From a virus, in the IMG/VR virus record IMGVR_UViG_3300010397_000012, positions 1-56,846 of that record: a stretch of DNA of 56,846 nucleotides; one strand, written 5' to 3'. The position numbers and the translations under genes were made by a program. The number at the start of each line of letters is the position of its first letter. The first letter of the stretch is position 1. Below the pieces are notes generated by a model. It was not told the origin of the DNA, made no database searches, and worked only from the letters and a program-made list of their open reading frames with translations. Positions 1 to 56,846 of this stretch are shown here, one piece after another.

Positions 1-123
1 CGGCACCAATACGCGGGCGGCGTTGCTGGTGCTGTGGAAGCGCAGCGCGACCGTGATCGAGAAGATCCTCGCCACAGGCACCGGGTCGAGTGGGTCGCCC
101 GCGACGATGGGCTATGAAGGCAC
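1..123. repeat. Terminal direct repeat, left copy
   Basis: These 123 bases are identical to positions 56724-56846. The reading frame of one gene continues correctly from the right end into the left end. The repeat is therefore an assembly overlap of a circular map rather than two separate loci. A true short terminal repeat of the packaged DNA cannot be excluded, but the site lies inside a structural gene, far from the terminase region. Confidence 0.93.
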
Positions 124-163
124 GATCAGCGCGGCAGACGTGACCGCCGCACGGAATAGCTAA
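1..163 (+). CDS. 3' part of origin-spanning structural gene
   Basis: This is the C-terminal end of the gene that starts at 56401. Joined across the circular junction the protein is 161 residues. It ends with TAA at 161-163, whose last A is the first base of the next ATG (TAATG overlap). I do not recognise the family. Its place at the head of the fibre operon suggests a minor virion protein. Confidence 0.8.
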   Translation, partial: GTNTRAALLVLWKRSATVIEKILATGTGSSGSPATMGYEGTISAADVTAARNS

Positions 164-687
164 TGGCCGCCGACTACAAGATCAAGTATCCGTCTGATTC
201 CGTCACGATCACCGCGACGGGGCTGGCGAGCCTCGGGAGCAGTTCCACATTCGTCGCGGGCTACGAACTCGACACGGTGAGCAACCGGACGAACGTCGAT
301 GTCACGCACCTGCTCAGCGGGAAGATCACGGTTGGCACCACGCCCACGATCAACACGCAGATCCAGATTTGGATGATCCCGGCGAAGTCCTACGCCTCTG
401 GCACGCCCGTGTGGCCGGATGTGTTTGACGGCACGGCGAGCGCCGAGACGGTGCAGAGTGCCGGGTCGCTCGCGGGCTACGGCGTGCTATTGAAGTCGAT
501 CCTCGTGGACGCGACGACCAGCAATCTGGCTTATGAGTTCTCCGAGATCGACCTCGCGGCTGCCAACGGCGGCTCGATGCCGTTCGACTATGTGATCTTC
601 GTGACGCACAACACGGGCGTGGCGCTCAACGCGACGGGTGGGAACCACACGATGACGTACACGCGCGTGCAGTACCAGAGCACCTAA
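163..687 (+). CDS. Putative virion protein, 174 aa
   Basis: Predicted to be mostly beta-strand, rich in Thr, Ser, Val and Gly, with no signal peptide or membrane segment. It is coupled to the previous gene by a TAATG overlap, and its TAA is followed directly by the GTG of the next gene. Composition and position just before the LamG-like protein and the collagen fibre suggest a tail-fibre or decoration protein. The family is not recognised by name. Confidence 0.6.
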   Translation: MAADYKIKYPSDSVTITATGLASLGSSSTFVAGYELDTVSNRTNVDVTHLLSGKITVGTTPTINTQIQIWMIPAKSYASGTPVWPDVFDGTASAETVQSAGSLAGYGVLLKSILVDATTSNLAYEFSEIDLAAANGGSMPFDYVIFVTHNTGVALNATGGNHTMTYTRVQYQST

Positions 688-1449
688 GTGCCGTCGATTC
701 TGATCCCTGGCCGTGCCGCAAGAGGGCAGAGACCGCCTTATGGTCGACCGCTCCTTAATCGTGACAGCCGTCAATTCGACGGCCTGCGGCGGCTGTGGTT
801 ATTCGGGACGGTGAATCCGAGCGAATACACGCTCGGACTTCCGGTAACGCTGAGCGGGCCTCCCGTGATGACGGCGATCGATCTCGGTGGCATGGCGGGA
901 TATTGCACGGGGGGAAACAGCTACGCCTACACGCAAGGCGAGGGCGTCTCGGCTAGCAATTGGAGCGTGCATCTCAGGTTTAAAGCGCTCGCGTGGCCGG
1001 GAGCCTTTACTACACTGTTTGACACCGCCAATCGCCACTTATCGCTGTTTATTGAGACGGCCGGGAACGTGAGCTTTCAGTCTGCCTCTCTGGGCGGACT
1101 GGACTCTGTGGCGACTGGATTTGCAGTGAACGTCTGGAACACCTTAACGGCGGTGATTGACGGCACGCGCACGTATGGCTACGTGAACGGGCGTCAGATC
1201 TCGTCGGTCGCAGTTCGGGGCGACCTCGGGCTCTCCGACGATTTGGTGTTTGGGGGAAACCCCAGTGGCGGCGGTTCGATGCCAGACATCGTGTATGAGC
1301 ACGCCAGGCTGTACGACCGATCACTGTCGCCAAATGAGGTCTGGACACTCGACGACCCCGCGACGCGCTGGGATCTCTACTGGGTGCCAGGGCGGCGCGT
1401 GTACTTCGATACCGGCGCGACATCGCAGCGTCGTTTCTATTTGGTGTGA
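688..1449 (+). CDS. LamG/concanavalin-like putative receptor-binding protein
   Basis: 253 residues, GTG start immediately after the upstream stop. Residues about 90-230 have the pattern of a LamG or concanavalin A-like jelly-roll: a WSVHLRFKA strand, a TLFDTANRHLSLFI segment, a WNTLTAVIDG strand, a VNGRQI turn and the closing ARLYDRSLSPNEV motif. Such domains bind carbohydrate and are common in phage adhesins. Lying between a beta-rich virion protein and the collagen-like fibre, it probably contacts host glycans. The domain call is by motif; the receptor role is inferred. Confidence 0.7.
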   Translation: MPSILIPGRAARGQRPPYGRPLLNRDSRQFDGLRRLWLFGTVNPSEYTLGLPVTLSGPPVMTAIDLGGMAGYCTGGNSYAYTQGEGVSASNWSVHLRFKALAWPGAFTTLFDTANRHLSLFIETAGNVSFQSASLGGLDSVATGFAVNVWNTLTAVIDGTRTYGYVNGRQISSVAVRGDLGLSDDLVFGGNPSGGGSMPDIVYEHARLYDRSLSPNEVWTLDDPATRWDLYWVPGRRVYFDTGATSQRRFYLV

Positions 1450-1460
1450 AGGGATAACCG

Positions 1461-4543
<3,083 letters not shown>

Positions 4544-4547
<4 letters not shown>

Positions 4548-5656
4548 ACATCCACCTTCTAAGTTTCCCCTCCGCGCCAACGACTGCGGCCTATTCGCTG
4601 TGTGGCTTCACGTCTGCGACGATCCGCTTCGCTAAGGTGCTGCGGCTGCTCGGGCACCACGTCACGCTCTACGCCTCTGAGCAGAACGAGGCACCATGCG
4701 CCGAGCTCGTGACGGTCATCACCAACGAGGAGCGTGAGACCATCCTCAACGGCGTGGAGTACCAGACGGCGCCGATGGTGCAGGCGTGCTATCCGCTGTG
4801 GGACTTGGCGAACAAACGCACGATCCGAGAGATCGCCAAACGCAAACAGCCGCACGACGTCATCTGCACGATCGGCGGGGCCGCCCATCAGCCTATTGCC
4901 GAGGCGCACACCGACCTGATGACGGTGGAGTTTTCGATCGGCTACTGCTCGAGCTTCGCCATCTATCGCGTGTACGAGTCGCACTACTGGCGTGGCGTGA
5001 CGCACGGGTTCCAGGTCCAGAAGCAGTTCAACGCCGAGGGCGGCGGTGACGGCCGGTTCTTTGACACAGTGATCCCGCTTTTCTTCGAGAAGGACGCCTT
5101 CCGGCCGCGCGTGAAGAAGGACCCGTTCGTCCTCTACGTCGGCCGACTCACGCCGAAGAAGGGCATCGCCATTGCGTGCGAGGCCGCCCACCGGGCTGGT
5201 GTGCCGTTGAAAATCATCGGCCACGGCGATCCGAAACTCATCACGCACGGCGCTGAGTATCTGGGAGCGCTGCCCGATTCTGAGCGCAACGAGTGGATGA
5301 GCCGTGCGACGGCGTTGCTGTGCCCGACGCTCTACGTCGAGCCGTTCGGTTCGGTAGCCGTCGAGGCGCAACTTGCGGCGACTCCAGTCATCAGCACGGA
5401 CTTCGGCGGCTTCGTGGAGACGGTGGAGCCCGGCAAAACTGGCTACCGCTGCAACTACCTCGGGGAGTTCGTCCAGGCGATCCACGACGCGCCATCGCTC
5501 GACCCGCGCTACATCCGCGCACGGGCGGAACGGCTGTACTCGCTTGAAGCCGTGGCACCGCAATACCAGGCGTACTTCGACCGGCTGTCGCTGCTGTGGG
5601 GTGATGGGTGGAACACGATCAACGCGACGTCGATGGCGATTGAGCAGGTGGCCTGA
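4544..5656 (+). CDS. GT4-type (GT-B fold) glycosyltransferase
   Basis: 370 residues, a normal size for GT4 enzymes. The C-terminal Rossmann half shows [12 protein letters not shown] (197-208) and the EX7E motif (E266-P-F-G-S-V-A-V-E274) that binds the nucleotide-sugar in retaining GT4 enzymes, followed by a PVISTDFGG loop. The N-terminal acceptor half is more divergent. Its ATG overlaps the stop of the collagen-like fibre gene (ATGA). That argues for co-production with the fibre and makes the Thr-rich collagen triplets a plausible acceptor; this last point is inference. Confidence 0.85.
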
Positions 5657-5850
5657 TGTTTGGTTCGAACGTGTTCGCAGGCGCGTATTTCGCGCAAGGG
5701 CCCGCCACGCTCACTGGCCCGCAGATTCTCTTTATGGCTGCGATCTTTGAGGCGCGGTCGTCGGATGTCTCGTTCACTGGACGGTCGGCCGGCGTGACCT
5801 TTGAGACGCTCGCTGCCGCAGTCACCTTTGCCCCGCTGCTTCTGGAGTAA
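5656..5850 (+). CDS. Small hypothetical protein, 64 aa
   Basis: Starts in a TGATG overlap with the glycosyltransferase stop. Hydrophobic and Ala/Phe-rich without a clear transmembrane helix; the alternating pattern SSDVSFTGRSAGVTFETL suggests beta strands. Probably a minor virion component of the fibre operon. Family not recognised. Confidence 0.55.
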   Translation: MFGSNVFAGAYFAQGPATLTGPQILFMAAIFEARSSDVSFTGRSAGVTFETLAAAVTFAPLLLE

Positions 5851-5852
5851 CC

Positions 5853-6194
5853 ATGCCTGCTCTTGACCGATGGAACGAGAACAGCACCGTCATTGTCAAC
5901 GCGGCCTTTGTCGACGAGGACGGGGCGCCTGTGACACCGAACGCCGCCAAGTATCGCGTCGATGATCACGCGAGCGAGACGGCGATCGTGGCCCTTACGG
6001 CAATTAGCCCGCTCTCGACGGCCGTCGACATTGAGATCCCAGGCTCCGCAAACAAGATGGTCGACACCACCAAACGCACTGAGGTCCGAAAGGTCACCGT
6101 GCAATTCACCTACGGATCCGGCCGGCGAGGGACGGCCGAGTACCGCTACGAGCTTGTCAATCTGCAGTTCGTGACCGCGACGCTGGTACCGTGA
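5853..6194 (+). CDS. Hypothetical phage protein, 113 aa
   Basis: Begins with ALDRWNENSTVIVNAAFVDEDG. The pattern of short beta strands (VTPNAAKYRVDD, then a KVTVQFTYGSG strand) looks like an immunoglobulin-like small domain of the kind found beside phage tail genes. Two bases separate it from the upstream stop. No catalytic motif is visible. Confidence 0.55.
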   Translation: MPALDRWNENSTVIVNAAFVDEDGAPVTPNAAKYRVDDHASETAIVALTAISPLSTAVDIEIPGSANKMVDTTKRTEVRKVTVQFTYGSGRRGTAEYRYELVNLQFVTATLVP

Positions 6195-6355
6195 CCGACG
6201 CAACGACCTGTCAGAACTGCGCGTCGTTCAAGCAGCGGTGGAAGGACGGATCCGGCTTCTGCTGGCATCTCCACCTGCCGCGGCACGCCGATCAGCCGAT
6301 CTGTGAGGCGTTCGCGCCGAAGGTGATCAAAGTCAACTGGCCGACGAGCCCTTGA
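6191..6355 (+). CDS. Small four-cysteine protein, 54 aa
   Basis: GTG start overlapping the upstream TGA (GTGA). The peptide has CQNC near residue 7, then FCWHLHLP and ICEAFAPK, a Cys-x2-Cys...Cys...Cys pattern typical of small metal-binding phage proteins of unknown role. It is the last gene of the fibre operon; transcription from the other strand converges just downstream. Confidence 0.55.
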   Translation: MTDATTCQNCASFKQRWKDGSGFCWHLHLPRHADQPICEAFAPKVIKVNWPTSP

Positions 6356-6400
6356 GCTTGTCCAGGTAGTTCGCCCACTGCTGAACCATCTCGGCCCGAG

Positions 6401-6565
6401 TCAGGACGCCAGTGCGCGCTCGCGCAAATACGCCGAGAGCGACTGGTGATCCGCTGCGGCTTTTAGGGCTTCCAACTCGGCGTCACAGAAGCGCACCATG
6501 ACCGCATGCCGCAACTTGAGGGCAACTGGTTTTGGCTTCGGGCCGGTTTTCTTGCCTTTCCTCAT
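6401..6565 (-). CDS. Ribbon-helix-helix DNA-binding protein, putative repressor
   Basis: 54 residues, the only convincing minus-strand gene. A basic N-terminus (RKGKKTGPKPKP) precedes VMVRFCDAELEALKAAADHQ and SLSAYLRERAL. This is the strand, helix 1, turn, helix 2 pattern of RHH regulators. It diverges from the early operon, with 84 bp between the two ATGs. That is where a phage repressor or early switch would sit. RHH proteins bind short repeats as dimers, and two TCGTAAC copies (6591-6597 and 6623-6629) lie in the divergent region. The RHH call is by pattern; the repressor role is inferred. Confidence 0.7.
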   Translation of the reverse strand: MRKGKKTGPKPKPVALKLRHAVMVRFCDAELEALKAAADHQSLSAYLRERALAS

Positions 6566-6613
6566 GGCTTGCCTAGCTTATCATAATTATTCGTAACCCC
6601 GGTTGCTTTTCGC

Positions 6614-6642
6614 TTGCAATCGTCGTAACTCATGTTTATAGT
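6614..6642 (+). promoter_or_regulatory. Early promoter, sigma70-like, divergent control region
   Basis: TTGCAA (6614-6619) and TATAGT (6637-6642) are separated by 17 bp. Exactly 7 nt lie between the -10 box and the ATG at 6650, so the transcript would begin at or next to the start codon. A TCGTAAC motif sits in the spacer (6623-6629) and another at 6591-6597 towards the RHH gene. Possible minus-strand -10 boxes lie at 6580-6591 without a good -35. Confidence 0.55.
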
Positions 6643-6649
6643 CTCACTC

Positions 6650-6817
6650 ATGGCAACCACACAGACCGCAGCCGCCGTGATTTCCGCCCGTATCCTGGCC
6701 CTCGTCGCTTCCGGCGTTGATGTCATTGACGCCATGAAAGCGGTCTGCGGCAAGGAGGCCACCGAGGCCATGATTGAAAGCCTCTACACCGAACTGCGCC
6801 AGAAGGGAGGCCGGTAA
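6650..6817 (+). CDS. First gene of the early operon, 55 aa
   Basis: I prefer the ATG at 6650 over an in-frame ATG at 6632, because 6632 lies upstream of the -10 box. The product (ATTQTAAAVISARILALVAS...) is an alpha-helical small protein without a recognised domain. It is coupled to the next gene by a TAATG overlap. No Shine-Dalgarno sequence can be present if the mRNA is leaderless as predicted. Confidence 0.55.
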   Translation: MATTQTAAAVISARILALVASGVDVIDAMKAVCGKEATEAMIESLYTELRQKGGR

Positions 6818-7035
6818 TGTTCGCTGTTCCCTACGGCACCGTCGCCCAATCTCTGACCGACATCGGCGCCTGCGATACCGCGCAAGTCATCGCCGACCGA
6901 AACGGCGCCCCGGTCGCAATTGTGATGGACGCTAATGGCTACTTCCTGTTGGAGCAGCCAGACGACATGGACACCGCGTGCGAGTGGGGCTGGACGCTCT
7001 ACGCGGTGGTGGACCCGACCGAGGCCGAAGCGTGA
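6817..7035 (+). CDS. Small hypothetical early protein, 72 aa
   Basis: Preceded by a good Shine-Dalgarno site (GGGAGG at 6805-6810). The product has VIADRNGAPVAIVMDANGYFLLEQ, suggesting a small alpha/beta domain, and an acidic C-terminus. Family not recognised. Its stop overlaps the GTG of the next gene. Confidence 0.55.
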   Translation: MFAVPYGTVAQSLTDIGACDTAQVIADRNGAPVAIVMDANGYFLLEQPDDMDTACEWGWTLYAVVDPTEAEA

Positions 7036-7124
7036 CCGCCGCTATGACGGACTGGCTGATCGTGCTCTGCGTGTTCGTTGCCGCCCTGACGCTCGCGGCC
7101 TTCGTGGAGGAAGTCACCCGATGA
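7032..7124 (+). CDS. Tiny single-span membrane protein, 30 aa
   Basis: GTGA overlap with the previous stop. Residues about 6-25 (TDWLIVLCVFVAALTLAAF) form one hydrophobic helix, followed by EEVTR. Paired with the next tiny membrane protein by ATGA overlap. Function unknown; early position argues against a holin role. Confidence 0.45.
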   Translation: MTAAMTDWLIVLCVFVAALTLAAFVEEVTR

Positions 7125-7219
7125 CCGTGCTCTGGGCCGTTGCCGACGTGGCGTTGCTCTTGGCCTTTGGCGTGGCGGCGATGACGCTGGTGGCCATGTT
7201 CATCACCGGAGAGGACTAA
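7121..7219 (+). CDS. Tiny single-span membrane protein, 32 aa
   Basis: Starts in the ATGA overlap with the preceding gene. Nearly the whole peptide is hydrophobic (LWAVADVALLLAFGVAAMTL) and ends in TGED. Together with the preceding 30-residue product it could form a small membrane complex. Function unknown. Confidence 0.45.
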   Translation: MTVLWAVADVALLLAFGVAAMTLVAMFITGED

Positions 7220-7222
7220 CCC

Positions 7223-7378
7223 ATGACCCAAGTCGAAGCGCGCAAGGTTGGCATCCGTGAACTCCTGCGCCGGTTGCAGGAAGCCCAAGAGGATCTCCGC
7301 GCGTGCCAGGAACAGCGGGATCTGTTGCTCCAGCAGTTGGCCGAGACGCGGCGGCGACGGCTCGTGTTAGCGGCGTGA
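7223..7378 (+). CDS. Short coiled-coil protein, 51 aa
   Basis: Highly charged heptad-like helix (ELLRRLQEAQEDLRACQEQR) predicted as one coiled coil. No enzymatic motif. Starts 3 nt after the previous stop, with GGAGAGGA upstream as ribosome binding site. Confidence 0.5.
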   Translation: MTQVEARKVGIRELLRRLQEAQEDLRACQEQRDLLLQQLAETRRRRLVLAA

Positions 7379-7386
7379 ATGAAGAA

Positions 7387-7410
7387 GGCCCGCCGCTGGA
7401 ACGGCAGGCC
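7387..7410 (+). other. Stem-loop between early genes
   Basis: GGCCCGCCG (7387-7395) pairs with CGGCAGGCC (7402-7410) with one mismatch, around the loop CTGGAA. No T-run follows on the + strand, so it is more likely an mRNA processing or stabilising hairpin than an intrinsic terminator. Confidence 0.45.
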
Positions 7411-7434
7411 CAAACGAGAGAGTGAGGTTTCGAG

Positions 7435-7932
7435 ATGAGTGTAGTTGCAATGCCCACAAAACCGCAACCCGTGAAACGTGTCGGGCTCGCGCTGGAGTAC
7501 CTGAACCGCTGGCCTGAGCCCTTGCGTCCTACGGGCTACATCGCATGGGGCGACGATCTCACGCTCGGCCTCATGGACGGCTCATCGCCGACGACCGTGA
7601 CGATCTTCTGCGGATCGATCGAGTCACATCTGGCCGAGGGCGCTGTGTTCAGCCTGATCCAGAAGCTCTACCGGACCGACGACATTGACTGCTTTCTCGA
7701 CCGCTATGACGTGTGCGTGGCGCGCGAGCGCGACACGGTGCCGGCGGCGGTGTATGTGCAGCACCACCGGCACACCGATCCAGCGTTCAGCGTGCTCGCC
7801 CTCTACACGTTCGCGCAAGCCATCTTGGACTACGCGTGCGGGAAAGAGGACTACAACGGGCAGATCGAACGGCTGAAGGCGACGATCCACGCGATCGAAT
7901 CCGAGCGCGACGGAAAGGCGGTGCGGGCATGA
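7435..7932 (+). CDS. Hypothetical protein upstream of ERF, 165 aa
   Basis: Soluble alpha/beta protein with several Trp and Tyr residues in the N-terminal half and a charged C-terminal helix (GQIERLKATIHAIESERDG). GAGAGTGAGG upstream serves as ribosome binding site. Its TGA overlaps the ATG of the ERF gene, linking it to the recombination module. Family not recognised. Confidence 0.55.
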   Translation: MSVVAMPTKPQPVKRVGLALEYLNRWPEPLRPTGYIAWGDDLTLGLMDGSSPTTVTIFCGSIESHLAEGAVFSLIQKLYRTDDIDCFLDRYDVCVARERDTVPAAVYVQHHRHTDPAFSVLALYTFAQAILDYACGKEDYNGQIERLKATIHAIESERDGKAVRA

Positions 7933-8528
7933 CGACCAGCGAAACCATCAACGAACTCGCCGCCGCTCTAGCGAAGGCTCAGATCGAAATGACCGGGGCT
8001 AAGAAGGACAGCACCAACCCGCACTTCAAGTCGGCGTATGCGGACCTGGCGTCCGTGCGCGACGCGGCCAAGCCGCTCGCATCTCACGGTATCGCGGTCA
8101 TTCAGTCCTGCCGCATGGCGACCACCGAGGCCGGCCAGATGGTCGCGGAAGTCGAGACGCGGCTCGTCCATGCGTCCGGCCAGTGGATGGCCGACACGCT
8201 GGCGGTGCCGGTGTCGAAACCGGACGCGCAGGGCATCGGCTCGGCCATTACCTACGGCCGGCGTTACTCGCTCGCCGCGTTCGCGGGGATTGCCCCGGCC
8301 GACGACGACGGCGAAGCGGCAGTCGGGCGCTCGGCTGGACCGATGCCGGTGGTCACGCCGAAAGAGCCCCAGGGCTTCCAAGACTGGCTGGACGATCTCC
8401 GCGCCAGTTCCACGGACGGCAAGGAAGCACTGCGTCAGGCGTGGAAGGACTCTCCGGCCCAGATGAAGAACTACTACATGGCGACCAATCCAAAGTGGGC
8501 CGACACGCTGAAAGGCTGGACCTCGTGA
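7929..8528 (+). CDS. erf: ERF-family single-strand annealing protein
   Basis: 199 residues. ERF proteins bind single-stranded DNA in rings and anneal complementary strands in phage recombination. The diagnostic ERF signatures are present: NPHFKSAYADLASV near residue 32, GIAVIQSC near 56, and GSAITYGRRYSLAAFAGIAP near 105 followed by an acidic ADDDGEA. The C-terminal part (FQDWLDDLRASS...) is a helical tail, possibly contacting other replication proteins. It is translationally coupled (GTGA) to the YqaJ exonuclease gene, the usual exonuclease plus annealase pair. The ATG at 7929 overlaps the upstream stop and fits the family start. Confidence 0.93.
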   Translation: MTTSETINELAAALAKAQIEMTGAKKDSTNPHFKSAYADLASVRDAAKPLASHGIAVIQSCRMATTEAGQMVAEVETRLVHASGQWMADTLAVPVSKPDAQGIGSAITYGRRYSLAAFAGIAPADDDGEAAVGRSAGPMPVVTPKEPQGFQDWLDDLRASSTDGKEALRQAWKDSPAQMKNYYMATNPKWADTLKGWTS

Positions 8529-9169
8529 AGATTCACACGATGCCCCAACGGTCGCCTGAGTGGTTTCAGGCACGGGCGGGCTTACTCACCGGGTCGGCGG
8601 CGGGCGACATGTTGGCGACCATAAAGACCGGGGAAGCCGCAGCCCGTCGTGACCTCCGCACGCGCCTCGTCACCGAGCGGCTGACGAACAGCCCGCAGGA
8701 GGACACGTTCATCAACGCGGCGATACAGCGCGGAATTGACTGCGAGCCGTTGGCGCTCCAAGCCTACGCGCGGATCACGGGCGAACTCCCCGAACTGGCC
8801 GGGTTCTGCGCGCACGACACCATCCTGGCGGGCTGTTCACCGGATGCCCACGTCGGCGACTGGCACACGCTCGTCAGCCTCAAGTGCCCGAAGTCGAGCA
8901 CGCATCTCGGCTACATCAAGGCCGGGACATTCCCGAGCACCTACGAACCGCAGATGCTCCACGAACTCTGGATCACCGGCGCGCGGGCCTACGACTTCCT
9001 GTCGTGGGATGACCGTTTCCCTGAGCGGCTGCAGACGTTCCATGTGCGCGTGTTGCGCGACGACGCCAAGGTGGACGCCTACGCCGCGAAGGCGATGGCG
9101 TTCCTCGATGAAGTCCAGTTGGAAACCGACGGCCTGCTCGGGTGGGACGTCATGAAGGAGTCCGCGTGA
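8525..9169 (+). CDS. YqaJ / lambda-exonuclease-type recombination nuclease
   Basis: 214 residues, GTG start. Family hallmarks: QRSPEWFQARAGLLTGS at the N-terminus, IQRGIDCEPLALQAY in the middle, then GCSPDAHVGD and LVSLKCPKS, followed by PQMLHELWITGARAYDFLSWD. Lambda exonuclease family members degrade one strand of duplex DNA and hand the other to the annealing protein. In the PD-(D/E)XK core the residue two before the catalytic Lys is Ser (SLK) where lambda exonuclease has Glu (ELK), so metal binding may be completed by another residue. I believe a subfamily shares this form. It overlaps ERF upstream and the HNH gene downstream. Confidence 0.88.
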   Translation: MKIHTMPQRSPEWFQARAGLLTGSAAGDMLATIKTGEAAARRDLRTRLVTERLTNSPQEDTFINAAIQRGIDCEPLALQAYARITGELPELAGFCAHDTILAGCSPDAHVGDWHTLVSLKCPKSSTHLGYIKAGTFPSTYEPQMLHELWITGARAYDFLSWDDRFPERLQTFHVRVLRDDAKVDAYAAKAMAFLDEVQLETDGLLGWDVMKESA

Positions 9170-9759
9170 AGCGGCCGACCGAGCGCCCGTGCCGGTGTTG
9201 CGGGCGCATTTTCTCGTCCGTTGTTGCCGAGTCGTCGCTGTGTTCTCGGTCGTGCGTGAACCGGCTGCGGAAGCTGCCCACGCCTGATCAGAGATTCTGG
9301 CGGAAGGTTGATCGGCGCGGCGTTGACGAGTGCTGGCCGTGGTTGGGTGGAACATCACACGACGGACGTGGCCGGATGCTTTGGACGGACGGGCATCAGT
9401 GGTCCGCTCCGAGAATTGCGTGGGCGCTGGAGTTCGGCTCACCGGCCGAGCGGTCCTTGCACGTCTGCCACACCTGCGACAACCCGAATTGCTGCAACCC
9501 GAAGCACCTATGGCTCGGCACGTCGCGCGACAACGTGGCTGACCGGGACCACAAGAACAGAACCTCAAAAGGCCAAGCGCACTACTGCGCGAAGCTGACG
9601 CCTGAGCAGGTTCTCGACATCTTCTCATCCCCTGATGGGCCGTCCGCTTTGGCGAGAAAGTACGGCGTGAGCGCCAGCGTGACGTCGGCTATCAGGCTCG
9701 GCAAGAAATGGCGACACGTTACGCAGCATGGAGGTTCAGTTGGCTTATCAGAAGGATGA
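9166..9759 (+). CDS. HNH homing-type endonuclease with N-terminal zinc finger
   Basis: About 197 residues from the GTG at 9166, which overlaps the exonuclease stop. The N-terminus has a CRCCG...CSRSC zinc-ribbon. The centre has DECWPWLGG, then HVCHTCDNPNCCNPKHLWLG and NVADRDHKNR, the HNH_3 pattern of free-standing phage homing endonucleases. The C-terminus (SALARKYGVSASVTSAI) is a helix-turn-helix DNA-reading element. It interrupts the recombination module and overlaps the next gene by about 20 nt, as expected for a selfish insertion between essential genes. Confidence 0.85.
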   Translation: MKRPTERPCRCCGRIFSSVVAESSLCSRSCVNRLRKLPTPDQRFWRKVDRRGVDECWPWLGGTSHDGRGRMLWTDGHQWSAPRIAWALEFGSPAERSLHVCHTCDNPNCCNPKHLWLGTSRDNVADRDHKNRTSKGQAHYCAKLTPEQVLDIFSSPDGPSALARKYGVSASVTSAIRLGKKWRHVTQHGGSVGLSEG

Positions 9760-9952
9760 CTCAGAGCTTGGTGCCTTGTGGGTAAAAAGCAGCGCCAAGG
9801 GGCCGTATATGACCGGCGAGATCAACGGCGTCAAAGTGGTGTGTTTCCCCGCGAAGAAGTCCAGTGACAAGTCGCCTGACTGGCGCGTCCTGAAGTCGAA
9901 GCCGCTCGCTGGCACCGCGCCCGCAGAGCCCCGTGGCGGTGACTGGGAATGA
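9740..9952 (+). CDS. Small conserved protein of the recombination module, 70 aa
   Basis: I choose the TTG at 9740 rather than the ATG at 9728. A perfect GGAGG (9730-9734) lies 5 nt before the TTG, and the product then begins MAYQKDDSELGALWVK, which looks like a natural N-terminus. The body (YMTGEINGVKVVCFPAKK, SPDWRVLKSKP) resembles small DUF736-like beta-barrel phage proteins often found near ERF or exonuclease genes. The role is unknown. The overlap with the HNH gene may reflect homing-endonuclease insertion. Confidence 0.65.
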   Translation: MAYQKDDSELGALWVKSSAKGPYMTGEINGVKVVCFPAKKSSDKSPDWRVLKSKPLAGTAPAEPRGGDWE

Positions 9953-10377
9953 TCTTCCAGGCGTTCTGCGACGACGACGCCCACTTCGCGCTGGACAACC
10001 GGCCGGCGTGGCTCGCGTTCCTCGGCACGGTGCGCGGTTCCGAGTTGACCGTGACCGTGGAGAAGAAGTCGCGGAAGCGGAGCGTCGTCCAGAACGCCTG
10101 GCTGTGGGGTGTGGCCTATCCGCTGATCGCGGAGTCGATCGGCTACGACCACCACGAGCACGAGCATCTGCACTACGACTTGCTGGCTGTGCGGTTCGGC
10201 ACGAAGGCCGTGACGCCGCTCGTTGACGGAGCGCCGCCGCGCATCGTGCCTAAGCAGACCAGCGCCGGCCTCACGACAAAAGAGTTCAGCGAATACATGG
10301 AATGGCTGGTGCGGTTCGCCGCGGAGAAGTTCTCCGTCGTGCTGCCGCTACCGGACGAGAAACGAGAGGCCGCGTGA
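9949..10377 (+). CDS. NinB-like recombination protein
   Basis: 142 residues. Recognisable blocks are ELTVTVEKKSRKRSVVQNAW, LWGVAYPLIAESIGY, and the C-terminal LTTKEFSEYMEWLVRFAAEK. NinB (lambda Orf) and relatives share the pattern of a basic RS-x-x-QN-x-x-W segment, a replaced middle and a TT-x-EF helix. NinB helps recombinases load by binding single-stranded DNA and SSB. Its presence directly after ERF and the exonuclease supports the role. The assignment is by pattern only. Confidence 0.6.
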   Translation: MIFQAFCDDDAHFALDNRPAWLAFLGTVRGSELTVTVEKKSRKRSVVQNAWLWGVAYPLIAESIGYDHHEHEHLHYDLLAVRFGTKAVTPLVDGAPPRIVPKQTSAGLTTKEFSEYMEWLVRFAAEKFSVVLPLPDEKREAA

Positions 10378-10586
10378 CTTGGTTTCAATGCCCGCACTGT
10401 CTCCGGCGCGGTGAGCCAGAGGACGCCCGCGAAGGCTGGGAATCCGGCGACCGTGATCAACCAGGCTACGCCTTCGACGCCTGTCGGGTCTGTATGCCGT
10501 CAGAGGAGGACCGCGAGCGTGCCGCCGAGGCGAAGGCGGACGCCATGCGCGACGAGGCCACGAACGGCCCGGACGGGTGGCGCTGA
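10374..10586 (+). CDS. Zinc-ribbon protein, 70 aa
   Basis: GTGA overlap start. CPHC at residues 6-9 and CRVC near 39-42 form a four-cysteine zinc ribbon; the rest is a charged helix (EEDRERAAEAKADAMRDE). Function unknown; such small ribbons are typical of phage early operons. Confidence 0.55.
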   Translation: MTWFQCPHCLRRGEPEDAREGWESGDRDQPGYAFDACRVCMPSEEDRERAAEAKADAMRDEATNGPDGWR

Positions 10587-10780
10587 TGGATACCGGGATC
10601 AGGAACTTCGACATCGTGAACGCCATGCGCGACTTTGGCGGCTCGTTCGTCCAGGCGCTCGCGGCGGCCTTCGAGCGGGCCGACGCCGAGAACTTCGAGA
10701 AGCTGAAGACGGCATTCCCAGAGTATTGGGCGGAATACGCCGACCTCGCCACGCTGCGAAAGGTGCGCGCCAATGCCTGA
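10586..10780 (+). CDS. Small hypothetical protein, 64 aa
   Basis: Starts in a TGATG overlap; alpha-helical, with RNFDIVNAMRDFGGSFVQAL and a Trp/Tyr-containing C-terminal helix. It overlaps the HNH gene by 8 nt. Family not recognised by name. Confidence 0.5.
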   Translation: MDTGIRNFDIVNAMRDFGGSFVQALAAAFERADAENFEKLKTAFPEYWAEYADLATLRKVRANA

Positions 10781-11222
10781 CCTCATCCGCAACGCGCCGC
10801 AGAAGCCGACCAGACTGTCCCGTGACGTGGCGTCGTGGGCGCGGCGGGTCAACCGTGCGGCGGCGAAGAACAAGGCCGTGAAAGCCTCACACGCGGCCTG
10901 GGCGAAGGTGTCGAAGGCTGTCAAGGCGCGGCACGGTGGCCGCTGCCGGATCTGCCGCTGCCGCACGACGGTGGCCGGGAGCGGCGCGAACCCCAACCAC
11001 TTTGGCTCGGCGCATCACATCGTCTACCGCTCAGCCGGTGGAGCGGACGACCTGCAGAACCTGATCTGGCTGTGCGCGGAGTGCCACCAGAAGGAACACG
11101 CGCACGAGTTAGACATCCGAGGCACGGCCGACAAACTGAAGATCACGATCCACCTGAAGGCTGACCGGCGCCTGGCGTGCAAGGAAAGGGGGCGACCGCG
11201 TGATCAAGACCTACAAGTGTGA
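10773..11222 (+). CDS. HNH endonuclease
   Basis: 149 residues. Basic N-terminal helices precede GGRCRICRCRT, SAHHIVYRSAGGADDLQNL and LCAECHQKEHAH, the Cys-x2-Cys, HH, N, Cys-x2-Cys-x3-H arrangement of classical HNH nucleases with a structural zinc. In this context it may be a DNA-processing nuclease of the replication operon rather than a homing enzyme, because it is tightly coupled to both neighbours. That role is inferred. Confidence 0.85.
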   Translation: MPDLIRNAPQKPTRLSRDVASWARRVNRAAAKNKAVKASHAAWAKVSKAVKARHGGRCRICRCRTTVAGSGANPNHFGSAHHIVYRSAGGADDLQNLIWLCAECHQKEHAHELDIRGTADKLKITIHLKADRRLACKERGRPRDQDLQV

Positions 11223-11391
11223 CGACTGCGGCGGCATCTTCGAGACGGAGCGATCTGAGGACGCCGCCAACGCTGAGGCCAAGGCAAACTTCGGGGTGGA
11301 CGACGCGAATGAGCGGACTGACTTCGCGGAAGTCTGCGACGACTGCTACCAGGCCATCATGGCGGCCCACCGACGGGAGGTGCTGCAGTGA
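11200..11391 (+). CDS. Small zinc-binding protein, 63 aa
   Basis: GTG start preceded by GGAAAGGGGG. CDDCGG near residue 7 and VCDDCY near 47 give two CxxC knuckles; the helix between them is Ala/Glu-rich (SEDAANAEAKANFG). It overlaps the HNH C-terminus by 23 nt. Probably DNA- or protein-binding; function unknown. Confidence 0.5.
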   Translation: MIKTYKCDDCGGIFETERSEDAANAEAKANFGVDDANERTDFAEVCDDCYQAIMAAHRREVLQ

Positions 11392-11609
11392 TCTCCTGGC
11401 TCATCCACAAACTCTCGGACCTCCTCGGCTACGAGGACAAGACGGCCGTGATGCAAACGCTCCCGAAGCCCACCGAGCGTTTCGACTACACCAAAGCCCG
11501 CGCCGGCTACTACCGGGCCAAGGCGCGGACGGAGACGGGGCGGCTGCTGGCGAAGCCGAAGCGCCGCACGCACGACAACGTGGTGCCCATGCGGAAGGTG
11601 GGCCGATGA
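11388..11609 (+). CDS. Small basic protein, 73 aa
   Basis: GTG start (overlaps the upstream stop) after CGGGAGG. N-terminal amphipathic helix ISWLIHKLSDLLGY, then a basic tail (YYRAKARTETGRLLAKPKRR). No recognised family; a nucleic acid contact is plausible from charge. Confidence 0.5.
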   Translation: MISWLIHKLSDLLGYEDKTAVMQTLPKPTERFDYTKARAGYYRAKARTETGRLLAKPKRRTHDNVVPMRKVGR

Positions 11610-11830
11610 TCCGCCCCTGCACGTTCTGCGGTACCCAGCGGAAACCCGCGAAAGTGGCCCGCTGCAAGAAGCACAAAACCAAGCACGTCGGCTACCACCA
11701 CGCGGCGGTGAAGGGCACGGGCCGGTACGACAGCCAGTACCAGCCGACCGACCTGCCCGCGCATGTCATCGACGCCATATTCCTGCGTGAGCAACGCAAG
11801 AAGCGCCCAGCCTGGAGCCTCTGCCGATGA
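11606..11830 (+). CDS. Small Cys/His-rich basic protein, 74 aa
   Basis: ATGA overlap with the previous gene. CTFCG...CKKHKTKHVGYHH forms a possible zinc site near the N-terminus. The rest is basic. Function unknown; part of the same coupled early operon. Confidence 0.5.
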   Translation: MIRPCTFCGTQRKPAKVARCKKHKTKHVGYHHAAVKGTGRYDSQYQPTDLPAHVIDAIFLREQRKKRPAWSLCR

Positions 11831-12024
11831 CGGACACAACCGATCGCAGTTGGTGGGAGAACGTCCCGCGCGCCGTGTGGCCGGACGTGCAGCGCCACCA
11901 CGAAGCCCTCATGGCCGGCACGCGGTTCGCCAAGCTGAACCAGTTGTCGACCGCGCTCACGGTGTCCAGTGAGGACGAGCGGCGCTTCCGGCCGAAGCCG
12001 CAGCGCGAGGAGGCGGTGGCGTGA
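11827..12024 (+). CDS. Small hypothetical protein, 65 aa
   Basis: ATGA overlap start. Contains WWENVPRAVWPDVQRHHEAL, an aromatic helix, and a basic tail. No recognised domain. Confidence 0.45.
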   Translation: MTDTTDRSWWENVPRAVWPDVQRHHEALMAGTRFAKLNQLSTALTVSSEDERRFRPKPQREEAVA

Positions 12025-12365
12025 GCACGATGCCGCTGTTCGATCAACCCGTCCACCGCCTAGCGGACACCAGCCTCTCGGCCTTCGCCCATGTGCGCGA
12101 GACGCTGAGCGAGCGCCAGGTGCCGGTGTTTCTGAAAGTCCACGACTACGTGGCGCTCACCGGCTACGACGACGTGACGGGCGGCGAACTGGCGGAATGG
12201 GCTGGCGTCCCGATCTTGTCCTGCCGGCCACGGCTCACCGAGTTGGTGGATCTGGGCTGGCTCCTGAAAGGCCCGGCGCGCAAGAGCCGCGCGGCCGGCG
12301 AGTCGAGAAGTCATGGCGTGTTTCCCGCGGTGCCGCGTGCGGCCGTGGAGCGCGTACGGGTATGA
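12021..12365 (+). CDS. Winged-helix DNA-binding protein, 114 aa
   Basis: GTG start in overlap. Residues about 50-85 (VTGGELAEWAGVPILSCRPR and LTELVDLGWL) have the helix-turn-helix and wing pattern of small winged-helix proteins placed just upstream of replication genes in many phages. It may regulate or assist initiation at the adjacent iterons. The fold call is by pattern; the role is inferred. Confidence 0.6.
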   Translation: MSTMPLFDQPVHRLADTSLSAFAHVRETLSERQVPVFLKVHDYVALTGYDDVTGGELAEWAGVPILSCRPRLTELVDLGWLLKGPARKSRAAGESRSHGVFPAVPRAAVERVRV

Positions 12366-12393
12366 ACGGCGACGGTCGGCGGAAGGCGGCGGA

Positions 12394-13236
12394 ATGGGAA
12401 GAGCCCCAGCGTTCCAGTTCTACGCGGCGGATTTTTTAGTGGGTACGAGTGAGATGTCAGTCGGGGAAGTCGGCTTATACGTGCGGATGTTGGCGTTGTC
12501 GTGGGACAAGGGCGCCCTGCCCTCAGAGCACGACCGCCTGGCCCGGATGGTGGGCGTGTCGCTGAGGGAGTTCCGGGCGCTCTGGTGTGCGGTGGCCGAG
12601 AAGTGGACTGTCACCGAGGCCGGATACGTCAACGGACGCCTCGAAGATCAACGCGACCAGCGGCAAGCGTTCGCCCAAGTGAGGGCTGCGGCTGGACGAA
12701 AAAGCGGCGAGTCACGACGAACGAAACGTGAACACAACGCGAACATAAGCGGAACACAAGACGAACAAACACCCCAACGAAAACGAACTCTTCAGTCTTC
12801 AGTCTTCGATCTTCAGACTTCAGATCAAGAGCACACACACCCCGCGCGAGTGGCGACGAACCCTCACTCGACGTCGACAAACCTCGTCAACGGCTCACAG
12901 CAGCGCCTTCACGGTTCGCACGCCTGGTGCTCATGGCCGGTTCGAGACGGGCTGTGTGTGCCGATGTTTCTGCACCGCGAGTTCGTGGGCAAAGGCGGCA
13001 AGACGGACGCCGAAATGATGGCGTGGTACGTGGGCACGCTTGAGCGGTTCGATGGTGTCGCCGTTGGGGAGGACGCGCTGACGTTCTGGCGCCGGGAGTT
13101 CTCGGCCTGGATTGGGATCGCGTCCACGGCGGCGGTGGCTGAACGTCCTGGGCGTGCCGAGCGGGTGATGAGCGCGGCCGAGCGGGTGATTGCGAAGCAG
13201 ATCGAACACCACAAGGCGGTGACAGATGGCCGATAG
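12394..13236 (+). CDS. DUF1376-type replication initiation protein
   Basis: 280 residues. The start at 12394 follows GGAAGGCGGCGG and gives the family N-terminus APAFQFYAADFLVGTSEMS, followed by GEVGLYVRMLALSWDKGALP. DUF1376 proteins are phage replication initiator-like proteins with a winged helix N-terminus. The middle (about 105-160) is a low-complexity linker, and the C-terminal third (AWYVGTLERFDGV, TFWRREFSAWIG) is a second helical domain. The DNA coding for the linker contains 11-bp and 7-bp tandem repeats, as lambda carries ori inside gene O. The next gene is loader-like, matching the O-P arrangement. Confidence 0.75.
   Translation: MGRAPAFQFYAADFLVGTSEMSVGEVGLYVRMLALSWDKGALPSEHDRLARMVGVSLREFRALWCAVAEKWTVTEAGYVNGRLEDQRDQRQAFAQVRAAAGRKSGESRRTKREHNANISGTQDEQTPQRKRTLQSSVFDLQTSDQEHTHPARVATNPHSTSTNLVNGSQQRLHGSHAWCSWPVRDGLCVPMFLHREFVGKGGKTDAEMMAWYVGTLERFDGVAVGEDALTFWRREFSAWIGIASTAAVAERPGRAERVMSAAERVIAKQIEHHKAVTDGR
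12719..12824 (+). repeat. Iteron cluster, probable replication origin
   Basis: GAAC recurs at 12719, 12730, 12741, 12752 and 12763, exactly 11 bp apart, with an imperfect CAAC at 12775 and GAAC again at 12785; the consensus unit is about GAACACAACGC. Directly downstream, 12790-12824 holds five contiguous 7-mers: CTTCAGT, CTTCAGT, CTTCGAT, CTTCAGA, CTTCAGA. Neither period is a multiple of three although both lie in coding DNA, so the constraint is at the DNA level. The segment is A-rich compared with its surroundings. Confidence 0.7.
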
Positions 13237-13642
13237 CGGAACGGGCAAGCCCCTCGTCACGGCGGCACTGGCGAAACTCTCGATCCTCCGGCAAGCGTCC
13301 GACGTGAGCGACCTCACGCTCGACCTCTACGCGGCCGAACTCGAAGCGGCCGGCATCACGCCCGACGTCGTGGTGATCGCCTGCCAGGGGCTTCAGTCGC
13401 AACCGCGGGCGGAAGGCGAGACGGCATTCCCGAGCCTCGGGACGCTGCTCGAGCGGTGCTACGCGATTCGCCGCGAGTGGCAGAAGCAAGCCGAGGCCGT
13501 CGCCAGCCAGCGGCTCCTCGAGGCCGAGCGCAGCGGCCAGCGGAACATGACGAAGGCCGAGGCGGCGGCGTTCATCGCGCAACTGAAGGCCGACGTCGAT
13601 CGCCGGGTGCGTGAACTCCGAGACGAGAAGGCGCCGCGATGA
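13226..13642 (+). CDS. Putative helicase loader-like protein
   Basis: 138 residues, overlapping the end of the DUF1376 gene. The N-terminal half (LSILRQASDVSDLTLDLYAA, ITPDVVVIACQGL, FPSLGTLLERC) follows the helical pattern of the phage G39P/loader N-terminal domain, in which a helix bundle is followed by a FPS/FPP-x-x-x-x-L segment. The C-terminal half is a long charged helix. Position right after an initiator with internal iterons supports a helicase-loading role, as with lambda P. The homology is tentative. Confidence 0.5.
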   Translation: MADSGTGKPLVTAALAKLSILRQASDVSDLTLDLYAAELEAAGITPDVVVIACQGLQSQPRAEGETAFPSLGTLLERCYAIRREWQKQAEAVASQRLLEAERSGQRNMTKAEAAAFIAQLKADVDRRVRELRDEKAPR

Positions 13643-13998
13643 AGGCGTGGGAGCCTGATCAGCGGCACAACTGCCGGCAGTGCCTCGACGATCCGCACGG
13701 CTGGATTGTCCTCGAGTGCCCGAACGAAACCTGCGGCCGGTCGAACGGCGGCGACGTGCTCCACCGCCCGCACAACTTCGCCGTCCGCTGCCCGCACTGG
13801 CTGAAGGAACACGCCACGGCGCTGAGCGAGTCGGCGCGCAAGTCTGTAGAGAAGGGCAAGACGCCCTCGCAGGCGGCGTACGACTCGATTGACGCGGTGA
13901 ACGGGACGTACCGCTGGCAGCACGCGAAGACGGAGCGGGCGCGGTGGGCTGAGAACTGGGAGCGGACGCGCGTGGATCACTTCGACGGGGCCGCATGA
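13639..13998 (+). CDS. Cysteine-rich hypothetical protein, 119 aa
   Basis: HNCRQCLDD...LECPNETCGRSNGG...VRCPHW gives two Cys pairs in the first 55 residues, probably one zinc-binding domain. The C-terminal half is an alpha-helical, Trp-rich tail. ATGA overlaps join it to both neighbours. Family not recognised; a role with the loader or helicase is possible from position only. Confidence 0.5.
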   Translation: MKAWEPDQRHNCRQCLDDPHGWIVLECPNETCGRSNGGDVLHRPHNFAVRCPHWLKEHATALSESARKSVEKGKTPSQAAYDSIDAVNGTYRWQHAKTERARWAENWERTRVDHFDGAA

Positions 13999-14213
13999 GG
14001 GCGCCCTATGGCTCTGCCGCCACGACGGACACGCGCGTCCTCACGGCCTTGTCCCGTGGCCCGTTGACGCAGCAGCAGATCGATCAGCAGCTCGGCTTTG
14101 CGAAGTACGGCGCGAAGGCGTCGCTCGCGAGGCTCCTCGCGGCGGGCTTGGTGGTCAAGGAGCCGTCGGAGGAGCTGGCGTCAAGGAAGCAGTACCGGAA
14201 GGTGCGCGCGTGA
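13995..14213 (+). CDS. Small winged-helix protein, 72 aa
   Basis: TRVLTALSRGPLTQQQIDQQ followed by ASLARLLAAGLVVKE and SRKQYRKV is the helix-turn-helix plus wing pattern of small transcription factors. Start overlaps the upstream stop. The regulatory target is unknown. Confidence 0.6.
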   Translation: MRAPYGSAATTDTRVLTALSRGPLTQQQIDQQLGFAKYGAKASLARLLAAGLVVKEPSEELASRKQYRKVRA

Positions 14214-14464
14214 GATACGCCGCCCGCGTGGACGGCACGCACCGGGAAGTGATCGACGCCTTGCGCGCGTGCGGCTGGCTGGTGGCCGATACGAGCCGCC
14301 TAGCGGGCTTTGTGGACTGCGTGGCGCAACGGCGCGGGGTGACGCGGCTGATTGAGATCAAGCGCCCCAAGGGCAAGCTGACGTGGTTACAGGCCCAGAT
14401 GATCGCGGCGGGCTTTGACGTGCGGGTGTTGCGTTCGGCGGAGGAGGCGGTGAGGTTGCAATGA
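14210..14464 (+). CDS. VRR-NUC-like PD-(D/E)XK nuclease
   Basis: 84 residues, GTG start. YAARVDGTHREVIDALRACG leads into GFVDCVAQRRG and RLIEIKRPKGKLTWLQAQM, with the D...ExK core spaced as in small phage VRR-NUC nucleases and ending VRVLRSAEEAVRLQ. Stand-alone VRR-NUC proteins of this size act on branched or flap DNA. It follows the replication genes, where a junction-processing enzyme would be useful. Remnants of a second copy lie at 16562 and 17139. Confidence 0.75.
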   Translation: MRYAARVDGTHREVIDALRACGWLVADTSRLAGFVDCVAQRRGVTRLIEIKRPKGKLTWLQAQMIAAGFDVRVLRSAEEAVRLQ

Positions 14465-14715
14465 CTGAGACACAAACGCTGGACGCGATCCGCGCCATTC
14501 TCGCCAGCCTGCTCGACGATCGCCTTGCCACCGGAGCGAGCTACGCCTTCGAAGAACTGTACAGGGCCGTCCAGCGCGTCTACGCCAACGTGACCGGCGA
14601 GGCGGTGCGCGGGTATCTCGAGCAGCTCCGCGGGCAGGGTAGGGCTGTCCGGATTCCCGCGGGCGATTCTTTCCGCTATCAGCGCCGTGTGGCGCCACGG
14701 GCGAAGACGGCGTGA
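14461..14715 (+). CDS. Winged-helix-like small protein, 84 aa
   Basis: Helices ILASLLDDRLATGASYAFEE and VTGEAVRGYLEQLRGQGRAV, then the strand pair RIPAGDSFRYQRR, suggest a winged helix. Coupled by overlap to the nuclease and to the RHH gene. No recognised family. Confidence 0.5.
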   Translation: MTETQTLDAIRAILASLLDDRLATGASYAFEELYRAVQRVYANVTGEAVRGYLEQLRGQGRAVRIPAGDSFRYQRRVAPRAKTA

Positions 14716-14915
14716 TCACCATGCGCCTGGACGTCACCGCGCGCGAGCAAGCCGTCATTGAAGAGATGCGGGCTTCTGGTCGCTACGCGACCGAGGCCGA
14801 CGCGGTACGCACAGCCATCTGGGCCCATGCGACGCATCTCGGCATCGACGTGCCGGTCGAGGCCTTCGCCGTGGGTGGGCGCCAGCCGTCGCTGTTTGAG
14901 GAGGCGCATTCTTGA
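14712..14915 (+). CDS. ParD-like ribbon-helix-helix protein, 67 aa
   Basis: GTG start. ITMRLDVTAREQAVIEEMRA, then GRYATEADAVRTAIWAHATH, is the strand, helix, turn, helix pattern of ParD/CopG-type RHH proteins. No adjacent ParE-like toxin is seen, so it is more probably a phage regulator than an antitoxin. Confidence 0.6.
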   Translation: MITMRLDVTAREQAVIEEMRASGRYATEADAVRTAIWAHATHLGIDVPVEAFAVGGRQPSLFEEAHS

Positions 14916-15550
14916 CTCGGCCGCAGAGGATTTTCGACATGTTGACGCGCGCCACGCACCCGTTGACGGCGTCCCAGATCGCACATGCACTCCGCGACGA
15001 GACGAACTCCGTGTCTGCCGATCTCTCGCGGATGGTCCGGTGCGTGGACATCGTCGGGCTGTTACCGCGGCACAGGGGGAAGCCTGAGCGGCTGTTCCGG
15101 CTGAAGCCTGGAGCATTCCGGCCGGCGACTCCCATCGGCCATAGGCCCGCGTTCCCACGGCGCGCGGTGGAAGAAGGCGTGACCTGGCCCATGCGGATCT
15201 TCGACGTGCTCACCGCCTCACCGGAGGCGATGACGGCGGGTGAGATTGCGGAACTCCTCGGCGTGCCAACGAAGATGGTCGCCTCGGATCTGAGCCGGAT
15301 GCGCGTGCTGTACGTGGACGTCGTCGCGCAGATCAAGAGCGCCGGATCGAAGCCGTGCAACTGCTACCGGCTGAGACCTGGAGTCCCACGGCCAGGGACG
15401 CCGCGGCAGTTGTGGGTCACGCCGCCGCAGCCGGTTGAACCGCCCACGCCCACGCCGGTCAATCTCGATCGCTATCGGCCCGTGGTGATGGTGGAAGGGC
15501 GTCCGATGCAGGTCATGTGGCCGCTCCGCTTCGATGAGGTGGCGTCGTGA
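14912..15550 (+). CDS. Protein with two tandem winged-helix domains
   Basis: 212 residues; TTG start with GAGGAGG upstream, overlapping the RHH stop. Two repeats of the same domain are visible. Residues about 4-60 have RIFDMLTRATHPLTASQIAH, then SADLSRM and DIVGLL. Residues about 94-150 have RIFDVLTASPEAMTAGEIAE, then ASDLSRM and DVVAQI. Each looks like a winged helix. The C-terminus is a Pro-rich linker and a short conserved tail. An internal duplication could bind a direct-repeat operator. Function is inferred to be DNA binding. Confidence 0.6.
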   Translation: MTRPQRIFDMLTRATHPLTASQIAHALRDETNSVSADLSRMVRCVDIVGLLPRHRGKPERLFRLKPGAFRPATPIGHRPAFPRRAVEEGVTWPMRIFDVLTASPEAMTAGEIAELLGVPTKMVASDLSRMRVLYVDVVAQIKSAGSKPCNCYRLRPGVPRPGTPRQLWVTPPQPVEPPTPTPVNLDRYRPVVMVEGRPMQVMWPLRFDEVAS

Positions 15551-15578
15551 CGTGGGTGGCGCGGACAGGGGAGGGGCA

Positions 15579-16352
15579 GTGACCGCTAGGCAGCTTGAAA
15601 CCCTCTTGGAACGACGGCACGCCAGTGACGTGTTTGTGCCCCAGTGCAAGATGGGCTCGTCCGGTAGTCGCATCCTGGACGGTTGGGCGTTGCTCCCGAC
15701 GTGGAGCCCATTGACGGCCATCGGCTACGAAATCAAGGTTTCGCGCTCAGACTGGCTGCAAGACCAGAAGTTTGAGGAGTATCGCGGGTGCTGCCATTTG
15801 TTTCTCGTCGTGGCGCCGCCCAAGGTGGTCGCCGCGTCCGAGATGCCAGCCGGCGTCGGGCTACTGGAGCCAGTAGGGCAGGGTGACGGCCAACGTCTGG
15901 TTATGCGTGTGAAGCCCGTCAGGCAGGAGGCCGACTTCGCGAAGCTGTCGCGTCTGATGGCCCACGCGCTCATGTGGAAGAAGGGCATCGGCGGGAGTTC
16001 TCAGGCACGGCGCGAGCGGCAGATCGCCTACTGGCAGTCGCTGGTGGATCAGCGGGAACGCGGCCACACCCTCGGGCGCGAAGTCAAAGGCCGCATTCGC
16101 GACACGATCCGCGAACTACTCAGCGCCGCGCAAACGGCCGAGTCGCGGGCGAACACGCTGCAATGGGCGGCGGAAGTCTTCGATAGCCTCGGGATCCGTC
16201 CCGGCTATGACCGTTGGAGCACCGAGCGGAACATCACGCAAGCCCTCGGTAGCCAGCGCGAGAACCTGTTACGCGACATTGACCAGGGCGTGGCCGCGCT
16301 GCGTCGTCTGCGGGACATCGTTGGCGCTGAGGAGCGGGCGAAAACCGCATGA
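15579..16352 (+). CDS. MmcB-like PD-(D/E)XK nuclease-fold protein
   Basis: 257 residues from the GTG at 15579 (GGGGAGGGG upstream). The N-terminal half contains MGSSGSRILDGWALLPTWSP, then GYEIKVSRSDWLQDQKFEEY and HLFLVVAPPKVV. This is the D...ExK core seen in MmcB-type and related phage nuclease-like proteins. The C-terminal 110 residues are a long helical domain (ERQIAYWQSLVDQRERGHTL...). Probably DNA repair or DNA-end processing. The C-terminal helices are not part of the usual short family. Confidence 0.65.
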   Translation: MTARQLETLLERRHASDVFVPQCKMGSSGSRILDGWALLPTWSPLTAIGYEIKVSRSDWLQDQKFEEYRGCCHLFLVVAPPKVVAASEMPAGVGLLEPVGQGDGQRLVMRVKPVRQEADFAKLSRLMAHALMWKKGIGGSSQARRERQIAYWQSLVDQRERGHTLGREVKGRIRDTIRELLSAAQTAESRANTLQWAAEVFDSLGIRPGYDRWSTERNITQALGSQRENLLRDIDQGVAALRRLRDIVGAEERAKTA

Positions 16353-16561
16353 TCCAGCCCGCCCTCTTCGACGTGTCGGCCGTGCCCACCATCGCCAGCC
16401 CGCTGTGCAGCTATGAAGCATGTAAGCGGAAGGGACGGGCCATGCTGGGGCCGGTGGTGCGCGTGTCCGAGGACTGCGAGAACAGGTCCATCGAATGCCT
16501 CACGTGTGGCTGCACGGGCGTCCAGAGCGACAACCTGAAGCTGAAACGAGGGCGCCAGTAG
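16349..16561 (+). CDS. Small zinc-binding protein, 70 aa
   Basis: ATGA overlap start. CSYEACKRKGRAM, then SEDCENRSIECLTCGCTG, gives about five cysteines in a ribbon-like arrangement and a basic tail. Function unknown. A 12-codon remnant of a nuclease gene follows its stop. Confidence 0.5.
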   Translation: MIQPALFDVSAVPTIASPLCSYEACKRKGRAMLGPVVRVSEDCENRSIECLTCGCTGVQSDNLKLKRGRQ

Positions 16562-16592
16562 ATGCCCAGCTACGCCGCCAAGGTGGACCGAC

Positions 16593-16799
16593 ATGGCTAG
16601 ACCGCCCTTGAACCGACTCCCAGCGATCACGATGCGTGGCCGTCGTCAGACGTTCCAATTATCCGTGGCGATGAGCGAGCAAGAGGCCGAGCGGTTAGAG
16701 GTTATACGGGTGCGCGAGGGCGCGAGAAGTTGGGGTGAGGTGATCCGTTTATTGATACAGCGCCGGTTCCGTGAAGGAGTCAAAGGCGTGGACGCATGA
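16593..16799 (+). CDS. Ribbon-helix-helix protein, 68 aa
   Basis: QTFQLSVAMSEQEAERLEVI, then VREGARSWGEVIRLLIQRRF, fits the RHH pattern with a basic N-terminal arm (RPPLNRLPAITMRGRR). Coupled to the DUF1064 gene by ATGA. The target is unknown; it is one of four RHH proteins in the genome. Confidence 0.6.
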   Translation: MARPPLNRLPAITMRGRRQTFQLSVAMSEQEAERLEVIRVREGARSWGEVIRLLIQRRFREGVKGVDA

Positions 16800-17137
16800 G
16801 CGCCTGGAGAGTGAACACGGCCAACAAGTTCAACGCCCGCGCCCGCTGTGTGGCCGGCGTGAACGTCGGCTCAGCCAAGGAAGGGCGGCGGGTGATCGAG
16901 CTTCTGGCGCTCCAGCAGGCCGGGGAGATCCAAGACTTGGAGTTTCACCCCCGGTTCGATCTCGTGGTCAACGGCATGGCGGTCGGCAGAATGACACCAG
17001 ATGCGTCCTACGTGACGAAGGACGGCGAAGTGATAGTCGAGGACACCAAGAGCCCGCCGACGCGCACAGAGGCGTATCGGCTGCGACGGAAGGTGTTTGA
17101 GGCGTGCCACTACCCGCTGACGATTACGGAAGTTTAG
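16796..17137 (+). CDS. DUF1064-like putative nuclease
   Basis: 113 residues. KFNARARCVAGVNVGSAKEG, then LLALQQAGEIQDLEFHPRFD, VVNGMAVGRMTPDASYVTKD and VIVEDTKSPPTRTEAYRLRR, match the order of DUF1064 phage proteins, which have a PD-(D/E)XK nuclease-like core (D...VEDTK here). Such proteins lie in replication modules and are thought to process DNA. It is the last gene of the early operon. Confidence 0.75.
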   Translation: MSAWRVNTANKFNARARCVAGVNVGSAKEGRRVIELLALQQAGEIQDLEFHPRFDLVVNGMAVGRMTPDASYVTKDGEVIVEDTKSPPTRTEAYRLRRKVFEACHYPLTITEV

Positions 17138-17138
17138 C

Positions 17139-17253
17139 GTGCGGAGTGTCGCGGACGCGGCGCGGTTGCAGTGAACTGGCTACGGGGCTTTCACCCGCAT
17201 GCCCGGCTGAGCCGCTGAAAAACAGGCTACCACGGCGGCGCGGTTGCAGTGAA
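17139..17253 (+). pseudogene. C-terminal remnants of VRR-NUC-type gene(s), with a 19-bp direct repeat
   Basis: Reading from 17139 gives VRSVADAARLQ and a stop at 17172-17174, almost the same ending as the intact VRR-NUC gene at 14210 (VLRSAEEAVRLQ). The 19-bp word covering AARLQ-stop (17157-17175) recurs exactly at 17235-17253, 78 bp later. The short ORF at 16562-16600 (MPSYAAKVDRHG) resembles the same family's N-terminus. These pieces look like the two ends of a second nuclease gene whose body was replaced by the RHH and DUF1064 genes. Confidence 0.5.
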
Positions 17254-17271
17254 TGAGGGAGAAATTACCTG

Positions 17272-17300
17272 TTGACATGAATACATGTATTCTGTAGAAT
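17272..17300 (+). promoter_or_regulatory. Strong sigma70-like promoter with internal palindromic operator
   Basis: Consensus TTGACA (17272-17277), a 17-bp spacer and TAGAAT (17295-17300). The spacer holds a perfect 14-bp palindrome, GAATACATGTATTC (17279-17292), placed where a bound dimer would block RNA polymerase. The -10 box ends exactly 7 nt before the ATG at 17308, so the mRNA should start at or next to the start codon, as at 6650. Confidence 0.75.
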
Positions 17301-17307
17301 CTGAGGC

Positions 17308-17631
17308 ATGGCAAACGAAGTGGTGGCGACTCGCCTAACAGCAAACGGAATCGCGGCGGATCTATGGAGCGACGGGATTGTGTCCATCTGGCGAGTTGGG
17401 TCCAGGTCGGTCGGTATGGCGGCTGGGTTTGCGCTGCTTGATGAGGTGTGCCTGTATGACTCTTCCGAGTTCATTCGTGCGGCTGAAGTCATGCGTCGAG
17501 CGTGGCGTCAGAGTCGCGTTGAACCGTTGGTGTATTTCCGGCAAGTCATGAGCGGGAAGCGATTGGTCTGCCATATGAACGGCATGGGGTCAGTTGGCGC
17601 GGTCTCATTCAGGCGGGCGACCCATGCCTAA
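17308..17631 (+). CDS. First gene of the accessory operon, 107 aa
   Basis: Starts 7 nt after the -10 box, so it is probably read from a leaderless message, although TGAGG just upstream could act if transcription starts earlier. The product is an alpha/beta protein with ADLWSDGIVSIWRVG and SEFIRAAEVMRRAWRQSRVE. No family recognised. Codon use is less GC-biased at third positions than the flanking genes, a hint of recent acquisition. Confidence 0.6.
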   Translation: MANEVVATRLTANGIAADLWSDGIVSIWRVGSRSVGMAAGFALLDEVCLYDSSEFIRAAEVMRRAWRQSRVEPLVYFRQVMSGKRLVCHMNGMGSVGAVSFRRATHA

Positions 17632-17803
17632 GAGGCGTGGCTATTCCGACGAGTTTCCGACCACCAGAGAGAAGCGCGTCTATTTCATGCTCGACAAGAT
17701 TCCGCCCACCCTCTGGATTCGTGTCAAGGCCAAGGCGAAGCGCGAAGGTGTGAGTCTGCGGGCGCTCATTCTCGGGTGGTGTAAGGACTGGGTCGAGCGG
17801 TGA
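17624..17803 (+). CDS. Ribbon-helix-helix-like protein, 59 aa
   Basis: The ATG at 17624 overlaps the end of the upstream gene. KRVYFMLDKIPPTLWIRVKA followed by REGVSLRALILGWCKDWVER has a strand and two helices of the RHH type. It could be the regulator that binds the palindrome in the promoter of its own operon. The family call is moderate and the target is inferred. Confidence 0.55.
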   Translation: MPKRRGYSDEFPTTREKRVYFMLDKIPPTLWIRVKAKAKREGVSLRALILGWCKDWVER

Positions 17804-17804
17804 A

Positions 17805-18107
17805 GTGATTAGTAAGGCAAGTTCTGTGGACGCGGCGGCGTGGGTAGAAGGTCAGGCCAACGATACGACGTTTCAGCCCTATACCGAGCATGGGTTGCGT
17901 GCAGTTCGTATTGCCCACGGGGCCGAGATACATCCGAGAAAGCGCCATGCCGTTGCGCTTATCCAACAGCGGCCCGCGTTCACAGATTCACAGATCGGTC
18001 CACGGGGGGCCGTGAGGGGGAGCGAGAGATGGACACAACACAAGCGAAGTTTGACGGCTGGGCCATCGTGGACGTGCTGGGGCATCAGCGGTATGTCGGC
18101 TACGTGA
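17805..18107 (+). CDS. Doubtful ORF in a 225-bp spacer, 100 aa
   Basis: The spacer 17804-18028 has no clear gene. A GTG at 17805 opens a frame (ISKASSVDAAAWVEGQAN...) that runs on into the next gene in another frame, overlapping it by 79 nt. There is no good ribosome binding site, and codon bias is weak. It may be a real foreign gene or chance. Confidence 0.25.
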   Translation: MISKASSVDAAAWVEGQANDTTFQPYTEHGLRAVRIAHGAEIHPRKRHAVALIQQRPAFTDSQIGPRGAVRGSERWTQHKRSLTAGPSWTCWGISGMSAT

Positions 18108-18469
18108 CCACCGAGGCGTATGGCGCGGCTGTGCTCTTTCGGATCGACGTTCCGGCGCTGGACGAACGCGAGCGCGAGACGAGGCGGCCCGGCTACGGTC
18201 CCGATGGCGTGTGGCTCCCGGCTGGCACGCTCGTGAAAGAGGGCGCCGTGCCCGGATACACGAAGCTCATCGGCGCGGGTTCGATCTACGCGATCACGCC
18301 CTGCACGAAGGACGCGGCGCTGGCTGCGGTGGAGGAGTCGCAACGTCGGCCGTTTATGAGCGTCACGCTGCCGCCCAACGCGGCGCTGCCGCCTCACGAG
18401 GGCGCGGACGACGATTCGGACGATGACGGGCTGGACGCGGACGCGGGCGATCCGTCCATGCCGTTCTGA
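18029..18469 (+). CDS. Hypothetical protein, 146 aa
   Basis: ATG at 18029 after GAGCGAGAG. FDGWAIVDVLGHQRYVGYVT and YGAAVLFRIDVPALDERE at the N-terminus, then GAGSIYAITPCTKDAALAAV, and a long acidic tail (DDDSDDDGLDADAGD). This beta-rich acidic protein type is common in phage accessory regions; the function is unknown. The acidic tail could mimic DNA. Confidence 0.6.
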   Translation: MDTTQAKFDGWAIVDVLGHQRYVGYVTTEAYGAAVLFRIDVPALDERERETRRPGYGPDGVWLPAGTLVKEGAVPGYTKLIGAGSIYAITPCTKDAALAAVEESQRRPFMSVTLPPNAALPPHEGADDDSDDDGLDADAGDPSMPF

Positions 18470-18586
18470 GCGGGTGCTGTCGTGATGCCCGTCGCCCCCC
18501 GCGCGGTCGCCCTGGATCAGGGGGATCCGCTGGGACTGAGGAAGCAACCGAGGCAAAGGAACGTAACCCCGAATAGGAGTGACCGA

Positions 18587-18928
18587 ATGACACCGACCAT
18601 TGGCCGTATCGTGCTCTACACCCTGTCAGCCCAAGATGCCGAACAGATTAATCGCCGCCGCACGACTGGGACGGCCATCGCCGAGCGGATGTCCTACGAC
18701 TCCGGCGACCCGATGATGAAGGCGTGGCCCGCTGGCGCCCAAGCGCACATCGGCAATGAAGCACGCGAAGGCCAGACTGTCCCGGCAACCGTCGTGGCCG
18801 TCTGGAGCGATACCTGCGTCAATCTCCACTGCCTGCTTGACGGCACCGATGCGTATTGGGCGACCTCGCGCAACCTCGGCAACGAGATGAACGTCAACGG
18901 CTTCTGGCTGTGGCCGACACGCGCATGA
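18587..18928 (+). CDS. Conserved phage hypothetical, small barrel-like, 113 aa
   Basis: Start chosen at 18587, after AGGAGT. TIGRIVLYTLSAQDAEQINR, then VPATVVAVWSDTCVNLHCLL and GFWLWPTR, follow the layout of a widespread phage protein of unknown function (IGRIVHY ... A-x-VV-x-V-x-x-x-x-VNL-x-x-x-x-DG ... W-x-WP), probably a small beta barrel. CGTAACCCCG just upstream (18562-18571) also occurs at 6592-6601. The 117 bp before this gene hold no other ORF I trust. Confidence 0.6.
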   Translation: MTPTIGRIVLYTLSAQDAEQINRRRTTGTAIAERMSYDSGDPMMKAWPAGAQAHIGNEAREGQTVPATVVAVWSDTCVNLHCLLDGTDAYWATSRNLGNEMNVNGFWLWPTRA

Positions 18929-19134
18929 GCCCGACCGACGACGACAAGGATTGGATGGTGCCCATGTTCACCGCGATGGCGGCGATTCAGGCGCATGTGG
19001 GCAAGCAGCGCGGCATCCGAGGCGAGATCGAGTGTCCCATCTGCAAGGGGCAACTGCGGTTCAGCGTGGCGAACGTCAACGGGCATATCCACGCCGCCTG
19101 CAGCACGAAGGATTGCGTGAGGTTCATGCAGTGA
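18925..19134 (+). CDS. Zinc-finger protein, 69 aa
   Basis: ATGA overlap start. IECPICKGQLRFSVANVNGH, then CSTKDCVRFMQ, forms a C4 zinc ribbon after a short helix. Common small phage protein of unknown role. Its stop overlaps the GTG of the duplicated-family gene. Confidence 0.55.
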   Translation: MSPTDDDKDWMVPMFTAMAAIQAHVGKQRGIRGEIECPICKGQLRFSVANVNGHIHAACSTKDCVRFMQ

Positions 19135-19493
19135 CGAAGCCCAACCCCCTCCACGTCGAGAAGATCGAGCACGCGCAGCCGCACGCGGCCAACTGCCAAG
19201 ACGCCGCGAATATCTTGGACGAGTGGGCGCTGGTGCAACTGACGCCGGGGCGTAAATTCAAAGGCCAACGCGCCGCAAACGAGGTGCGCGCCGCCGCCGA
19301 CTATATCGGCAGACGCGAGCAGCAATGGGAGGCGCTCAAAAAATGGGTAGAAGAGGAACGCGCTGACCTAATCCAACGGCGGGCTTATGGGTCAACAGCC
19401 GCGTCTCTGCGTCAAATGCAGGCAGACCGCACGCGGGCCGAGATGGATCGCCTAGACGCCGCCCTCCGCGCCACCGGGGAGCGCGAGCGATGA
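19131..19493 (+). CDS. Duplicated-family protein, copy A, 120 aa
   Basis: GTG start. TKPNPLHVEKIEHAQPHAAN at the N-terminus, AANEVRAAADYIGRREQQWE in the middle, and AEMDRLDAALRATGERER at the end. The protein is mainly helical. It is a paralogue of the gene at 21577; the two share a 42-bp identical stretch. A decayed third copy lies at 21121-21311. Function unknown. Copy A has an insertion (ADLIQRRAYGSTAASLRQMQ) absent from copy B. Confidence 0.6.
   Translation: MTKPNPLHVEKIEHAQPHAANCQDAANILDEWALVQLTPGRKFKGQRAANEVRAAADYIGRREQQWEALKKWVEEERADLIQRRAYGSTAASLRQMQADRTRAEMDRLDAALRATGERER
19438..19479 (+). repeat. 42-bp direct repeat, copy 1
   Basis: Identical to 21842-21883. It lies at the 3' end of the paralogous genes at 19131 and 21577 and codes for the EMDRLDAALRATG segment. 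Perfect identity at all codon positions points to recent duplication or gene conversion. Confidence 0.85.
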
Positions 19494-19693
19494 CCGACCG
19501 ACTGCAATGGACACTCGACAACATCTACACGATAGCGAGACGCGAGGCCGGGAAAGATGACCCGCGTGGACGATGGGGCCATGTGGTCCGGCTGTGTGAA
19601 GAAGCTGGTTGCCAACCGCGTGGCGTGCTAAAGGACAACGGCGGTTCGATGCCACCAGTGCCGAGCGGGGAGCGCGAGCGAGGGAGCCGATGA
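19490..19693 (+). CDS. Small hypothetical protein, 67 aa
   Basis: ATGA overlap start. LQWTLDNIYTIARREAGKDD, then VVRLCEEAGCQPRGVL, is a short helical domain; the rest is a polar tail. No recognised family. Confidence 0.45.
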   Translation: MTDRLQWTLDNIYTIARREAGKDDPRGRWGHVVRLCEEAGCQPRGVLKDNGGSMPPVPSGERERGSR

Positions 19694-20331
19694 TGCCGAA
19701 GTTTGTGACGTTCACCGGGCTCGACGCCCGAACCGATTTCATCCGAGCGCGGCAGATTGCCGACCGGTGGCCGGTGGAGTTCGCCGTGCTCTATAGCCGG
19801 TCACGGCAAGGCAGGGAGCCACGCTACCCGGCTGACTCCTCACCGATCCTGTGGTCTGGGCTGCGATTGTCGGCCCACATGTGCGGCGAGTGGTCGCGGC
19901 AGATCCTGAGCGGGGTTCGCTCTGTCAATGGCGGCGCCGGAGACCTCGGATATTTCACGCGGATCCAGGTCAACACGGCGCACCCAGACGCGGGCACGAT
20001 CCGGGCTTATGCCAAAGGTTGGGGCCTTCGCGGCATCGCGCAGACGAGGGACGCATTTCCGAGCGACACGCAGATTGACTGGCTGTTCGACAAGTCTGGT
20101 GGTCAAGGCGTGACGCCTGACACCTGGCCCGCGCATCCTGGCAATGGTCGTCTCGTCGGCTACGCCGGAGGCATCGGGCCGGAGAACGTGCTTGAGGTGG
20201 TCCGCGCCATCAACACCGCCGAGCCATACTGGCTCGACATGGAATCGGGCGTCCGCACCGACGACTGGCTGGACCTCGACAAGTGCCAAGCCGTGTGTGA
20301 AGCCGTATTCGGTCAGGAGTCCACGCGATGA
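19690..20331 (+). CDS. Phosphoribosylanthranilate isomerase-like TIM-barrel protein
   Basis: 213 residues. KFVTFTGLDARTDFIRARQI aligns with the N-terminal strand of TrpF. FDKSGGQGVTPDTWP aligns with the acid-containing loop, GRLVGYAGGIGPENV with the phosphate-binding AGG-x-x-PENV loop, and YWLDMESGVRTDDWLDLDK with the D-x-SSG-x-E segment. In TrpF the catalytic Cys is in KICGLT; here that position is Thr (TFTGLD), while the aspartate (FDKSGG) is kept. The fold is probably retained but normal isomerase activity is doubtful. No other tryptophan gene is nearby. Confidence 0.7.
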   Translation: MMPKFVTFTGLDARTDFIRARQIADRWPVEFAVLYSRSRQGREPRYPADSSPILWSGLRLSAHMCGEWSRQILSGVRSVNGGAGDLGYFTRIQVNTAHPDAGTIRAYAKGWGLRGIAQTRDAFPSDTQIDWLFDKSGGQGVTPDTWPAHPGNGRLVGYAGGIGPENVLEVVRAINTAEPYWLDMESGVRTDDWLDLDKCQAVCEAVFGQESTR

Positions 20332-20390
20332 CCCCTCCTGATCCCGCCACCCTGAAGGCGGGGGTGCTCAACACCAAAGGGAAGCCATGA
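20328..20390 (+). CDS. Possible 20-residue coupling peptide
   Basis: ATGA overlaps on both sides join this short frame (TPPDPATLKAGVLNTKGKP) to the TIM-barrel gene and to the coiled-coil gene. It may serve mainly to carry ribosomes between them. A CCCGCC/GGCGGG hairpin lies inside. Confidence 0.3.
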   Translation: MTPPDPATLKAGVLNTKGKP

Positions 20391-20929
20391 CCGACCAGAC
20401 CGATCACCCGGCCCAGGTGCGAGCGATTGCCGACTCTGGGGAACTTTACGAAGCATGGGCCGAGCAACTCCGTGCCGCCGCCACGAGAATCGAACAACTG
20501 GAGCAGGAACGCGAGAAGTGGCGTCGAGAACGCCATGCGCTAGAGTCTGACATCTTCGGCCTACTACATCCCGCGCTGGACTTCCCAGACGACGTGACGG
20601 TCGTGGAGATGGCTCGCCGCATCGTGCTCGACTTGCGGGAAGCCGAGAGACGCGAATCCGCCAACATGCGGAGCGCCATAGTGAACTACGACCTAGCCGA
20701 ATCTCGTCTAGCTCGGCTCGCCGCGTTGGAGCAGGTGCATCAACAACTCATCCTCAAATGGGGAGAGGATGCGCGGGAATACAACCATACAGCATCTCGT
20801 CCAGGCTTCGAGGACGCCACGCGCTACTTCGGTATCGCGGCAGGACTAGCTATGTGCGCCCACGCGCTGAACTTGGCGCTCCCGGCGCCCCCGGCCGCGC
20901 CCGCCCCACCCGAGACAGAGGAGAGGTAG
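20387..20929 (+). CDS. Coiled-coil protein, 180 aa
   Basis: Residues about 20-115 are long charged helices (AAATRIEQLEQEREKWRRER, VVEMARRIVLDLREAERR). The C-terminus has a short hydrophobic helix (FGIAAGLAMCAHALNLAL) and a Pro/Ala-rich tail. The tail resembles the PPAPP stretches of neighbouring proteins at 21121 and 21915. Function unknown. Confidence 0.5.
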   Translation: MTDQTDHPAQVRAIADSGELYEAWAEQLRAAATRIEQLEQEREKWRRERHALESDIFGLLHPALDFPDDVTVVEMARRIVLDLREAERRESANMRSAIVNYDLAESRLARLAALEQVHQQLILKWGEDAREYNHTASRPGFEDATRYFGIAAGLAMCAHALNLALPAPPAAPAPPETEER

Positions 20930-21124
20930 ATGGCCGCGATCCGCGAGTGGGTAATCAAACGGTATGCGTCGGAACTTCGGCAACACGTCACGGCAGGAAG
21001 GCTTTGCCAAGCAGCGGTTGACTACGCCGCGCTGCCCACGCCTCAGAACGAACTTCGGCTCATGGTGACAGCGGCCCGCTTTGGGAACGTCGTGCGCTCA
21101 ATCGACAAAGGACCGCAGCCATGA
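20930..21124 (+). CDS. Small helical protein, 64 aa
   Basis: Starts directly after the previous TAG. IREWVIKRYASELRQHVTAG and NELRLMVTAARFGNVVRSID form two helices; basic. No recognised family. Confidence 0.45.
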   Translation: MAAIREWVIKRYASELRQHVTAGRLCQAAVDYAALPTPQNELRLMVTAARFGNVVRSIDKGPQP

Positions 21125-21311
21125 CGGACACACCCCCCGCCCCGCCGACTGACCCCCAGGCCGAGCGCGCTTGAAGCAAGCCGCGAAGCGCGAGCGCGAT
21201 TGGCAGGCGCTGAAGGGCTGGCTGGAATATCGAGCTGTCTATTCGGTCCTATGTGGCCGTGCGCTGGCCGAGATGTCCCGGCTGGACGCCGCCAAGGAGA
21301 CAGGCGAGTGA
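21121..21311 (+). pseudogene. Decayed third copy of the duplicated family
   Basis: A 17-codon frame (TDTPPAPPTDPQAERA) stops at 21172-21174. A TTG in the -1 frame at 21171 then continues as KQAAKRERDWQALKGWLEYR and ALAEMSRLDAAKETGE. The second part clearly matches the C-terminal half of the proteins at 19131 and 21577 (REQQWEALKKW... and EMDRLDAALRATG). The N-terminal half of the family is missing. It may still be made as a 46-residue peptide. Confidence 0.5.
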
Positions 21312-21577
21312 GTTTCACTGACGGGAAGCCGCGCATTGCCACGGAAGCCGACTGCACGGCGAGATGGGGCGGCGCGAAGGACGGCAAAAGGTTTCGATGC
21401 GCCTTGTGCGGGCATCGATTCGTTGTCGGCGATACCTGGCGATGGGTCTACTGCAACGACGGGAGTTGTCCCGGCGGCAATTTCATGGTCTGCATCGTGT
21501 GCGACGGGCCGAACGTAAAGGACAAGATGCGCGACTGGCACGAGCGGTTCGCGTGGAGATTCGCGGAGGATCGTTAA
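21308..21577 (+). CDS. Zinc-binding protein, 89 aa
   Basis: GTG start overlapping the remnant's stop. FRCALCGHRFVVGDTWRWVY, then CNDG...CPGGNFMVCIVCDG, places about six cysteines in a treble-clef-like arrangement. A Trp-rich C-terminal helix follows (RDWHERFAWRFAED). Function unknown. Confidence 0.5.
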   Translation: MSFTDGKPRIATEADCTARWGGAKDGKRFRCALCGHRFVVGDTWRWVYCNDGSCPGGNFMVCIVCDGPNVKDKMRDWHERFAWRFAEDR

Positions 21578-21918
21578 TGACCACAAAGCCCAACCCCCTG
21601 CACGTCACCGTCACCGAGCACGCGCAGCCGCACGCCTTTCGCTCACGTGCCCTTGCGGCGGAACTGCGCGATGTCACACCGGCTGGCAGCATCATCTTCT
21701 ACTACGAACGCGCACAGATGCTGGCGAAGGAACTCCGCGCCGCCGCCGACTATATCGAGCAGCGCGAGCAGCAGTGGGGGAAGCTCAGGACGTGGCTAGA
21801 TGAACTCTTGTTACACGAACTGCAACACGATTCCGTGCTAACCGAGATGGATCGCCTAGACGCCGCCCTCCGCGCCACCGGGGCGACGATCAACACGCCG
21901 CCACAGGAGTCTCGATGA
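21577..21918 (+). CDS. Duplicated-family protein, copy B, 113 aa
   Basis: TAATG overlap start. TKPNPLHVTVTEHAQPHAFR, AKELRAAADYIEQREQQWGK and TEMDRLDAALRATGATI match copy A at 19131. The central part is different and shorter. Shared 20-bp and longer identical words at both ends suggest duplication with later divergence of the middle. Function unknown. Confidence 0.6.
   Translation: MTTKPNPLHVTVTEHAQPHAFRSRALAAELRDVTPAGSIIFYYERAQMLAKELRAAADYIEQREQQWGKLRTWLDELLLHELQHDSVLTEMDRLDAALRATGATINTPPQESR
21842..21883 (+). repeat. 42-bp direct repeat, copy 2
   Basis: Identical to 19438-19479, inside the second member of the duplicated family. Confidence 0.85.
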
Positions 21919-22478
21919 CCCCCCTCCGCTCTAAGCTGACTGCCCTCCGAGAGATGCTGCGCGACATGGAAAACTGGAAGCCGCAAGACCGGCCTATCCA
22001 GTTCACGCGGAAACACAACCCGTATGCCTCGATCAAAGGGGCTGTGCCGCAAAGTGAGTTGGACGAGGACGCGGAGGCGCCGTTCTTCACCGAAGCCTTC
22101 CTCTACAACCTGCTCGGGAAAGAGGACGCGCGGTCGCTGCTCAATCGTTTCGAGAAGGTGACTGACGAACTCGATGCGGTGCTGGCGTCCCTGCCGCCCG
22201 TGGAGGAGACGCCGACGTGGCGCTATCAGAATTGCTACTACCACGAATCCGGCTATTTCCCGGCTGACTGTGGAACCTGCCATTTACAGTCAACGTCGGC
22301 CCACCCCGTGGCGCCGCCCGCCCCGCCGACGCCGACAGGCCGCTGCGCCGAGCGCGACTACGTGGGCAACCTCTGCATGCTGTTCGCTGGCCACACCGGA
22401 GCGCATCTCGTGCGCGGACAACTCAAAGGCATCATCCACGAGTGGCCGGCGCCGGACGCGCCACGGGAGACGGAGTAG
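21915..22478 (+). CDS. Hypothetical protein with C-terminal Cys/His region, 187 aa
   Basis: ATGA overlap start. The N-terminal half is helical (LTALREMLRDMENWKPQDRP, RSLLNRFEKVTDELDAVLAS). Then comes YQNCYYHESGYFPADCGTCH, a likely zinc site, a PAPPTPT linker, and a final CAERDYVGNLCMLFAGHTGA motif. This C-terminal Cys/His motif resembles small phage modules that recur as add-ons. Function unknown. Confidence 0.5.
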   Translation: MTPLRSKLTALREMLRDMENWKPQDRPIQFTRKHNPYASIKGAVPQSELDEDAEAPFFTEAFLYNLLGKEDARSLLNRFEKVTDELDAVLASLPPVEETPTWRYQNCYYHESGYFPADCGTCHLQSTSAHPVAPPAPPTPTGRCAERDYVGNLCMLFAGHTGAHLVRGQLKGIIHEWPAPDAPRETE

Positions 22479-22805
22479 ATGGCCAAGAAGGCAGCAGCGA
22501 AGAAACGCCACCGCGTCAAGATTACCGGCGGCCATTTCCTGCGGTCAGCGATGCGCGGGTTAGACGCGAGAGTGCGGGCATCGGTGGCAGACGCGGTGAA
22601 GCACGCGGCCTGGCTTGGTCCGCTCGGCCCCGTAAGCGTCTACTACGAGAAGTCACGGATCACGCTCACTGTGAGCGGCGAAGTGATTTACAAAGGACGG
22701 CCAACGGTGGCGTCCAGTGAGTTGGTGGACCGCTGGGTTAAGTACGCCGACCTCGGGCTGACGATGGCACAGGCCAAGCGCCTGGAACGCGAGCGGCCAT
22801 CCTGA
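22479..22805 (+). CDS. Basic hypothetical protein, 108 aa
   Basis: Starts right after TAG. The Lys-rich N-terminus (AKKAAAKKRHRVKITGG) suggests nucleic acid contact. VSVYYEKSRITLTVSGEVIY is a beta hairpin, followed by a helical end (LTMAQAKRLERERPS). Family not recognised. Confidence 0.5.
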   Translation: MAKKAAAKKRHRVKITGGHFLRSAMRGLDARVRASVADAVKHAAWLGPLGPVSVYYEKSRITLTVSGEVIYKGRPTVASSELVDRWVKYADLGLTMAQAKRLERERPS

Positions 22806-22861
22806 TGCCCCGCTACACCACCCCACCCCTCACCGAGCAGGCCCTCTGGAGCGAGGGATGA
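22805..22861 (+). CDS. Possible 18-residue coupling peptide
   Basis: Frame PRYTTPPLTEQALWSEG linked by TGATG upstream and ATGA downstream. Like 20328-20390, it may only couple translation. Low confidence as a functional product. Confidence 0.25.
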   Translation: MPRYTTPPLTEQALWSEG

Positions 22862-23091
22862 GCCGCTACCAGCGACAGCCACTAACCTTTGACCAATTGA
22901 GCGAGACCGGCCCCCCGATCCGGGTGAAGGATTTGATGCACGTGACGGGCTGGAGCCGAGATTCCGTCATCAACTCAATTGAAGCCGGAGATATCGCTGT
23001 GCTACGGCGAACGGCGCGCGGGTCGTATCGGATTCTACGGAGCGAGGCGCGACGATGGCTACATCAGGTCGGGTTCGAGCAGGCGTCATGA
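22858..23091 (+). CDS. Excisionase/MerR-like helix-turn-helix protein, 77 aa
   Basis: PIRVKDLMHVTGWSRDSVIN, then SIEAGDIAVLRRTARGSYRI and SEARRWLHQVG, is the winged-helix layout of small excisionase-type regulators (HTH_17). No integrase is present, so it is more likely a transcription regulator. The upstream ATG overlaps the stop of the tiny frame. Confidence 0.65.
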   Translation: MSRYQRQPLTFDQLSETGPPIRVKDLMHVTGWSRDSVINSIEAGDIAVLRRTARGSYRILRSEARRWLHQVGFEQAS

Positions 23092-23357
23092 TCAACCGCC
23101 GCTGTTTTCTCGCCGCCCTCTTTGGTGCGCCGCTCGCCATGCGTGTCGCGCCGATCGTATTACCAGCCGGACACTGGATGAGCCACGGACGAGCCGCGGT
23201 GATTCCGAGTTTCACGGCCGGACATGCTGGTTTCCACTCGTTCGGCGCCGGCACGCTGGCTATGCTTCACGGTTCCGAGCAGATTCTGCCGGGAGGCTTG
23301 GACTTGGCGCCGTTTCCCGATCGCACGGCTGTGATCTTTTTGGCGTCCGACGGCTGA
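23088..23357 (+). CDS. Small exported protein carrying a tape-measure C-terminal motif
   Basis: 89 residues. The N-terminus INRRCFLAALFGAPLAMRVA is a signal-like sequence with a twin Arg. The middle contains FHSFGAGTLAMLHGSEQILP. That motif matches the C-terminal end of the tape measure protein at 42355 (FRDFGTGTLAMLHGREAVIP). The motif is known mainly from tape measure ends, so finding it in a small signal-bearing early protein is unusual. A borrowed domain for export to the envelope is one reading. Confidence 0.55.
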   Translation: MINRRCFLAALFGAPLAMRVAPIVLPAGHWMSHGRAAVIPSFTAGHAGFHSFGAGTLAMLHGSEQILPGGLDLAPFPDRTAVIFLASDG

Positions 23358-23374
23358 AAAGATGGTTGAAGTTC

Positions 23375-23403
23375 TTGCGCTGAAATTGTCACTACAGTAA
23401 AGT
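23375..23403 (+). promoter_or_regulatory. Possible promoter for the 23478 gene pair
   Basis: TTGCGC (23375-23380), a 17-bp spacer and TAAAGT (23398-23403). The leader to the ATG at 23478 is about 70 nt and ends with TAGGAGGG, a strong ribosome binding site. The 120-bp gap 23358-23477 holds nothing else recognisable. Confidence 0.4.
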
Positions 23404-23477
23404 AGTCGGAACCGCTGCGTGTTATCAGCACACAACGGTCCCTAACCAAAGCCAAGGCCGTAGGAGGGCCTCAACTC

Positions 23478-24122
23478 ATGGCTGCTGCAAAGTCTACCGC
23501 AACGCAAACCGTCACGATCAAGCCGCCCAACTTCGCGTTCGCCTCGTTCAAGGTGAAGGGCGTCGCCCCGTTGGTGATTCACCGCTTCTCGTCGAAGATT
23601 CTCACGCAGATGCGTATCAAAATGGAGACAGGCAAAGCGGCGTCATCGAAGAAGACGCGCGAGCCGAAGGATTCAGACCAGACGTACAACGAAGCTCGCT
23701 ATCGGTCGCCGGAAGGATGGGACGGGTTTCACGCGGGCTCAATCCGGTGCGCGCTGATCTCGGCGTGTCGCCTTGTTGGCTTCAAGATGACGCTGGCGAA
23801 ACTGTCGCTCTTTGTCGAGGCTGACGGCCGCGACGCGGAGCAGCCGCAGATCCCGTTGATTCGCATCATCGGCAAGCCAGTGAAACAGGAAGACATGGCG
23901 CGCGTGGAAACCGGGCAACCCTACTGCACGATTCGCGCGGCGTATCACGATTGGTCCGCGAAGATTCGACTGCGGTACGACGCGGATCAGTTCACATTGG
24001 AGGACGTGAGCAACCTGCTCGCCCGCGTCGGGATGCAGGTCGGCATCGGGGAAGGAAGACCAGACAGTAAGAACTCGGCAGGCATGGGCTGGGGCCTGTT
24101 TGAGATTGAGGAGGCGAAATGA
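23478..24122 (+). CDS. Conserved phage protein with RAMP-like Gly-rich C-terminus
   Basis: 214 residues, strong Shine-Dalgarno. Features: FKVKGVAPLVIHRFSSKILT near the N-terminus, GFHAGSIRCALISACRLVGF in the middle, and a C-terminal Gly-rich loop, GMQVGIGEGRPDSKNSAGMG followed by WGLFEI. A closing G-x-G-x-x-RP...GxGxF/G loop recalls the RAMP (Cas7/Cas5-like) ferredoxin-fold proteins, but I see no CRISPR. I recognise this as a widespread phage family without an assigned function. It is coupled by overlap to the next gene, and the pair is followed by a 5-nt periodic non-coding array. The RAMP comparison is inference. Confidence 0.6.
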   Translation: MAAAKSTATQTVTIKPPNFAFASFKVKGVAPLVIHRFSSKILTQMRIKMETGKAASSKKTREPKDSDQTYNEARYRSPEGWDGFHAGSIRCALISACRLVGFKMTLAKLSLFVEADGRDAEQPQIPLIRIIGKPVKQEDMARVETGQPYCTIRAAYHDWSAKIRLRYDADQFTLEDVSNLLARVGMQVGIGEGRPDSKNSAGMGWGLFEIEEAK

Positions 24123-24571
24123 AAGACACGAACGACGCACTCGCGCGAGAATTGACGCGGCTCGCGAACGTCCACGGAGGGCTTTTGCATCCGCGCGACG
24201 TCGTGGCGGCGGCGAGAGACGAAGACTCACCGCTACATGAGCAGTTCGACTGGGACGATTCAGAAGCGGCAGAGCGGTGGCGCATCCATCAGGCGCGACA
24301 ACTGATGGTGCGTGTCCAGGTCACATACGCGGACAAAATCACGCACGACGTCCTCGTGAGCGTGACCACAGATCGGAAGTCTGGCGGCTATCGCCTGGTG
24401 TCTGCCGTGATGGCAGACGATGAACTGCGACAGCAGATGTTGGCGGACGCGAAGACGGAGATGCGTCGGTTCTCAGTCAAATACAAGCACCTGACCGAAC
24501 TCGCTGAAATCTTCGCGGTCATGGACGAGGTAATTGATCGTCCGGCTGTGGCACAGGCAGCCACTGCATAA
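24119..24571 (+). CDS. Partner protein of the 23478 gene, 150 aa
   Basis: ATGA overlap with the preceding gene. The N-terminus LARELTRLANVHGGLLHPRD, then HEQFDWDDSEAAERWRIHQA, suggests a helical domain. A beta region follows (VQVTYADKITHDVLVSVTTD), then a helical C-terminus (MRRFSVKYKHLTELAEIFAV). I recognise the combination as a recurring phage pair. Possibly a small subunit of one complex with the upstream product. Function unknown. Confidence 0.6.
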   Translation: MKDTNDALARELTRLANVHGGLLHPRDVVAAARDEDSPLHEQFDWDDSEAAERWRIHQARQLMVRVQVTYADKITHDVLVSVTTDRKSGGYRLVSAVMADDELRQQMLADAKTEMRRFSVKYKHLTELAEIFAVMDEVIDRPAVAQAATA

Positions 24572-24586
24572 ATAGTTGGCAAATTG

Positions 24587-25131
24587 GGCGTGGAATGGAG
24601 TGGTCCAGTTAGGCTCGGAAAGTCGAGGCCTGTATTTGCAGGCGGGGCAAGTCGGGGCAAGACACGGTGGTGACTGTTCTGGCTGGTTGGGGCAGGAGTG
24701 GATTGCAGACGCGAGATTGGGTAAGTCCGGCCATCGTGTGGACCTGCAGGCAAGTCAATGAATGCCGAGTAGGTCTATGGTGAGGCGCGGCCTGGCCTGG
24801 CCTGACACTGCAGGTGCGGTCAGGCGAGACGTGATGCGGCAATGTACGGCCCGACATAGTCGGGCAGGCGCGGAGAGGTAAGGCACAGCGCGGACGGGCA
24901 AGTAATTGCACAGCAGGCGTGGTCCGTCGTGTTGTTGTCGGGTCCGTCACGGCTTGTTACGGTGAGGCAGGCGTGGAAAGGCAGGATCGGGCTAGGACAG
25001 GCACGGCGCGCGACGGCAGGCTAGTCAGGGCAAGGAGTAGATGGAAGAGCAGGCCATGACCGGTGTGGCATGTCGCTAAATGGCAAGTTCTCGGTCGGGC
25101 AGGTCTTGTCAGATGTTCGGCATAGGAGCGG
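24587..25131 (+). repeat. Pentamer-phased GG array, non-coding, about 545 bp
   Basis: Over this stretch GG occurs once every 5 nt, with occasional one-base phase slips. For example GG starts at 24587, 24592, 24597, 24602, 24612, 24617 and 24627, then at 24779, 24784, 24789, 24794 and 24799, and again at 24990, 24995, 25000, 25005 and 25015. Slots lacking GG usually hold GA, GT, AG or TG, that is, one substitution. By hand roughly 60 of about 105 slots carry GG. The three bases between are variable, so this is not a simple tandem repeat. The 5-nt period excludes coding. Two hairpins lie within, at 24628-24643 and 24850-24864. Confidence 0.8.
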
Positions 25132-25243
25132 TGCAGCGTGAGAATCGTTGCATCGCTCTTTTGTTTCACGTGACTCGTAAACGTCGTAACTCTCGCATCC
25201 TTCCGTGACACTGTAGCGATCTGCTCGCACACTACTGTTCGGC
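25132..25243 (+). other. AT-richer leader between array and late operon
   Basis: The pentamer periodicity stops here. The segment is less GC-rich and contains TCGTAAA (25175-25181) and TCGTAAC (25184-25190). The 11-mer CGTCGTAACTC also occurs in the early promoter spacer (6621-6631). A late promoter probably lies here, but I cannot point to convincing -35 and -10 boxes. Confidence 0.35.
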
Positions 25244-25603
25244 GTGGTCTCCCCGTCCGCAACAGCCGATCCCATTTCAACGTCTCAGGCGGAGCCGTCT
25301 CGACGGGTGATCGAGGAAACAGAGATACCGTGCCCCGAGTTCAACTGTGCGCGTGACATGCACTGCCCACAGTGTGAGGGCCGACGCTGGATAGTGACGG
25401 CGCGCAAGGTTCAACTCGGCGTCCCCTTCGACGAGCAAGCCGCCCACGCCTATATCCAGGGCCTGCACGCCCACATACGCAAAGCCGCCCAGTCCCTCGA
25501 GGACGCGGCCAAGGACTTCGAGAAGCTCGGCCACCAGAAACAAGCAGGCGCCTGTAGGCAAGCATCTAAGGCCGTCCTGCAGCCCGTGGAAGGGCAGGAC
25601 TAG
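25244..25603 (+). CDS. Small zinc-finger protein before the packaging genes, 119 aa
   Basis: Start uncertain: GTG at 25244 or GTG at 25307; neither has a good ribosome binding site. CPEFNCARDMHCPQCEGRRW is a four-cysteine zinc knuckle near residue 30. A long helix follows (GLHAHIRKAAQSLEDAAKDF). Function unknown. Confidence 0.5.
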   Translation: MVSPSATADPISTSQAEPSRRVIEETEIPCPEFNCARDMHCPQCEGRRWIVTARKVQLGVPFDEQAAHAYIQGLHAHIRKAAQSLEDAAKDFEKLGHQKQAGACRQASKAVLQPVEGQD

Positions 25604-25607
25604 CCCA

Positions 25608-25937
25608 GTGCCCCAGGCCTTGGCCCGTGCGTGCGCTGTCTTGGGCTGCCCTGGTGGTACCCCGTGCCCGACACACCCACCACGCCCAAGCCGACCAAGG
25701 GCAGACAGGCCGTTCAGGCACGCCTTCTACGACAAGGCCATCTGGCGCAACGCCAGCAAGGCGATGAGGATGGCTGAGCCGCTGTGCCGGCACTGTCTCG
25801 AGCAAGGTCGGTACGTGCCATCAGAGCAAGTGCATCACGTCCGCGCCATCAAGCACGGCGGCAGCCTCCTAGACCCGAGCAACCTGGTCCCGCTCTGCCT
25901 CGCCTGCCACCAGCAAGAGACGGCGGCCGGACGATGA
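25608..25937 (+). CDS. HNH endonuclease of the packaging module
   Basis: 109 residues, GTG start. FYDKAIWRNASKAMRMAEPL, then CRHCLEQGRYVPSEQVHHVR and SLLDPSNLVPLCLACHQQET, has the CxxC, HH, N and CxxCH elements of HNH nucleases. HNH proteins next to terminase genes are required for terminase cleavage at cos in HK97-like and other phages. Here it lies just upstream of cos-like DNA and the terminase genes, matching that role. Confidence 0.85.
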   Translation: MPQALARACAVLGCPGGTPCPTHPPRPSRPRADRPFRHAFYDKAIWRNASKAMRMAEPLCRHCLEQGRYVPSEQVHHVRAIKHGGSLLDPSNLVPLCLACHQQETAAGR

Positions 25938-26040
25938 CCGCCGAGGGGAGGGGGGGGATCGGATTTCCAGCGGGGGTGAGTCCTGCGGGCCCGCGGGGCC
26001 TTTCTACACGCGACCGCGAAATTAGCGAGGGGGGCATCCG
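25938..26040 (+). promoter_or_regulatory. Candidate packaging (cos-like) region
   Basis: The 103-bp gap after the HNH gene starts with a G-rich run (GAGGGGAGGGGGGGATCGG). It then has a GGCCC-GCG-GGGCC stem-loop (25988-26000) followed by TTTCT, then GCGAAATTAGCGAGGGGGGC. G-rich, AT-poor spacers with a GAAATT-like element between HNH and terminase genes are where cos sites are found in related phages. The hairpin could also end HNH transcription. Assignment is by position and composition. Confidence 0.35.
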
Positions 26041-27312
26041 GTGAAAGGCCCCGCCAAGGTCAGCCACATCAAGGACTTGGTGCCGGACCCGCAGAACCGT
26101 CGGAAGCACAACCCCCGGAATATCGGCATGGTGGTGGACGCGCTGCACCAGGTGGGCGCGGCCCGGTCGATCGTCATCGACGAAGACAACGTGATTCTGG
26201 CAGGGAACGGGGTCACGGAAGCGGCGGCCGAGGCCGGGATCACGAAGGTGCGCGTTGTGGACGTGGCCGGCGACGAACTCGTGGCGGTGCGGCGGATCGG
26301 GCTGACGGTGGAGCAGAAGCGGACGCTGGCCATCGCGGACAACCGGGCGGCGGAACTGGCCGAGTGGGATTCCGAACAGTTGGCGGCGGACGTGGCGGAC
26401 GGGCTGAGCCTGCAGCCTTGGTTCTCGGACGAGGAGCAGGCCGCACTCCTGGCGAAGCATCTGCCACCCGTGGACGGGTTGACCGACCCAGACGCGGTGC
26501 CGGCCGAGCGGGCGACGGACATCAAGCCCGGAGACCTGTTCCAGTTAGGGCGGCATCGACTGCTGTGCGGTGACTGTACCGATCCGACTCTGGTGGAGCG
26601 GCTGATGGACGGGGCGCGCGCCGGGCTGATGAACACCGACCCGCCGTACGGGGTGACATACGCCAATGACGACAGGCCAAATCCCGGAGTAGCCAAACCC
26701 AGAGTAGCCAATGACACGCTAGAAGCCGAGAACCTTCAGCGGTTCCTTGAGTCGGCTTTCGGCATGGCGAAGCTCGTCGCGTTAGCCGAGAACGCGGCGT
26801 GGTACATGTGGCACGCCCATCTCACTCAGGGGTACTTTGCAGCAGCAGCAGCAGCAGCAGCAGCAGATGTGATCCTTCATCGCCAAATCATCTGGGTGAA
26901 GCCGGTCCTCCTACTCGGGCGCGGCCATTACCACTGGAAGCACGAGCCATGTTTCATGGGGTGGGTCGACGGCCACCAGCCGCCAGACTACGGCCTCGGC
27001 CAAGGTGAACGGACCCAGACGACTATCTGGGAAATCGCGCACGTCACGCAGGCTGAGCGGAAAGAGTTCAACCATTCCACGCCCAAGCCGGTCGGGCTGT
27101 TCACGATTCCCATCGTGAAGCACCTCCGCGGCGGGGAGTCCTGTTACGAGCCGTTCGCTGGAAGCGGGCCACAATTTATCGCCGCCGAGCAGCACGGCGT
27201 GGCCTGCCACGGGACAGAACTAGAGCCGCGGTTCTGCCAAGTCATCATCGACCGCTGGGAAGCCTTCACAGGACTTCATGTTGAGAAGCTCGGCGAGGTG
27301 GTCCCGGCATGA
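26041..27312 (+). CDS. ParB-like domain fused to an N6-adenine DNA methyltransferase
   Basis: 423 residues, GTG start. Residues about 5-110 are a ParB/Srx-type domain (IKDLVPDPQNRRKHNPRNIG, AGNGVTEAAAEAG, AIADNRAAELAEWD). Next comes LGRHRLLCGDCTD. Methyltransferase motif IV, DPPY, is at 200-203, and motif I, FAGSG, at 372-376 near the C-terminus. The order IV before I is that of the beta class. The product probably methylates phage DNA, giving protection from host restriction or marking packaging DNA. Its location between cos-like DNA and terminase is common for ParB-methyltransferases. A run of nine Ala (coded by a GCA repeat) lies around residues 267-275. Confidence 0.9.
   Translation: MKGPAKVSHIKDLVPDPQNRRKHNPRNIGMVVDALHQVGAARSIVIDEDNVILAGNGVTEAAAEAGITKVRVVDVAGDELVAVRRIGLTVEQKRTLAIADNRAAELAEWDSEQLAADVADGLSLQPWFSDEEQAALLAKHLPPVDGLTDPDAVPAERATDIKPGDLFQLGRHRLLCGDCTDPTLVERLMDGARAGLMNTDPPYGVTYANDDRPNPGVAKPRVANDTLEAENLQRFLESAFGMAKLVALAENAAWYMWHAHLTQGYFAAAAAAAAADVILHRQIIWVKPVLLLGRGHYHWKHEPCFMGWVDGHQPPDYGLGQGERTQTTIWEIAHVTQAERKEFNHSTPKPVGLFTIPIVKHLRGGESCYEPFAGSGPQFIAAEQHGVACHGTELEPRFCQVIIDRWEAFTGLHVEKLGEVVPA
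26839..26865 (+). repeat. (GCA)9 microsatellite inside the methyltransferase gene
   Basis: Nine uninterrupted GCA triplets code for nine alanines between GYF and DVILHR, in the segment between motifs IV and I where target-recognition sequences usually lie. Such pure triplet runs expand and contract by slippage without breaking the frame, so the Ala length may vary between isolates. Confidence 0.85.
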
Positions 27313-27794
27313 GAGGCCGCAAACCGACGCCGACCGTGATTCGGCTGGCCCGCGGCAACCCCGGCAAGCGGCCGATCAACCGAGACGAGCCGAAGCCCGG
27401 CGCGATGGACGAGGCGTGCCCGGACGAGCTCGCCGATCCGTCGGCGCAGGCCGAATGGGAAGCCCGGATCGTCCCGGCGATTCGGATCGGCCAGATCACG
27501 GCGGCGGATCGGTCCTTCGCCGTGGCCCATTGTCACTACTGGGCGACGTGGCGCTCCCAGTTGGCCGAGGCGTCGAAGCACCCGCACATTGTCGCGGTCG
27601 GCAAGGGCAAGTACCCGGCCCCGAATCCAGCGACCATCATGGCGAACAAGACCTTCCTGCTCTTGGCGAAGGTCGACGCCGAACTCGGCCTCACGCCGTC
27701 CTCAAGGCCGCGCGTGAAGGCCACCAACCAGGGCGGCCAGCAGCCGTCCCGTATCAATCGGTACCTAAGTGCCATCCCTGGCGGCAAAGCGTAA
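27309..27794 (+). CDS. terS: Terminase small subunit, P27 family
   Basis: 161 residues. The N-terminus RGRKPTPTVIRLARGNPGKR is the signature of P27-type small terminases. It is followed by helical segments (AQAEWEARIVPAIRIGQITA, MANKTFLLLAKVDAELGLTP) and a basic C-terminus. It recognises the packaging start on phage DNA and recruits the large subunit. Overlaps the methyltransferase stop upstream and the large subunit GTG downstream by 26 nt. Confidence 0.92.
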   Translation: MRGRKPTPTVIRLARGNPGKRPINRDEPKPGAMDEACPDELADPSAQAEWEARIVPAIRIGQITAADRSFAVAHCHYWATWRSQLAEASKHPHIVAVGKGKYPAPNPATIMANKTFLLLAKVDAELGLTPSSRPRVKATNQGGQQPSRINRYLSAIPGGKA

Positions 27795-29583
27795 GCGGGG
27801 CACGTCGAAGCGTCCGCCCGCGGTGCCGACGCCGTGGTGGGGTACTGGCCAGGCGCCGCATGTGCGCTGGCCCGGCACCACGATTGAGATCCCGGCCGTC
27901 TGGTCGGCGGTGAAACGCCGATGGGAGAGCCCGGACGGCCTGTACTATTTCGACCCAGACGCCGCGGAGTTTGCCGAGGGGTTCTTCCCGACGTTCCTCG
28001 AGCACCACATCGGGGAGTTTGACGGGAAGCCGTTCGACCTGATGCCCTACCAGCAGATGCTGGTGGTGCGTCCGCTGTTCGGCTGGAAGCACGCGGCCAC
28101 GGGCCTGCGGCGGTTCCAGAAGGTCTTCCTGGCCGTACCCAAGGGTAGCGGAAAGAGCCCGTTCGGTGCCGGCCTCGGCTTGTTTGGCGCGTTCTTCGAC
28201 GGAGAACCAGGGGCGGAAGTCTACGCCGTGGCGGCGGACCGCAAGCAGGCAGGGATCGTGTTCGACTCCGCCAAGGTGATGACGCAGCGGAACGAGCACC
28301 TGTCCGTCCGGTGCGAGGTGTTCCGCGACTCAATCAAGCTGATCAATTCGACCGAGTGTTTCCAGGTGTTGTCGTCGGACGCCAGTACAAAGCACGGATT
28401 CCGGCCGCACTTTATCATTTTCGACGAGTTCCACGCGCAACCGAACCGGGATCTCTTCGACGCGCTGTACCGCGGCATGGGCAAGCGCCGGCAGCCGGTG
28501 CTCGTGATGATCACGACGGCCGGTGATGACGACGAGTCGATCTGCTTTGAAGAGTGGGACTACGCCAGACGTGTCATCAGTGGCGGCGTGACGGACCCCT
28601 CGTACCTGCCGGTGATCTTTGAAGCCACAGCCGACGAGGACTGGACGCTCGAGTCCGTCCAACGGCGCGTCAATCCCGGCTACGGGATCACGATGCAGGC
28701 CGAGTACTTCCGGAGCGAGACAGCCGCGGCGATGGCCGAACCGCGGAAGCGGAACTCGTTCATCCAGTTGCACCTGAATCGGTGGGTGAACCAAGCGACG
28801 GCCTGGCTGCCGATCGAGTGGTGGGACGCCTGCGATGAGCCGATCGCCGACGACGCGACCTTGGCCGGGCTCCCGTGCGCCGGCGGCCTCGACCTCGCGC
28901 AGAAGATTGACCTGGCTTGTCTCACCCTCGTGTTTCGGATGCCGATCGCGCAGGCGCTGTCCGTCGAGGTGAAGGCGGAGGATGCCGCGGGCCAGGTGGT
29001 GACGAAGACGCAGGCGCTGAACTACCGGATCACCATCCTGCCGTTCTTCTGGATCCCCGAGAACACCATGCGGCAGCGAGAGAAAGAGGACGGGGTCCCG
29101 TATTCCGACTGGGTGCGGCGCGGCCTGGTCACGCCAACCGAGGGCGACATCATCGACTACACGCGGATCTTCCAGGACATCACGACGAAGATCCTGCCGC
29201 GGTTCCCTCGGTTGAAGCAGGGCGGTATCGGGTATGACCCGGCCTTCGCGACGGACATCGCCTCAAAGCTGCGGGATCTCGGAGGATGCAAGGTCGAGGA
29301 AGTCCTGCAGAACTACAAGTACATGTCGGAAGCCTGCTACGTCCTCGAGGCGCTGATCAAGGCCAAGCGCGTGACGCACGGCGGGCACCGGACGCTCAGG
29401 AACCACATCGAGAACGTGGCGATCAAGTCGGACGACGCTGGCCGGATCCGTCCGGTGAAACCGAAGAGCAAGAGCAAACACATTGACGGCGTCGTCGCGA
29501 CGCTGATGGCCGAGCGGATGCTGGCCACCGTGCCAGATCGGCCATCCTCGCCGCAGATCTTCTTCCTTGGAGGCAAACGATGA
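27769..29583 (+). CDS. terL: Terminase large subunit
   Basis: 604 residues, GTG start. The ATPase half has Walker A VPKGSGKS (123-130), Walker B FIIFDEFHA (215-223) and the coupling TTAG motif. The nuclease half carries GGLDLAQKIDLACLTLVF and later GIGYDPAFATDIASKL, then KSKHIDGVVATLMAERM, with aspartates spaced as in RNase H-fold terminase nucleases. The motor cuts concatemeric DNA and pumps it through the portal. Terminase_1/HK97-type by motif order. Confidence 0.95.
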   Translation: MPSLAAKRKRGTSKRPPAVPTPWWGTGQAPHVRWPGTTIEIPAVWSAVKRRWESPDGLYYFDPDAAEFAEGFFPTFLEHHIGEFDGKPFDLMPYQQMLVVRPLFGWKHAATGLRRFQKVFLAVPKGSGKSPFGAGLGLFGAFFDGEPGAEVYAVAADRKQAGIVFDSAKVMTQRNEHLSVRCEVFRDSIKLINSTECFQVLSSDASTKHGFRPHFIIFDEFHAQPNRDLFDALYRGMGKRRQPVLVMITTAGDDDESICFEEWDYARRVISGGVTDPSYLPVIFEATADEDWTLESVQRRVNPGYGITMQAEYFRSETAAAMAEPRKRNSFIQLHLNRWVNQATAWLPIEWWDACDEPIADDATLAGLPCAGGLDLAQKIDLACLTLVFRMPIAQALSVEVKAEDAAGQVVTKTQALNYRITILPFFWIPENTMRQREKEDGVPYSDWVRRGLVTPTEGDIIDYTRIFQDITTKILPRFPRLKQGGIGYDPAFATDIASKLRDLGGCKVEEVLQNYKYMSEACYVLEALIKAKRVTHGGHRTLRNHIENVAIKSDDAGRIRPVKPKSKSKHIDGVVATLMAERMLATVPDRPSSPQIFFLGGKR

Positions 29584-29765
29584 GTAATCCCCAGCAGCCG
29601 ACCCATCGGCCCCATGAACTCACCGTCAAGGAATACGCGCGCCACGAACAGGTCACGACGCGCACGGTCTGGACCTGGATCAGTAAGGGGGCCGTGCCGG
29701 TGCGGCGCACGCCTGGCGGGTCCGTGCGTGTGCAGGTGGGGCCGATCGCCGGGTCTCCGCGCTGA
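29580..29765 (+). CDS. Small HTH (excisionase-like) protein, 61 aa
   Basis: ATGA overlap with terL. HELTVKEYARHEQVTTRTVW, then TWISKGAVPVRRTPGGSVRV, is the HTH_17 pattern of excisionase-like proteins. Placed between terminase and capsid genes, it could regulate late expression. Function inferred. Confidence 0.6.
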   Translation: MSNPQQPTHRPHELTVKEYARHEQVTTRTVWTWISKGAVPVRRTPGGSVRVQVGPIAGSPR

Positions 29766-29792
29766 AGTCTAGTGAAGTCTGAGGAAGTCCTT
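29763..29792 (+). repeat. Three 10-bp tandem repeats before the capsid gene
   Basis: TGAAGTCTAG, TGAAGTCTGA and GGAAGTCCTT follow each other with AAGTC every 10 bp. One helical turn spacing suggests a protein-binding site, perhaps for the HTH protein just upstream. No strong promoter boxes are visible in 29766-29840. Confidence 0.45.
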
Positions 29793-29840
29793 CCCGGTAC
29801 CGTCTTCACAACGCCATTCTGACCACGCACGCTGTATTGC

Positions 29841-31829
29841 GTGTCGGACTCTGTCGCCTATACGTTCCTCAAGCTGTCGTCGATCGACGCTGAGGCGCGT
29901 GTCATCACCGGCATAGCGAGCACACCGACACCTGATCGCGATGGCGATGTCATCAACCCGAAGGGGTTGAGATTCAAGTCTCCACTGCCGCTGCTGCTCC
30001 ACCATGACACCCGCATGCCGGTTGGCACGGTGGTGTTCAAGAGCCCTCGGGAAAGCGGCATCGAGTTCGTTGCGCACATTCCGAAAGTCACCGAGCCAGG
30101 CATCGTTAAGGACCGCACAGACGAGGCGTTCCACAGCGCCAAGTACGGCCTGATTACCGGCGCATCAATCCGGTTTCTGGCGAGACGAGACAAGGTGCGC
30201 CAAAACAAGAGCGGCGGTCTCGACATCGACGAGGCGGAAGTGGTCGAGATGTCGATGGTCACAATTCCCTGTAATCCCGACGCCGGGATCTCTGGCGTCA
30301 AGTCCCTCTTCCACCCGGTCGACCCCGCGTCAGGGATTGAGACCGTTCCAAAACAACTTCACACGCCCGGCGTCACGGGCACGGTCGTACGGCTGGCGAA
30401 CAAGGACGCCTCCACGATGAAACCAATCGCAGAACGCAAGACGGCCTTCGTGGCCGAAAAGGCGGCCAAGGTCGCCAAGCTCAACGAGATCGCCGGCGAA
30501 GACGATGGGCAGACCATGTCGGCCGAGCAACAGACGCAGTTCGACACGCTGACCGACGAGATCAAGTCGCTCGATTCCCAGTTGGCGCGGCTCGAGACGC
30601 TCGAGCAGGTCAACAAGGCGAACGCGGTGACCGTGAACGGCGACAGCACGAAGTCGGCCTCGGAGTCGCGCGGATCGTCTGTGGTGTCCGTCTCGGCGCC
30701 CAAGTTGCCTCCCGGCATCGGGTTTGCGCGCGCGGTCAAGTCTCGGCTCGTGGCTCGCTTGGATGGCCGCAACGCCATCGAAGTCGCCAAGGAGATGTAC
30801 CCGAGCGACGACCGGTTGCATGCGCACCTCAATCACGACGTCACGGTCCGCAACGTCCTGATGCAGATGAAGGCGGCGGTTCCGGCGGCGACGACCACGC
30901 TCTCGGCCTGGGCGGGCGCGCTGGTCGATCCGACCAACCTGGCCGGCGAGTTCGTGGAGTTCCTCCGGCCTGAGACCATCATCGGCCGACTCAATCTTCG
31001 CGCGGTGCCGACGAACGTGCGACTGATTGAACAGACGCAGGGCGGCACGGGCTACTGGGTTGGTCAGGGCGCGCCGAAGCCGCTGACGTCCTTCGGCTAC
31101 GCGCCGATCACGCTCAGCCCCACGAAGGTGGCCTCGATCGCCGTAGCGACCGAGGAATCCCTGCGCTTCTCGACGCCCAGCTTGGACATGCTGATCCGAG
31201 ACGGTCTCCGTGGAGCGCTCGTCGAGCGTGTCGACCGCGACCTGCTCGATCCGGCTGAAGCGGGTTCGTCCAACGTGCAGCCGGCGTCGCTGACCCACGG
31301 CTTGGTGGCCCTGTCATCGGCAGGTACCAGCGCCGACAACATCCGCACCGACATCGCGAAGCTCATCCGGGCGTTGCGGTCCGCCAACCTCCGCGGGCGC
31401 ATCGCGATTGTGTTGCCGGATTCCTTGCTGACCGCGATGGCCTGGATGACCAACTCGCTGGGGCAGCCGGAGTTCCCGGGCGTCACGGGCGAGGGCGGCA
31501 CGTTCAACGGCATCCGGTTCATCGGGTCCGAGTACGTGGCCAACTCGAGCGGGGCTGGCAACATGGTGATCGCGATCGCCGAGAACGAAGTCTTCATCTC
31601 TGATGACGGCGGCGTGACGGTCGACGCGTCGCGTGAAGCGACCCTGCAGATGCTCGACAACCCGACGAACAACTCGGCCACCGCGACGGCGACCACCGGC
31701 GTCTCGATGTGGCAGACCAACTCCGTGGCGTTCCGCGCGGAGTGGTTCATCAACTGGCAGAAGCGCCGCTCGACGGCCGTCGCGTACATGGACGACGTCA
31801 ACTGGGGCAGCGTCGGCAGCCCGAGCTAG
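29841..31829 (+). CDS. Prohead protease fused to HK97-fold major capsid protein
   Basis: 662 residues, GTG start. Residues 1-160 are an HK97-type serine protease: LLLHHDTRMPVG (His 54/55), GASIRF (Ser 109) and EVVEMSMVTIPCNP (Glu 136). About 190-280 is a coiled-coil delta (scaffold) domain (FVAEKAAKVAKLNEIAGEDD, LTDEIKSLDSQLARLETLEQ). The rest is the capsid domain (LRPETIIGRLNLRAVPTNVR, TQGGTGYWVGQGAPK, VATEESLRFSTPSLD, WFINWQKRRSTAVAYMDDVN). Separate protease and capsid genes are usual; here one polypeptide must be cut to free the subunit. A strong terminator follows. Confidence 0.92.
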   Translation: MSDSVAYTFLKLSSIDAEARVITGIASTPTPDRDGDVINPKGLRFKSPLPLLLHHDTRMPVGTVVFKSPRESGIEFVAHIPKVTEPGIVKDRTDEAFHSAKYGLITGASIRFLARRDKVRQNKSGGLDIDEAEVVEMSMVTIPCNPDAGISGVKSLFHPVDPASGIETVPKQLHTPGVTGTVVRLANKDASTMKPIAERKTAFVAEKAAKVAKLNEIAGEDDGQTMSAEQQTQFDTLTDEIKSLDSQLARLETLEQVNKANAVTVNGDSTKSASESRGSSVVSVSAPKLPPGIGFARAVKSRLVARLDGRNAIEVAKEMYPSDDRLHAHLNHDVTVRNVLMQMKAAVPAATTTLSAWAGALVDPTNLAGEFVEFLRPETIIGRLNLRAVPTNVRLIEQTQGGTGYWVGQGAPKPLTSFGYAPITLSPTKVASIAVATEESLRFSTPSLDMLIRDGLRGALVERVDRDLLDPAEAGSSNVQPASLTHGLVALSSAGTSADNIRTDIAKLIRALRSANLRGRIAIVLPDSLLTAMAWMTNSLGQPEFPGVTGEGGTFNGIRFIGSEYVANSSGAGNMVIAIAENEVFISDDGGVTVDASREATLQMLDNPTNNSATATATTGVSMWQTNSVAFRAEWFINWQKRRSTAVAYMDDVNWGSVGSPS

Positions 31830-31845
31830 AGCACGGAGTGAGGCG

Positions 31846-31882
31846 CGGCGGCCGGCCCAGATGTGGCCGGCCGCCGTTTGTT
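31846..31882 (+). terminator. Intrinsic terminator after the capsid gene
   Basis: A perfect 12-bp GC stem (CGGCGGCCGGCC, 31846-31857, with GGCCGGCCGCCG, 31865-31876), a 7-nt loop and TTTGTT after it. It would let capsid mRNA be made in excess over the downstream portal and connector genes. Confidence 0.85.
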
Positions 31883-31902
31883 CCGTCATGGACGGGGGTT
31901 GA

Positions 31903-32127
31903 TTGGTCGACGTCGCCGTAACCCGAGCATTTATCCACGAGGGCCGCGCGTTCCAGGTGGGTGACACGATGACCGTGGCGCCCATTACGGCCGCGGTCCT
32001 ACATCGTCGTGGCGTGGTGTCGCTGACCAAGCTGGCCCACGTCACCAAGCAGATCGCCAGTGCCGTCATTGAGGAGCCGCGTCCACGGCGCCGCACCTAT
32101 CGCCGCAGGGCTTTGGTGGCGGAGTGA
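31903..32127 (+). CDS. Small protein between capsid and portal, 74 aa
   Basis: TTG start, GACGGGGG upstream. VTRAFIHEGRAFQVGDTMTV is a short SH3-like strand set, followed by a basic C-terminus (EEPRPRRRTYRRRALVAE). Possibly a head accessory protein. Its stop overlaps the portal GTG. Confidence 0.5.
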   Translation: MVDVAVTRAFIHEGRAFQVGDTMTVAPITAAVLHRRGVVSLTKLAHVTKQIASAVIEEPRPRRRTYRRRALVAE

Positions 32128-33506
32128 CCGTCTTCGGCCTGAGCATCACGCGCCAGAAGGCCGGCCCTCCGCCTGGCACCGTCTTTTCGACGCCGAGTGC
32201 CGGCCGAGGCGGCTGGTTCCGCGTGCTGGAGCCGTTCACCGGCGCCTGGCAGCGGAACATCGAGCAGACGCCTGAGACGCTGCTGGCGTTTCACGCCGTC
32301 TATGCCTGCGTCACGTTGATCGCCTCGGACATCGCCAAACTGCGGATCAAGCTCGTGGAGCAGGACCGCGACGGCATCTGGAACGAAACCACCAACAGCG
32401 CCTACTCGCCGGTCTTGCGGCGCCCGAACGCCTACCAAGATCGCATCCAGTTCATCACGCACTGGATGCTCTCAAAGCTGATCCACGGCAATACCTACGT
32501 CCTCCTGAACCGCGATCAGAACAGGGTGGTGCGCGAGATGCACGTCCTGGATCCGACGCGCGTGCAGGTCAGGGTGGCGCCCAACGGCGACATCTACTAC
32601 GCGCTGGGCCAGGACAACCTCTCTGGTGTCGACGGGGCCTCCACGACCGTGCCGGCGTCCGAAATTATCCACGACCGCATGCCCGGCCTGTATCACCCGT
32701 TGTGCGGGAGCTCGCCGTTGACGGCGTGTTATCTGCCGGCGCTGCAGGCGCTCCGTGGCCAGCAGAACTCGGCTGACACGCTGGCGAACGGCGCGCGCCC
32801 TGGAGGCGTGCTCACGAGCGCCGCGCCGTTGTCGGACGAGCAGATCGCGCAGATTCAGACGGAATGGCAGGCCAACTACGGCGGCGACAACCAGGGCCGC
32901 GTCGCGGTGCTGACGGCCGACCTGAAATACCAAGACCTCAAGCTCATCAGTAACGTCGACATGCAACTGATCGAGCAATTGAAGTTGTCCGGCGAGAACG
33001 TGTGCTCCGCGTTTCACGTGCCGGGCTTCAAGGTCGGGATCGGCGCGATGCCGGCCTACAACTCGGTGGAAGCGGCCAACATCCTCTACTACTCGGACTG
33101 CCTGCAGTACCACTACGAGTCGATTGAGTCGCTGCTGGATTTCGGCCTGAGCACCGGGAACACGCTCGGGACGGAGTTCGACCTCGAGTCGTTGCTGCGC
33201 ATGGACACGTCGTCGCGGTCAACGGCCGCCAAGGAAGCGGTGAACGGCGGCATGTCCTACAACGAAGCTCGGCGCCGGTTCTTCGATCTCGGCCCGGTCA
33301 AGGGCGGCGAATCGCCCCTCGCGCAGCAGCAGAACTACAGTCTGGAAGCGCTCGCCAAGCGGGACGCCAAGGCGGATCCGTTTGAAACAGCGACAAGCAA
33401 GCCTGACACGCCCGCGCCTGACGCGATGCCAGCGGACGCCGCGAACAAGTCGGCCCTGCTCGTGCCGCGCGCCCTCCTGGCCCTTCAGAAAGCGATGGCC
33501 GCGTGA
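32124..33506 (+). CDS. Portal protein, HK97 family
   Basis: 460 residues, GTG start. Conserved blocks: AFHAVYACVTLIASDIAKLR, VLRRPNAYQDRIQFITHWM, LSKLIHGNTYVLLNRDQNR, EIIHDRMPG and the stem LMSE-type region near VCSAFHVPGFKVG. The C-terminal tail is Pro/Ala-rich. The dodecameric portal is the DNA entry channel at one vertex and the docking site for terminase and connectors. Confidence 0.93.
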   Translation: MTVFGLSITRQKAGPPPGTVFSTPSAGRGGWFRVLEPFTGAWQRNIEQTPETLLAFHAVYACVTLIASDIAKLRIKLVEQDRDGIWNETTNSAYSPVLRRPNAYQDRIQFITHWMLSKLIHGNTYVLLNRDQNRVVREMHVLDPTRVQVRVAPNGDIYYALGQDNLSGVDGASTTVPASEIIHDRMPGLYHPLCGSSPLTACYLPALQALRGQQNSADTLANGARPGGVLTSAAPLSDEQIAQIQTEWQANYGGDNQGRVAVLTADLKYQDLKLISNVDMQLIEQLKLSGENVCSAFHVPGFKVGIGAMPAYNSVEAANILYYSDCLQYHYESIESLLDFGLSTGNTLGTEFDLESLLRMDTSSRSTAAKEAVNGGMSYNEARRRFFDLGPVKGGESPLAQQQNYSLEALAKRDAKADPFETATSKPDTPAPDAMPADAANKSALLVPRALLALQKAMAA

Positions 33507-34405
33507 CTGAGGCGGAATTGACGGCCGTGGCGGAAGGCTTCGCGCCAGTGGTGCGGCAGGCGATCGCGCAGGCGACCGAGCCGCTACTGGCCCGCATTGC
33601 CGTGCTCGAGCAGCGAGAGTCGACGCCTGGCGAGCGTGGGCCCGCGGGTGAGAAGGGCCTTGACGGGGCACCCGGGAAGGACGCGCCGGCGCCAGACACG
33701 GACGTGATTGCGATGAAGGTTGCGGCGCTCCTGCCGGTGCCTCGTGACGGCCGAGAAGGGGCGCCTGGCAAGGACGCGCCGTCCATGGACCTCGTGGCCC
33801 TGGCGAAGATGGTCGTGGACCTGATCCCAACGCCGAAAGATGGCGCGAACGGCCGAGACGGCACCGACGTCGACATGGGCGCGGTCAAGGCCATGGTCAC
33901 AGAAGCGGTGGCGGCCATCCCCGTGCCGAAAGACGGAACCAATGGCCAGGACGGCAAGGACGGCACCAGCGTGGATCCCGCGTTCGTGTCCGCCGAGATC
34001 GCCAAGGCGGTCGCCGCGATCCCAGTCCCAAAGGACGGCGCTCCTGGCCAAGACGGCCAGGACGGCCTGACCTTCAGCATCGAAGACCTCATGACGGCGT
34101 CGTTTGACGGCGAGCGGACCACGACGCTGGTCTTCGGCCGCGGCGAGAAGCGTCTCGAAGTTCCGATGCGGTTTCAGGTGCCGCTGTACTTCGACGTGTG
34201 GAGTACCGCCAAGTCGTATCAGGCCGGCGACTGCGTGACCTACGGCGGGTCGATGTGGATCGCCAAGGCCGACACAACCGAGCGACCGGGCGATGGTGCA
34301 ACGTCCTGGCGCCTCTGCGTGAAAGCGGGCCGTGAAGGGAAGTCGGTCGCCGGTCCGGTGGGCCCCCGTGGGCCCCAAGGGGAGCGAGGGCCGGCCAAGT
34401 GGTGA
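33503..34405 (+). CDS. Collagen-like virion protein with a carbohydrate-binding module
   Basis: 300 residues. An N-terminal helix is followed by Gly-rich triplets (PGERGPAGEKGLDGAPGKD), then spacer helices with repeated PVPKDG-x-x-G-x-DG units. Residues about 195-285 contain VPLYFDVWSTAKSYQAGDCV and SMWIAKADTTERPGDGATSW, a CBM5/12-like chitin-binding fold. A short second collagen run (PVGPRGPQGERGP) ends the protein. It lies next to the portal and ahead of the glycan genes, so it may be a head fibre or decoration protein that reaches into polysaccharide. Confidence 0.8.
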   Translation: MTEAELTAVAEGFAPVVRQAIAQATEPLLARIAVLEQRESTPGERGPAGEKGLDGAPGKDAPAPDTDVIAMKVAALLPVPRDGREGAPGKDAPSMDLVALAKMVVDLIPTPKDGANGRDGTDVDMGAVKAMVTEAVAAIPVPKDGTNGQDGKDGTSVDPAFVSAEIAKAVAAIPVPKDGAPGQDGQDGLTFSIEDLMTASFDGERTTTLVFGRGEKRLEVPMRFQVPLYFDVWSTAKSYQAGDCVTYGGSMWIAKADTTERPGDGATSWRLCVKAGREGKSVAGPVGPRGPQGERGPAKW

Positions 34406-35034
34406 CCGTGCCGAGGCTCTGGCCGGGCGAGACGGTGGCCTGCCTGGCGACCGGGCCGAGCTTGACGCAGGCCGATGTGGACCTCTGCCGAGACAAGGTG
34501 CGGGTGATTGCCGTCAACGACGCACATCGCCTCGCGCCGTGGGCCGACGTCCTCTACTCGAGCGACCGCGCCTGGTGGCCGAAATACAACGGCGTGCCGA
34601 CATTCGCCGGCCGTCGCTACGGGGTCGGGACCGGCGTCGGCAAGCGTAACCCCTTCGGCAAACTGCCGCAGATCACCGTCTTGCGGAACGCCGGGCCGGA
34701 CGGGATCGAGACGTCACCGGACGGTCTCCGCACGGGCCGCAATTCTGGCTATGCCGCGATCAACCTGGCCGTGCACTTCGGCGCCGCCAAGATCGTCCTA
34801 CTCGGCTACAACCTGAGCTACCGCAACGGTCGCGCGCACTTCTTTGGCAACCATCCCTCAGGCCTGACCCAGACCGAGGCGCTGTATCCGTCGTTCCGGA
34901 AGCACTTCGAGACGATGGTGGCGCCGCTGAAGCAACTCGGCGTCGAAGTGATCAACGCGACCGAGCACACGTCGTTGACCTGTTTTCCGTGCCGTCCGGT
35001 ACGCGAGGCGTTGGGCCTCGAGGTGGCGGCATGA
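34399..35034 (+). CDS. DUF115/sialyltransferase-like glycan-transfer protein
   Basis: 211 residues from GTG 34399; GTG 34402 is equally possible. GETVACLATGPSLTQADVDL, then RVIAVNDAHRLAPWADVLYS, GRNSGYAAINLAVHFGAAKI and VLLGYNLS, with a late HFFGNHP, follow the DUF115-like/sialyltransferase-like phage proteins that move sugars. First gene of the seven-gene cassette. The acceptor is unknown. Confidence 0.6.
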   Translation: MVTVPRLWPGETVACLATGPSLTQADVDLCRDKVRVIAVNDAHRLAPWADVLYSSDRAWWPKYNGVPTFAGRRYGVGTGVGKRNPFGKLPQITVLRNAGPDGIETSPDGLRTGRNSGYAAINLAVHFGAAKIVLLGYNLSYRNGRAHFFGNHPSGLTQTEALYPSFRKHFETMVAPLKQLGVEVINATEHTSLTCFPCRPVREALGLEVAA

Positions 35035-35681
35035 TGCGCGTCGCCGTGTGCCTCCAGACGGCCGACCGGAGTGACTACACGGCCCGGACGTTGGCCAGTT
35101 TCGCCGCGCATAACGATCTGAAGCGGTTCGCCTTGTTCCACGGAGACGACGCATCAGCGACGACCGAGAACCGGGACCTGGCGCACGCCTACGGGTTCAA
35201 GACGCTGGTGCGAACCAAGGCGCGCATCGGCTGCCTGCCGCTCAGGACGGCCCTGATCGTCGCCGCCGCACGCCACGCCGACTGGATCTTGCTCCTCGAG
35301 AACGACATTGATTCCGTGCGGCCGTTTCCGTGGGCGCTGCTCCACCACGTCGCGAGTATCAAGTGGCTCTATACGCTGCGCCTGTTTGGGGCCTTCAAGG
35401 GGCCGAACCAGACCGACCCGTGCCACATCGTCAACAAGTGGAAGCCCGAAAAGCCCGTGAAATGGAAGGCGCTCGGCAAGTCTCCTGAGCCGGCCGAATA
35501 CGGGCTGATCCACTGGAGCGCGCAGCCGTCGGTGACGCGCACACGGCCCCTGGTCGACCTGCACTGCTCAGGCATCCGCGAACTCCGCCTCAAGACGGCG
35601 CGTGTGGTCGACAACGTCATGGTGCACATCGGCGACGTGCGGACGCACCAAGCTCGCAGCCGAGAGGCGGTCGCATGTTGA
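35031..35681 (+). CDS. GT-A-type putative glycosyltransferase
   Basis: 216 residues; ATGATG start overlapping the upstream stop. The N-terminus MRVAVCLQTADRSDYTARTL resembles a GT-A core start. ADWILLLENDIDSVRPFPWA holds an acidic cluster where DxD would be (NDID). The C-terminal half is specific. Second gene of the cassette. Weaker evidence than the other transferases. Confidence 0.55.
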   Translation: MMRVAVCLQTADRSDYTARTLASFAAHNDLKRFALFHGDDASATTENRDLAHAYGFKTLVRTKARIGCLPLRTALIVAAARHADWILLLENDIDSVRPFPWALLHHVASIKWLYTLRLFGAFKGPNQTDPCHIVNKWKPEKPVKWKALGKSPEPAEYGLIHWSAQPSVTRTRPLVDLHCSGIRELRLKTARVVDNVMVHIGDVRTHQARSREAVAC

Positions 35682-36394
35682 CCGTGGCGACGTTCCGATG
35701 GAAGCCGCCCACGGGGTATCGGTCGGTCTTCGGGCCTGAAACCGTCATCGTGTTGCGCGACATGATTCGGCGCAACTATGCGCAGCCGCACCGGTTCGTG
35801 TGCGTCACGGACGATCCGGCCGGGCTGAAGGATGTCGAGACGATTCCCCTGTGGGACGACTTCGCCAGCGTGCCCAGCCCGCACGGTCGAGGTAACCCCA
35901 GCTGCTATCGACGCCTGAAGCTGTTCGATCCGACGATCGCCTCGCTGCTCGGGCCGCGCATCGTGTCGATGGACCTGGACACCGTGATCGTGGGTGACCT
36001 GGCGCCGATCTTTAACCGGACGGAAGACTTCGTCATCTGGGGCCAGGCCGACCAGGCGAAGCAGTGGTACAACGGCTCGCTCTTCATGTTGACGGCGGGC
36101 GCTCGGCCGCGCGTCTGGAGCGAGTTCAACCCGAAGACGTCGCCGCTTCTGGCCAAACGGGCGGGCAAGTTCGGGTCGGACCAGGGGTGGATCTCCTACT
36201 GCCTCGGGCCGAAAGAGGCCACGTTCGGGCAACAGGACGGCGTGTATTCGTTCCGCGTGCACGTCCAGCCGAAAGGCGATGACTACCTCCCAGAGAACGC
36301 GCGGATCATCAACTTCCATGGCCACGTCGACCCGTGGCACTGGCGCGCACAGCGCCTGGACTGGGTGCGTAAGCACTACGGGGTGGCGGCATGA
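35675..36394 (+). CDS. GT8-like glycosyltransferase
   Basis: 239 residues. The metal-binding motif DLDTVIVGDLAP is near residue 100, preceded by KLFDPTIASLLGPRIVSM. NGSLFMLTAGARPRVW and a C-terminal INFHGHVDPWHW complete the fold. Similar in layout to the product at 37751 (YLDLDTLIVGDLAP), so the two are probably paralogues with different sugar or acceptor choice. Coupled to neighbours by short overlaps. Confidence 0.75.
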   Translation: MLTVATFRWKPPTGYRSVFGPETVIVLRDMIRRNYAQPHRFVCVTDDPAGLKDVETIPLWDDFASVPSPHGRGNPSCYRRLKLFDPTIASLLGPRIVSMDLDTVIVGDLAPIFNRTEDFVIWGQADQAKQWYNGSLFMLTAGARPRVWSEFNPKTSPLLAKRAGKFGSDQGWISYCLGPKEATFGQQDGVYSFRVHVQPKGDDYLPENARIINFHGHVDPWHWRAQRLDWVRKHYGVAA

Positions 36395-37002
36395 TCCCGC
36401 TCACGCCGGAACAGTACGCGGTGAAGTACGCGACGCGCGACCTCCCGACGTTGCAGCGGGCCGCTGGACTTGCCCCTCAGCAGCGCGTTGCGGTGCAGGC
36501 TGGCGGCAATCTGGGTGTGTGGCCGAAGTGGTTGGGAGACACGTTCGAGACGGTCTACTGCTTTGAGCCGTCGCCGGCGTGCTTCCAGGAGCTCGTGCGC
36601 CATGCCGCCCAACCGAACGTCATCAAGATCCAAGCGGCACTCGGAGACACGCACGGCCTGGTGGCGGTGAGCGATGCGCGCGACGACGGGAAGCCGAGCC
36701 ATCCAGGCGTGACGCACGTGTCTGGCGCCGGCGTGATCCCGACCCTCCGCGTGGACGACTTGGCCCTGGAGCACTGCGATCTGCTGTCGCTGGACCTCGA
36801 GGGGTATGAACTCTTCGCGTTACGCGGCGCCGTTGAGACCGTGGAGCGATGCCGTCCGGTGATGCTGATCGAGATCAACCAGCACAGCGATCGGTACGGC
36901 GTCCCACCGGATGACGTGCGCGACTGGCTGACGGCACAGGGCTATCAGTTTGTGGCCCGCGTGCACTCGGACGAGATCTGGACGCCGGAGGGTCAGGAGT
37001 AG
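36391..37002 (+). CDS. FkbM-family sugar O-methyltransferase
   Basis: 203 residues. VAVQAGGNLGVWPKWLGDTF is the SAM-binding glycine loop, TVYCFEPSPACFQELVRHAA the acidic ribose loop, and CDLLSLDLEGYELFALRGAV the FkbM signature (DLL-x-x-D-x-EG-x-E-x-x-x-L-x-G). FkbM enzymes methylate hydroxyls of sugars and glycans. In the cassette it would cap or modify the glycan made by the transferases. Confidence 0.85.
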   Translation: MIPLTPEQYAVKYATRDLPTLQRAAGLAPQQRVAVQAGGNLGVWPKWLGDTFETVYCFEPSPACFQELVRHAAQPNVIKIQAALGDTHGLVAVSDARDDGKPSHPGVTHVSGAGVIPTLRVDDLALEHCDLLSLDLEGYELFALRGAVETVERCRPVMLIEINQHSDRYGVPPDDVRDWLTAQGYQFVARVHSDEIWTPEGQE

Positions 37003-37004
37003 CT

Positions 37005-37754
37005 ATGGGACTCGACCCACGACCACAGACCACGACGGCCGAGCAGTACGCGCAGATCTTCGCGTCCGAGCGCGCCAAGGCGTATCCGTCTGTCGACGCC
37101 TTCGAGGCGAAGATGGGATTCAGTCTCGACCGCGATCGGCTCGAGTCGGCCGCCCGCGTGCTCAGTTGCCCGTTCAAGGCCGCGGCGCCGAACTGGCAGC
37201 ACGGGCGAGTGATTTACGCGGCCGTGCGATCCCGCATCCAGGCGATGAATGCGGCCGGATGGTCCACCGGCTACGCCCATGTCGACATTGGCACGGCGAA
37301 GGGCTTCTCCGCGCTCTGCGCGCTGTGGGCGATTGAGGACAGCCAGGCTGAGCACGCGAGCGTGGAGTCGGTCGATGTCCTGCCGCAGTCGGCGCTTGTG
37401 CGTCGAAATACGGTTGCGGAAGTGGATCGTCTCTGCACGTTGTCTGACGTGCTGGCCCCATGGCCAGAGACGGCCCGCATTAGGTTTCACGAGTCCACCG
37501 GGATCGACTTCCTCAAGCGGTCAGACGCACACGTGCACTCAGCCTTCGTGGACGGCAAGCATTCGACGGAGGCGGTCTCGGCGGAGTGGAAGGCGCTCGC
37601 GAAGCGCCAAGCCTCGGGCGACATTGCGATCTTCGACGACGTCCAGATGCCGGCGGTGGCGGCAGGACTGAAGGGCGCTGACTACTGCTACACGTTCGAA
37701 CGTCTCGACCTCGGATCGGTGAATCGGTCGTACGTGATCGGGGTGCGCCGATGA
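37005..37754 (+). CDS. Class I SAM-dependent methyltransferase
   Basis: 249 residues. AHVDIGTAKGFSALCALWAI is the glycine-rich SAM loop, and VESVDVLPQS the acidic end of strand 2. Later HSAFVDGKHSTEAVSAEWKA and GDIAIFDDVQMPAV match the Methyltransf_24-type pattern (FVDG-x-H, D-D). Lying between FkbM and a GT8-like gene, it is probably a second glycan-modifying methyltransferase. Confidence 0.75.
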   Translation: MGLDPRPQTTTAEQYAQIFASERAKAYPSVDAFEAKMGFSLDRDRLESAARVLSCPFKAAAPNWQHGRVIYAAVRSRIQAMNAAGWSTGYAHVDIGTAKGFSALCALWAIEDSQAEHASVESVDVLPQSALVRRNTVAEVDRLCTLSDVLAPWPETARIRFHESTGIDFLKRSDAHVHSAFVDGKHSTEAVSAEWKALAKRQASGDIAIFDDVQMPAVAAGLKGADYCYTFERLDLGSVNRSYVIGVRR

Positions 37755-38410
37755 CGACAGTGGCCTGCGTGTGGGTCAAGGGGAACGTGCCCTATACCGC
37801 GGAGTATGTCGCCAACCTCTCAGCCATGGTGCGGCGGCACATCGACCGTCCGTATCGGATGGTCTGCCTGACGGATCGGCCTGACGAGGTGCCGCATGGC
37901 ATCGACCCGATCGCCGTGCCGAATCTGAGCCCGCTGCCAGGGTGGTGGTCGAAGCTCGAACTGTTCAAACCAGCCCATCGCCTGACGGGGCGAGTCTTGT
38001 ACCTCGATCTGGACACCTTGATCGTGGGCGACCTCGCGCCGGTCCTGGACTGGCCGGCGCCGTTCGCCATCGTGCCGGATGACACCTCGTCCTTCCAGCC
38101 GCGGCCACCGTATCGCGTCGTGAAGCGGTTCAACTCGTCGGTCATGGTGTTTGACGGCGGGATCTACCCGGACCTGTTCGAAGGGTGGCGCGGAGCCGTC
38201 AAGGCCGGACTGTGGGGGGACCAAGACCTCATCGGAGAACGGTATCCCTCGATCGACACGATGCCGGCAGCGTGGTTCCCTCGATTGTCGACGTTCAGCC
38301 AGGCCGGCACGATTCCCACCGGCGCGAGGGTGGTGCTGTCGAAGAAGCCGAAGAACCACGTCGCCGCGGCGCAGTGGCCCTGGTTTGACGCGATCTGGAG
38401 GGCCGCCTGA
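37751..38410 (+). CDS. GT8-like glycosyltransferase
   Basis: 219 residues. LTGRVLYLDLDTLIVGDLAP carries the DxD motif. KRFNSSVMVFDGGIYPDLFE and GDQDLIGERYPSID follow as in GT8-like enzymes. Paralogous in layout to the 35675 product. Coupled to both neighbours by overlap. Confidence 0.75.
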   Translation: MTTVACVWVKGNVPYTAEYVANLSAMVRRHIDRPYRMVCLTDRPDEVPHGIDPIAVPNLSPLPGWWSKLELFKPAHRLTGRVLYLDLDTLIVGDLAPVLDWPAPFAIVPDDTSSFQPRPPYRVVKRFNSSVMVFDGGIYPDLFEGWRGAVKAGLWGDQDLIGERYPSIDTMPAAWFPRLSTFSQAGTIPTGARVVLSKKPKNHVAAAQWPWFDAIWRAA

Positions 38411-39150
38411 TGGCCCTCTGGTGCCGTGATCTCAAGACTGTGTCGGTCCCAATCGGCGACACGCCGAAGGCCGTCACGCTCGTGTTGCCGTACTACGAGA
38501 ACCCGCAGTTCTTCCAGCGGCAGATCGCCGAGTGGCGGAACTATGCGGCCGACGTGGCGCCGTTCGTCTCGGTGATCGTCGTGGACGACGGCTCGCCCAC
38601 GCCGGCGGTCTTGCCAGAAGCGCCACCGGTGTCGATGCGGCTCTTTCGGATCGGCGTGGACGTCCGGTGGAACTGGCTGGCCGCCCGTAACATCGGCGCG
38701 CACCATGCCGCGCCAGGCTGGCTGCTCATGACTGACATGGATCATGTGGTGCCCAACGACACCATGCGCGCATGTGTCTACGGGTCGCACGATCCAGCGG
38801 TGGCCTACGGGTTCGGTCGGGTGGAGCATACGGGCGCGGCGATCCACCCACACTCGGCGTCGTTCTTCCTGACGCGCGACACCTTCTGGCGCACCGGCGG
38901 GTACGACGAGACGCTGTCCGGCCACTACGGCACCGACGGCGACTTCCGTCGGCGTCTGGCGCCTGTGGCCCGGATGCAGATTCAGGACCGGCCGCTCGTG
39001 CGCCATGAGTACCAGGGCGACTCCTCAACCGTGCGGTACCTGCGTAAACAGCCCGAAGACGCGGCAGTGAAGCGTCTCGTGGCGCAACGCGGTCGGGCTT
39101 GGGCGCCGCGCGTGCTGTCGTTCCCCTATCAGGAGGTGGCGGCGTCATGA
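38410..39150 (+). CDS. GT2-family glycosyltransferase
   Basis: 246 residues. KAVTLVLPYYENPQFFQRQI and SVIVVDDGSP give the GT2 nucleotide pocket, WLLMTDMDHVVPNDTM the DxD-type metal site, and TFWRTGGYDETLSGHYGTDG the acceptor ED-like region. Last gene of the cassette. Its stop overlaps the head-tail connector gene, so the cassette is cotranslated with virion assembly genes. Confidence 0.85.
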   Translation: MALWCRDLKTVSVPIGDTPKAVTLVLPYYENPQFFQRQIAEWRNYAADVAPFVSVIVVDDGSPTPAVLPEAPPVSMRLFRIGVDVRWNWLAARNIGAHHAAPGWLLMTDMDHVVPNDTMRACVYGSHDPAVAYGFGRVEHTGAAIHPHSASFFLTRDTFWRTGGYDETLSGHYGTDGDFRRRLAPVARMQIQDRPLVRHEYQGDSSTVRYLRKQPEDAAVKRLVAQRGRAWAPRVLSFPYQEVAAS

Positions 39151-39776
39151 CGCGCGCCGCGGTCACCCTGTGGGATGACGGCGTGCTGTGGAGCACGCGC
39201 CGGACCGTCGCGCCCACGCAACTCCCGATGAGGACGGAGTACGTCTACGACCAGGTGCTCAGAGGCGCCTGCGAGGACGCGGACGAGGAGTTCGTGACCA
39301 ACGCCATTCGCGCGTTCGCGGACGACGCCGAGCATGAGACGCAGCGGGCCCTGATGCCGCAGACCTGGGAGATGGTCCTCGATGGCTTCCCAGCCAGCGG
39401 ACAGATCGTGCTCCAGCGCCCGCCGCTCATCGCGGTGACGTCGCTGCAGTACTACGACGCCGATAACGAACTCCAGGATTTGGCCGTCTCTCCTGCGGAG
39501 TTCGCCGTGGTGCCGTCGGGCCGATACACGAAGGCGATCGTGCGGCCGATTGACGGCGAGAGCTTCCCGAGCACCTACGGCCGTCCTGATGCCGTGACGG
39601 TGACCTACGAGGCTGGCTACGAGGACGTGAACGATCCCGAGCTCGCCAAGATCAACATCGGGATCGCCCTGGCTGTGGGCGAGTTCTACAAGCTGCGGTC
39701 GCTGTCGGTGCAGGGGCTGAACTACACGCCGGCCGTGCTGCAGACGAGCCGGTTTTGGACGAAGGTGCGCGGATGA
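39147..39776 (+). CDS. Head-tail connector protein (gp6-like)
   Basis: 209 residues. VTNAIRAFADDAEHETQRAL in the N-terminal half, QRPPLIAVTSLQYYDADNEL in the middle and VTVTYEAGYEDVNDPELAKI near the end follow the HK97 gp6 / PhiE125 gp8 connector layout. It forms the ring under the portal. ATGA overlap with the GT2 gene. Confidence 0.8.
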   Translation: MTRAAVTLWDDGVLWSTRRTVAPTQLPMRTEYVYDQVLRGACEDADEEFVTNAIRAFADDAEHETQRALMPQTWEMVLDGFPASGQIVLQRPPLIAVTSLQYYDADNELQDLAVSPAEFAVVPSGRYTKAIVRPIDGESFPSTYGRPDAVTVTYEAGYEDVNDPELAKINIGIALAVGEFYKLRSLSVQGLNYTPAVLQTSRFWTKVRG

Positions 39777-40141
39777 ACCACCTTCTCGAGCCTGGCGATC
39801 GGGACAAGCGCGTGGTGATCCAATACCGCCGCGACGGGACATCGACGACGGAGTTCCCGGTCGACGACTGGGCGCGCACGCGCCGGCTGACCGTGTGGAT
39901 GGCCAAGGAGGATCTCCGTGGCGCCGAACGGCTGCAGGCGATGCAGGTCCAGTCGGCCTACGACGGCCGCTGGGTGATGGGCTATCGCACGGACATGGAT
40001 CCGGATCTGCTCGATGTGACGAAGGACCGCCGGCTGGTCTACCAGGGCCGCGTGCTCAACATCGTGGCTGGCCGGACGCTCGGACGGAAGGACGGGATCG
40101 AACTCACGACGATCGCCAACCCGTCAGGAGAGACGGCGTGA
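39773..40141 (+). CDS. Head-tail joining protein
   Basis: 122 residues. LEPGDRDKRVVIQYRRDG, WARTRRLTVWMAKEDLRGAE and VYQGRVLNIVAGRTLGRKDG followed by IELTTIA fit the phage head-tail joining (H_T_join, SPP1 gp16-like) barrel. It caps the head before the tail docks. Start chosen at the ATG overlapping the upstream stop. Confidence 0.8.
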   Translation: MNHLLEPGDRDKRVVIQYRRDGTSTTEFPVDDWARTRRLTVWMAKEDLRGAERLQAMQVQSAYDGRWVMGYRTDMDPDLLDVTKDRRLVYQGRVLNIVAGRTLGRKDGIELTTIANPSGETA

Positions 40142-40563
40142 TCACGATGAAGATCGAAGGCGGCGCCGAGTTGGCGTCCATGCTCAATAGCCTGCCGCGC
40201 GCTGTGCGGTTGCAGATCACTAAGGCCGTCCTCATCGAAGCGGCCGAGCCGATGGTCGCAGTGGCGCGGAAGATGGCTCCTCGCCGGCCTGGCTTGCCGG
40301 ATCTCGCCGACAACATCGAGATCGGGAATCCTCGCGCCGGTGGTATGGACAAGTTCGGAGACGAGAAAGCGGCGACAGTCGTCTGGGGCCCAACGAAGAA
40401 CTTCTTCTACGGCTACTACCAGGAGTGGGGCACCGTCCACCACGGCGCGCACCCGTTCATGCGGCCGGCGTTTGACGGCCAAGCCGAACGGTCGCTCGGG
40501 ATTATCCGCACGCGGACGTGGGAGCACATCCAGTCCTACGTCCAGTCGAGGGATGAGTCGTGA
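40138..40563 (+). CDS. HK97 gp10-like tail component
   Basis: 141 residues from GTG 40138; ATG 40147 is an alternative. KIEGGAELASMLNSLPRAVR, then AEPMVAVARKMAPRRPGLPD and GYYQEWGTVHHGAHPFMRPA, contain the family's AR-x-x-AP and EWGT...HPFMRPA signatures. Neck or tail-terminator region protein. Confidence 0.88.
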   Translation: MITMKIEGGAELASMLNSLPRAVRLQITKAVLIEAAEPMVAVARKMAPRRPGLPDLADNIEIGNPRAGGMDKFGDEKAATVVWGPTKNFFYGYYQEWGTVHHGAHPFMRPAFDGQAERSLGIIRTRTWEHIQSYVQSRDES

Positions 40564-40988
40564 CGGTCGAGACGGCGATCGCGCTGCGCATCTTGTCGCT
40601 GACCGGGATCTCGGCGCTCGTGTCCGACCGCGTGCGCGTGCTGAAACTGCGCCAAGGCGAGCGGTCAGGCGTACGGGTGCAGCAGGTGAGCGAGAACGAG
40701 CCGTTCCACCACCGAGGCACGGTGGGCGTCCTGGCCTGCCGCGTCCAGGTGGACTCGGTGGCGCCGGAGAACAGCGGCGTCGATCCGTACGCGGTCGCGA
40801 ACCAGATCGACGCCCTCATCAAAGGCGACGGCGCTGGCAGCGGCCTCGCCGGATTCTCGGGCGCGATCGGCTCACCAGCATTTGAGGTGTTGTCGATCCT
40901 GCCCGTGGACGTGAAGCGGGAGTACGACGCGGACGCGGTGGGGATTGTGAAGGTGATGCGCGACTACAGGGTCACGCATCGCGGCTGA
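40560..40988 (+). CDS. Tail completion/terminator protein (DUF3168-like)
   Basis: 142 residues, GTG start. ISALVSDRVRVLKLRQGERS, GVLACRVQVDSVAPENSGVD and SILPVDVKREYDADAVGIVK, then VMRDYRV, follow the DUF3168 order. It ends the tail tube and links to the neck. GTGA overlap with the gp10-like gene. Confidence 0.75.
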   Translation: MTVETAIALRILSLTGISALVSDRVRVLKLRQGERSGVRVQQVSENEPFHHRGTVGVLACRVQVDSVAPENSGVDPYAVANQIDALIKGDGAGSGLAGFSGAIGSPAFEVLSILPVDVKREYDADAVGIVKVMRDYRVTHRG

Positions 40989-41014
40989 TCGAACGACTTT
41001 CAAGGAGCATAGCT

Positions 41015-41515
41015 ATGGACCGGACAGATACGTTTTACGCACTCGACGAGGCGATCCACGGGTATGGCGCCCAGATCATGGTGGGCGACGGCGCCAGCCC
41101 GGAGAACTTCCAGGCGATCGCCGCGGTGAACAGCATCGAGCCGGGGGACATGAACACGGCCGACATCAAGCGGACACACCTCCGCAGCCCGGACGCGCAC
41201 CACGAGCACATGCCTGGCATGCGCGACTCTGGGCCGTTCACACTCACCGGCACCTGGCTGCCTGGCGATGAGAGCCAGTCCAACGCGGGCGGCGGTTCCG
41301 GCCCATTCCAGACGGGCGGCCTGATCGCCATCTGGCGCGCACGCACGACCCACAACTTCAAGATCGTGCTGAACGACGGATCGCCGGTGACCGAGTGGCC
41401 GTTCCGGGGCTACGTCGCGGGCTTCAAGCCCGGCGGCATCAGCGTCGACGACAAGGTGATCGACTTCACCTCGACGATTCAGCCGACCGAATCGTACGAC
41501 GCCGACCTCCCATAG
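41015..41515 (+). CDS. Major tail (tube) protein
   Basis: 166 residues, AAGGAG ribosome binding site, its own short leader. AQIMVGDGASPENFQAIAAV, then RDSGPFTLTGTWLPGDESQS, FKIVLNDGSPVTEWPFRGYV and IDFTSTIQPTE, follow the tail tube beta-barrel pattern. It polymerises into the non-contractile tail. The gap to the next gene (41516-41622) holds no gene I can support. Confidence 0.85.
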   Translation: MDRTDTFYALDEAIHGYGAQIMVGDGASPENFQAIAAVNSIEPGDMNTADIKRTHLRSPDAHHEHMPGMRDSGPFTLTGTWLPGDESQSNAGGGSGPFQTGGLIAIWRARTTHNFKIVLNDGSPVTEWPFRGYVAGFKPGGISVDDKVIDFTSTIQPTESYDADLP

Positions 41516-41622
41516 TCGGGCGTCGGTTCGCCGTTGCTCTGATCTCCCGGCGGGGTTCACCCGGGGCCGGCAGGTTCCGCGGGGTCAGGGCAGCAACACA
41601 CAACTGAATACGCGATGCAGGA

Positions 41623-42006
41623 ATGAGTGAAGGCTTGGTGGCGAATCCAGAACGCGGCGAGACGGCGGTGAAGTTGGGCGACAAGACGTTCACGATGGTC
41701 ATGGACCAGAACGCCATTCGGTCGCTCGAAGCGGAACTCAGCACGAATAAGCGAGACGCGGTGTATCACGAGATTTTGGCCGCCGCGAATCGCGGTCAGT
41801 ATCGCGCGATCTCAGGGCTGCTCTGGGCGTCACTCCAGCGGCATCACCCAGAGATGACGATGGACCGCGTGGATGACCTCATCACGAAAGTCGGAGGGAT
41901 GTCCAAACTCAATACCGCGCTGAAGTCCAGCCTGAAAGCATCTGCGCCCACAGAGGAAGACGTGACCGCCGTTGAGGGAGACAAGAAGCGCCCTCGGAAG
42001 GCTTAG
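41623..42006 (+). CDS. Tail assembly chaperone, first
   Basis: 127 residues. VKLGDKTFTMVMDQNAIRSL, AANRGQYRAISGLLWASLQR and a short acidic/basic C-terminus match first-position tail chaperones (like lambda G) placed between tube and tape measure. I looked for a slippery site for a G-GT style frameshift and found none convincing. Confidence 0.75.
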   Translation: MSEGLVANPERGETAVKLGDKTFTMVMDQNAIRSLEAELSTNKRDAVYHEILAAANRGQYRAISGLLWASLQRHHPEMTMDRVDDLITKVGGMSKLNTALKSSLKASAPTEEDVTAVEGDKKRPRKA

Positions 42007-42035
42007 CCAGGCGCGGCAACGTCTGGAGGCACAAC

Positions 42036-42347
42036 TTGATCCAGGCGATTCGCATCGGGCTAAGCCAAGACGCCTTCTGGCGGATGACGCCGAGGGAGTT
42101 GTACCGGGAACTGGCCGCCGCGAAGGAGCGGCACTCAGACGAGGTCGAGTTGCTGACCTTGGCGGGTTATCAGGCGGTGCGGATCTGGGTCATGACCCAG
42201 AACAAGAAAAAGATGCCGGAGTTTGCCTCGTTGCTCCCGAAGAAGCCGGCTGATCGGAAGCAGACGAAAGAGAAACTCAAGTCGGTGCTCCACATGTTAG
42301 CCGCGCAGTATGGCGGCCGTGTGCGCACCAGGAAATCGACGCGGTAG
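42036..42347 (+). CDS. Tail assembly chaperone, second
   Basis: 103 residues, TTG start with GGAGG (42025-42029) 6 nt before it. The frame is -1 relative to the first chaperone and is open from 41976, but the strong ribosome binding site argues for independent initiation. RIGLSQDAFWRMTPRELYRE is typical of these short proteins. It probably binds the tape measure. Confidence 0.7.
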   Translation: MIQAIRIGLSQDAFWRMTPRELYRELAAAKERHSDEVELLTLAGYQAVRIWVMTQNKKKMPEFASLLPKKPADRKQTKEKLKSVLHMLAAQYGGRVRTRKSTR

Positions 42348-42354
42348 GGGGTTC

Positions 42355-45300
42355 ATGGCAGGGTCTGCGGTCATCGGCACGCTGAGGACGATTCTTACCC
42401 TCGACACGGCAGAGTTTGAGACGAACTCGGCCAAGGTGTCGCAGGCGGCGAAGGCGTGGACGAAAGACCTGAAGTCGATCGGCCAACAGGCGACGCAGCT
42501 TGGATCCGCCCTCACTAAGAGCCTGACGCTGCCGCTTGTGGGTATCGGCGCGGGCGCAGCAAAACTGGCGATGGACTTCGAAGACTCCTTCGCTGGCATC
42601 GGCAAGACGGTCGACGGCGTCACCGACAATGGCGGACGGCTCACTGAGTTCGGTAAGCAACTCGCGCAGAGTTTCCGCGACATGGCCAAGGAACTCCCGG
42701 TCAATGTCAACGAACTGAACAAGATCGGTGAGGCGGCCGGCTCCCTCGGCATCAAAAAAGAAGACATCCTCAAGTTCACCAAGGTCATGGCCGAGCTCGG
42801 CGTGACCACGAACCTGACGGCCGATCAGGCGGCGACGTCGATCGCGCAGATTCAGAACATCTTCAACGCGGCCGGCAAGGACACGGATCGCTTCGCCTCG
42901 TCGCTCGTCGCCTTGGGCAATGACGGCGCGTCGACCGAGGCACAGATTGTCGACTTCGCGTCACGCCTCTCTGGTGCTGGCCATCAGATCGGCCTGAGTG
43001 AGCAGGCGGTGTTGGGCTTCTCCGCCGCCCTGGCCAATGTCGGCCTGAACGCAGAACTCGGCGGCACGGCGCTCTCCAAGGTAATGAGCGCGATCAGTGT
43101 GTCGGTGGACACGGGTGGGAAGAAACTCGAAGCGTTCGCCTCCACCGCCGGCATGGCGGCGGATGAGTTCGCCAAGCTCTTCAAGTCTGACGCCGAACAG
43201 GCGCTGAAACGGTACATCGAAGGACTCGGCAAAGCGGGCGACAAGGGCGAGAACCTGACGATCATCCTGCAGGAGATGGGCCTGAAGGGCGCCAACGTGC
43301 AGGACGTGATGAAGCGTCTCGCGGGCGCTGGCGACCAGGTCTCGCATGCCTTGGACGTGTCGAATCAGGCATGGCGCGACAATACGGCGCTGACCGTTGA
43401 AGCCGAGAAACGGTTCGCCACGACGTCGTCGCAGTTGAAGATCCTCTGGAACAACATCACCGACGTCGGGATCACGATTGGCAACGCATTGTTGCCGGCG
43501 ATTCAGACGCTCGTGCGGTGGTCTGGCGACCTGATCCCTATCATCGAAGGCGCGGTCAAGCTGTTCACGTCGCTGCCGGCGCCGATTCAACTCGCGGCGC
43601 TGGGGCTGACGGGCTTGGTCGCCGCCGCCGGGCCGGCGCTCTATATCTTCGGCCAACTGTCGTTGTCGGCCGCGGCGGTCACGGCGGCCTTCACGACCAA
43701 TGGGATCGCCACCGTCGGGCTGACGGCCGCGATGAACGGCCTGAAGGCGTCGTTGGCGTTCTTGGGACCGGCGATCGCCGTCGCCGGCACCGCGTTTGTG
43801 TCGTGGAAGATCGGCGCGTGGGTTGGCGATATAACCGGCGCGACGGCGGCGGTTCAGCACTTGACCGAGAAGGTCATGGGCTACCGCGATGCGTCTGAGC
43901 CCTTGGAATCACAGCAGAAGCTGATCAACCAGGCGATCAAGCTCGGGGCGGACGCCTCGATCGACTACGCAGGCGCGATGAAGTTCCTGCAGGCCAAAGC
44001 GGAAGACCTACGGGCGGCGTCCAATGACACCGCCAAAGCGGTCGAGAACCAAGGGCACAAGTCGAAGCAGGCGGCGAAGGACACGAAGGAAGAGTCGGAC
44101 GCGCACAAGGAAGCGGCCAGGGAAGCTAAGGCGCACGCCAAGGCCGTCTCTGACCTGGCCGACACCTACACCGGGAAGAAACTAGCCGACCAGGTCCAGA
44201 CGCTCAATGAAGCCGTGCGGATGGCCGAGCGTCAGGGCGGGCTGACGGCCTACCAGTATCAGGAACTCGGCAAGCAACTGATCAAGCTCCACGATCAGGG
44301 CGCGGCCTTGCCGCCGATCCTTGAGCGGATCCGACAAGCAGAAAAGAACATCGAGGACGCCGCGCACCTCGCCGCACTGGCGCACGGGCAACTGAGCGAT
44401 GCCTTTAAGGGCCTGCCGACGGTTCAGCTCGAAGCCGTCAAAACGACCCAGCAACTGACGGACGAGTTCAATAAGCACATCGTCAGCGGGAAGGGCATCG
44501 GCTCGATGCTCGATGACATCGCGCCCAAGATCGCGAAGCTGCCAGCCCCACCTCCTGACCCGTGGCGTGAGTTCAAGGACGAAGTCGGCAACACGTTCAA
44601 GACCCTCGAAGGGGCCATCTCTGGTTCCTTCGCGCAGATCATGCTCGGCGCCAAGGGCTTCCACGATGCCTTTATCGACATTTGGGAATCCATCAAGGGC
44701 GCGGCCATGCGGATCGTGGCGGACCTCATGGGGAACCTCACGAACATGTTCTTCAAGGGGCTGGCGAACATCCTGAGCGGGACGGGTTCGTTCGGGTCCG
44801 CGTTTTCAGGGATTCTCAGCAGTGTGCTCGGAGGGGCGTCGTCAGCAGCGACTGGGGGCGCTGTGGCCGCGACGGGCGGCAGCACCGCAGCCGGCACTGC
44901 GGCGGGTGCTGGTGCAGGGATTGGCACAGCCGCCGCCATCGCCGGGGCCTTCGCGCTGCCGGCGTTGCTCTACTGGCTCGACAAGGGGCCTGACCCACAG
45001 CAATCGTGGCGCGACTACGCGGCGTCACTTGAAGGCAAGGTCGGCACATTTTGGGACACACCCGAAGGCCAACAGGCGCGAGCGGAAGAACTCGCCCGCG
45101 AAGCTGCCGGCGACTTCAGCGGCGGCGGCGTCACGCCGGATCCCCTGCAAGACAACGGCGGCCCCACCAGCATTTGGGACGCCTCTGGTGCGAGCCCGAG
45201 CAGCGGCGAAGCGAAAGCCTACTACGACGATATGGGCAACTTGATCCGTGTGCCCGGCTTCAAGTGGGGCACGGACGGCTTCCGCGACTTCGGCACGGGC

Positions 45301-45477
45301 ACCTTGGCGATGCTCCACGGCAGAGAAGCGGTCATTCCAGAAGGCGCTGGGGTGTCCATCGCTGGCGGCGCGTCAGGCGGCATGGTCACGGTCATTCTCG
45401 AGCAGGACGGCAAGAAGTCCGCGCAATGGGTCGCCCCGTATCTGGTGGATGAAGTCATCCGGCTGAGGTTGGCCTGA
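42355..45477 (+). CDS. Tail tape measure protein
   Basis: 1,040 residues from the ATG at 42355 (TAGGGGG upstream). The N-terminal third has TP901-type features (VIGTLRTILTLDTAEFETNS, QLGSALTKSLTLPLVGIGAG, LGIKKEDILKFTKVMAELGV). The middle has hydrophobic helices (LAALGLTGLVAAAGPALYIF). A charged coiled coil follows (EESDAHKEAAREAKAHAKAV), then a Gly/Ala-rich segment and a final domain with FRDFGTGTLAMLHGREAVIP. It sets tail length and is ejected with the DNA. Its C-terminal motif recurs in the product at 23088. Confidence 0.92.
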   Translation: MAGSAVIGTLRTILTLDTAEFETNSAKVSQAAKAWTKDLKSIGQQATQLGSALTKSLTLPLVGIGAGAAKLAMDFEDSFAGIGKTVDGVTDNGGRLTEFGKQLAQSFRDMAKELPVNVNELNKIGEAAGSLGIKKEDILKFTKVMAELGVTTNLTADQAATSIAQIQNIFNAAGKDTDRFASSLVALGNDGASTEAQIVDFASRLSGAGHQIGLSEQAVLGFSAALANVGLNAELGGTALSKVMSAISVSVDTGGKKLEAFASTAGMAADEFAKLFKSDAEQALKRYIEGLGKAGDKGENLTIILQEMGLKGANVQDVMKRLAGAGDQVSHALDVSNQAWRDNTALTVEAEKRFATTSSQLKILWNNITDVGITIGNALLPAIQTLVRWSGDLIPIIEGAVKLFTSLPAPIQLAALGLTGLVAAAGPALYIFGQLSLSAAAVTAAFTTNGIATVGLTAAMNGLKASLAFLGPAIAVAGTAFVSWKIGAWVGDITGATAAVQHLTEKVMGYRDASEPLESQQKLINQAIKLGADASIDYAGAMKFLQAKAEDLRAASNDTAKAVENQGHKSKQAAKDTKEESDAHKEAAREAKAHAKAVSDLADTYTGKKLADQVQTLNEAVRMAERQGGLTAYQYQELGKQLIKLHDQGAALPPILERIRQAEKNIEDAAHLAALAHGQLSDAFKGLPTVQLEAVKTTQQLTDEFNKHIVSGKGIGSMLDDIAPKIAKLPAPPPDPWREFKDEVGNTFKTLEGAISGSFAQIMLGAKGFHDAFIDIWESIKGAAMRIVADLMGNLTNMFFKGLANILSGTGSFGSAFSGILSSVLGGASSAATGGAVAATGGSTAAGTAAGAGAGIGTAAAIAGAFALPALLYWLDKGPDPQQSWRDYAASLEGKVGTFWDTPEGQQARAEELAREAAGDFSGGGVTPDPLQDNGGPTSIWDASGASPSSGEAKAYYDDMGNLIRVPGFKWGTDGFRDFGTGTLAMLHGREAVIPEGAGVSIAGGASGGMVTVILEQDGKKSAQWVAPYLVDEVIRLRLA

Positions 45478-47000
45478 TGCCGACCGTGTGGAGCGTGACC
45501 ATCGGCGGAGTTGAGCGAGACTGCGCGCTCGGCTCGCTGAATATCCAAGAAGTCGCCAACGGCGTCAACACGATGCGCGCGGCGTTCAAGTCCGTGGCGG
45601 GCGCGTTCCGGCCGGCGCTCGGGGCCGACATTGTGATCACGCGCGATGCCGTCCGCGTGTGGGGCGGGTTCGTCGACAAGACGGCCGAGTCTGGGGCCGA
45701 CGGTCAGCCCATCGACGACATTGAAACGCTCGTCGATAGCGTGGCCTACAACAGCATCGGGGAACGCCGGTTCGTCTACGAAACCATCGCGGCCGGTTCG
45801 ACTCTGAAGCAGGCGCTGCAGCAGCTCGAGCCCTACGTCACACCCTACGGGGTGTCGCTGTCCGGCTCACAGGTGAACGGGCCGACGCTGCCCGAGGTGG
45901 TCATCGACGGCGACCGCTTCATCGACGTCATCAACCGGCTGTCTCAACTGACGGGCTTCATCGGCGGCATCGACTACAACAAGTCGCTACGAATGGTGCA
46001 GTTCGGGGACTTGTCGGCGCCATTCAACGTCATCGACGGCGACGGGAACCACGTCGGGGATATCACGGTCGAGCGCAGCCGCGAGAAGTACTTCAACCGC
46101 GTCGTCCTGAAATACGGCAAGGCTGGGCCGCTCGTGTTGCAGACGGAGGCGCACACGGGCAACGGCGTGCTGGCGACGTTCCCGGTGGAACTACCCGTCG
46201 CTGGGCCGTTCGCGCCCGTGGCAACCGAGGACGGGGCGATTGCCTACGGCGTCGTGAACTACAACGACGGCACGACGGAATCGATCGGTGGACAGTCGGC
46301 CCCTGCCGGCTTCCTCTGGGAATACGACCCAGACGCGAACACCATCACGCGACGATCTGGAGCGGTAGGGAATACCGTCGGTTTCGTGTTCCGCTATGAC
46401 GCGCAGTTCCCTCAGACGGTCATCGTTGAGGACGCCTCCGAGATCAGCCTCAACGGGCTATATGAAACCGTCGTCGTCCGCGAAGACATCTTCGACAAGA
46501 CGGAAGCGACCGAGACGGCCGAGACGTACCTGTCGCAGTTCCTCCAGATCTTGACGACGGTCAAGTTCGACACGTACGGCGCGGGCTTGCATCCAGGGCA
46601 GACGATCACGCTGACCATCGCGGATCGGAACGTGAACGGCCAGTACCTCATCACGGAGGTGAAGCCGGTCAACCCGAACACGATGCAAGACCTCCGCTAC
46701 TCGGTCACGGCCATCGACAGCGAGACGTTCCGGGGCTCGTTCCGGCAACTGTACAAGGACTGGCTGAACACAGGATCGAAGTCGGCGAGCACTGGACCTG
46801 CGGCGGCTGGCGGTGGGGCGCCGTTCCCACCGAACCGCGCCGTCCAGTTCAACGACGGCGGGGCGTTCGGCGGTAACGTCGGCTTCCTCTTCTACAAGGA
46901 CGAGGTGAGCCTCGTCTGCGGAGACCTGTCCTCGATCGACGCCGCCAACTTCGATGGGTGTCAAGCCTTCGGCTACGACTGCCACATCGGGGACACCTAA
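45477..47000 (+). CDS. Tail hub/baseplate-like protein
   Basis: 507 residues. The N-terminal half (VWSVTIGGVERDCALGSLNI, DRFIDVINRLSQLTGFIGGI) resembles a tail hub barrel fold. The C-terminal part has TETAETYLSQFLQILTTVKF and HPGQTITLTIADRNVNGQYL. The last 60 residues (NRAVQFNDGGAFGGNVGFLF) carry a short motif found on many phage fibres. Just after the tape measure, this is the expected hub position. Confidence 0.7.
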   Translation: MPTVWSVTIGGVERDCALGSLNIQEVANGVNTMRAAFKSVAGAFRPALGADIVITRDAVRVWGGFVDKTAESGADGQPIDDIETLVDSVAYNSIGERRFVYETIAAGSTLKQALQQLEPYVTPYGVSLSGSQVNGPTLPEVVIDGDRFIDVINRLSQLTGFIGGIDYNKSLRMVQFGDLSAPFNVIDGDGNHVGDITVERSREKYFNRVVLKYGKAGPLVLQTEAHTGNGVLATFPVELPVAGPFAPVATEDGAIAYGVVNYNDGTTESIGGQSAPAGFLWEYDPDANTITRRSGAVGNTVGFVFRYDAQFPQTVIVEDASEISLNGLYETVVVREDIFDKTEATETAETYLSQFLQILTTVKFDTYGAGLHPGQTITLTIADRNVNGQYLITEVKPVNPNTMQDLRYSVTAIDSETFRGSFRQLYKDWLNTGSKSASTGPAAAGGGAPFPPNRAVQFNDGGAFGGNVGFLFYKDEVSLVCGDLSSIDAANFDGCQAFGYDCHIGDT

Positions 47001-48631
47001 TGGCGCTGTCCTCCAAGTACCTCCGCTTCACGAAAGCGACCAGCACCGGGGTGCAGACGGTGACAGGTGTCGGCTTCACCGGCAAGGCGCTGCTCCTGTG
47101 GACGTCCTATCAGACGGCGGTGGGCGCCACGACGGCGGCGATCATCAGTCTCGGGCTCACCGATGGGACGCTGCAGAGTTGCCGGTGCATCAATCATCCC
47201 GGCGGCGAGGCGACGACGACCAGTTCGCAGGCGGAACAGACGGACCACATCGCGTACAAGGTGACGGCCACGGACGGGTCGGACCCGACGCTGCTCGTGG
47301 CGGGCGTCTTCGGGGCGTTCACGTCGGACGGGTTCACGATCAACTGGACGACGAACGACAGCGATGCGGCCATCTTTCACGCGGTCGTGCTCGGTGGCGA
47401 TATTCAGACGGCGCTGACGCAAGTCAAGATCACCTGCGGGGCCGGGGAATCGCTCGACGTGACGAGCGTCGGGTTCCGCCCGAGCGCCTACATCGTTATG
47501 GGGGGCACCGCCGACGAGTTCGACGACGGCGACTACAGCCACGGGGCGCCCTCGGGGTCGTTCCACGGGTTCGGCTTCTCTAACGCGACCGACAACGTGT
47601 GCGGCTGGACGCTCGGTCGAGGCACGGGCGGGGCGGCGGATAACTACCGCGGCCAGATGACGGACGCGGTGGCGTCCGTCCGTATCGCCAACCTCAGCGG
47701 CGCGGCGTCGATGATGGACGGGCGGATCACGGCAAACCTCGACGACGGGTACACGTTCTCCCGTGACGTGGAACTGGCTGGGATCGAGCCCATCCAGCAC
47801 GTCCTGTGCGTGCGCGGCGTGCGGTTTGCGCTCGGGTCGTTCACGGCCCCGCTTACGGCGACGACCACCGCCGTCACGCTGCCCTTCGAGCCGGATCTGG
47901 TCATCCTGCAAACCCTCGGGTCGACGGCCTCAGAGAACGCCGACGGCATGGGCCTGTCGATGGGCGCCTGGCAGCGTGACGATGACGACTCCGGGGGCAC
48001 CTGGATCGGCGGCGTCGATGCGGCGAACCCGAGCGTGTATCGGCGCTCGACGTACGAAGACCTCGTGATCGAAACGCGAAACGCGAGCAGTGGCGCGGCG
48101 GTCATGCAGGCGACGGTCGCCGGCGCATCCGCGACGGACATCACGTTCGACTTCTCGGCCGTCTCCGGCAGCGCGGACGCCCTGATCTACATGGCCCTGG
48201 CGCCGACCGAGACGATCCGCGGGGCGTTCGTGGCGGGCGAGAAGACGACCGTGCGGGCCACACGGGCGGCGGCGTTCGGGCTAGACGGCGAGACGAACGA
48301 GCACACCGAGACGGGCAAGCTCAAGGTCTTCGGGAAGTTTGAGTCGACCGAGACGGTGCAGGTGGGCGACGTGAGTGGCGCGACGTCCACGTCGCTGCTC
48401 GGGATTGGGCCAACCGGCCAGATAGAAGCCGTGACGGTGGGCAGCGGCCTGGCGATGGCCGCGAACGTCCTCGACTCAACGGGCGGCGGCGTCCTGCTCA
48501 CGGCCGACCCTGGCTCGCCTGCTAACGACACCTGGTGGGTCGTCCGCACGGGCACGAGCCCGACGATGACGGTTGCGCTCAAGGTGCGGATCAGTGGCGC
48601 CACCTACACGATTGCGGGGATCACGTTATGA
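47000..48631 (+). CDS. Putative tail-tip or fibre protein, 543 aa
   Basis: Start at the ATG in the TAATG overlap. Entirely beta-rich, with an internal duplication-like pattern. The first half (KALLLWTSYQTAVGATTAAI, FHAVVLGGDIQTALTQVKIT) and second half (IQHVLCVRGVRFALGSFTAP, LIYMALAP) have similar alternations. A C-terminal fibre-like extension follows. No enzymatic residues seen. Probably a host-contact protein at the tail tip. Confidence 0.6.
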   Translation: MALSSKYLRFTKATSTGVQTVTGVGFTGKALLLWTSYQTAVGATTAAIISLGLTDGTLQSCRCINHPGGEATTTSSQAEQTDHIAYKVTATDGSDPTLLVAGVFGAFTSDGFTINWTTNDSDAAIFHAVVLGGDIQTALTQVKITCGAGESLDVTSVGFRPSAYIVMGGTADEFDDGDYSHGAPSGSFHGFGFSNATDNVCGWTLGRGTGGAADNYRGQMTDAVASVRIANLSGAASMMDGRITANLDDGYTFSRDVELAGIEPIQHVLCVRGVRFALGSFTAPLTATTTAVTLPFEPDLVILQTLGSTASENADGMGLSMGAWQRDDDDSGGTWIGGVDAANPSVYRRSTYEDLVIETRNASSGAAVMQATVAGASATDITFDFSAVSGSADALIYMALAPTETIRGAFVAGEKTTVRATRAAAFGLDGETNEHTETGKLKVFGKFESTETVQVGDVSGATSTSLLGIGPTGQIEAVTVGSGLAMAANVLDSTGGGVLLTADPGSPANDTWWVVRTGTSPTMTVALKVRISGATYTIAGITL

Positions 48632-49722
48632 CGATGAAGGGGTTCCTCGCTGTCCTCGTTTGGCTGGCGCTGGCTGGACGCGCCGGTGCTCAGGCCACGA
48701 ACATCAGCACGAGCGGCACGCTGCCGACCAACTGCACCGTGGGCAATGTGTACGTCAAGACGGGGACGGGCGCCGGGTTCTATGTGTGTCTCGCCACGAA
48801 TACCTGGACGCAGATGTCGACGGGCGGCGGCTCGGCGCTCAGTGGCATCACGGCGGCGACGACCTCGAACACGATCGCCAGCGGGAACAATGGCGCGCAG
48901 CTCTGGAACTGGGCGCGCACGTCCACGGGCGACACGATGACGTTCGGCGAGACCACCGCCGCGACCAGCGGGAACAGTACCGGCAATCAATCGATCGTCA
49001 AGGCGGCGACGCTCGCTAGTTCGACGGCCGTCCCGTTCGTGATCGACAACTTCGGCGCGGCCTATTCGCTGCTCGTGAATGACGTGGCAGCCGACACGAC
49101 CCCGTTCATCGTGGACGACGCTGGACAAGTCAGCATCCACGGCGCGGTCGTGAACGGGATCGACTTGACGGTCCACCGAGTCGGCGGGACGGGCATCAGG
49201 CTCATGGACGGCACCGTCCAATTGGACTTCACGACCGACTTCGACAGCTTGTGCAAGGGGTGCATCGGTACCACCACGAATCACTCGTACGGCTTCATCG
49301 TGAATAACACGCTCGCGGGGTATTTCGCCACCGATCGATCCCTGATTCTTCAGAAACCTCCAAGCACGACGCTGACCAACGCCAGCGCCGGGCAGTTGAT
49401 CTTCGGCGCGGGCGACTCGACCAACGGACAGTACCGGGCGGTGTGCGCCGGGTACGCAGGGTCGGCCACCTATAGCCCTCTCTGCTTTGGCTATGTGCAG
49501 ACGAACAACAGCGGCAACACCGCGGGCGACTTCTTCGTGGCGACACGTGTGCTGACGACTGACAGTACGCCGATCGAACGGATGCGGGTCAAGGCCGACG
49601 GCACGGTGTCGGTCGAAGACCTGAAGACGACCGGGGCGGCGACTGGGAAGAAGGTTGTCTGCGTCGATACGTCGACGGGCATTCTCTACGCCTCATCGAG
49701 CGGCACAGACTGCAGCAACTAG
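48628..49722 (+). CDS. Fibre-like protein with a Sec signal peptide
   Basis: 364 residues. TMKGFLAVLVWLALAGRAGA followed by QA is a clear signal peptide with a cleavage site near residue 22. The rest is beta-rich and repetitive (GNVYVKTGTGAGFYVCLATN, IASGNNGAQLWNWARTSTGD). It ends with ERMRVKADGTVSVEDLKTTG, a pattern common at the end of phage tail spikes before a chaperone domain. A secreted fibre is unusual for a virion protein. ATGA overlap with the preceding tail gene. Confidence 0.6.
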   Translation: MTMKGFLAVLVWLALAGRAGAQATNISTSGTLPTNCTVGNVYVKTGTGAGFYVCLATNTWTQMSTGGGSALSGITAATTSNTIASGNNGAQLWNWARTSTGDTMTFGETTAATSGNSTGNQSIVKAATLASSTAVPFVIDNFGAAYSLLVNDVAADTTPFIVDDAGQVSIHGAVVNGIDLTVHRVGGTGIRLMDGTVQLDFTTDFDSLCKGCIGTTTNHSYGFIVNNTLAGYFATDRSLILQKPPSTTLTNASAGQLIFGAGDSTNGQYRAVCAGYAGSATYSPLCFGYVQTNNSGNTAGDFFVATRVLTTDSTPIERMRVKADGTVSVEDLKTTGAATGKKVVCVDTSTGILYASSSGTDCSN

Positions 49723-49735
49723 GAGAGTTCAAAGC

Positions 49736-50044
49736 ATGACGCGAGCCGCCTTGTTCATTTGCGCCCTCACCTGTCTCGCCCTCGCCCTCCGTGTGGTGGC
49801 GCAGGCGCCTGACGCCACGGAGGCCGCGCTCACGCAGCAGCTCGCCGACCAGCGCTCGAGGCTCGGGGCCTGCAACGCGGAGCTCGGCCCGCTGCAGCAG
49901 CTTCACGCGCAGGTCATCGCCGGCCAGGTCCGGCCGGTGGCGGACACCCAGGCGGCGATCGTGGCGACGGTCGAGGCGGCGAATCCAGGGCAGACGTTGG
50001 ATCTGAAGACGGGCAAGCTGGTGGCGAAGGTGCCCATGAAGTAG
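49736..50044 (+). CDS. Small exported coiled-coil protein, 102 aa
   Basis: GGAGAG upstream. An N-terminal signal peptide (TRAALFICALTCLALALRVV, then AQA) is followed by a helical charged segment (TQQLADQRSRLGACNAELGP) and a short tail. Periplasmic location is likely. Spanin-like lysis role possible but unproven. Separated from the lysis genes by a structured spacer. Confidence 0.5.
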   Translation: MTRAALFICALTCLALALRVVAQAPDATEAALTQQLADQRSRLGACNAELGPLQQLHAQVIAGQVRPVADTQAAIVATVEAANPGQTLDLKTGKLVAKVPMK

Positions 50045-50066
50045 ACGAGTTCTGCACGTCCCGCTA

Positions 50067-50129
50067 GGGCTGGGAAGCCCGAACCCGCCATCAGGCCGAT
50101 GGTCGGGCGCACCTCTCCCCGGGGGTGCG
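50067..50129 (+). ncRNA. Three consecutive stem-loops in the pre-lysis spacer
   Basis: GGGCT/AGCCC (50067-50080), CCATC/GATGG (50088-50102) and CGCACC/GGTGCG (50108-50129) follow each other within 63 bp, ahead of the large hairpin at 50160. No ORF is credible in 50045-50270. The row of stems may form a structured RNA or leader controlling lysis gene expression. Structure read by eye; compensatory changes not testable here. Confidence 0.4.
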
Positions 50130-50159
50130 AGCGCGGAGACGACAGGAGGCCACGGAGAT

Positions 50160-50212
50160 AAGGCCGCTCCGACCAGTGCGTGGATTCGCACGGTTGGGCG
50201 GCCTTGTCTTTT
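50160..50212 (+). terminator. Long-stem intrinsic terminator before the lysis genes
   Basis: AAGGCCGC (50160-50167) pairs with GCGGCCTT (50198-50205). Inside it CCGACC pairs with GGTTGG and GTGCG with CGCAC, around loop TGGATT: about 19 pairs with two single-base bulges. TCTTTT follows one base later. It ends transcription of the tail operon, so the lysis genes need readthrough or their own promoter. Confidence 0.8.
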
Positions 50213-50270
50213 GGGGCCAGAAGGAGACGACAGGCGATGCGCGAGCGAGCAATGACGGAGGCAGGAACGA

Positions 50271-50702
50271 ATGGATGAGCGACAGCGGACCCTACGCGAT
50301 CGCGTGCTGCTGGCGTGCCCGGACATCGATCCGATGCTGCTGACGCAGATCGCCGGCGCCGAAGTCTTGGCGAGTTCGAAGACGACCTATGCGGCTGGCA
50401 ACGGCAAGTTTCCGCGCTGGAGCGTTGATCGGTGGCTGCAGATCACGATCTTCTGCATGTCGGTCATCTCTGGGATTTTCTTCTTCGGCGGGCAGTGGAG
50501 CGGCGTCAAGAAGAGTGTCGAGGACATGGCCACAGCGGTCTCCTCGATGCACGCCGACATGGAGAGCATCAAGACGCGGCAGTGGGACTCGCAGAACAAG
50601 CTCGACGCGCTGAAGAAGCAGATCGAGACCATCGAGAAGTCCGACGAGTACTACCGGACCCATCCTCGGCCTCGGCCGATGTTCCCCGAGGACGCGCGAT
50701 GA
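50271..50702 (+). CDS. Membrane-anchored coiled-coil protein of the lysis region
   Basis: 143 residues. A cytoplasmic N-terminus is followed by one transmembrane helix (about 55-74: WLQITIFCMSVISGIFFFGG). A charged coiled coil follows (VEDMATAVSSMHADMESIKT, NKLDALKKQIETIEKS), then a Pro-rich end. The layout resembles i-spanins or accessory holin-like proteins. Its stop overlaps the endolysin ATG. Confidence 0.55.
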   Translation: MDERQRTLRDRVLLACPDIDPMLLTQIAGAEVLASSKTTYAAGNGKFPRWSVDRWLQITIFCMSVISGIFFFGGQWSGVKKSVEDMATAVSSMHADMESIKTRQWDSQNKLDALKKQIETIEKSDEYYRTHPRPRPMFPEDAR

Positions 50703-51202
50703 CGAGAGACGAAGCCGCGCTCGCTGTGATCGCCAAAGTCCTCGTGAACGAGGGCGGCGTGGCCGACATCGGCGACGGAAAGGGCGTCACCCGGTTCGGG
50801 CAGACGACGGCCTGGCTCGCGCAGTTCGGCCTGCCGACGCCGACGAACGCTGTCGAGGCGGCGCAGAACTACCAGGTCTGGCTCGTGCGGACGCGGCTGA
50901 TCGGCGTGTGCGACTACCCGGACTCGTTCGCGTTCGCGATCGTGGATTGGGCCGTGAACAGTTCGCACGATCGGGTCATTCGCGAGCTGCAGTTTCTGCT
51001 GCGCACGAAGGTGGACGGGATCTATGGACCGGAGACGCAGACGAAGGTCGAGGCCTGCAACCGAGAGGCGATGGCCCGCTTCCTCATCGGCGCTCGGATG
51101 CGGTTCGTAGGGCGATTGATCAAGGGCAACCCAGGAGAGCACGCGCGATGGGCGTCAATCTGGGCCAACAGGATTGCCTCGCAAGTCGAGGCGCTGACGT
51201 AG
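50699..51202 (+). CDS. Endolysin, GH108-like muramidase
   Basis: 167 residues. LAVIAKVLVNEGGVADIGDG holds the catalytic Glu (E18) in the NEGG motif of the GH108 family. DSFAFAIVDWAVNSSHDRVI, then LLRTKVDGIYGPETQTKVEA and HARWASIWANRI, match the family core and the DG-x-x-GP-x-T peptidoglycan-binding-type segment. It cleaves the glycan strands of the host wall. No signal peptide, so a holin must release it. Confidence 0.88.
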   Translation: MTRDEAALAVIAKVLVNEGGVADIGDGKGVTRFGQTTAWLAQFGLPTPTNAVEAAQNYQVWLVRTRLIGVCDYPDSFAFAIVDWAVNSSHDRVIRELQFLLRTKVDGIYGPETQTKVEACNREAMARFLIGARMRFVGRLIKGNPGEHARWASIWANRIASQVEALT

Positions 51203-51209
51203 AGGGCAC

Positions 51210-51617
51210 ATGACTGACGAGATCAAGACCGAGACGTTACCGATCCAACCGATGAATGTGGCCATTGTCGGCAGCACTGGCGCGGGCGATGGCGGAGCGC
51301 CGATCACCACCGGCACAACCGCCAAGACGCCGGACCATCAGCCCAATGTCGTGTTCACGGTGGTCGGACCGCTCCGGGCGATTGGGATCCGGTTCATCAA
51401 CACGTTCCTGACCGGCTTTGTCGGGTTCCTCTCTGGGGCGCCGCTCATCGACAAGATCGCCGGGATGCAGTTATTCGAGTTCAGCGACCTGCAGGACCTG
51501 GTCCTCAAGAGCGCGATCGCGGCGCTCGCGCCCGCGGTTATCGGCCTAGGGAAAGACCTCATCACGATCTTCGGCAAGTTGGAAAGCAAGTACCCGCTGC
51601 TCACCGGAAACATCTGA
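51210..51617 (+). CDS. Putative holin, 135 aa
   Basis: Starts 8 nt after the endolysin stop with GAGGG upstream. An N-terminal polar region precedes two hydrophobic stretches (VVGPLRAIGIRFINTFLTGF VGFL, then LKSAIAALAPAVIGLGKDLI). A class-II-like holin would have this arrangement. Function assigned by hydrophobicity and neighbourhood. Confidence 0.55.
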   Translation: MTDEIKTETLPIQPMNVAIVGSTGAGDGGAPITTGTTAKTPDHQPNVVFTVVGPLRAIGIRFINTFLTGFVGFLSGAPLIDKIAGMQLFEFSDLQDLVLKSAIAALAPAVIGLGKDLITIFGKLESKYPLLTGNI

Positions 51618-51628
51618 AGGAGACACGT

Positions 51629-52132
51629 ATGCGAAAGCTGTATTTCACCATCATTCTCGCGCTCGTCCTGCCAGCGTGCGCTGGCAAGTCACAGCCGTCC
51701 GTGCCCGGCACGCCTCAGCAGAAGCTGGCCGCGTTGAAGACGGCTGAAGTGGCCCAGATCACGCTGATTTAGGCCGTGCACACGGAAGCCGGCATCTGCG
51801 ATCCGGTCAAGGCCAAGGCCGATCCCACAGCGCCGATCCTGGAATGTGCTGGCCCTCTCGCCGCCGCCGCCAAGCTCACCACGGAGCGGCATCGCGAGTT
51901 CAGCGCGCGGATGCTCAAGGCGTTCGAACTCCACAAGGACGCCGTGGAGCGGCTGAATACGTGGAAGCCAGGCGAGCCGATTCCCGTCAACGTCAGCACG
52001 CTGCAAACACAGGTGGAGGCGATTCTCGCGCTCTCTCAGGGGCTCGGCGGCTCGGACGCGCAGGCGCTTTCCAACATCGTGGCCCAGGTGCTCAAGCAAA
52101 TCGCCGACATTCGCGCGGCCCTCGGACGGTAG
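51629..52132 (+). pseudogene. Lipoprotein gene interrupted by an in-frame amber codon
   Basis: AAGGAG ribosome binding site and ATG at 51629. The N-terminus RKLYFTIILALVLPACAG is a lipoprotein signal with lipobox LPAC (Cys 17). TAG at 51770-51772 (codon 48) is followed in the same frame by 120 sense codons (AVHTEAGICDPVKAKADPTA ... ALSNIVAQVLKQIADIRAAL). There is no second ribosome binding site, so the parts belong together. A C-to-T change of CAG explains the stop. Many other genes here, including capsid, end with TAG, so codon reassignment is unlikely. Suppression or programmed readthrough is possible. Confidence 0.65.
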
Positions 52133-52142
52133 GAGAACAGTC

Positions 52143-52418
52143 ATGTCCAAAATCACCACAGCCAATCAGTACGTCGCTGAAGCCGGTCAATTCGTGTCGC
52201 AGTTGATCGCGCTCTCAGGCGTGATCGCGCCGCCCGTGGCCATCGTCATCACGGCGGTCAAGGCGTTCGTCCACTACTTGCGGCACCGGGACGATCCGGA
52301 CGGGCCGGAACCGACCACGGAAGAACTCGACGCCTTTGCGGCGCGGGTGCTCGAGCTTGACGACGTGTATATCGCGCGCCTGAAGGCACAGGCGGGCGAG
52401 TCTGAGGCGCAGGGCTGA
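52143..52418 (+). CDS. Small protein with one hydrophobic segment, 91 aa
   Basis: AGGAGAA upstream. One hydrophobic helix (FVSQLIALSGVIAPPVAIVI, then TAVKAF) is followed by an acidic helical tail (TTEELDAFAARVLELDDVYI). Possibly a membrane protein of the lysis set. Family not recognised. Confidence 0.5.
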   Translation: MSKITTANQYVAEAGQFVSQLIALSGVIAPPVAIVITAVKAFVHYLRHRDDPDGPEPTTEELDAFAARVLELDDVYIARLKAQAGESEAQG

Positions 52419-52419
52419 C

Positions 52420-52596
52420 GTGAACCTGCTCGCCGTTCGCATCCCCGTCTGGGACGCCAGCCGCAAACAGTGGCGCCAGTTCTTCGCTGAGGCCAAGTAC
52501 ACGGCCAGGTGTGGGAACGGGCTCCACCAGTTTGGGCTGGGTGTCTCGACGTGTGCGTGCGGGGCGGTGCAGTTCGCGAAGGATGGGCTGGCCTGA
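52420..52596 (+). CDS. Small Cys-containing protein, 58 aa
   Basis: GTG start one base after the previous stop. NLLAVRIPVWDASRKQWRQF, then TARCGNGLHQFGLGVSTCAC, gives three Cys and a His in the second half, a possible metal site. TGATG overlap with the next gene. Function unknown. Confidence 0.45.
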   Translation: MNLLAVRIPVWDASRKQWRQFFAEAKYTARCGNGLHQFGLGVSTCACGAVQFAKDGLA

Positions 52597-54239
52597 TGTT
52601 CTGCGATCTAGCCCTCGTCCACGGCAAAGCGGTGCTCGTCACCGACGCGATCTTCGCGCCGACGCCGGCTTGGTGGCTCCGTGCGTCGGCGGACGATCGA
52701 GGCGTCGTGGCGGCCGTGGCCCAGGCTGGCTCGGGCTCCTGCCAGGTCGTCGACAGCCTCGGCCAACGGTGGGACGCAGGCGACGTGGCCTTCGGGACAA
52801 TGTGCGTGGGGATTGAACCGCTGCTTGACGGCTGGCAGGTGACGTTCATGCTGGCGCCCACCGGCAGCATCCATCGCGTCGTGCATCTCACACGGGCGCT
52901 AGCGTTGGCGGCGTACCTCGAGCGGCCAGGACGGACGGGCGGCACGTCGCAGGGGTTCCTCGACGTGTTCGACGGCGTGCCCGTGTTTACCGACGACCAC
53001 CGCACGGTCGTCTGCGGCCATCTGACCATCGGCCTCCCGACCACGCGCGGGTTCTGGACGGTGGGGCAGGACTGGTTCGGCGACCGGATCGTGGCCTGGA
53101 ACGCGCAGACGCAGACGGCGTGGGAGGTCTCGCGGATCTCCACGCAGACGCCCTCGCATCTCGCGATCGAGGACGACGGGACTGCGGTGGTCGCCATAGG
53201 CGGCACGGATGTCGTTGTCAGGCAGCCTGCGTTCGTGCCGTGTGCGCCGTGGGTCGAGGCCGTGACGGTGCCGGACTTCGCGCCCTGCCCGCACGAGGTC
53301 GGCGTTGGCGTGTTCGACGAGTCCCACGCGCCTGAACTGATCGGCGCCGATGAGCCGCGGTCGTCACAATCGCGTGGCGTCTTCGTGACGCTGGGCCGCG
53401 ACGACTTGCAGAAGGCCGCCGTCCGGTGCCGCCGCGAGGCGCTGCCGATGTACGCATACCGTGACACGCCGGACTATCCCGTGTCGGCCGTGCCGGTGCT
53501 CTCGGGCGTGACCGTGCTGGCGCTGGTGTGCGGCTATCCGTTTGGGGCCGAGGCGCCAGAAGAGACGGCCGCCAGAGTCAGCGCCACCGTCTATGGCCTC
53601 CGGCGCGCTGGCCATGCCGTGGCTCTCTGCCTGCCCTGCGACCGCGGCATCAAGGGCGACGGCACCTACACGTGGAGCGAGCAGCAGATCTGCGACGTGC
53701 TCGGGTGGTTGTGGCCCGTGACGATCCACGAGGGCGTGACGGCCGTCTGGGGCTTCGCGCAGCGCCGTGGCCCACACGATGGCCTCGACGCCTTCCCGTC
53801 GCTCCAGGAGTGCGTCGACCGGATGCGCGCGGCCTCGCCAGACTGGCGGCTGTTCCCGGTGGCCGCGACGCCGCCGCCGATTGTCGTACCGCCAGAACCA
53901 CCGAACCCGAAACCACCGATCCCGGTGCCGATGCCGGGCCTTGCCCTGGAGATGTTTATGTCTGAAGGCGCGTTTACCGTCGCGAAGTCCACGCTCGTCA
54001 AGAACACCTCGGCCGATGTGGTCGATCCGGTCTTCGTGGGCGACACGTACCACCACATCAAGCACCCCGGCGGCGGGTTCGTATCGATTGACCCTGTCAC
54101 GTTCGAGCCGCGTTCGACTGGCGCGGCGAAGGTTGGGCCGTCCGAGAACTTCCAACTGGCGAAGGACGGCAAGTCGGCGCTGGTCAACATGGGGCTCCCG
54201 TTGGCTGTGCGGTCGTTCGTGGTGGCGGACACGCTGTAG
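52596..54239 (+). CDS. Large putative virion protein with a Pro-rich linker, 547 aa
   Basis: Start at the ATG overlapping the upstream stop. The first 370 residues are beta-rich and may form a propeller-like repeat (ALVHGKAVLVTDAIFAPTPA, DVFDGVPVFTDDHRTVV). Residues about 370-430 look like a separate alpha/beta domain. A Pro-rich linker (PPEPPNPKPPIPVPMPG) then leads to a C-terminal module of about 100 residues (AFTVAKSTLVKNTSADVVDP). Probably a tail-tip or accessory fibre; the family is not recognised. Confidence 0.5.
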   Translation: MFCDLALVHGKAVLVTDAIFAPTPAWWLRASADDRGVVAAVAQAGSGSCQVVDSLGQRWDAGDVAFGTMCVGIEPLLDGWQVTFMLAPTGSIHRVVHLTRALALAAYLERPGRTGGTSQGFLDVFDGVPVFTDDHRTVVCGHLTIGLPTTRGFWTVGQDWFGDRIVAWNAQTQTAWEVSRISTQTPSHLAIEDDGTAVVAIGGTDVVVRQPAFVPCAPWVEAVTVPDFAPCPHEVGVGVFDESHAPELIGADEPRSSQSRGVFVTLGRDDLQKAAVRCRREALPMYAYRDTPDYPVSAVPVLSGVTVLALVCGYPFGAEAPEETAARVSATVYGLRRAGHAVALCLPCDRGIKGDGTYTWSEQQICDVLGWLWPVTIHEGVTAVWGFAQRRGPHDGLDAFPSLQECVDRMRAASPDWRLFPVAATPPPIVVPPEPPNPKPPIPVPMPGLALEMFMSEGAFTVAKSTLVKNTSADVVDPVFVGDTYHHIKHPGGGFVSIDPVTFEPRSTGAAKVGPSENFQLAKDGKSALVNMGLPLAVRSFVVADTL

Positions 54240-55228
54240 TGGGCGCGACCGAACTCCTCCTGCTCGGCGGCTCGGACGGCGGTGGTGGTCGGCCTGCGCC
54301 CGGCACCCCGCTGCGTGGGCAGTTCGTCGTGACGATCCCGAACGCGCCGTATGGGCCAATCGAGGACGGACGGCGCAATCCGCGCTCGATCTTCTTCATG
54401 GACGAGGTCGACACCGTCTGGAAGGAGTCCGGGGAGAAGGAAGCCCGTCGCATCCTCCGTGCCTACAAGGCGATGGGCGCGAATCACATCACGACGGGAC
54501 CGGCCTACGCGGCCGGATACGGCAACGACTACCCGTTCACGAACTGGCTGTCGGAGCCGCATCGCTATCGAGAGTTCCACGAGCTGCTGATTGACGAGGG
54601 ATTCGAGTTCACGCTGTTTGCCTTCACCGACAACGCGCCGTACTACGACCCCGCGTCGCATTGGTTCGATTGGGATCTGGTGCGGAAGGACTTCGGGCCG
54701 GTGTTCGCGGCTCTGGCGCCGCTCGTCCGTCGCGTCGCGTACATGTGGGAGGACTTCCAACATACCGACCACATGGTGCCGGGCTACGAGATGCTGCGCG
54801 AGTACTTCCCGACCGCCGATCGCACCTGGCACAACGGCCCGAATCATCTCAATCCAGGCATGAGCAGCCAAGACGAAGGCCACTGCTGGCGCGTCGCGAC
54901 GGAACACGGCATCACGCGCATGTCCTATCAGGCGGTCGCCATCGCCAACGAAGCCGACATCGAAGTGATCGACGCCGCGACCTTCGGGATGGAGGACCGG
55001 CCGCGCCGCACGATGGAGCAGAACGTCTACGACATCAAGGACATGAGCCGTCGAGGGAATCACGGCTACGCGGGCTTCCCTGACTTCGAGGTCGAGTACA
55101 TGGAAGGCGCCGCCTGGGGCATCTATCGCGCTCGGCTCAGTCCTCATACCGGCCGGAAGTGGTACCAGACGATGGTGACGGTGCCTGGCGTCGTGCACGT
55201 GCTCGACGGGCTGGAGCTCGCCGAATGA
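54239..55228 (+). CDS. Putative glycosidase-like TIM-barrel protein, 329 aa
   Basis: GTG start overlapping the previous TAG. RSIFFMDEVDTVWKESGEKE, ITTGPAYAAGYGNDYPFTNW, EFTLFAFTDNAPYYDPASHW and RVAYMWEDFQHTDHMVPGYE look like successive beta-alpha units of a glycoside hydrolase-type barrel with acidic residues at strand ends. Such proteins near fibre genes act as depolymerases. Catalytic residues cannot be fixed by eye, so binding without hydrolysis is possible. Confidence 0.5.
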   Translation: MGATELLLLGGSDGGGGRPAPGTPLRGQFVVTIPNAPYGPIEDGRRNPRSIFFMDEVDTVWKESGEKEARRILRAYKAMGANHITTGPAYAAGYGNDYPFTNWLSEPHRYREFHELLIDEGFEFTLFAFTDNAPYYDPASHWFDWDLVRKDFGPVFAALAPLVRRVAYMWEDFQHTDHMVPGYEMLREYFPTADRTWHNGPNHLNPGMSSQDEGHCWRVATEHGITRMSYQAVAIANEADIEVIDAATFGMEDRPRRTMEQNVYDIKDMSRRGNHGYAGFPDFEVEYMEGAAWGIYRARLSPHTGRKWYQTMVTVPGVVHVLDGLELAE

Positions 55229-55452
55229 TCGGCACCGTGGATGCCGCCGTCGAGCAGATGCGCGAGCAGCGCCGGGTGTATGTGGGCATCCTCTGCGCCC
55301 TCATTGTCGACCTGGTGGAAGAGGGCCGGTCAGACATCGCGGAGCGTCTGCGCCAGCGCATCTGCGCCCTGGAAGATCCGAAACAGGTCGGGGCTCGGGT
55401 GCGGAAGGGTTTCCAGAACCGGCGACGGCGCCGTTCGGCGGTGGCGGCATGA
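55225..55452 (+). CDS. Small helical protein, 75 aa
   Basis: ATGA overlap start. IGTVDAAVEQMREQRRVYVG, then ILCALIVDLVEEGRSDIAER, is mostly helix, followed by a basic C-terminus (GFQNRRRRRSAVAA). Function unknown. Confidence 0.45.
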   Translation: MIGTVDAAVEQMREQRRVYVGILCALIVDLVEEGRSDIAERLRQRICALEDPKQVGARVRKGFQNRRRRRSAVAA

Positions 55453-55474
55453 CATGGAAAGAGGAGAAGTGAAT

Positions 55475-55699
55475 ATGGCGAAGAAGATCAGCAGCGAAGA
55501 CTTCGAGCCAACACCGCGGCGGAAGGCGACGACGGCCAACCGCGGCGCATCGCTCAATCGGCAGTCCGTCGTGGCCAGGTTGCGGCGGGACAAGGCGAAG
55601 GCGTCTGCGTCCGTCCGCGACTACATCGACGGGTTCTTGGAATGGATCAGCGGCCAGTCGATCCGGGCGTCCAAGAGGAAGGGCGGGCTCGGGAAGTGA
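55475..55699 (+). CDS. Small basic protein, 74 aa
   Basis: ATG at 55475, with GAGGAG 10 nt upstream, chosen over ATG 55454. AKKISSEDFEPTPRRKATTA, then VVARLRRDKAKASASVRDYI and GFLEWISGQSIRASKRKGG, is a basic polypeptide that might bind nucleic acid. Function unknown. Confidence 0.5.
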   Translation: MAKKISSEDFEPTPRRKATTANRGASLNRQSVVARLRRDKAKASASVRDYIDGFLEWISGQSIRASKRKGGLGK

Positions 55700-55839
55700 G
55701 CACGATCCTCGGGCTCCGGTGGCGCCTGATGCACGACCCACAGTGGCCGGGATTGACGACGGGCCAGATCGTGACGATCGCCCTTGTGCTCGTGGCGCTC
55801 GTGGCGATGCGGTTGTCGGCGTGGAAGCCGCGGCGGTGA
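55696..55839 (+). CDS. Small single-span membrane protein, 47 aa
   Basis: GTGA overlap start. LTTGQIVTIALVLVALVAMR is one transmembrane helix, with a basic end (LSAWKPRR). Another small membrane protein of the lysis-to-fibre interval. Confidence 0.5.
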   Translation: MSTILGLRWRLMHDPQWPGLTTGQIVTIALVLVALVAMRLSAWKPRR

Positions 55840-55842
55840 GAG

Positions 55843-56337
55843 ATGCCTGGCTTCATCGAATGGCTGCCGCCAGGGTCAGGGCTGTTACGCCTCGGCCCTC
55901 GGTGTCACGTCTACGGCGACGAGTGGGATCGGTCGATCGTGGTGGCGCCGTACGACCCGGCCATCCCGACGATTGAGGGCGCGGCGGCGGCGCTGAAGGC
56001 GAGCCACTGGCGAGACGCCCTGGACGTCTTGCACGACGCAGGGATTGGGCGAGTGAAGTTTGACCGCCGACACGGCAATGACGTCGAGTCGCACACGGTC
56101 AGCACGACGAGGAAAGAGAGAAGGCATATGGATAACGTGACATTGATTTCAGGCGACACCTACGCGATCAAAGGCGACGGCACCGTGGGCTACATCATGC
56201 GCGGCCCGATCTACTTCGGCCTACCAGCGGCAGCGCACTCCAGGATGCAGCGGATCATGGTGGACGCCATGAGCGAACTGGTGAAGATCGGCGAAGAGGC
56301 GGTCGCGGCTCAGGCGGCGGCACCGGCCACCAAGTAG
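55843..56337 (+). CDS. Hypothetical protein with a possible internal start, 164 aa
   Basis: The N-terminal part (PGFIEWLPPGSGLLRLGPRC, RDALDVLHDAGIGRVKFDRR) and C-terminal part (DNVTLISGDTYAIKGDGTVG) look like separate domains. An internal ATG at 56128 has AGAGAGAAGG in front of it, so a 69-residue shorter product may also be made. Family not recognised. Confidence 0.5.
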   Translation: MPGFIEWLPPGSGLLRLGPRCHVYGDEWDRSIVVAPYDPAIPTIEGAAAALKASHWRDALDVLHDAGIGRVKFDRRHGNDVESHTVSTTRKERRHMDNVTLISGDTYAIKGDGTVGYIMRGPIYFGLPAAAHSRMQRIMVDAMSELVKIGEEAVAAQAAAPATK

Positions 56338-56349
56338 CAGACACAGCGG

Positions 56350-56382
56350 GTCCGTGCTTGGCCCCTCCCGGCCGGCACGGAC
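56350..56382 (+). other. Hairpin before the fibre operon
   Basis: GTCCGTGC (56350-56357) and GCACGGAC (56375-56382) form an 8-bp stem around a 17-nt C-rich loop. No T-run follows, and the ribosome binding site of the next gene (AAGGAG) is just downstream. It may protect or regulate the message rather than end it. Confidence 0.4.
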
Positions 56383-56400
56383 TCCCAAGGAGACCGCGAC

Positions 56401-56846
56401 ATGGCATTGACGACACAGCAGCAGGCGACACTCAAGGCCGCGATCCTCGCGGACTCCACACTAAACGCCTACCCGAACACGGGCGACGGCAATTTCGACC
56501 TCGCCCGCTACATGTCGATCACGCTCGTGCCAGCCTTCATCGTGTGGCGCAGCATGGTGCCGATCGCTGAGGCCGGGCGCACGTTCGACTCCACGGAACT
56601 CGCCGGGCTGTCCTCGATCAACACGACACGCTTGACGAACCTCGCGCTGTGGCTCGCGGGCGGCCTGAACCCCTCGGTGGCGGGCGTGCGGGCGTTCTTC
56701 GATGACATCTTCTCAGGCGCGGCCGGCACCAATACGCGGGCGGCGTTGCTGGTGCTGTGGAAGCGCAGCGCGACCGTGATCGAGAAGATCCTCGCCACAG
56801 GCACCGGGTCGAGTGGGTCGCCCGCGACGATGGGCTATGAAGGCAC
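56401..56846 (+). CDS. Origin-spanning structural gene, 5' part
   Basis: AAGGAG upstream. The product (ALTTQQQATLKAAILADSTL, then ARYMSITLVPAFIVWRSMVP and LALWLAGGLNPSVAGVRAFF) is helical and runs off the window end. It continues at position 1 to the TAA at 163, 161 residues in all. Similar small helical proteins occur in fibre operons of tailed phages; the family is not named. Confidence 0.75.
   Translation, partial: MALTTQQQATLKAAILADSTLNAYPNTGDGNFDLARYMSITLVPAFIVWRSMVPIAEAGRTFDSTELAGLSSINTTRLTNLALWLAGGLNPSVAGVRAFFDDIFSGAAGTNTRAALLVLWKRSATVIEKILATGTGSSGSPATMGYEG
56724..56846. repeat. Terminal direct repeat, right copy
   Basis: Exact copy of positions 1-123. See the left copy for interpretation as circular closure. 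Confidence 0.93.

What the first reader, a model, noticed from the sequence alone, without database searches (positions are those of the whole stretch)
12719..12824. 11-bp and 7-bp iterons inside the replication gene
GAAC repeats at exact 11-bp steps (five consecutive units, then a slip and one more), and five contiguous 7-mers of the CTTCAGT type follow. Both periods break the codon rhythm although the segment is coding, so DNA-level selection is likely. Lambda keeps its origin in gene O in the same way, and a loader-like gene follows here too. One-turn spacing would put all initiator sites on one face.
Basis: partly seen in the sequence, partly recalled or inferred. Interest (0 to 1): 0.83.

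Follow-up and report, generated by a model that had tools for sequence, protein, structure and literature searches.

The report
Two-part replication origin inside phage gene
A little-studied phage gene family (DUF1376) carries, inside its own coding sequence, two stacked rows of short DNA repeats (11-letter steps, then 6-7-letter steps) that recur in phages of many hosts and are most likely the site where the virus starts copying its DNA.

Summary
GAAC recurs at exact 11-bp steps (12719-12763, and again 22 bp on, in phase), then five contiguous CTTC-heptamers (12790-12824) follow. Across the 57-kb record these are the only fixed-period runs of five 4-mers besides one trinucleotide repeat. They lie in the linker of a DUF1376 gene (12394-13236). 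The pattern is general: in 130 non-redundant DUF1376 genes the linker shows period 7 (54% of genes), 6, 11 and 12 far beyond synonymous-codon shuffles; most other short periods and the C-terminal part do not. When both arrays are present the 11/12-bp array comes first (30/33). The largest subfamily has 7-bp units with a conserved AACCA core, two free spacer bases and all three codon phases. Codons of conserved residues are more conserved in the linker (0.75) than in the domain (0.56) or C-terminus (0.43). So DNA, not protein, is under selection. DUF1376 is predicted to be a winged helix. Best explanation: an in-gene origin, with one-turn initiator sites plus a strand-asymmetric unwinding or helicase-loading array. 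It works like lambda O or pSK41 RepA_N origins but differs in pitch and in the second array. GC skew gives no support. Nothing was tested at the bench.

The parts
12394..13236 (+). DUF1376 gene (280 aa from ATG 12394), proposed replication initiator that contains its own origin
   Evidence: PF07120 E=1.1e-12; PHROG 9327 'primosomal protein' E=1e-20; reading frame
12397..12720 (+). DUF1376 domain with its long C-terminal helix: predicted winged helix, proposed DNA-binding part
   Evidence: AlphaFold2 pLDDT 93.3, helices plus a two-stranded wing; VIA-align Z 5.0-5.8 to RepA_N initiators and DnaD N-domain among other winged helices, below the level that would show kinship
12719..12788 (+). Array A: six GAAC cores on an exact 11-bp grid (12719, 12730, 12741, 12752, 12763, 12785; the 12774 slot is empty)
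12790..12824 (+). Array B: five contiguous 7-bp units CTTCAGT CTTCAGT CTTCGAT CTTCAGA CTTCAGA, directly after the last GAAC
   Evidence: same heptamer in linkers of other DUF1376 genes
12720..12839 (.). GC-poor dip over both arrays (45% GC in a 64.8% GC record), possible unwinding region
   Evidence: second lowest of all 120-bp windows
13226..13642 (+). Next gene, small all-helical protein in the position where other DUF1376 phages often carry DnaC/IstB-type, DnaB, primase-helicase or DnaA-like genes; function not shown
   Evidence: neighbours

Best explanation
The repeats are the phage's replication origin, embedded in the linker-coding part of its own initiator gene. Array A (11-12 bp pitch, one helical turn, so all sites on one face) is bound by the winged-helix DUF1376 domain of the protein encoded by the same gene, giving an ordered initiator complex. 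Array B (6-7 bp pitch, G-poor on the coding strand, in a GC-poor dip) is the neighbouring stretch that is opened; its repeated strand serves as a sequence-specific single-strand or helicase-loading platform. The C-terminal part of the protein, or the next gene product, then brings in the helicase. Shown here: the two arrays, their DNA-level conservation, their order, their generality in the DUF1376 family, and a confident winged-helix prediction. Inferred: binding, unwinding, helicase loading, and that replication starts here.
For: Generality: 130 non-redundant DUF1376 genes; share with linker lag signal at p<=0.01 against 300 synonymous shuffles: lag 7 54%, 14 40%, 11 24%, 22 22%, 21 21%, 6 17%, 12 16%, 23 10%; all other lags 4-24 at most about 5%; C-terminal segment 0-2% at every lag; 106/130 have a 6/7 or 11/12 signal. 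Location: in about 3-kb loci the best lag-7 segment lies in the linker in 88/130 (10.9 expected by length), lag 11 in 62/130. Order: A before B in 30/33; B composition A .41 C .31 G .06 T .22, C>G in 84/88. Functional sites, not slippage: in 52 genes with 7-bp arrays the AACCA core is 0.79-0.96 identical within arrays, the two spacer bases 0.41 and 0.36, copies fall in codon phases 76/64/68. Codon identity at conserved degenerate residues: linker 0.75, domain 0.56, C-terminus 0.43; linker>domain in 542/584 pairs. Unbiased scan: (CTTCAGT)x3 occurs in 9 IMG/VR contigs, 5 of them in the linker of a DUF1376 or look-alike replication gene. Context: DnaB, DnaC/IstB, primase-helicase, 'replication protein P' or DnaA-C-domain genes next door in named phages. 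The C-terminal third of E. coli YdaU matches C-termini of lambda-O-like proteins with other N-domains. Method control: the same statistic recovers lambda's annotated iterons.
Against: No binding, footprint, deletion or replication-mapping data. No GC-skew step at the linker in 34 related loci, and the window's change-point is at 9.0 kb. Fold matches are weak (no Foldseek E below 0.07; Z under 6). 24 of 130 genes show neither signal at p<=0.01. 72 of 130 genes come from one subfamily, so the counts are not independent. E. coli ydaU itself is only marginal by this statistic (lag 11 p=0.023, array B p=0.10).
Confidence: 0.78

Rival explanations
1. DNA-level element, but not an origin: an operator by which the DUF1376 protein or another regulator controls transcription, or a packaging, recombination or antitermination site.
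For: One-turn-phased repeats also occur in operators; array A motifs vary by phage as repressor sites do; no GC-skew support for an origin.
Against: The arrays sit well inside the gene in nearly all members, next to helicase or loader genes; in lambda O and pSK41 rep, in-gene initiator sites are the origin (PMC7466680; PMC5703833); array B's strand asymmetry and low GC are unwinding-type features.
Confidence: 0.13
2. Low-complexity linker: repeats grown by replication slippage in a weakly constrained Ser/Asn/Pro-rich linker, without function.
For: Linker protein is poorly conserved; some arrays (TCT/TCA runs in frame) encode poly-Ser; heptamer arrays also occur between genes elsewhere (L017, L018, L023, L025).
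Against: Synonymous shuffles do not reproduce the signal; 5-base cores are kept while 2 spacer bases vary, in all codon phases; codons are more conserved than in the folded domain; period set (6/7, 11/12), order and motif recur in distant phages.
Confidence: 0.05
3. A variant of the best explanation: array A is bound by the phage initiator, but array B is recognised by a host protein (DnaA, primase, helicase loader or SSB) rather than by DUF1376.
For: Array B keeps one motif class (TCTTC-type in 35/50 A1+A4 genes, AACCA in A2) while array A cores differ (GAACA, GTTCA, AACCA, ATGCA, GGCCA, GCGAC); DnaD and DnaA read short ssDNA repeats at oriC (PMC10201434); some phages carry a DnaA-C-domain gene next door.
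Against: TnnT enrichment is modest (mean z about 1.5 and 1.25) and many array-B motifs (CTCCGAT, CCTAAC, TCTGCA) do not fit a DnaA-trio or TnnT rule; motif class also follows initiator subfamily, as expected for initiator recognition.
Confidence: 0.3

Closest known systems
Lambda-type origin in gene O (O protein iterons plus AT-rich tract)
   Same: Origin inside the initiator gene, between DNA-binding N-domain and loader-binding C-domain; iterons followed by a low-stability tract; loader gene next
   Different: Lambda-O-like genes tested here have iterons mostly at 17-24 bp, inverted repeats in lambda, and no 6/7-bp array in 6 of 7; N-domain is a different family
RepA_N plasmid initiators (pSK41 Rep)
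   Same: Winged-helix N-domain binds boxes centrally within the rep gene; origin-coding linker is dispensable as protein; C-domain recruits replication factors (PMC5703833); among the top-ranked fold neighbours of the DUF1376 model
   Different: No sequence kinship shown; fold Z 5.1-5.7 only; pSK41 has four Rep boxes and no 6/7-bp array is described in the review read
Rep/TrfA ssDNA-binding DUE repeats, DnaA-trios and the DnaD recognition element
   Same: Short repeats beside initiator boxes, read on one strand during opening (PMC4081077; PMC10201434)
   Different: Step is 13 nt (TrfA) or trinucleotide/TnnT; here 7 or 6 nt with several unrelated cores; single-strand binding is not tested here

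Membership tests
DUF1376 (PF07120) gene family | Profile match above Pfam gathering score | tested here: met
   48.6 bits against 30.1; 51.1 bits
Lambda-type in-gene origin | Repeats inside the initiator gene between N- and C-domains | tested here: met
Lambda-type in-gene origin | About 20-bp iterons (two-turn pitch) | tested here: not met
   pitch 11 bp here, 11/12 in family; 17-24 bp in lambda-O-like genes
Lambda-type in-gene origin | Lambda O origin-binding domain | tested here: not met
   only DUF1376 found by Pfam
Lambda-type in-gene origin | Initiator binds the repeats and replication starts there | not testable with these tools
   needs footprinting and origin mapping
RepA_N initiator | RepA_N-type winged-helix N-domain | tested here: inconclusive
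   Foldseek best E 0.07; VIA Z 5.1-5.7 to 4pql, 5kbj, 4pt7, 4pta; no Pfam RepA_N match
RepA_N initiator | Initiator boxes within the rep coding region | tested here: met
   (position only; binding untested)
DnaA-trio / DnaD recognition element | Trinucleotide-phased or TnnT-phased single-strand motif | tested here: inconclusive
   7-bp pitch in window; TnnT mean z 1.5 (A1+A4, top) and 1.25 (A2, bottom) only
Microsatellite slippage in coding low-complexity region | Repeat copies vary evenly along the unit | tested here: not met
   core 0.79-0.96, spacer 0.36-0.41 identity (A2 subfamily)

The most novel reading that the evidence does not exclude
Array B is a new kind of sequence-specific opening element: a 6-7-nt-step single-strand recognition array beside one-turn initiator boxes, a phage counterpart of DnaA-trios or the DnaD recognition element, kept across the DUF1376 phages inside protein-coding DNA.
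Probability: 0.3. Interest if true: 0.82.

Novelty: new variant of a known kind. Interest (0 to 1): 0.63.

Why it matters
DUF1376 is a 'domain of unknown function' found in phages and prophages of many bacteria, including E. coli K-12 (ydaU, Rac). Only five papers in the searched library mention it and none was found to tie it to an origin. If right, the family gains a function, the origin of many phages can be read directly from sequence, and a two-part in-gene origin becomes testable: which part is bound, which is opened, and by what. It also shows selection on DNA overriding codon structure in a linker.

Tried and rejected
GC-skew support: none. Next gene as helicase loader: no Pfam, NCBIfam or significant PHROG match, no viral homologue, low-confidence model with no convincing fold match; left open. 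DnaA-trio or TnnT reading of array B: only partial fit. Slippage or protein repeat: rejected. Chance: rejected. Lambda O scan for a diverse control returned near-identical copies only, so seven lambda-O-like genes were used. Literature for DUF1376 or YdaU origins: nothing found, but most subscription journals are not in the library. Loci L056-L067 and L021 carry similar arrays but do not reach the DUF1376 cut-off where tested; they were left out of the statistics.

Full report
WHAT IS THERE. The window is an IMG/VR virus record. A gene at 12394-13236 (+) encodes a DUF1376 protein (PF07120 E=1.1e-12; PHROG 'primosomal protein'). Just after the part coding for the DUF1376 domain (12412-12651), GAAC recurs at 12719, 12730, 12741, 12752, 12763 and 12785: an exact 11-bp grid with one empty slot. 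Five contiguous heptamers CTTC(A/G)(G/A)(T/A) follow at 12790-12824. Within 57 kb only these two runs and one trinucleotide run reach five copies of a 4-mer at fixed period. Against 20,000 synonymous-codon shuffles the 7-bp signal is never reached and the 11-bp signal is reached 18 times. The stretch is a GC dip, 45% in a 64.8% GC record.

THE FAMILY. Relatives were gathered from IMG/VR, GTDB genomes, named phages and E. coli K-12. Their linkers show the same plan with different letters. Array A examples: CGACCGTTCAA (Moraxella phage), GACGTTCAACG (Sinorhizobium phage), GAACCACCCTTT (L019). Array B examples: CTTCAGT (L009, L019, L020, L022), TCTTCA (L060), CCAGAAG (phiLM21), AACCAAG (BA3), CCTAAC (Microcystis phage), TCTGCA (L041), CTCCGAT (L013). 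In 130 non-redundant genes, the best local self-match at each lag was compared with 300 synonymous shuffles of the same gene. The share of genes at p<=0.01 in the linker was 54% for lag 7, 17% for 6, 24% for 11 and 16% for 12, with 14, 21, 22 and 23 also high. The remaining lags between 4 and 24 stayed at or below about 5%, and the C-terminal segment stayed at 0-2% throughout. The domain segment shows lag 11 (19%), as expected if array A reaches into its end. Within whole loci the strongest lag-7 segment lies in the linker in 88/130 cases, with 10.9 expected. The iteron array precedes the short array in 30 of 33 genes with both.

DNA RATHER THAN PROTEIN. In the A2 subfamily (52 genes) the 7-bp unit is AACCANN. 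The core is 0.79-0.96 identical between copies of one array, the spacer 0.41 and 0.36, and cores fall in codon phases 76/64/68. This is what a row of binding sites looks like, not slippage. In 584 pairs of related genes, codons of conserved degenerate residues are identical in 0.75 (linker), 0.56 (domain) and 0.43 (C-terminus) of cases (pairs are not independent). Array B is G-poor on the coding strand (6% G; C>G in 84/88). Within subfamilies A1+A4, array B stays TCTTC-like in 35/50 genes while array A cores differ, which hints at different readers for the two arrays.

THE PROTEIN AND NEIGHBOURS. The DUF1376 domain is predicted with high confidence as a winged helix (pLDDT 93.3). The best structural neighbours include RepA_N plasmid initiators (one bound to DNA) and the DnaD N-domain, but at Z 5-6, which does not show kinship. 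In named phages the next gene is often a DnaB, DnaC/IstB, primase-helicase, 'P' or DnaA-C-domain gene. The C-terminal third of E. coli YdaU matches C-termini of lambda-O-like proteins that have other N-domains, so DUF1376 appears to take the place of an origin-binding domain. In this window the next gene is a small helical protein of unknown family.

COMPARISON. Lambda and Stx phages keep iterons plus an AT-rich tract in the middle of gene O (PMC7466680). pSK41 keeps four Rep boxes centrally in rep, and the protein part they encode is dispensable (PMC5703833). The same statistic on seven lambda-O-like genes recovers lambda's annotated iterons (lags 20 and 23) and finds mostly 17-24 bp pitch in the others, with no 7-bp array and one 6-bp array. 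So the DUF1376 origin works like these but is a distinct variant: one-turn pitch plus a 6/7-bp strand-asymmetric array. Known single-strand repeat readers (TrfA/RepE; DnaD) offer a model for array B, untested here.

WHAT DOES NOT SUPPORT IT. No GC-skew step at the linker in 34 related loci, nor in the window. E. coli ydaU is marginal. 24 of 130 genes show neither signal at p<=0.01. No experiment was possible.

VERDICT. Observation confirmed; interpretation partly supported and extended to a family-wide two-array in-gene origin for which no earlier description was found (confidence 0.78). Novelty: new variant of a known kind.

Noticed in passing
L070 (E. coli ydaU), L195, L080, L083, L166, L052, L099, L343: A C-run hairpin (CCCCCCTA..CCCCCC..GGGGGG, encoding PPLNPPRG-like peptides) follows the arrays in some genes: C4..C4..G4 in 8/130 against 0.26 expected under synonymous shuffles. 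A similar C-run also appears in lambda-O-like genes. Function unknown; absent in the window.
   Followed up: partly
L017, L018, L023, L025: (CTTCAGT)n arrays not linked to DUF1376 genes, in L017 and L023 next to ACTGAAAACTGAAAA-type inverted copies.
   Followed up: no
L021; L056-L067: Replication-like genes that start like DUF1376 but miss the Pfam cut-off where tested carry CTTCAGT or TCTTCA arrays in the linker: the array may extend beyond DUF1376.
   Followed up: partly
L088 2411-2725; L097 2271-2729: A small gene with the DnaA box-binding C-domain (PF08299) sits directly after the DUF1376 gene in two rhizobial phages.
   Followed up: no
window 1947-4046: Long 9/18/66-bp repeats (GGNCCNACN type) consistent with a collagen-like Gly-X-Y protein.
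   Followed up: no
window 7929-11222: ERF annealing protein, YqaJ exonuclease, NinB-like and HNH genes upstream: a recombination module beside the proposed origin.
   Followed up: no

What the first reader, a model, noticed from the sequence alone, without database searches (positions are those of the whole stretch)
24587..25131. A 5-nt-phased GG array in non-coding DNA
For about 545 bp GG recurs every fifth base with variable bases between and only a few one-base phase slips. Missing slots are mostly one substitution from GG. The sequence is not a simple tandem repeat and cannot be coding, since 5 is not a multiple of 3. Preservation of phase but not of sequence suggests that something reads a fixed 5-nt register, on DNA or on a transcript. 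I know of no named phage element like this.
Basis: seen in the sequence. Interest (0 to 1): 0.92.

Follow-up and report, generated by a model that had tools for sequence, protein, structure and literature searches.

The report
VIPR guide-RNA array in a phage
The odd stretch in which GG returns every fifth base is a string of about ten guide-RNA units of a recently described phage weapon called VIPR, a relative of CRISPR that appears to read only two of every five RNA letters to find its DNA target, so the pattern is real and important but belongs to a system already reported in 2026.

Summary
The 5-nt GG register is real. GG autocorrelation at lag 5 is 32 against 11.7 in shuffles (z 6.7). G power peaks at period 4.91 and is unique in the window. 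It is the vrRNA array of a VIPR system (PMC13142463, preprint 2026). The gene two upstream (23478-24122) is a Vipr RAMP protein: profile match to solved SUSP1 Vipr 36pp, E 7.9e-8; predicted fold matches Cas7/Csm3, Z 11. The next gene (24119-24571) is a probable accessory protein, and the array follows it directly. Nearly all homologous loci carry the same register beside the gene pair, in AT-rich and GC-rich phages, actinophages and prophages. The 'phase slips' are not noise. Nine of ten in the window read NGCA before GG, usually every 9-12 pentamers, and divide the array into about ten guide modules; in close mycobacteriophages whole modules (59 and 113 nt) are gained or lost. NN composition fits codon positions 1-2, as the published 1-nt-skip code predicts. 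No natural target was found, and no transcription was tested. Verdict: new member of a known kind, with a head-to-tail, tail-less array layout.

The parts
23478..24122 (+). vipr gene, 214 aa Cas7-like RAMP protein (phrog_4652); C-terminal glycine-rich loop GIGEGRPDSKNSAGMGWGLFE
   Evidence: phmmer vs PDB 36pp_D 'SUSP1 Vipr protein' E 0.0038; profile A2 E 7.9e-8; AlphaFold2 model pLDDT 81 matches Csm3/Cmr/type VII/gRAMP Cas7 folds, Foldseek E 4e-6, VIA Z 11.2
24119..24571 (+). probable vap (VIPR accessory protein), 150 aa (phrog_15946), start overlaps the vipr stop; winged-helix-like N-terminal part plus long C-terminal helix
   Evidence: conserved directly after vipr in most loci; model pLDDT 88; weak winged-helix matches, best Z 6.2
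24587..25112 (+). vrRNA array: 107 units of consensus GG(C/T/A)NN, mean period 4.91
24587..24640 (+). guide module 1 (10 pentamers + TGCA); NN = GT AT GT CC TA TC AA GA CT TT
24641..24694 (+). guide module 2; NN = GG AA GG AA AC GG CT CT TG GG (read as codons NNx: G[KN]G[KN]TGLL[CW]G)
24695..24748 (+). guide module 3; NN = GT TT GA GA TG AA CG AT GT CC
24749..24812 (+). guide module 4 (12 pentamers + TGCA)
24813..24866 (+). guide module 5
24867..24915 (+). guide module 6 (9 pentamers + AGCA)
24916..24969 (+). guide module 7
24970..25018 (+). guide module 8 (9 pentamers + GGCA)
25019..25051 (+). short irregular module 9 (two 4-nt units, AGAT and AGCA)
25052..25112 (+). last module, with one 6-nt unit
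25124..25160 (+). 15-bp hairpin followed by TTTTGTTT: predicted intrinsic terminator / 3' end of the array transcript
   Evidence: -27.3 kcal/mol

Best explanation
The array is the guide-RNA part of a phage VIPR system. Shown here: a Vipr-type RAMP gene and a probable accessory gene lie just upstream on the same strand; the array keeps a GG(C/T/A)NN register; NGCA|GG junctions divide it into about ten modules of mostly 9-12 pentamers plus a 4-nt unit; a predicted terminator closes it. Inferred from the published SUSP1 work (PMC13142463): it is transcribed on the + strand, Vipr subunits coat each guide one per 5-nt repeat holding GGY, and the exposed NN pairs base-pair with double-stranded DNA, one target base being skipped after each pair, so a module reads about 20 bases over about 29. 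Binding would silence genes of competing phages or satellites. Inferred here: each NGCA|GG junction ends one guide and starts the next, and modules are gained and lost whole, most likely by recombination between the near-repetitive modules.
For: Vipr: sequence match to solved SUSP1 Vipr and Cas7-family fold. Array: register and composition. Positive control: the same HMM recovers SUSP1's four guides, one upstream and three downstream of the gene pair, as PMC13142463 reports. Linkage: the same 4.9-nt register lies within about 1 kb of vipr in nearly all homologous loci, on the same strand, from a 73%-identical Vipr in an AT-rich phage (L001) to 31%-identical Viprs in Mycobacterium and Gordonia phages and in bacterial genomes including Bradyrhizobium, Roseococcus and Rhodanobacteraceae. 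Modules: NGCA spacing has CV 0.41 against 0.88 for random placement. BobaPhett has exactly one 59-nt module more than ByChance with 1 other difference in about 940 nt; Donkeykong has exactly two modules (113 nt) more than Pippy with 1 difference. Code: the window's 96 NN pairs fit codon positions 1-2 of its own genes best of seven models (-3.96 bits per pair; antisense -4.13; mononucleotide -4.16; other sense registers -4.65 and -4.71); 3046 pairs of 39 related loci also fit that model best.
Against: No natural target: five guide patterns in IMG/VR gave no full match, 1.1 Mb of related DNA gave no excess for skip 1 over skips 0, 2 and 3, and two guides of the Bradyrhizobium relative gave chance-level hits in 196 genomes. 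The per-guide structured tail of SUSP1 vrRNAs is absent. Only 55% of the window's units carry an exact GG, fewer than in most relatives, so part of the array may be worn. The probable Vap has no detectable similarity to SUSP1 Vap. The NN composition test could be biased by avoidance of G next to GG. L102 has vipr and vap but no array found.
Confidence: 0.93

Rival explanations
1. A long RNA that is a single scaffold for a helical Vipr filament (structural or decoy RNA), with NN bases free to drift and no base-pairing guide role.
For: Register is kept and NN varies; no targets found; no per-guide tails.
Against: NN composition matches codon positions 1-2 rather than base composition; modules of similar length with a fixed junction and whole-module turnover are not expected of a scaffold; SUSP1 vrRNAs are shown to guide (PMC13142463).
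Confidence: 0.05
2. A DNA element (packaging signal, origin or partition site) whose G register is read on double-stranded DNA; it lies just before the HNH, ParB-methylase and terminase genes.
For: Position 2.2 kb before the small terminase gene; strong GC skew.
Against: In relatives the array follows vipr, not the terminase: in actinophages it lies in the early region or among structural genes, upstream of vipr or between vipr and vap.
Confidence: 0.01
3. A TRAP-like regulatory RNA: repeated triplets with 2-3-nt spacers bound by a ring protein (comparison from general knowledge).
For: TRAP also reads a 5-nt register of (G/U)AG repeats (general knowledge; no call).
Against: Consensus here is GG(C/T/A)NN, about 100 units, and the neighbouring protein is a RAMP.
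Confidence: 0.005

Closest known systems
VIPR systems (Viral Interference Programmable Repeat; PMC13142463, SUSP1 and P. fulva, type II)
   Same: Phage-borne Vipr RAMP plus a small neighbouring gene plus non-coding RNA of GGY/NN pentamers, 9-16 repeats per guide, NN hypervariable.
   Different: SUSP1 guides are separate, each with its own 3' tail (L110); here about ten guides are joined head to tail through NGCA|GG junctions with one hairpin at the end. The accessory protein is not detectably related to SUSP1's. The preprint mentions 'staggered arrays with overlapping vrRNAs' in other types; its supplement could not be read, so whether this is that layout is open.
Class 1 CRISPR effector RAMPs (Cas7/Csm3)
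   Same: Fold of the protein (Z 11); RNA-binding glycine-rich loop; multi-unit guide array.
   Different: No CRISPR repeats, spacers or other cas genes seen nearby; 5-nt instead of 6-nt register; information spread over NN pairs.
TRAP binding sites
   Same: 5-nt repeat register in RNA (general knowledge).
   Different: Different triplet, number of repeats and protein.

Membership tests
VIPR | Vipr protein, a small RAMP with RRM core and G-loop | tested here: met
   Profile E 7.9e-8 to 36pp SUSP1 Vipr; Cas7-like fold Z 11; G-loop conserved in 19 homologs
VIPR | Non-coding RNA of alternating GGY/NN motifs next to vipr | tested here: met
   Consensus GG(C .52/T .26/A .21)NN directly after the gene pair; third base is A in a fifth of units, so slightly relaxed from GGY
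VIPR | 9-16 repeats per guide | tested here: met
   Eight of ten modules have 9-12 pentamers plus one 4-nt unit; module 9 is short
VIPR | vap accessory gene in the locus | tested here: inconclusive
   A conserved 150-aa gene overlaps the vipr stop, winged-helix-like, but no similarity to SUSP1 Vap; the published vap families were not available
VIPR | Carried by phages or prophages | tested here: met
   Window encodes terminase, portal, protease and tail proteins
VIPR | RNA is expressed and binds Vipr | not testable with these tools
   Only a predicted terminator at 25124-25160 supports transcription
VIPR | DNA targeting by the 1-nt skip rule | tested here: inconclusive
   No targets found; NN composition fits codon positions 1-2
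VIPR type II (SUSP1 clade) | Each vrRNA ends in its own conserved structured tail | tested here: not met
   Modules abut directly; the predicted terminal hairpin follows the whole array
VIPR with hammerhead-interspersed array | Hammerhead ribozymes between guides | tested here: not met
   No Rfam match in the window at gathering thresholds
CRISPR-Cas class 1 | CRISPR repeat-spacer array beside cas genes | tested here: not met
   No tandem array of CRISPR-like repeats found in the region by TRF, and no PADLOC Cas match for the two neighbouring proteins; other genes of the window were not screened against PADLOC

The most novel reading that the evidence does not exclude
VIPR arrays of this clade are modular, like CRISPR spacer arrays: NGCA|GG junctions bound single guides cut from one long transcript, and phages change targets by gaining, losing and swapping whole modules, probably by recombination between modules, without any Cas1-like integrase.
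Probability: 0.5. Interest if true: 0.75.

Novelty: new member of a known kind. Interest (0 to 1): 0.6.

Why it matters
VIPR is proposed to be the ancestor of the CRISPR effector proteins and uses a split guide code. This locus and its relatives give a set of multi-guide arrays, some in cultured Mycobacterium and Gordonia phages, whose module-by-module turnover can be read from sequence. That makes an open question directly testable: how a guide system without Cas1 changes its targets. It also shows that an unexplained 5-nt phase in other phage genomes can be used to find VIPR loci.

Tried and rejected
Coding sequence: a 5-nt register does not fit codons; ORFs listed there are mechanical and were not tested against protein libraries. 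Simple tandem repeat: TRF finds only two short runs. Rfam: no match. DNA similarity to known phages: none. DNA packaging or origin signal: rejected by linkage to vipr rather than terminase. Target searches: window guides 5, 1, 2, 7 and 8 in IMG/VR gave 0, 4, 0, 0 and 4 matches with 16-18 fixed bases; the neighbouring pairs did not continue in any. 123 guides against 1.1 Mb of related loci showed no excess for skip 1. Two Bradyrhizobium guides in 196 genomes gave 3 and 1 hits, at chance level. Fold search of Vap: no Foldseek match at E below 0.5, only common winged-helix shapes. L091 first seemed to lack an array but its contig ends inside one. L134 'arrays' with 2% GG are an artefact of the parse, probably masked sequence. 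The Walker-A-like reading of guide 2 is suggestive only: one of many motifs that could have been noticed.

Full report
OBSERVATION. The 5-nt GG register at 24587-25131 is real and strong. GG autocorrelation at lag 5 is 32 against 11.7 +/- 3.0 in 1000 dinucleotide shuffles (z 6.7). Fourier power of G peaks at 4.91 nt, and no other place in the 56.8-kb window comes near. The region lies between a gene ending at 24571 and one starting at 25244.

WHAT LIES NEXT TO IT. The phage (terminase, portal, prohead protease, tail genes) carries two overlapping genes directly upstream, 23478-24122 (214 aa) and 24119-24571 (150 aa), known only as PHROGs of unknown function. A relative of the second gene (52% identity) in an AT-rich phage contig, L001, is followed at once by an array with the same 4.9-nt G register. 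That tied the array to the gene pair. Searches with the 214-aa protein gave 19 viral loci and, with an alignment, 24 loci in bacterial genomes; nearly all have the register close to the gene, downstream, upstream or on both sides, on the same strand.

IDENTITY. The 214-aa protein matches the solved 'SUSP1 Vipr protein' 36pp (phmmer E 0.0038; profile E 7.9e-8). Its predicted structure matches Cas7-family RAMPs, above all Csm3 (Foldseek E 4e-6; Z about 11 over 136-155 residues). A preprint of 2026, PMC13142463, reports VIPR: a Vipr RAMP, an accessory Vap protein and vrRNAs made of 9-16 YNNGG repeats in which GGY is constant and NN hypervariable. The NN pairs bind double-stranded DNA with one skipped base after each pair, and the skipped base usually falls on the codon wobble position. 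The HMM fitted to the present arrays finds the four SUSP1 guides, one upstream and three downstream of the gene pair, as published. The window array is therefore a vrRNA array.

ANATOMY. The array parses into 107 units of consensus GG(C/T/A)NN; per-position entropies are 0.75, 1.33, 1.54, 1.88 and 1.98 bits. The ten 4-nt units are nine NGCA and one AGAT. Over 27 arrays, 187 of about 240 four-nt units read NGCA, and nearly all four-nt units are followed by GG. NGCA units are spaced mostly 9-12 units apart (CV 0.41, random 0.88), so the array is a chain of modules: 54, 54, 54, 64, 54, 49, 54, 49 nt, then two irregular ones. This explains the 4.91 mean period. A 15-bp hairpin with a T-rich tail closes the array (25124-25160), and several other arrays also end in a predicted hairpin. 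Unlike SUSP1, there is no tail after each guide.

MODULE TURNOVER. In closely related mycobacteriophages the array lies just before vipr. BobaPhett and ByChance differ by exactly one 59-nt module and 1 base in about 940 nt; Donkeykong and Pippy by exactly two modules (113 nt) and 1 base; Saal and BobaPhett by one 5-nt unit and 1 base. The few point changes inside these arrays fall on NN. The junction-bounded module is thus an evolutionary unit. Gap placement is ambiguous because the modules resemble each other, which fits recombination between modules.

CODE. The 96 NN pairs of the window fit codon positions 1-2 of the window's own genes best of seven models; 3046 pairs of 39 related loci also fit that model best. 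This is independent support for the wobble-skip reading, with the caveat that avoidance of G beside GG could shift the composition. No natural target was found. The host is unknown, and exact-match scans are insensitive.

VERDICT. Shown: register, modules, linkage to a Vipr-type RAMP, module turnover in relatives. Inferred: transcription, Vipr binding, targeting of competing phages, processing at NGCA|GG. It is a new member of a known kind. The type within VIPR cannot be assigned, because the preprint's supplement was not readable here.

Noticed in passing
L111:3583-3906; L153:1769-2038: Annotated 'hypothetical proteins' (UmaThurman gp40, Pipp gp43) lie almost wholly inside vrRNA arrays and are probably not genes.
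   Followed up: partly
L083:5174, L086:5174, L144 and L146-L152:1000: Annotated vipr start codons in most of the mycobacteriophages read fall inside the end of the array; Vipr homology starts about 200 nt later, and Quico's annotation starts at 1147, after its array.
   Followed up: partly
L152:1000-2217: In mycobacteriophage Gorge vipr and vap are annotated as one open frame, a possible fusion or frameshift; the tblastn match covers only residues 23-117 of Vipr.
   Followed up: no
L102: A contig with vipr and vap but no array found in its 4.5 kb, with an extra gene between the two.
   Followed up: partly
L158: A Rhodoplanes serenus plasmid with phage genes carries a Vap homolog next to a 206-aa gene in the vipr position, with a gap after it that could hold an array.
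   Followed up: no
26041-27312: A ParB-like plus DNA methylase fusion protein sits directly before the terminase genes.
   Followed up: no
1461-4547: 1028-aa collagen-like tail fibre gene with many 9- and 18-nt Gly-X-Y type repeats.
   Followed up: no
L093:7379-7909 and 9207-10026: Two long arrays (108 and 167 units) flank the vipr-vap pair in one phage.
   Followed up: partly

What the first reader, a model, noticed from the sequence alone, without database searches (positions are those of the whole stretch)
34399..39150. Seven-gene glycan cassette inside the head module
A DUF115-like protein, a GT-A-type protein, two GT8-like enzymes, a GT2 enzyme, an FkbM methyltransferase and a second methyltransferase sit in one overlapping block between portal/collagen-like protein and the head-tail connector. 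Location in the structural operon suggests glycosylation of virion proteins rather than host surface conversion. Methylated sugars could mask the capsid or aid binding.
Basis: partly seen in the sequence, partly recalled or inferred. Interest (0 to 1): 0.78.

Follow-up and report, generated by a model that had tools for sequence, protein, structure and literature searches.

The report
Phage sugar-coating locus in neck genes
This virus of bacteria carries seven sugar-adding and sugar-methylating enzyme genes inside the gene block that builds its own head and tail joint; over a hundred related virus fragments carry swapped versions of the same set there, so it most likely coats its own particles with a custom, changeable sugar tag.

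Summary
Window 34399-39150 holds seven intact, translationally coupled genes: five glycosyltransferase-type proteins and two methyltransferases, between a collagen-like protein and the head-tail connector. The identical seven in the same order occur in six other viral contigs. Reshuffled subsets occur at the head-tail (neck) locus of about 120 non-redundant contigs, with compact "empty" sites in relatives. Relatives of the first gene lie in the head/neck operons of Pseudomonas phages D3 and PAJU2 and Tetraselmis virus S20, and in phage P1 (pmgO/pmgP, beside GT8-like pmgQ, all non-essential).
The first gene (DUF115) models at pLDDT 94. Its best solved match is the catalytic domain of the flagellin glycosyltransferase Maf (Z 15.7, 187 residues), then sialyltransferase CstII. 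There are no membrane segments, sugar-nucleotide synthesis genes or integrase, and dN/dS is 0.02-0.12. I read it as a hypervariable, Maf-headed cassette for cytoplasmic glycosylation of a virion protein (confidence 0.65).
The acceptor and the sugars are unproven. The portal-linked collagen-like protein is a candidate: cassette carriers have more Gly-X-Y triplets (phylogenetically corrected p about 0.005-0.008, n = 68), but three carriers have none. A second pair, a GPT-repeat fibre followed by a GT4 gene, lies elsewhere in the window.

The parts
32124..33506 (+). portal protein, upstream flank
   Evidence: PF04860 3.8e-77
33503..34405 (+). collagen-like portal-linked protein with short Gly-X-Y runs and a CBM5/12-like segment; candidate acceptor
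   Evidence: phrog_1289 6e-31, phrog_2271 4e-14; CBM_5_12 8e-5, below its cut-off; 19 GXY triplets
34399..35034 (+). A: stand-alone Maf-catalytic-domain-like (DUF115/GT42-like) glycosyltransferase, proposed first transferase
   Evidence: phrog_4603 9e-43; AlphaFold2 pLDDT 94.3; best structural match 5mu5 Maf Z 15.7, CstII Z 12.1
35034..35681 (+). B: GT-A-fold glycosyltransferase, no Pfam family
   Evidence: AlphaFold2 pLDDT 89.6; matches to B4GALNT1, GlcNAc-transferase I, TarS, Z 15.5-17.7; invariant END motif
35675..36394 (+). C: GT8-like glycosyltransferase
   Evidence: phrog_1962 2.7e-16; DLD motif invariant; weak glycogenin match
36391..37002 (+). D: FkbM-family methyltransferase
   Evidence: PF05050 1.5e-17
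37005..37754 (+). E: class I methyltransferase (Methyltransf_24)
   Evidence: PF13578 5.7e-11
37751..38410 (+). F: second GT8-like glycosyltransferase, relative of P1 PmgQ
   Evidence: phrog_1962 7.2e-20; P1 pmgQ by tblastn; DLD motif invariant
38410..39150 (+). G: GT2-family glycosyltransferase
   Evidence: PF10111 9.3e-9, PF00535 4.3e-7; TDMDH motif nearly invariant; PDB match GmaR flagellin glycosyltransferase 1.2e-7
39147..39776 (+). gp6-like head-tail connector (Ad1), downstream flank, start overlaps stop of G by 4 bases
   Evidence: phrog_442 4.5e-17; junction

Best explanation
The block is a modular virion-glycosylation cassette expressed with the late structural genes. In the host cytoplasm, A (a free-standing Maf-type catalytic domain) puts the first sugar onto Ser/Thr of a newly made virion protein before or during assembly. 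I infer the donor to be a host CMP-activated ulosonic acid; CMP-Kdo is the one that nearly every Gram-negative host makes. B, C, F and G extend the chain with host nucleotide sugars, and D and E methylate it. The gene set downstream of A is swapped between phages, so each phage displays its own glycan. The likeliest carriers are neck or head proteins, with the portal-linked collagen-like protein the first candidate. Shown: gene content, fold of A and B, intact motifs, purifying selection, conserved location, modularity, empty sites. Inferred: acceptor, donor, order of reactions, biological benefit.
For: Maf catalytic domain is the best structural match of A, well above the rest. Maf glycosylates flagellin in the cytoplasm before export (PMC4065374), and one Maf accepts CMP-Neu5Ac and CMP-Kdo (PMC11339370). 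Listed hosts of A-bearing cultured phages are Gram-negative, apart from three records whose host field names the alga Tetraselmis. No membrane segments. Neck location in 55/57 A-seeded loci, all genes on one strand; identical seven-gene order in six contigs. Replacement genes in other phages are again glycosyltransferases (GT-D, GT1_2/CgeB-like, GT2, GT9, TOD1-like) and methyltransferases. Related genes in head/neck operons of D3, PAJU2, S20 and beside P1 pmgQ. Empty sites of 0.26-1.05 kb in relatives. Carriers have more Gly-X-Y triplets in the collagen-like protein: n = 40 PGLS p 0.0012; n = 68 PGLS p 0.005-0.008, at least 9 label changes on the portal tree. dN/dS 0.02-0.12.
Against: No mass or staining data exist for any of these virions as far as I could find. 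A shared fold does not fix function: A also resembles the pterin kinase MptE (Z 11.5). Three cassette carriers have no Gly-X-Y triplets in the neighbouring protein, only about 10% of carrier triplets bear Ser/Thr, and the second, independent sample had just three empty sites and showed no significant difference on its own (p 0.37). Some A-type genes lie beside tail-fibre genes (CcrSC) or between lysis and terminase genes (phiNP), so the neck protein cannot be the universal acceptor. An actinobacterial MAG contig (L112) carries two A-like genes, which would not fit a Kdo donor if it is not a misbinned phage.
Confidence: 0.65

Rival explanations
1. The cassette modifies a host surface glycan (LPS/O-antigen conversion), for example to exclude other phages or to free progeny from debris.
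For: Glycosyltransferase and methyltransferase mixtures are common in surface-polysaccharide loci; the fold of A also matches the lipooligosaccharide sialyltransferase CstII.
Against: No flippase, no membrane-anchored bactoprenol transferase, no membrane segment in any of the seven proteins; no integrase in the record, whereas seroconversion is a lysogen trait; genes are welded into the late neck operon and keep that place across many contigs.
Confidence: 0.13
2. The enzymes hypermodify the phage DNA (glycosylated and methylated bases).
For: Phage glycosyltransferases can decorate DNA (reviewed in PMC12619734).
Against: No thymidylate-synthase-like hydroxymethylase in the record with a search that rang in controls; no Tet/JBP match, though that control did not ring; the genes sit with late structural genes instead of replication genes; A resembles protein and sugar transferases.
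Confidence: 0.05
3. The cassette glycosylates the collagen-repeat tail fibre at 1461-4547 instead of a neck protein, extending sugars started by the adjacent GT4 gene.
For: That fibre has 120 Gly-X-Y triplets, 71 GPT and 19 GAT, overlapped by a GT4 gene (phrog_3408); a similar collagen/glycosyltransferase neighbourhood occurs in cyanophage ACG-2014f.
Against: The GT4 gene is absent from 35 other cassette-bearing records, some of which are fragments, so the two glycan modules are not linked in evolution as far as this sample shows.
Confidence: 0.12
4. The enzymes modify a host protein (counter-defence or takeover) and location in the late operon is incidental.
For: Protein glycosyltransferase folds would allow it.
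Against: Late, structural-operon placement conserved across many phages, hypervariable gene content as expected of a displayed antigen, and P1 homologues dispensable for growth (PMC10695390).
Confidence: 0.05

Closest known systems
Maf (motility-associated factor) flagellin glycosyltransferases, PF01973/DUF115, PDB 5mu5
   Same: Same catalytic-domain fold over 187 residues; weak PF01973 sequence match; expected to act on protein in the cytoplasm.
   Different: Phage A is about 210 residues and lacks the N- and C-terminal domains of Maf; it lies with capsid and neck genes, not flagellar genes.
Mycobacteriophage virion glycosylation (Freeman et al. 2023, cited through PMC12619734)
   Same: Phage-encoded glycosyltransferases glycosylating capsid and tail-tube subunits.
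   Different: Different enzyme families as far as recalled (not tested), and no multigene, swapped cassette in the neck operon is described in the text I could read.
Phage P1 pmgO/pmgP/pmgQ, D3 orf7/orf12/orf13, PAJU2 gp10-gp12
   Same: DUF115 gene plus GT8-like gene (P1) or methyltransferase (D3, PAJU2); D3 and PAJU2 genes lie in the head-neck operon.
   Different: Smaller sets; annotated only as morphogenetic, structural or hypothetical.
Tetraselmis viridis virus S20 neck region (TVGG_00041-00049)
   Same: Homologues of A, B, C, D and G between capsid protein and head-closure gene; GT8-like F also hits there by tblastn.
   Different: Different order, two A-type genes, and a GT-D gene.
Gtr O-antigen conversion cassettes (gtrA/gtrB/gtrC)
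   Same: Phage-borne glycosylation genes.
   Different: No flippase or membrane glycosyltransferase here.
BclA exosporium collagen-like glycoprotein (known from general knowledge)
   Same: GPT-repeat collagen next to a glycosyltransferase resembles the window's fibre at 1461-4547.
   Different: That is a separate module in the window; the cassette's neighbour has few GXT triplets.

Membership tests
Maf/DUF115 protein glycosyltransferases | Maf_flag10/PF01973 catalytic domain | tested here: inconclusive
   PF01973 E 1e-5 but below its cut-off (25.9 vs 34.6 bits); structure matches 5mu5 with Z 15.7 over 187 residues
Maf/DUF115 protein glycosyltransferases | three-domain architecture of Maf with N- and C-terminal domains | tested here: not met
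   A is 211 residues and covers only residues 262-512 of the 632-residue 5mu5 chain
Maf/DUF115 protein glycosyltransferases | transfer of CMP-nonulosonic acid or Kdo to Ser/Thr of a protein | not testable with these tools
   needs enzyme assay or glycoproteomics
phage virion glycosylation systems | glycan on a virion protein dependent on a phage glycosyltransferase | not testable with these tools
   no virion available; inferred from location and folds
phage virion glycosylation systems | soluble enzymes encoded with virion genes | tested here: met
   no membrane segment, maximum 19-residue hydropathy 0.77-1.48; coupled to neck genes
Gtr seroconversion cassette | GtrA flippase and membrane-anchored GtrB | tested here: not met
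   no membrane segments in A-G
DNA hypermodification | hydroxymethylpyrimidine synthesis by a ThyA-like enzyme | tested here: not met
   PF00303 absent, control rang in 9 genomes
DNA hypermodification | TET/JBP dioxygenase | tested here: inconclusive
   no match, but the control search rang nowhere
GT8 family (C, F) | GT8 fold with DxD motif | tested here: inconclusive
   DxD motif invariant; Pfam GT8 only 0.26 for F; PHROG glycosyltransferase match
FkbM methyltransferase (D) | PF05050 domain above cut-off | tested here: met
   64.7 bits vs 22.7
GT2 family (G) | GT2 domain above cut-off and metal-binding motif | tested here: met
   PF10111 35.6 vs 27.3 bits, PF00535 30.4 vs 23.3; TDMDH motif, both Asp invariant in 17 homologues

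The most novel reading that the evidence does not exclude
Tailed phages of Gram-negative bacteria share a 'virion serotype locus' in the neck operon: a fixed Maf-type first transferase that primes virion proteins with host Kdo (or another CMP-sugar), followed by an exchangeable set of glycosyltransferases and methyltransferases, which makes phage surface glycans as variable as bacterial O-antigens. Collagen-like neck fibres would be a main carrier.
Probability: 0.25. Interest if true: 0.85.

Novelty: new variant of a known kind. Interest (0 to 1): 0.64.

Why it matters
Virion glycosylation in tailed phages is known in few cases. A widespread, modular, Maf-headed locus in the neck operon would explain the long-standing 'putative morphogenetic' genes pmgO/pmgP/pmgQ of P1 and orf7 of D3, and would make it directly testable in laboratory phages whether phage particles carry variable glycans. 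If so, glycans would bear on phage stability, adsorption, clearance by animals and phage-phage competition.

Tried and rejected
Chance ORFs: rejected by conserved order, motifs and dN/dS. Horizontal island with odd composition: GC does not differ. FkbM match to TALE repeat structures in the PDB: a repeat-driven artefact, short stretch, ignored. A as CbeA antitoxin (PF06154): E 0.02, below cut-off. Sequence profile of A against the PDB gave nothing; Foldseek alone gave only weak hits, headed by thiamin pyrophosphokinase, with sialyltransferase ST8SiaIII among them, and the second-look aligner was needed. Linkage of the GPT fibre + GT4 pair with the cassette: not found in 35 records. Prolyl/lysyl hydroxylase in the cassette (as for eukaryotic or viral collagen): none among the 14 Pfam families of 60 variable genes. 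Nearest cultured phages by DNA gave only terminase/portal-region fragments. A paper on DUF115 in phages: none in the held library; papers on sialyltransferase genes in phage head-tail regions: none.
Full report
What is there. In order: A 34399-35034, DUF115/phrog_4603; B 35034-35681, GT-A fold; C 35675-36394, GT8-like; D 36391-37002, FkbM methyltransferase; E 37005-37754, Methyltransf_24; F 37751-38410, GT8-like; G 38410-39150, GT2. Upstream lie terminase (27769-29583), a protease-capsid fusion (29841-31829, phrog_617), portal and a collagen-like portal-linked protein; downstream connector, head closure, tail terminator, major tail protein and tape measure. The junctions from the collagen-like gene to the connector overlap by 1-7 bases, with one 2-base gap; no promoter-like site and no + strand terminator-like site falls inside; GC is that of the phage. 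The block is therefore transcribed, as far as sequence can tell, with the late neck genes.

Conservation. G and C lead to related contigs in IMG/VR, A to at least 589 matching stretches. After removal of overlaps, 146 loci remain, 128 of them viral. Six other contigs hold exactly A-B-C-D-E-F-G in that order, 22 hold at least six of the seven families, and 55 of 57 loci found only through A contain head, neck or tail genes, all on the same strand. The common plan is terminase, capsid, portal, collagen-like protein, (connector), A, variable genes, (connector), head closure, tail terminator, major tail protein. Sixty unassigned ORFs from the variable part and its edges match only glycosyltransferase (GT-D, GT1_2/CgeB-like, GT2, GT9, TOD1/MUCI70-like) and methyltransferase families in Pfam. 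Relatives found through the portal include 18 compact empty sites with 0.26-1.05 kb between collagen-like and next neck/tail gene. On a portal tree of 68 taxa the cassette label changes at least nine times, fewer than in shuffles (mean 18), so it is inherited but repeatedly gained or lost.

Function of the parts. A was modelled from 56 homologues (pLDDT 94.3). Among solved chains its best match is Maf from Magnetospirillum (5mu5, Z 15.7, 187 aligned, residues 262-512), then CstII sialyltransferases (Z 11-12) and the pterin kinase MptE (Z 11.5). PMC11339370 states that the central Maf_flag10 domain resembles CstII and that a Maf uses CMP-Neu5Ac and CMP-Kdo; PMC4065374 shows Maf acts in the cytoplasm. 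B was modelled from 11 homologues (pLDDT 89.6) and is a GT-A enzyme (Z 17.7 to B4GALNT1). C and F carry invariant DLD motifs; the two Asp of the TDMDH motif of G are invariant. G's best PDB profile match is the flagellin glycosyltransferase GmaR (1.2e-7); C and F show only weak matches to glycogenin and a Skp1 glycosyltransferase. None of the seven has a membrane segment. In the closest trio of relatives dN/dS is 0.02-0.12. The record has no integrase, no ThyA-like enzyme and no CMP-sugar synthetase, so sugar donors must come from the host.

Acceptor. The portal-linked collagen-like protein is the direct upstream neighbour, among recognised genes, in 65 of 85 loci with enough upstream sequence, but it is near universal in this portal family with or without a cassette, so presence alone says nothing. 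Its number of Gly-X-Y triplets does differ: 22 carriers 9-71, 18 empty sites 0-26, Mann-Whitney p 1.6e-5, PGLS slope 23 triplets, p 0.0012. After adding a second scan the combined sample (47 vs 21) keeps the difference (PGLS p 0.005-0.008), but the added part alone has only three empty sites and is not significant (p 0.37), and three carriers have no triplets. I take this as moderate support for the collagen-like protein as one carrier, not as proof. The window's own copy has 19 triplets, three with Ser/Thr.

Known relatives. A-type genes occur in 76 phage records; the listed hosts are Gram-negative bacteria, apart from records with no host and three naming the alga Tetraselmis. In D3 the gene lies between major head protein and Ad1, with a methyltransferase gene (orf13) further on; in PAJU2 it follows Hc1 with two neighbours, one a methyltransferase; in S20 a nine-gene stretch lies between capsid and Hc1; in P1 pmgO and pmgP are both DUF115-like and pmgQ is GT8-like. 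P1 pmgO, pmgP and pmgQ are non-essential for lytic growth (PMC10695390), as expected of a decoration system. In Caulobacter phage CcrSC the gene follows tail genes; in phiNP it lies between lysis and terminase genes, so the acceptor may differ among phages.

Judgement. Virion-protein glycosylation by a Maf-type first transferase with variable extension and methylation explains gene content, solubility, late-operon location, modularity and dispensability. Host-surface conversion and DNA modification each fail a tested feature. Donor (CMP-Kdo), acceptor and benefit remain inference. Phage virion glycosylation as such is known (Freeman et al. 2023, via PMC12619734); the hypervariable Maf-headed neck locus is, as far as the open-access library shows, undescribed, hence 'new variant of a known kind'.

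Noticed in passing
window 1461-5656: A 1028-aa collagen-repeat tail-fibre-like protein with 120 Gly-X-Y triplets (71 GPT, 19 GAT) is overlapped by a GT4-family glycosyltransferase gene (phrog_3408); it looks like a phage counterpart of BclA-type glycosylated collagen, separate from the cassette.
   Followed up: partly
L274 3506-8994 (NC_026927.1 13505-18993): Cyanophage ACG-2014f has a collagen-repeat protein, a homologue of the window's GT4 gene and a 2OG-Fe(II) oxygenase within 5.5 kb in its tail-fibre region, suggesting collagen hydroxylation plus glycosylation in a phage.
   Followed up: no
L025 3593-4776: P1 pmgO and pmgP both match DUF115/MptE-like, so P1 carries tandem Maf-like domains next to the GT8-like pmgQ.
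   Followed up: partly
window 29841-31829: Protease-major capsid fusion protein of the PAJU2 type (phrog_617).
   Followed up: no
window 688-1449: Concanavalin A-like lectin (Laminin_G_3) protein beside the collagen fibre, possible receptor binding.
   Followed up: no
L109, L105, L111: Cassette genes in Sphingopyxis, Bradyrhizobium and Sphingomonas genome contigs; L109 shows a prophage with terminase-capsid-portal-collagen-G-C-Hc1 order.
   Followed up: partly
window 26041-27312: DNA N6/N4 methylase gene just upstream of the packaging genes.
   Followed up: no
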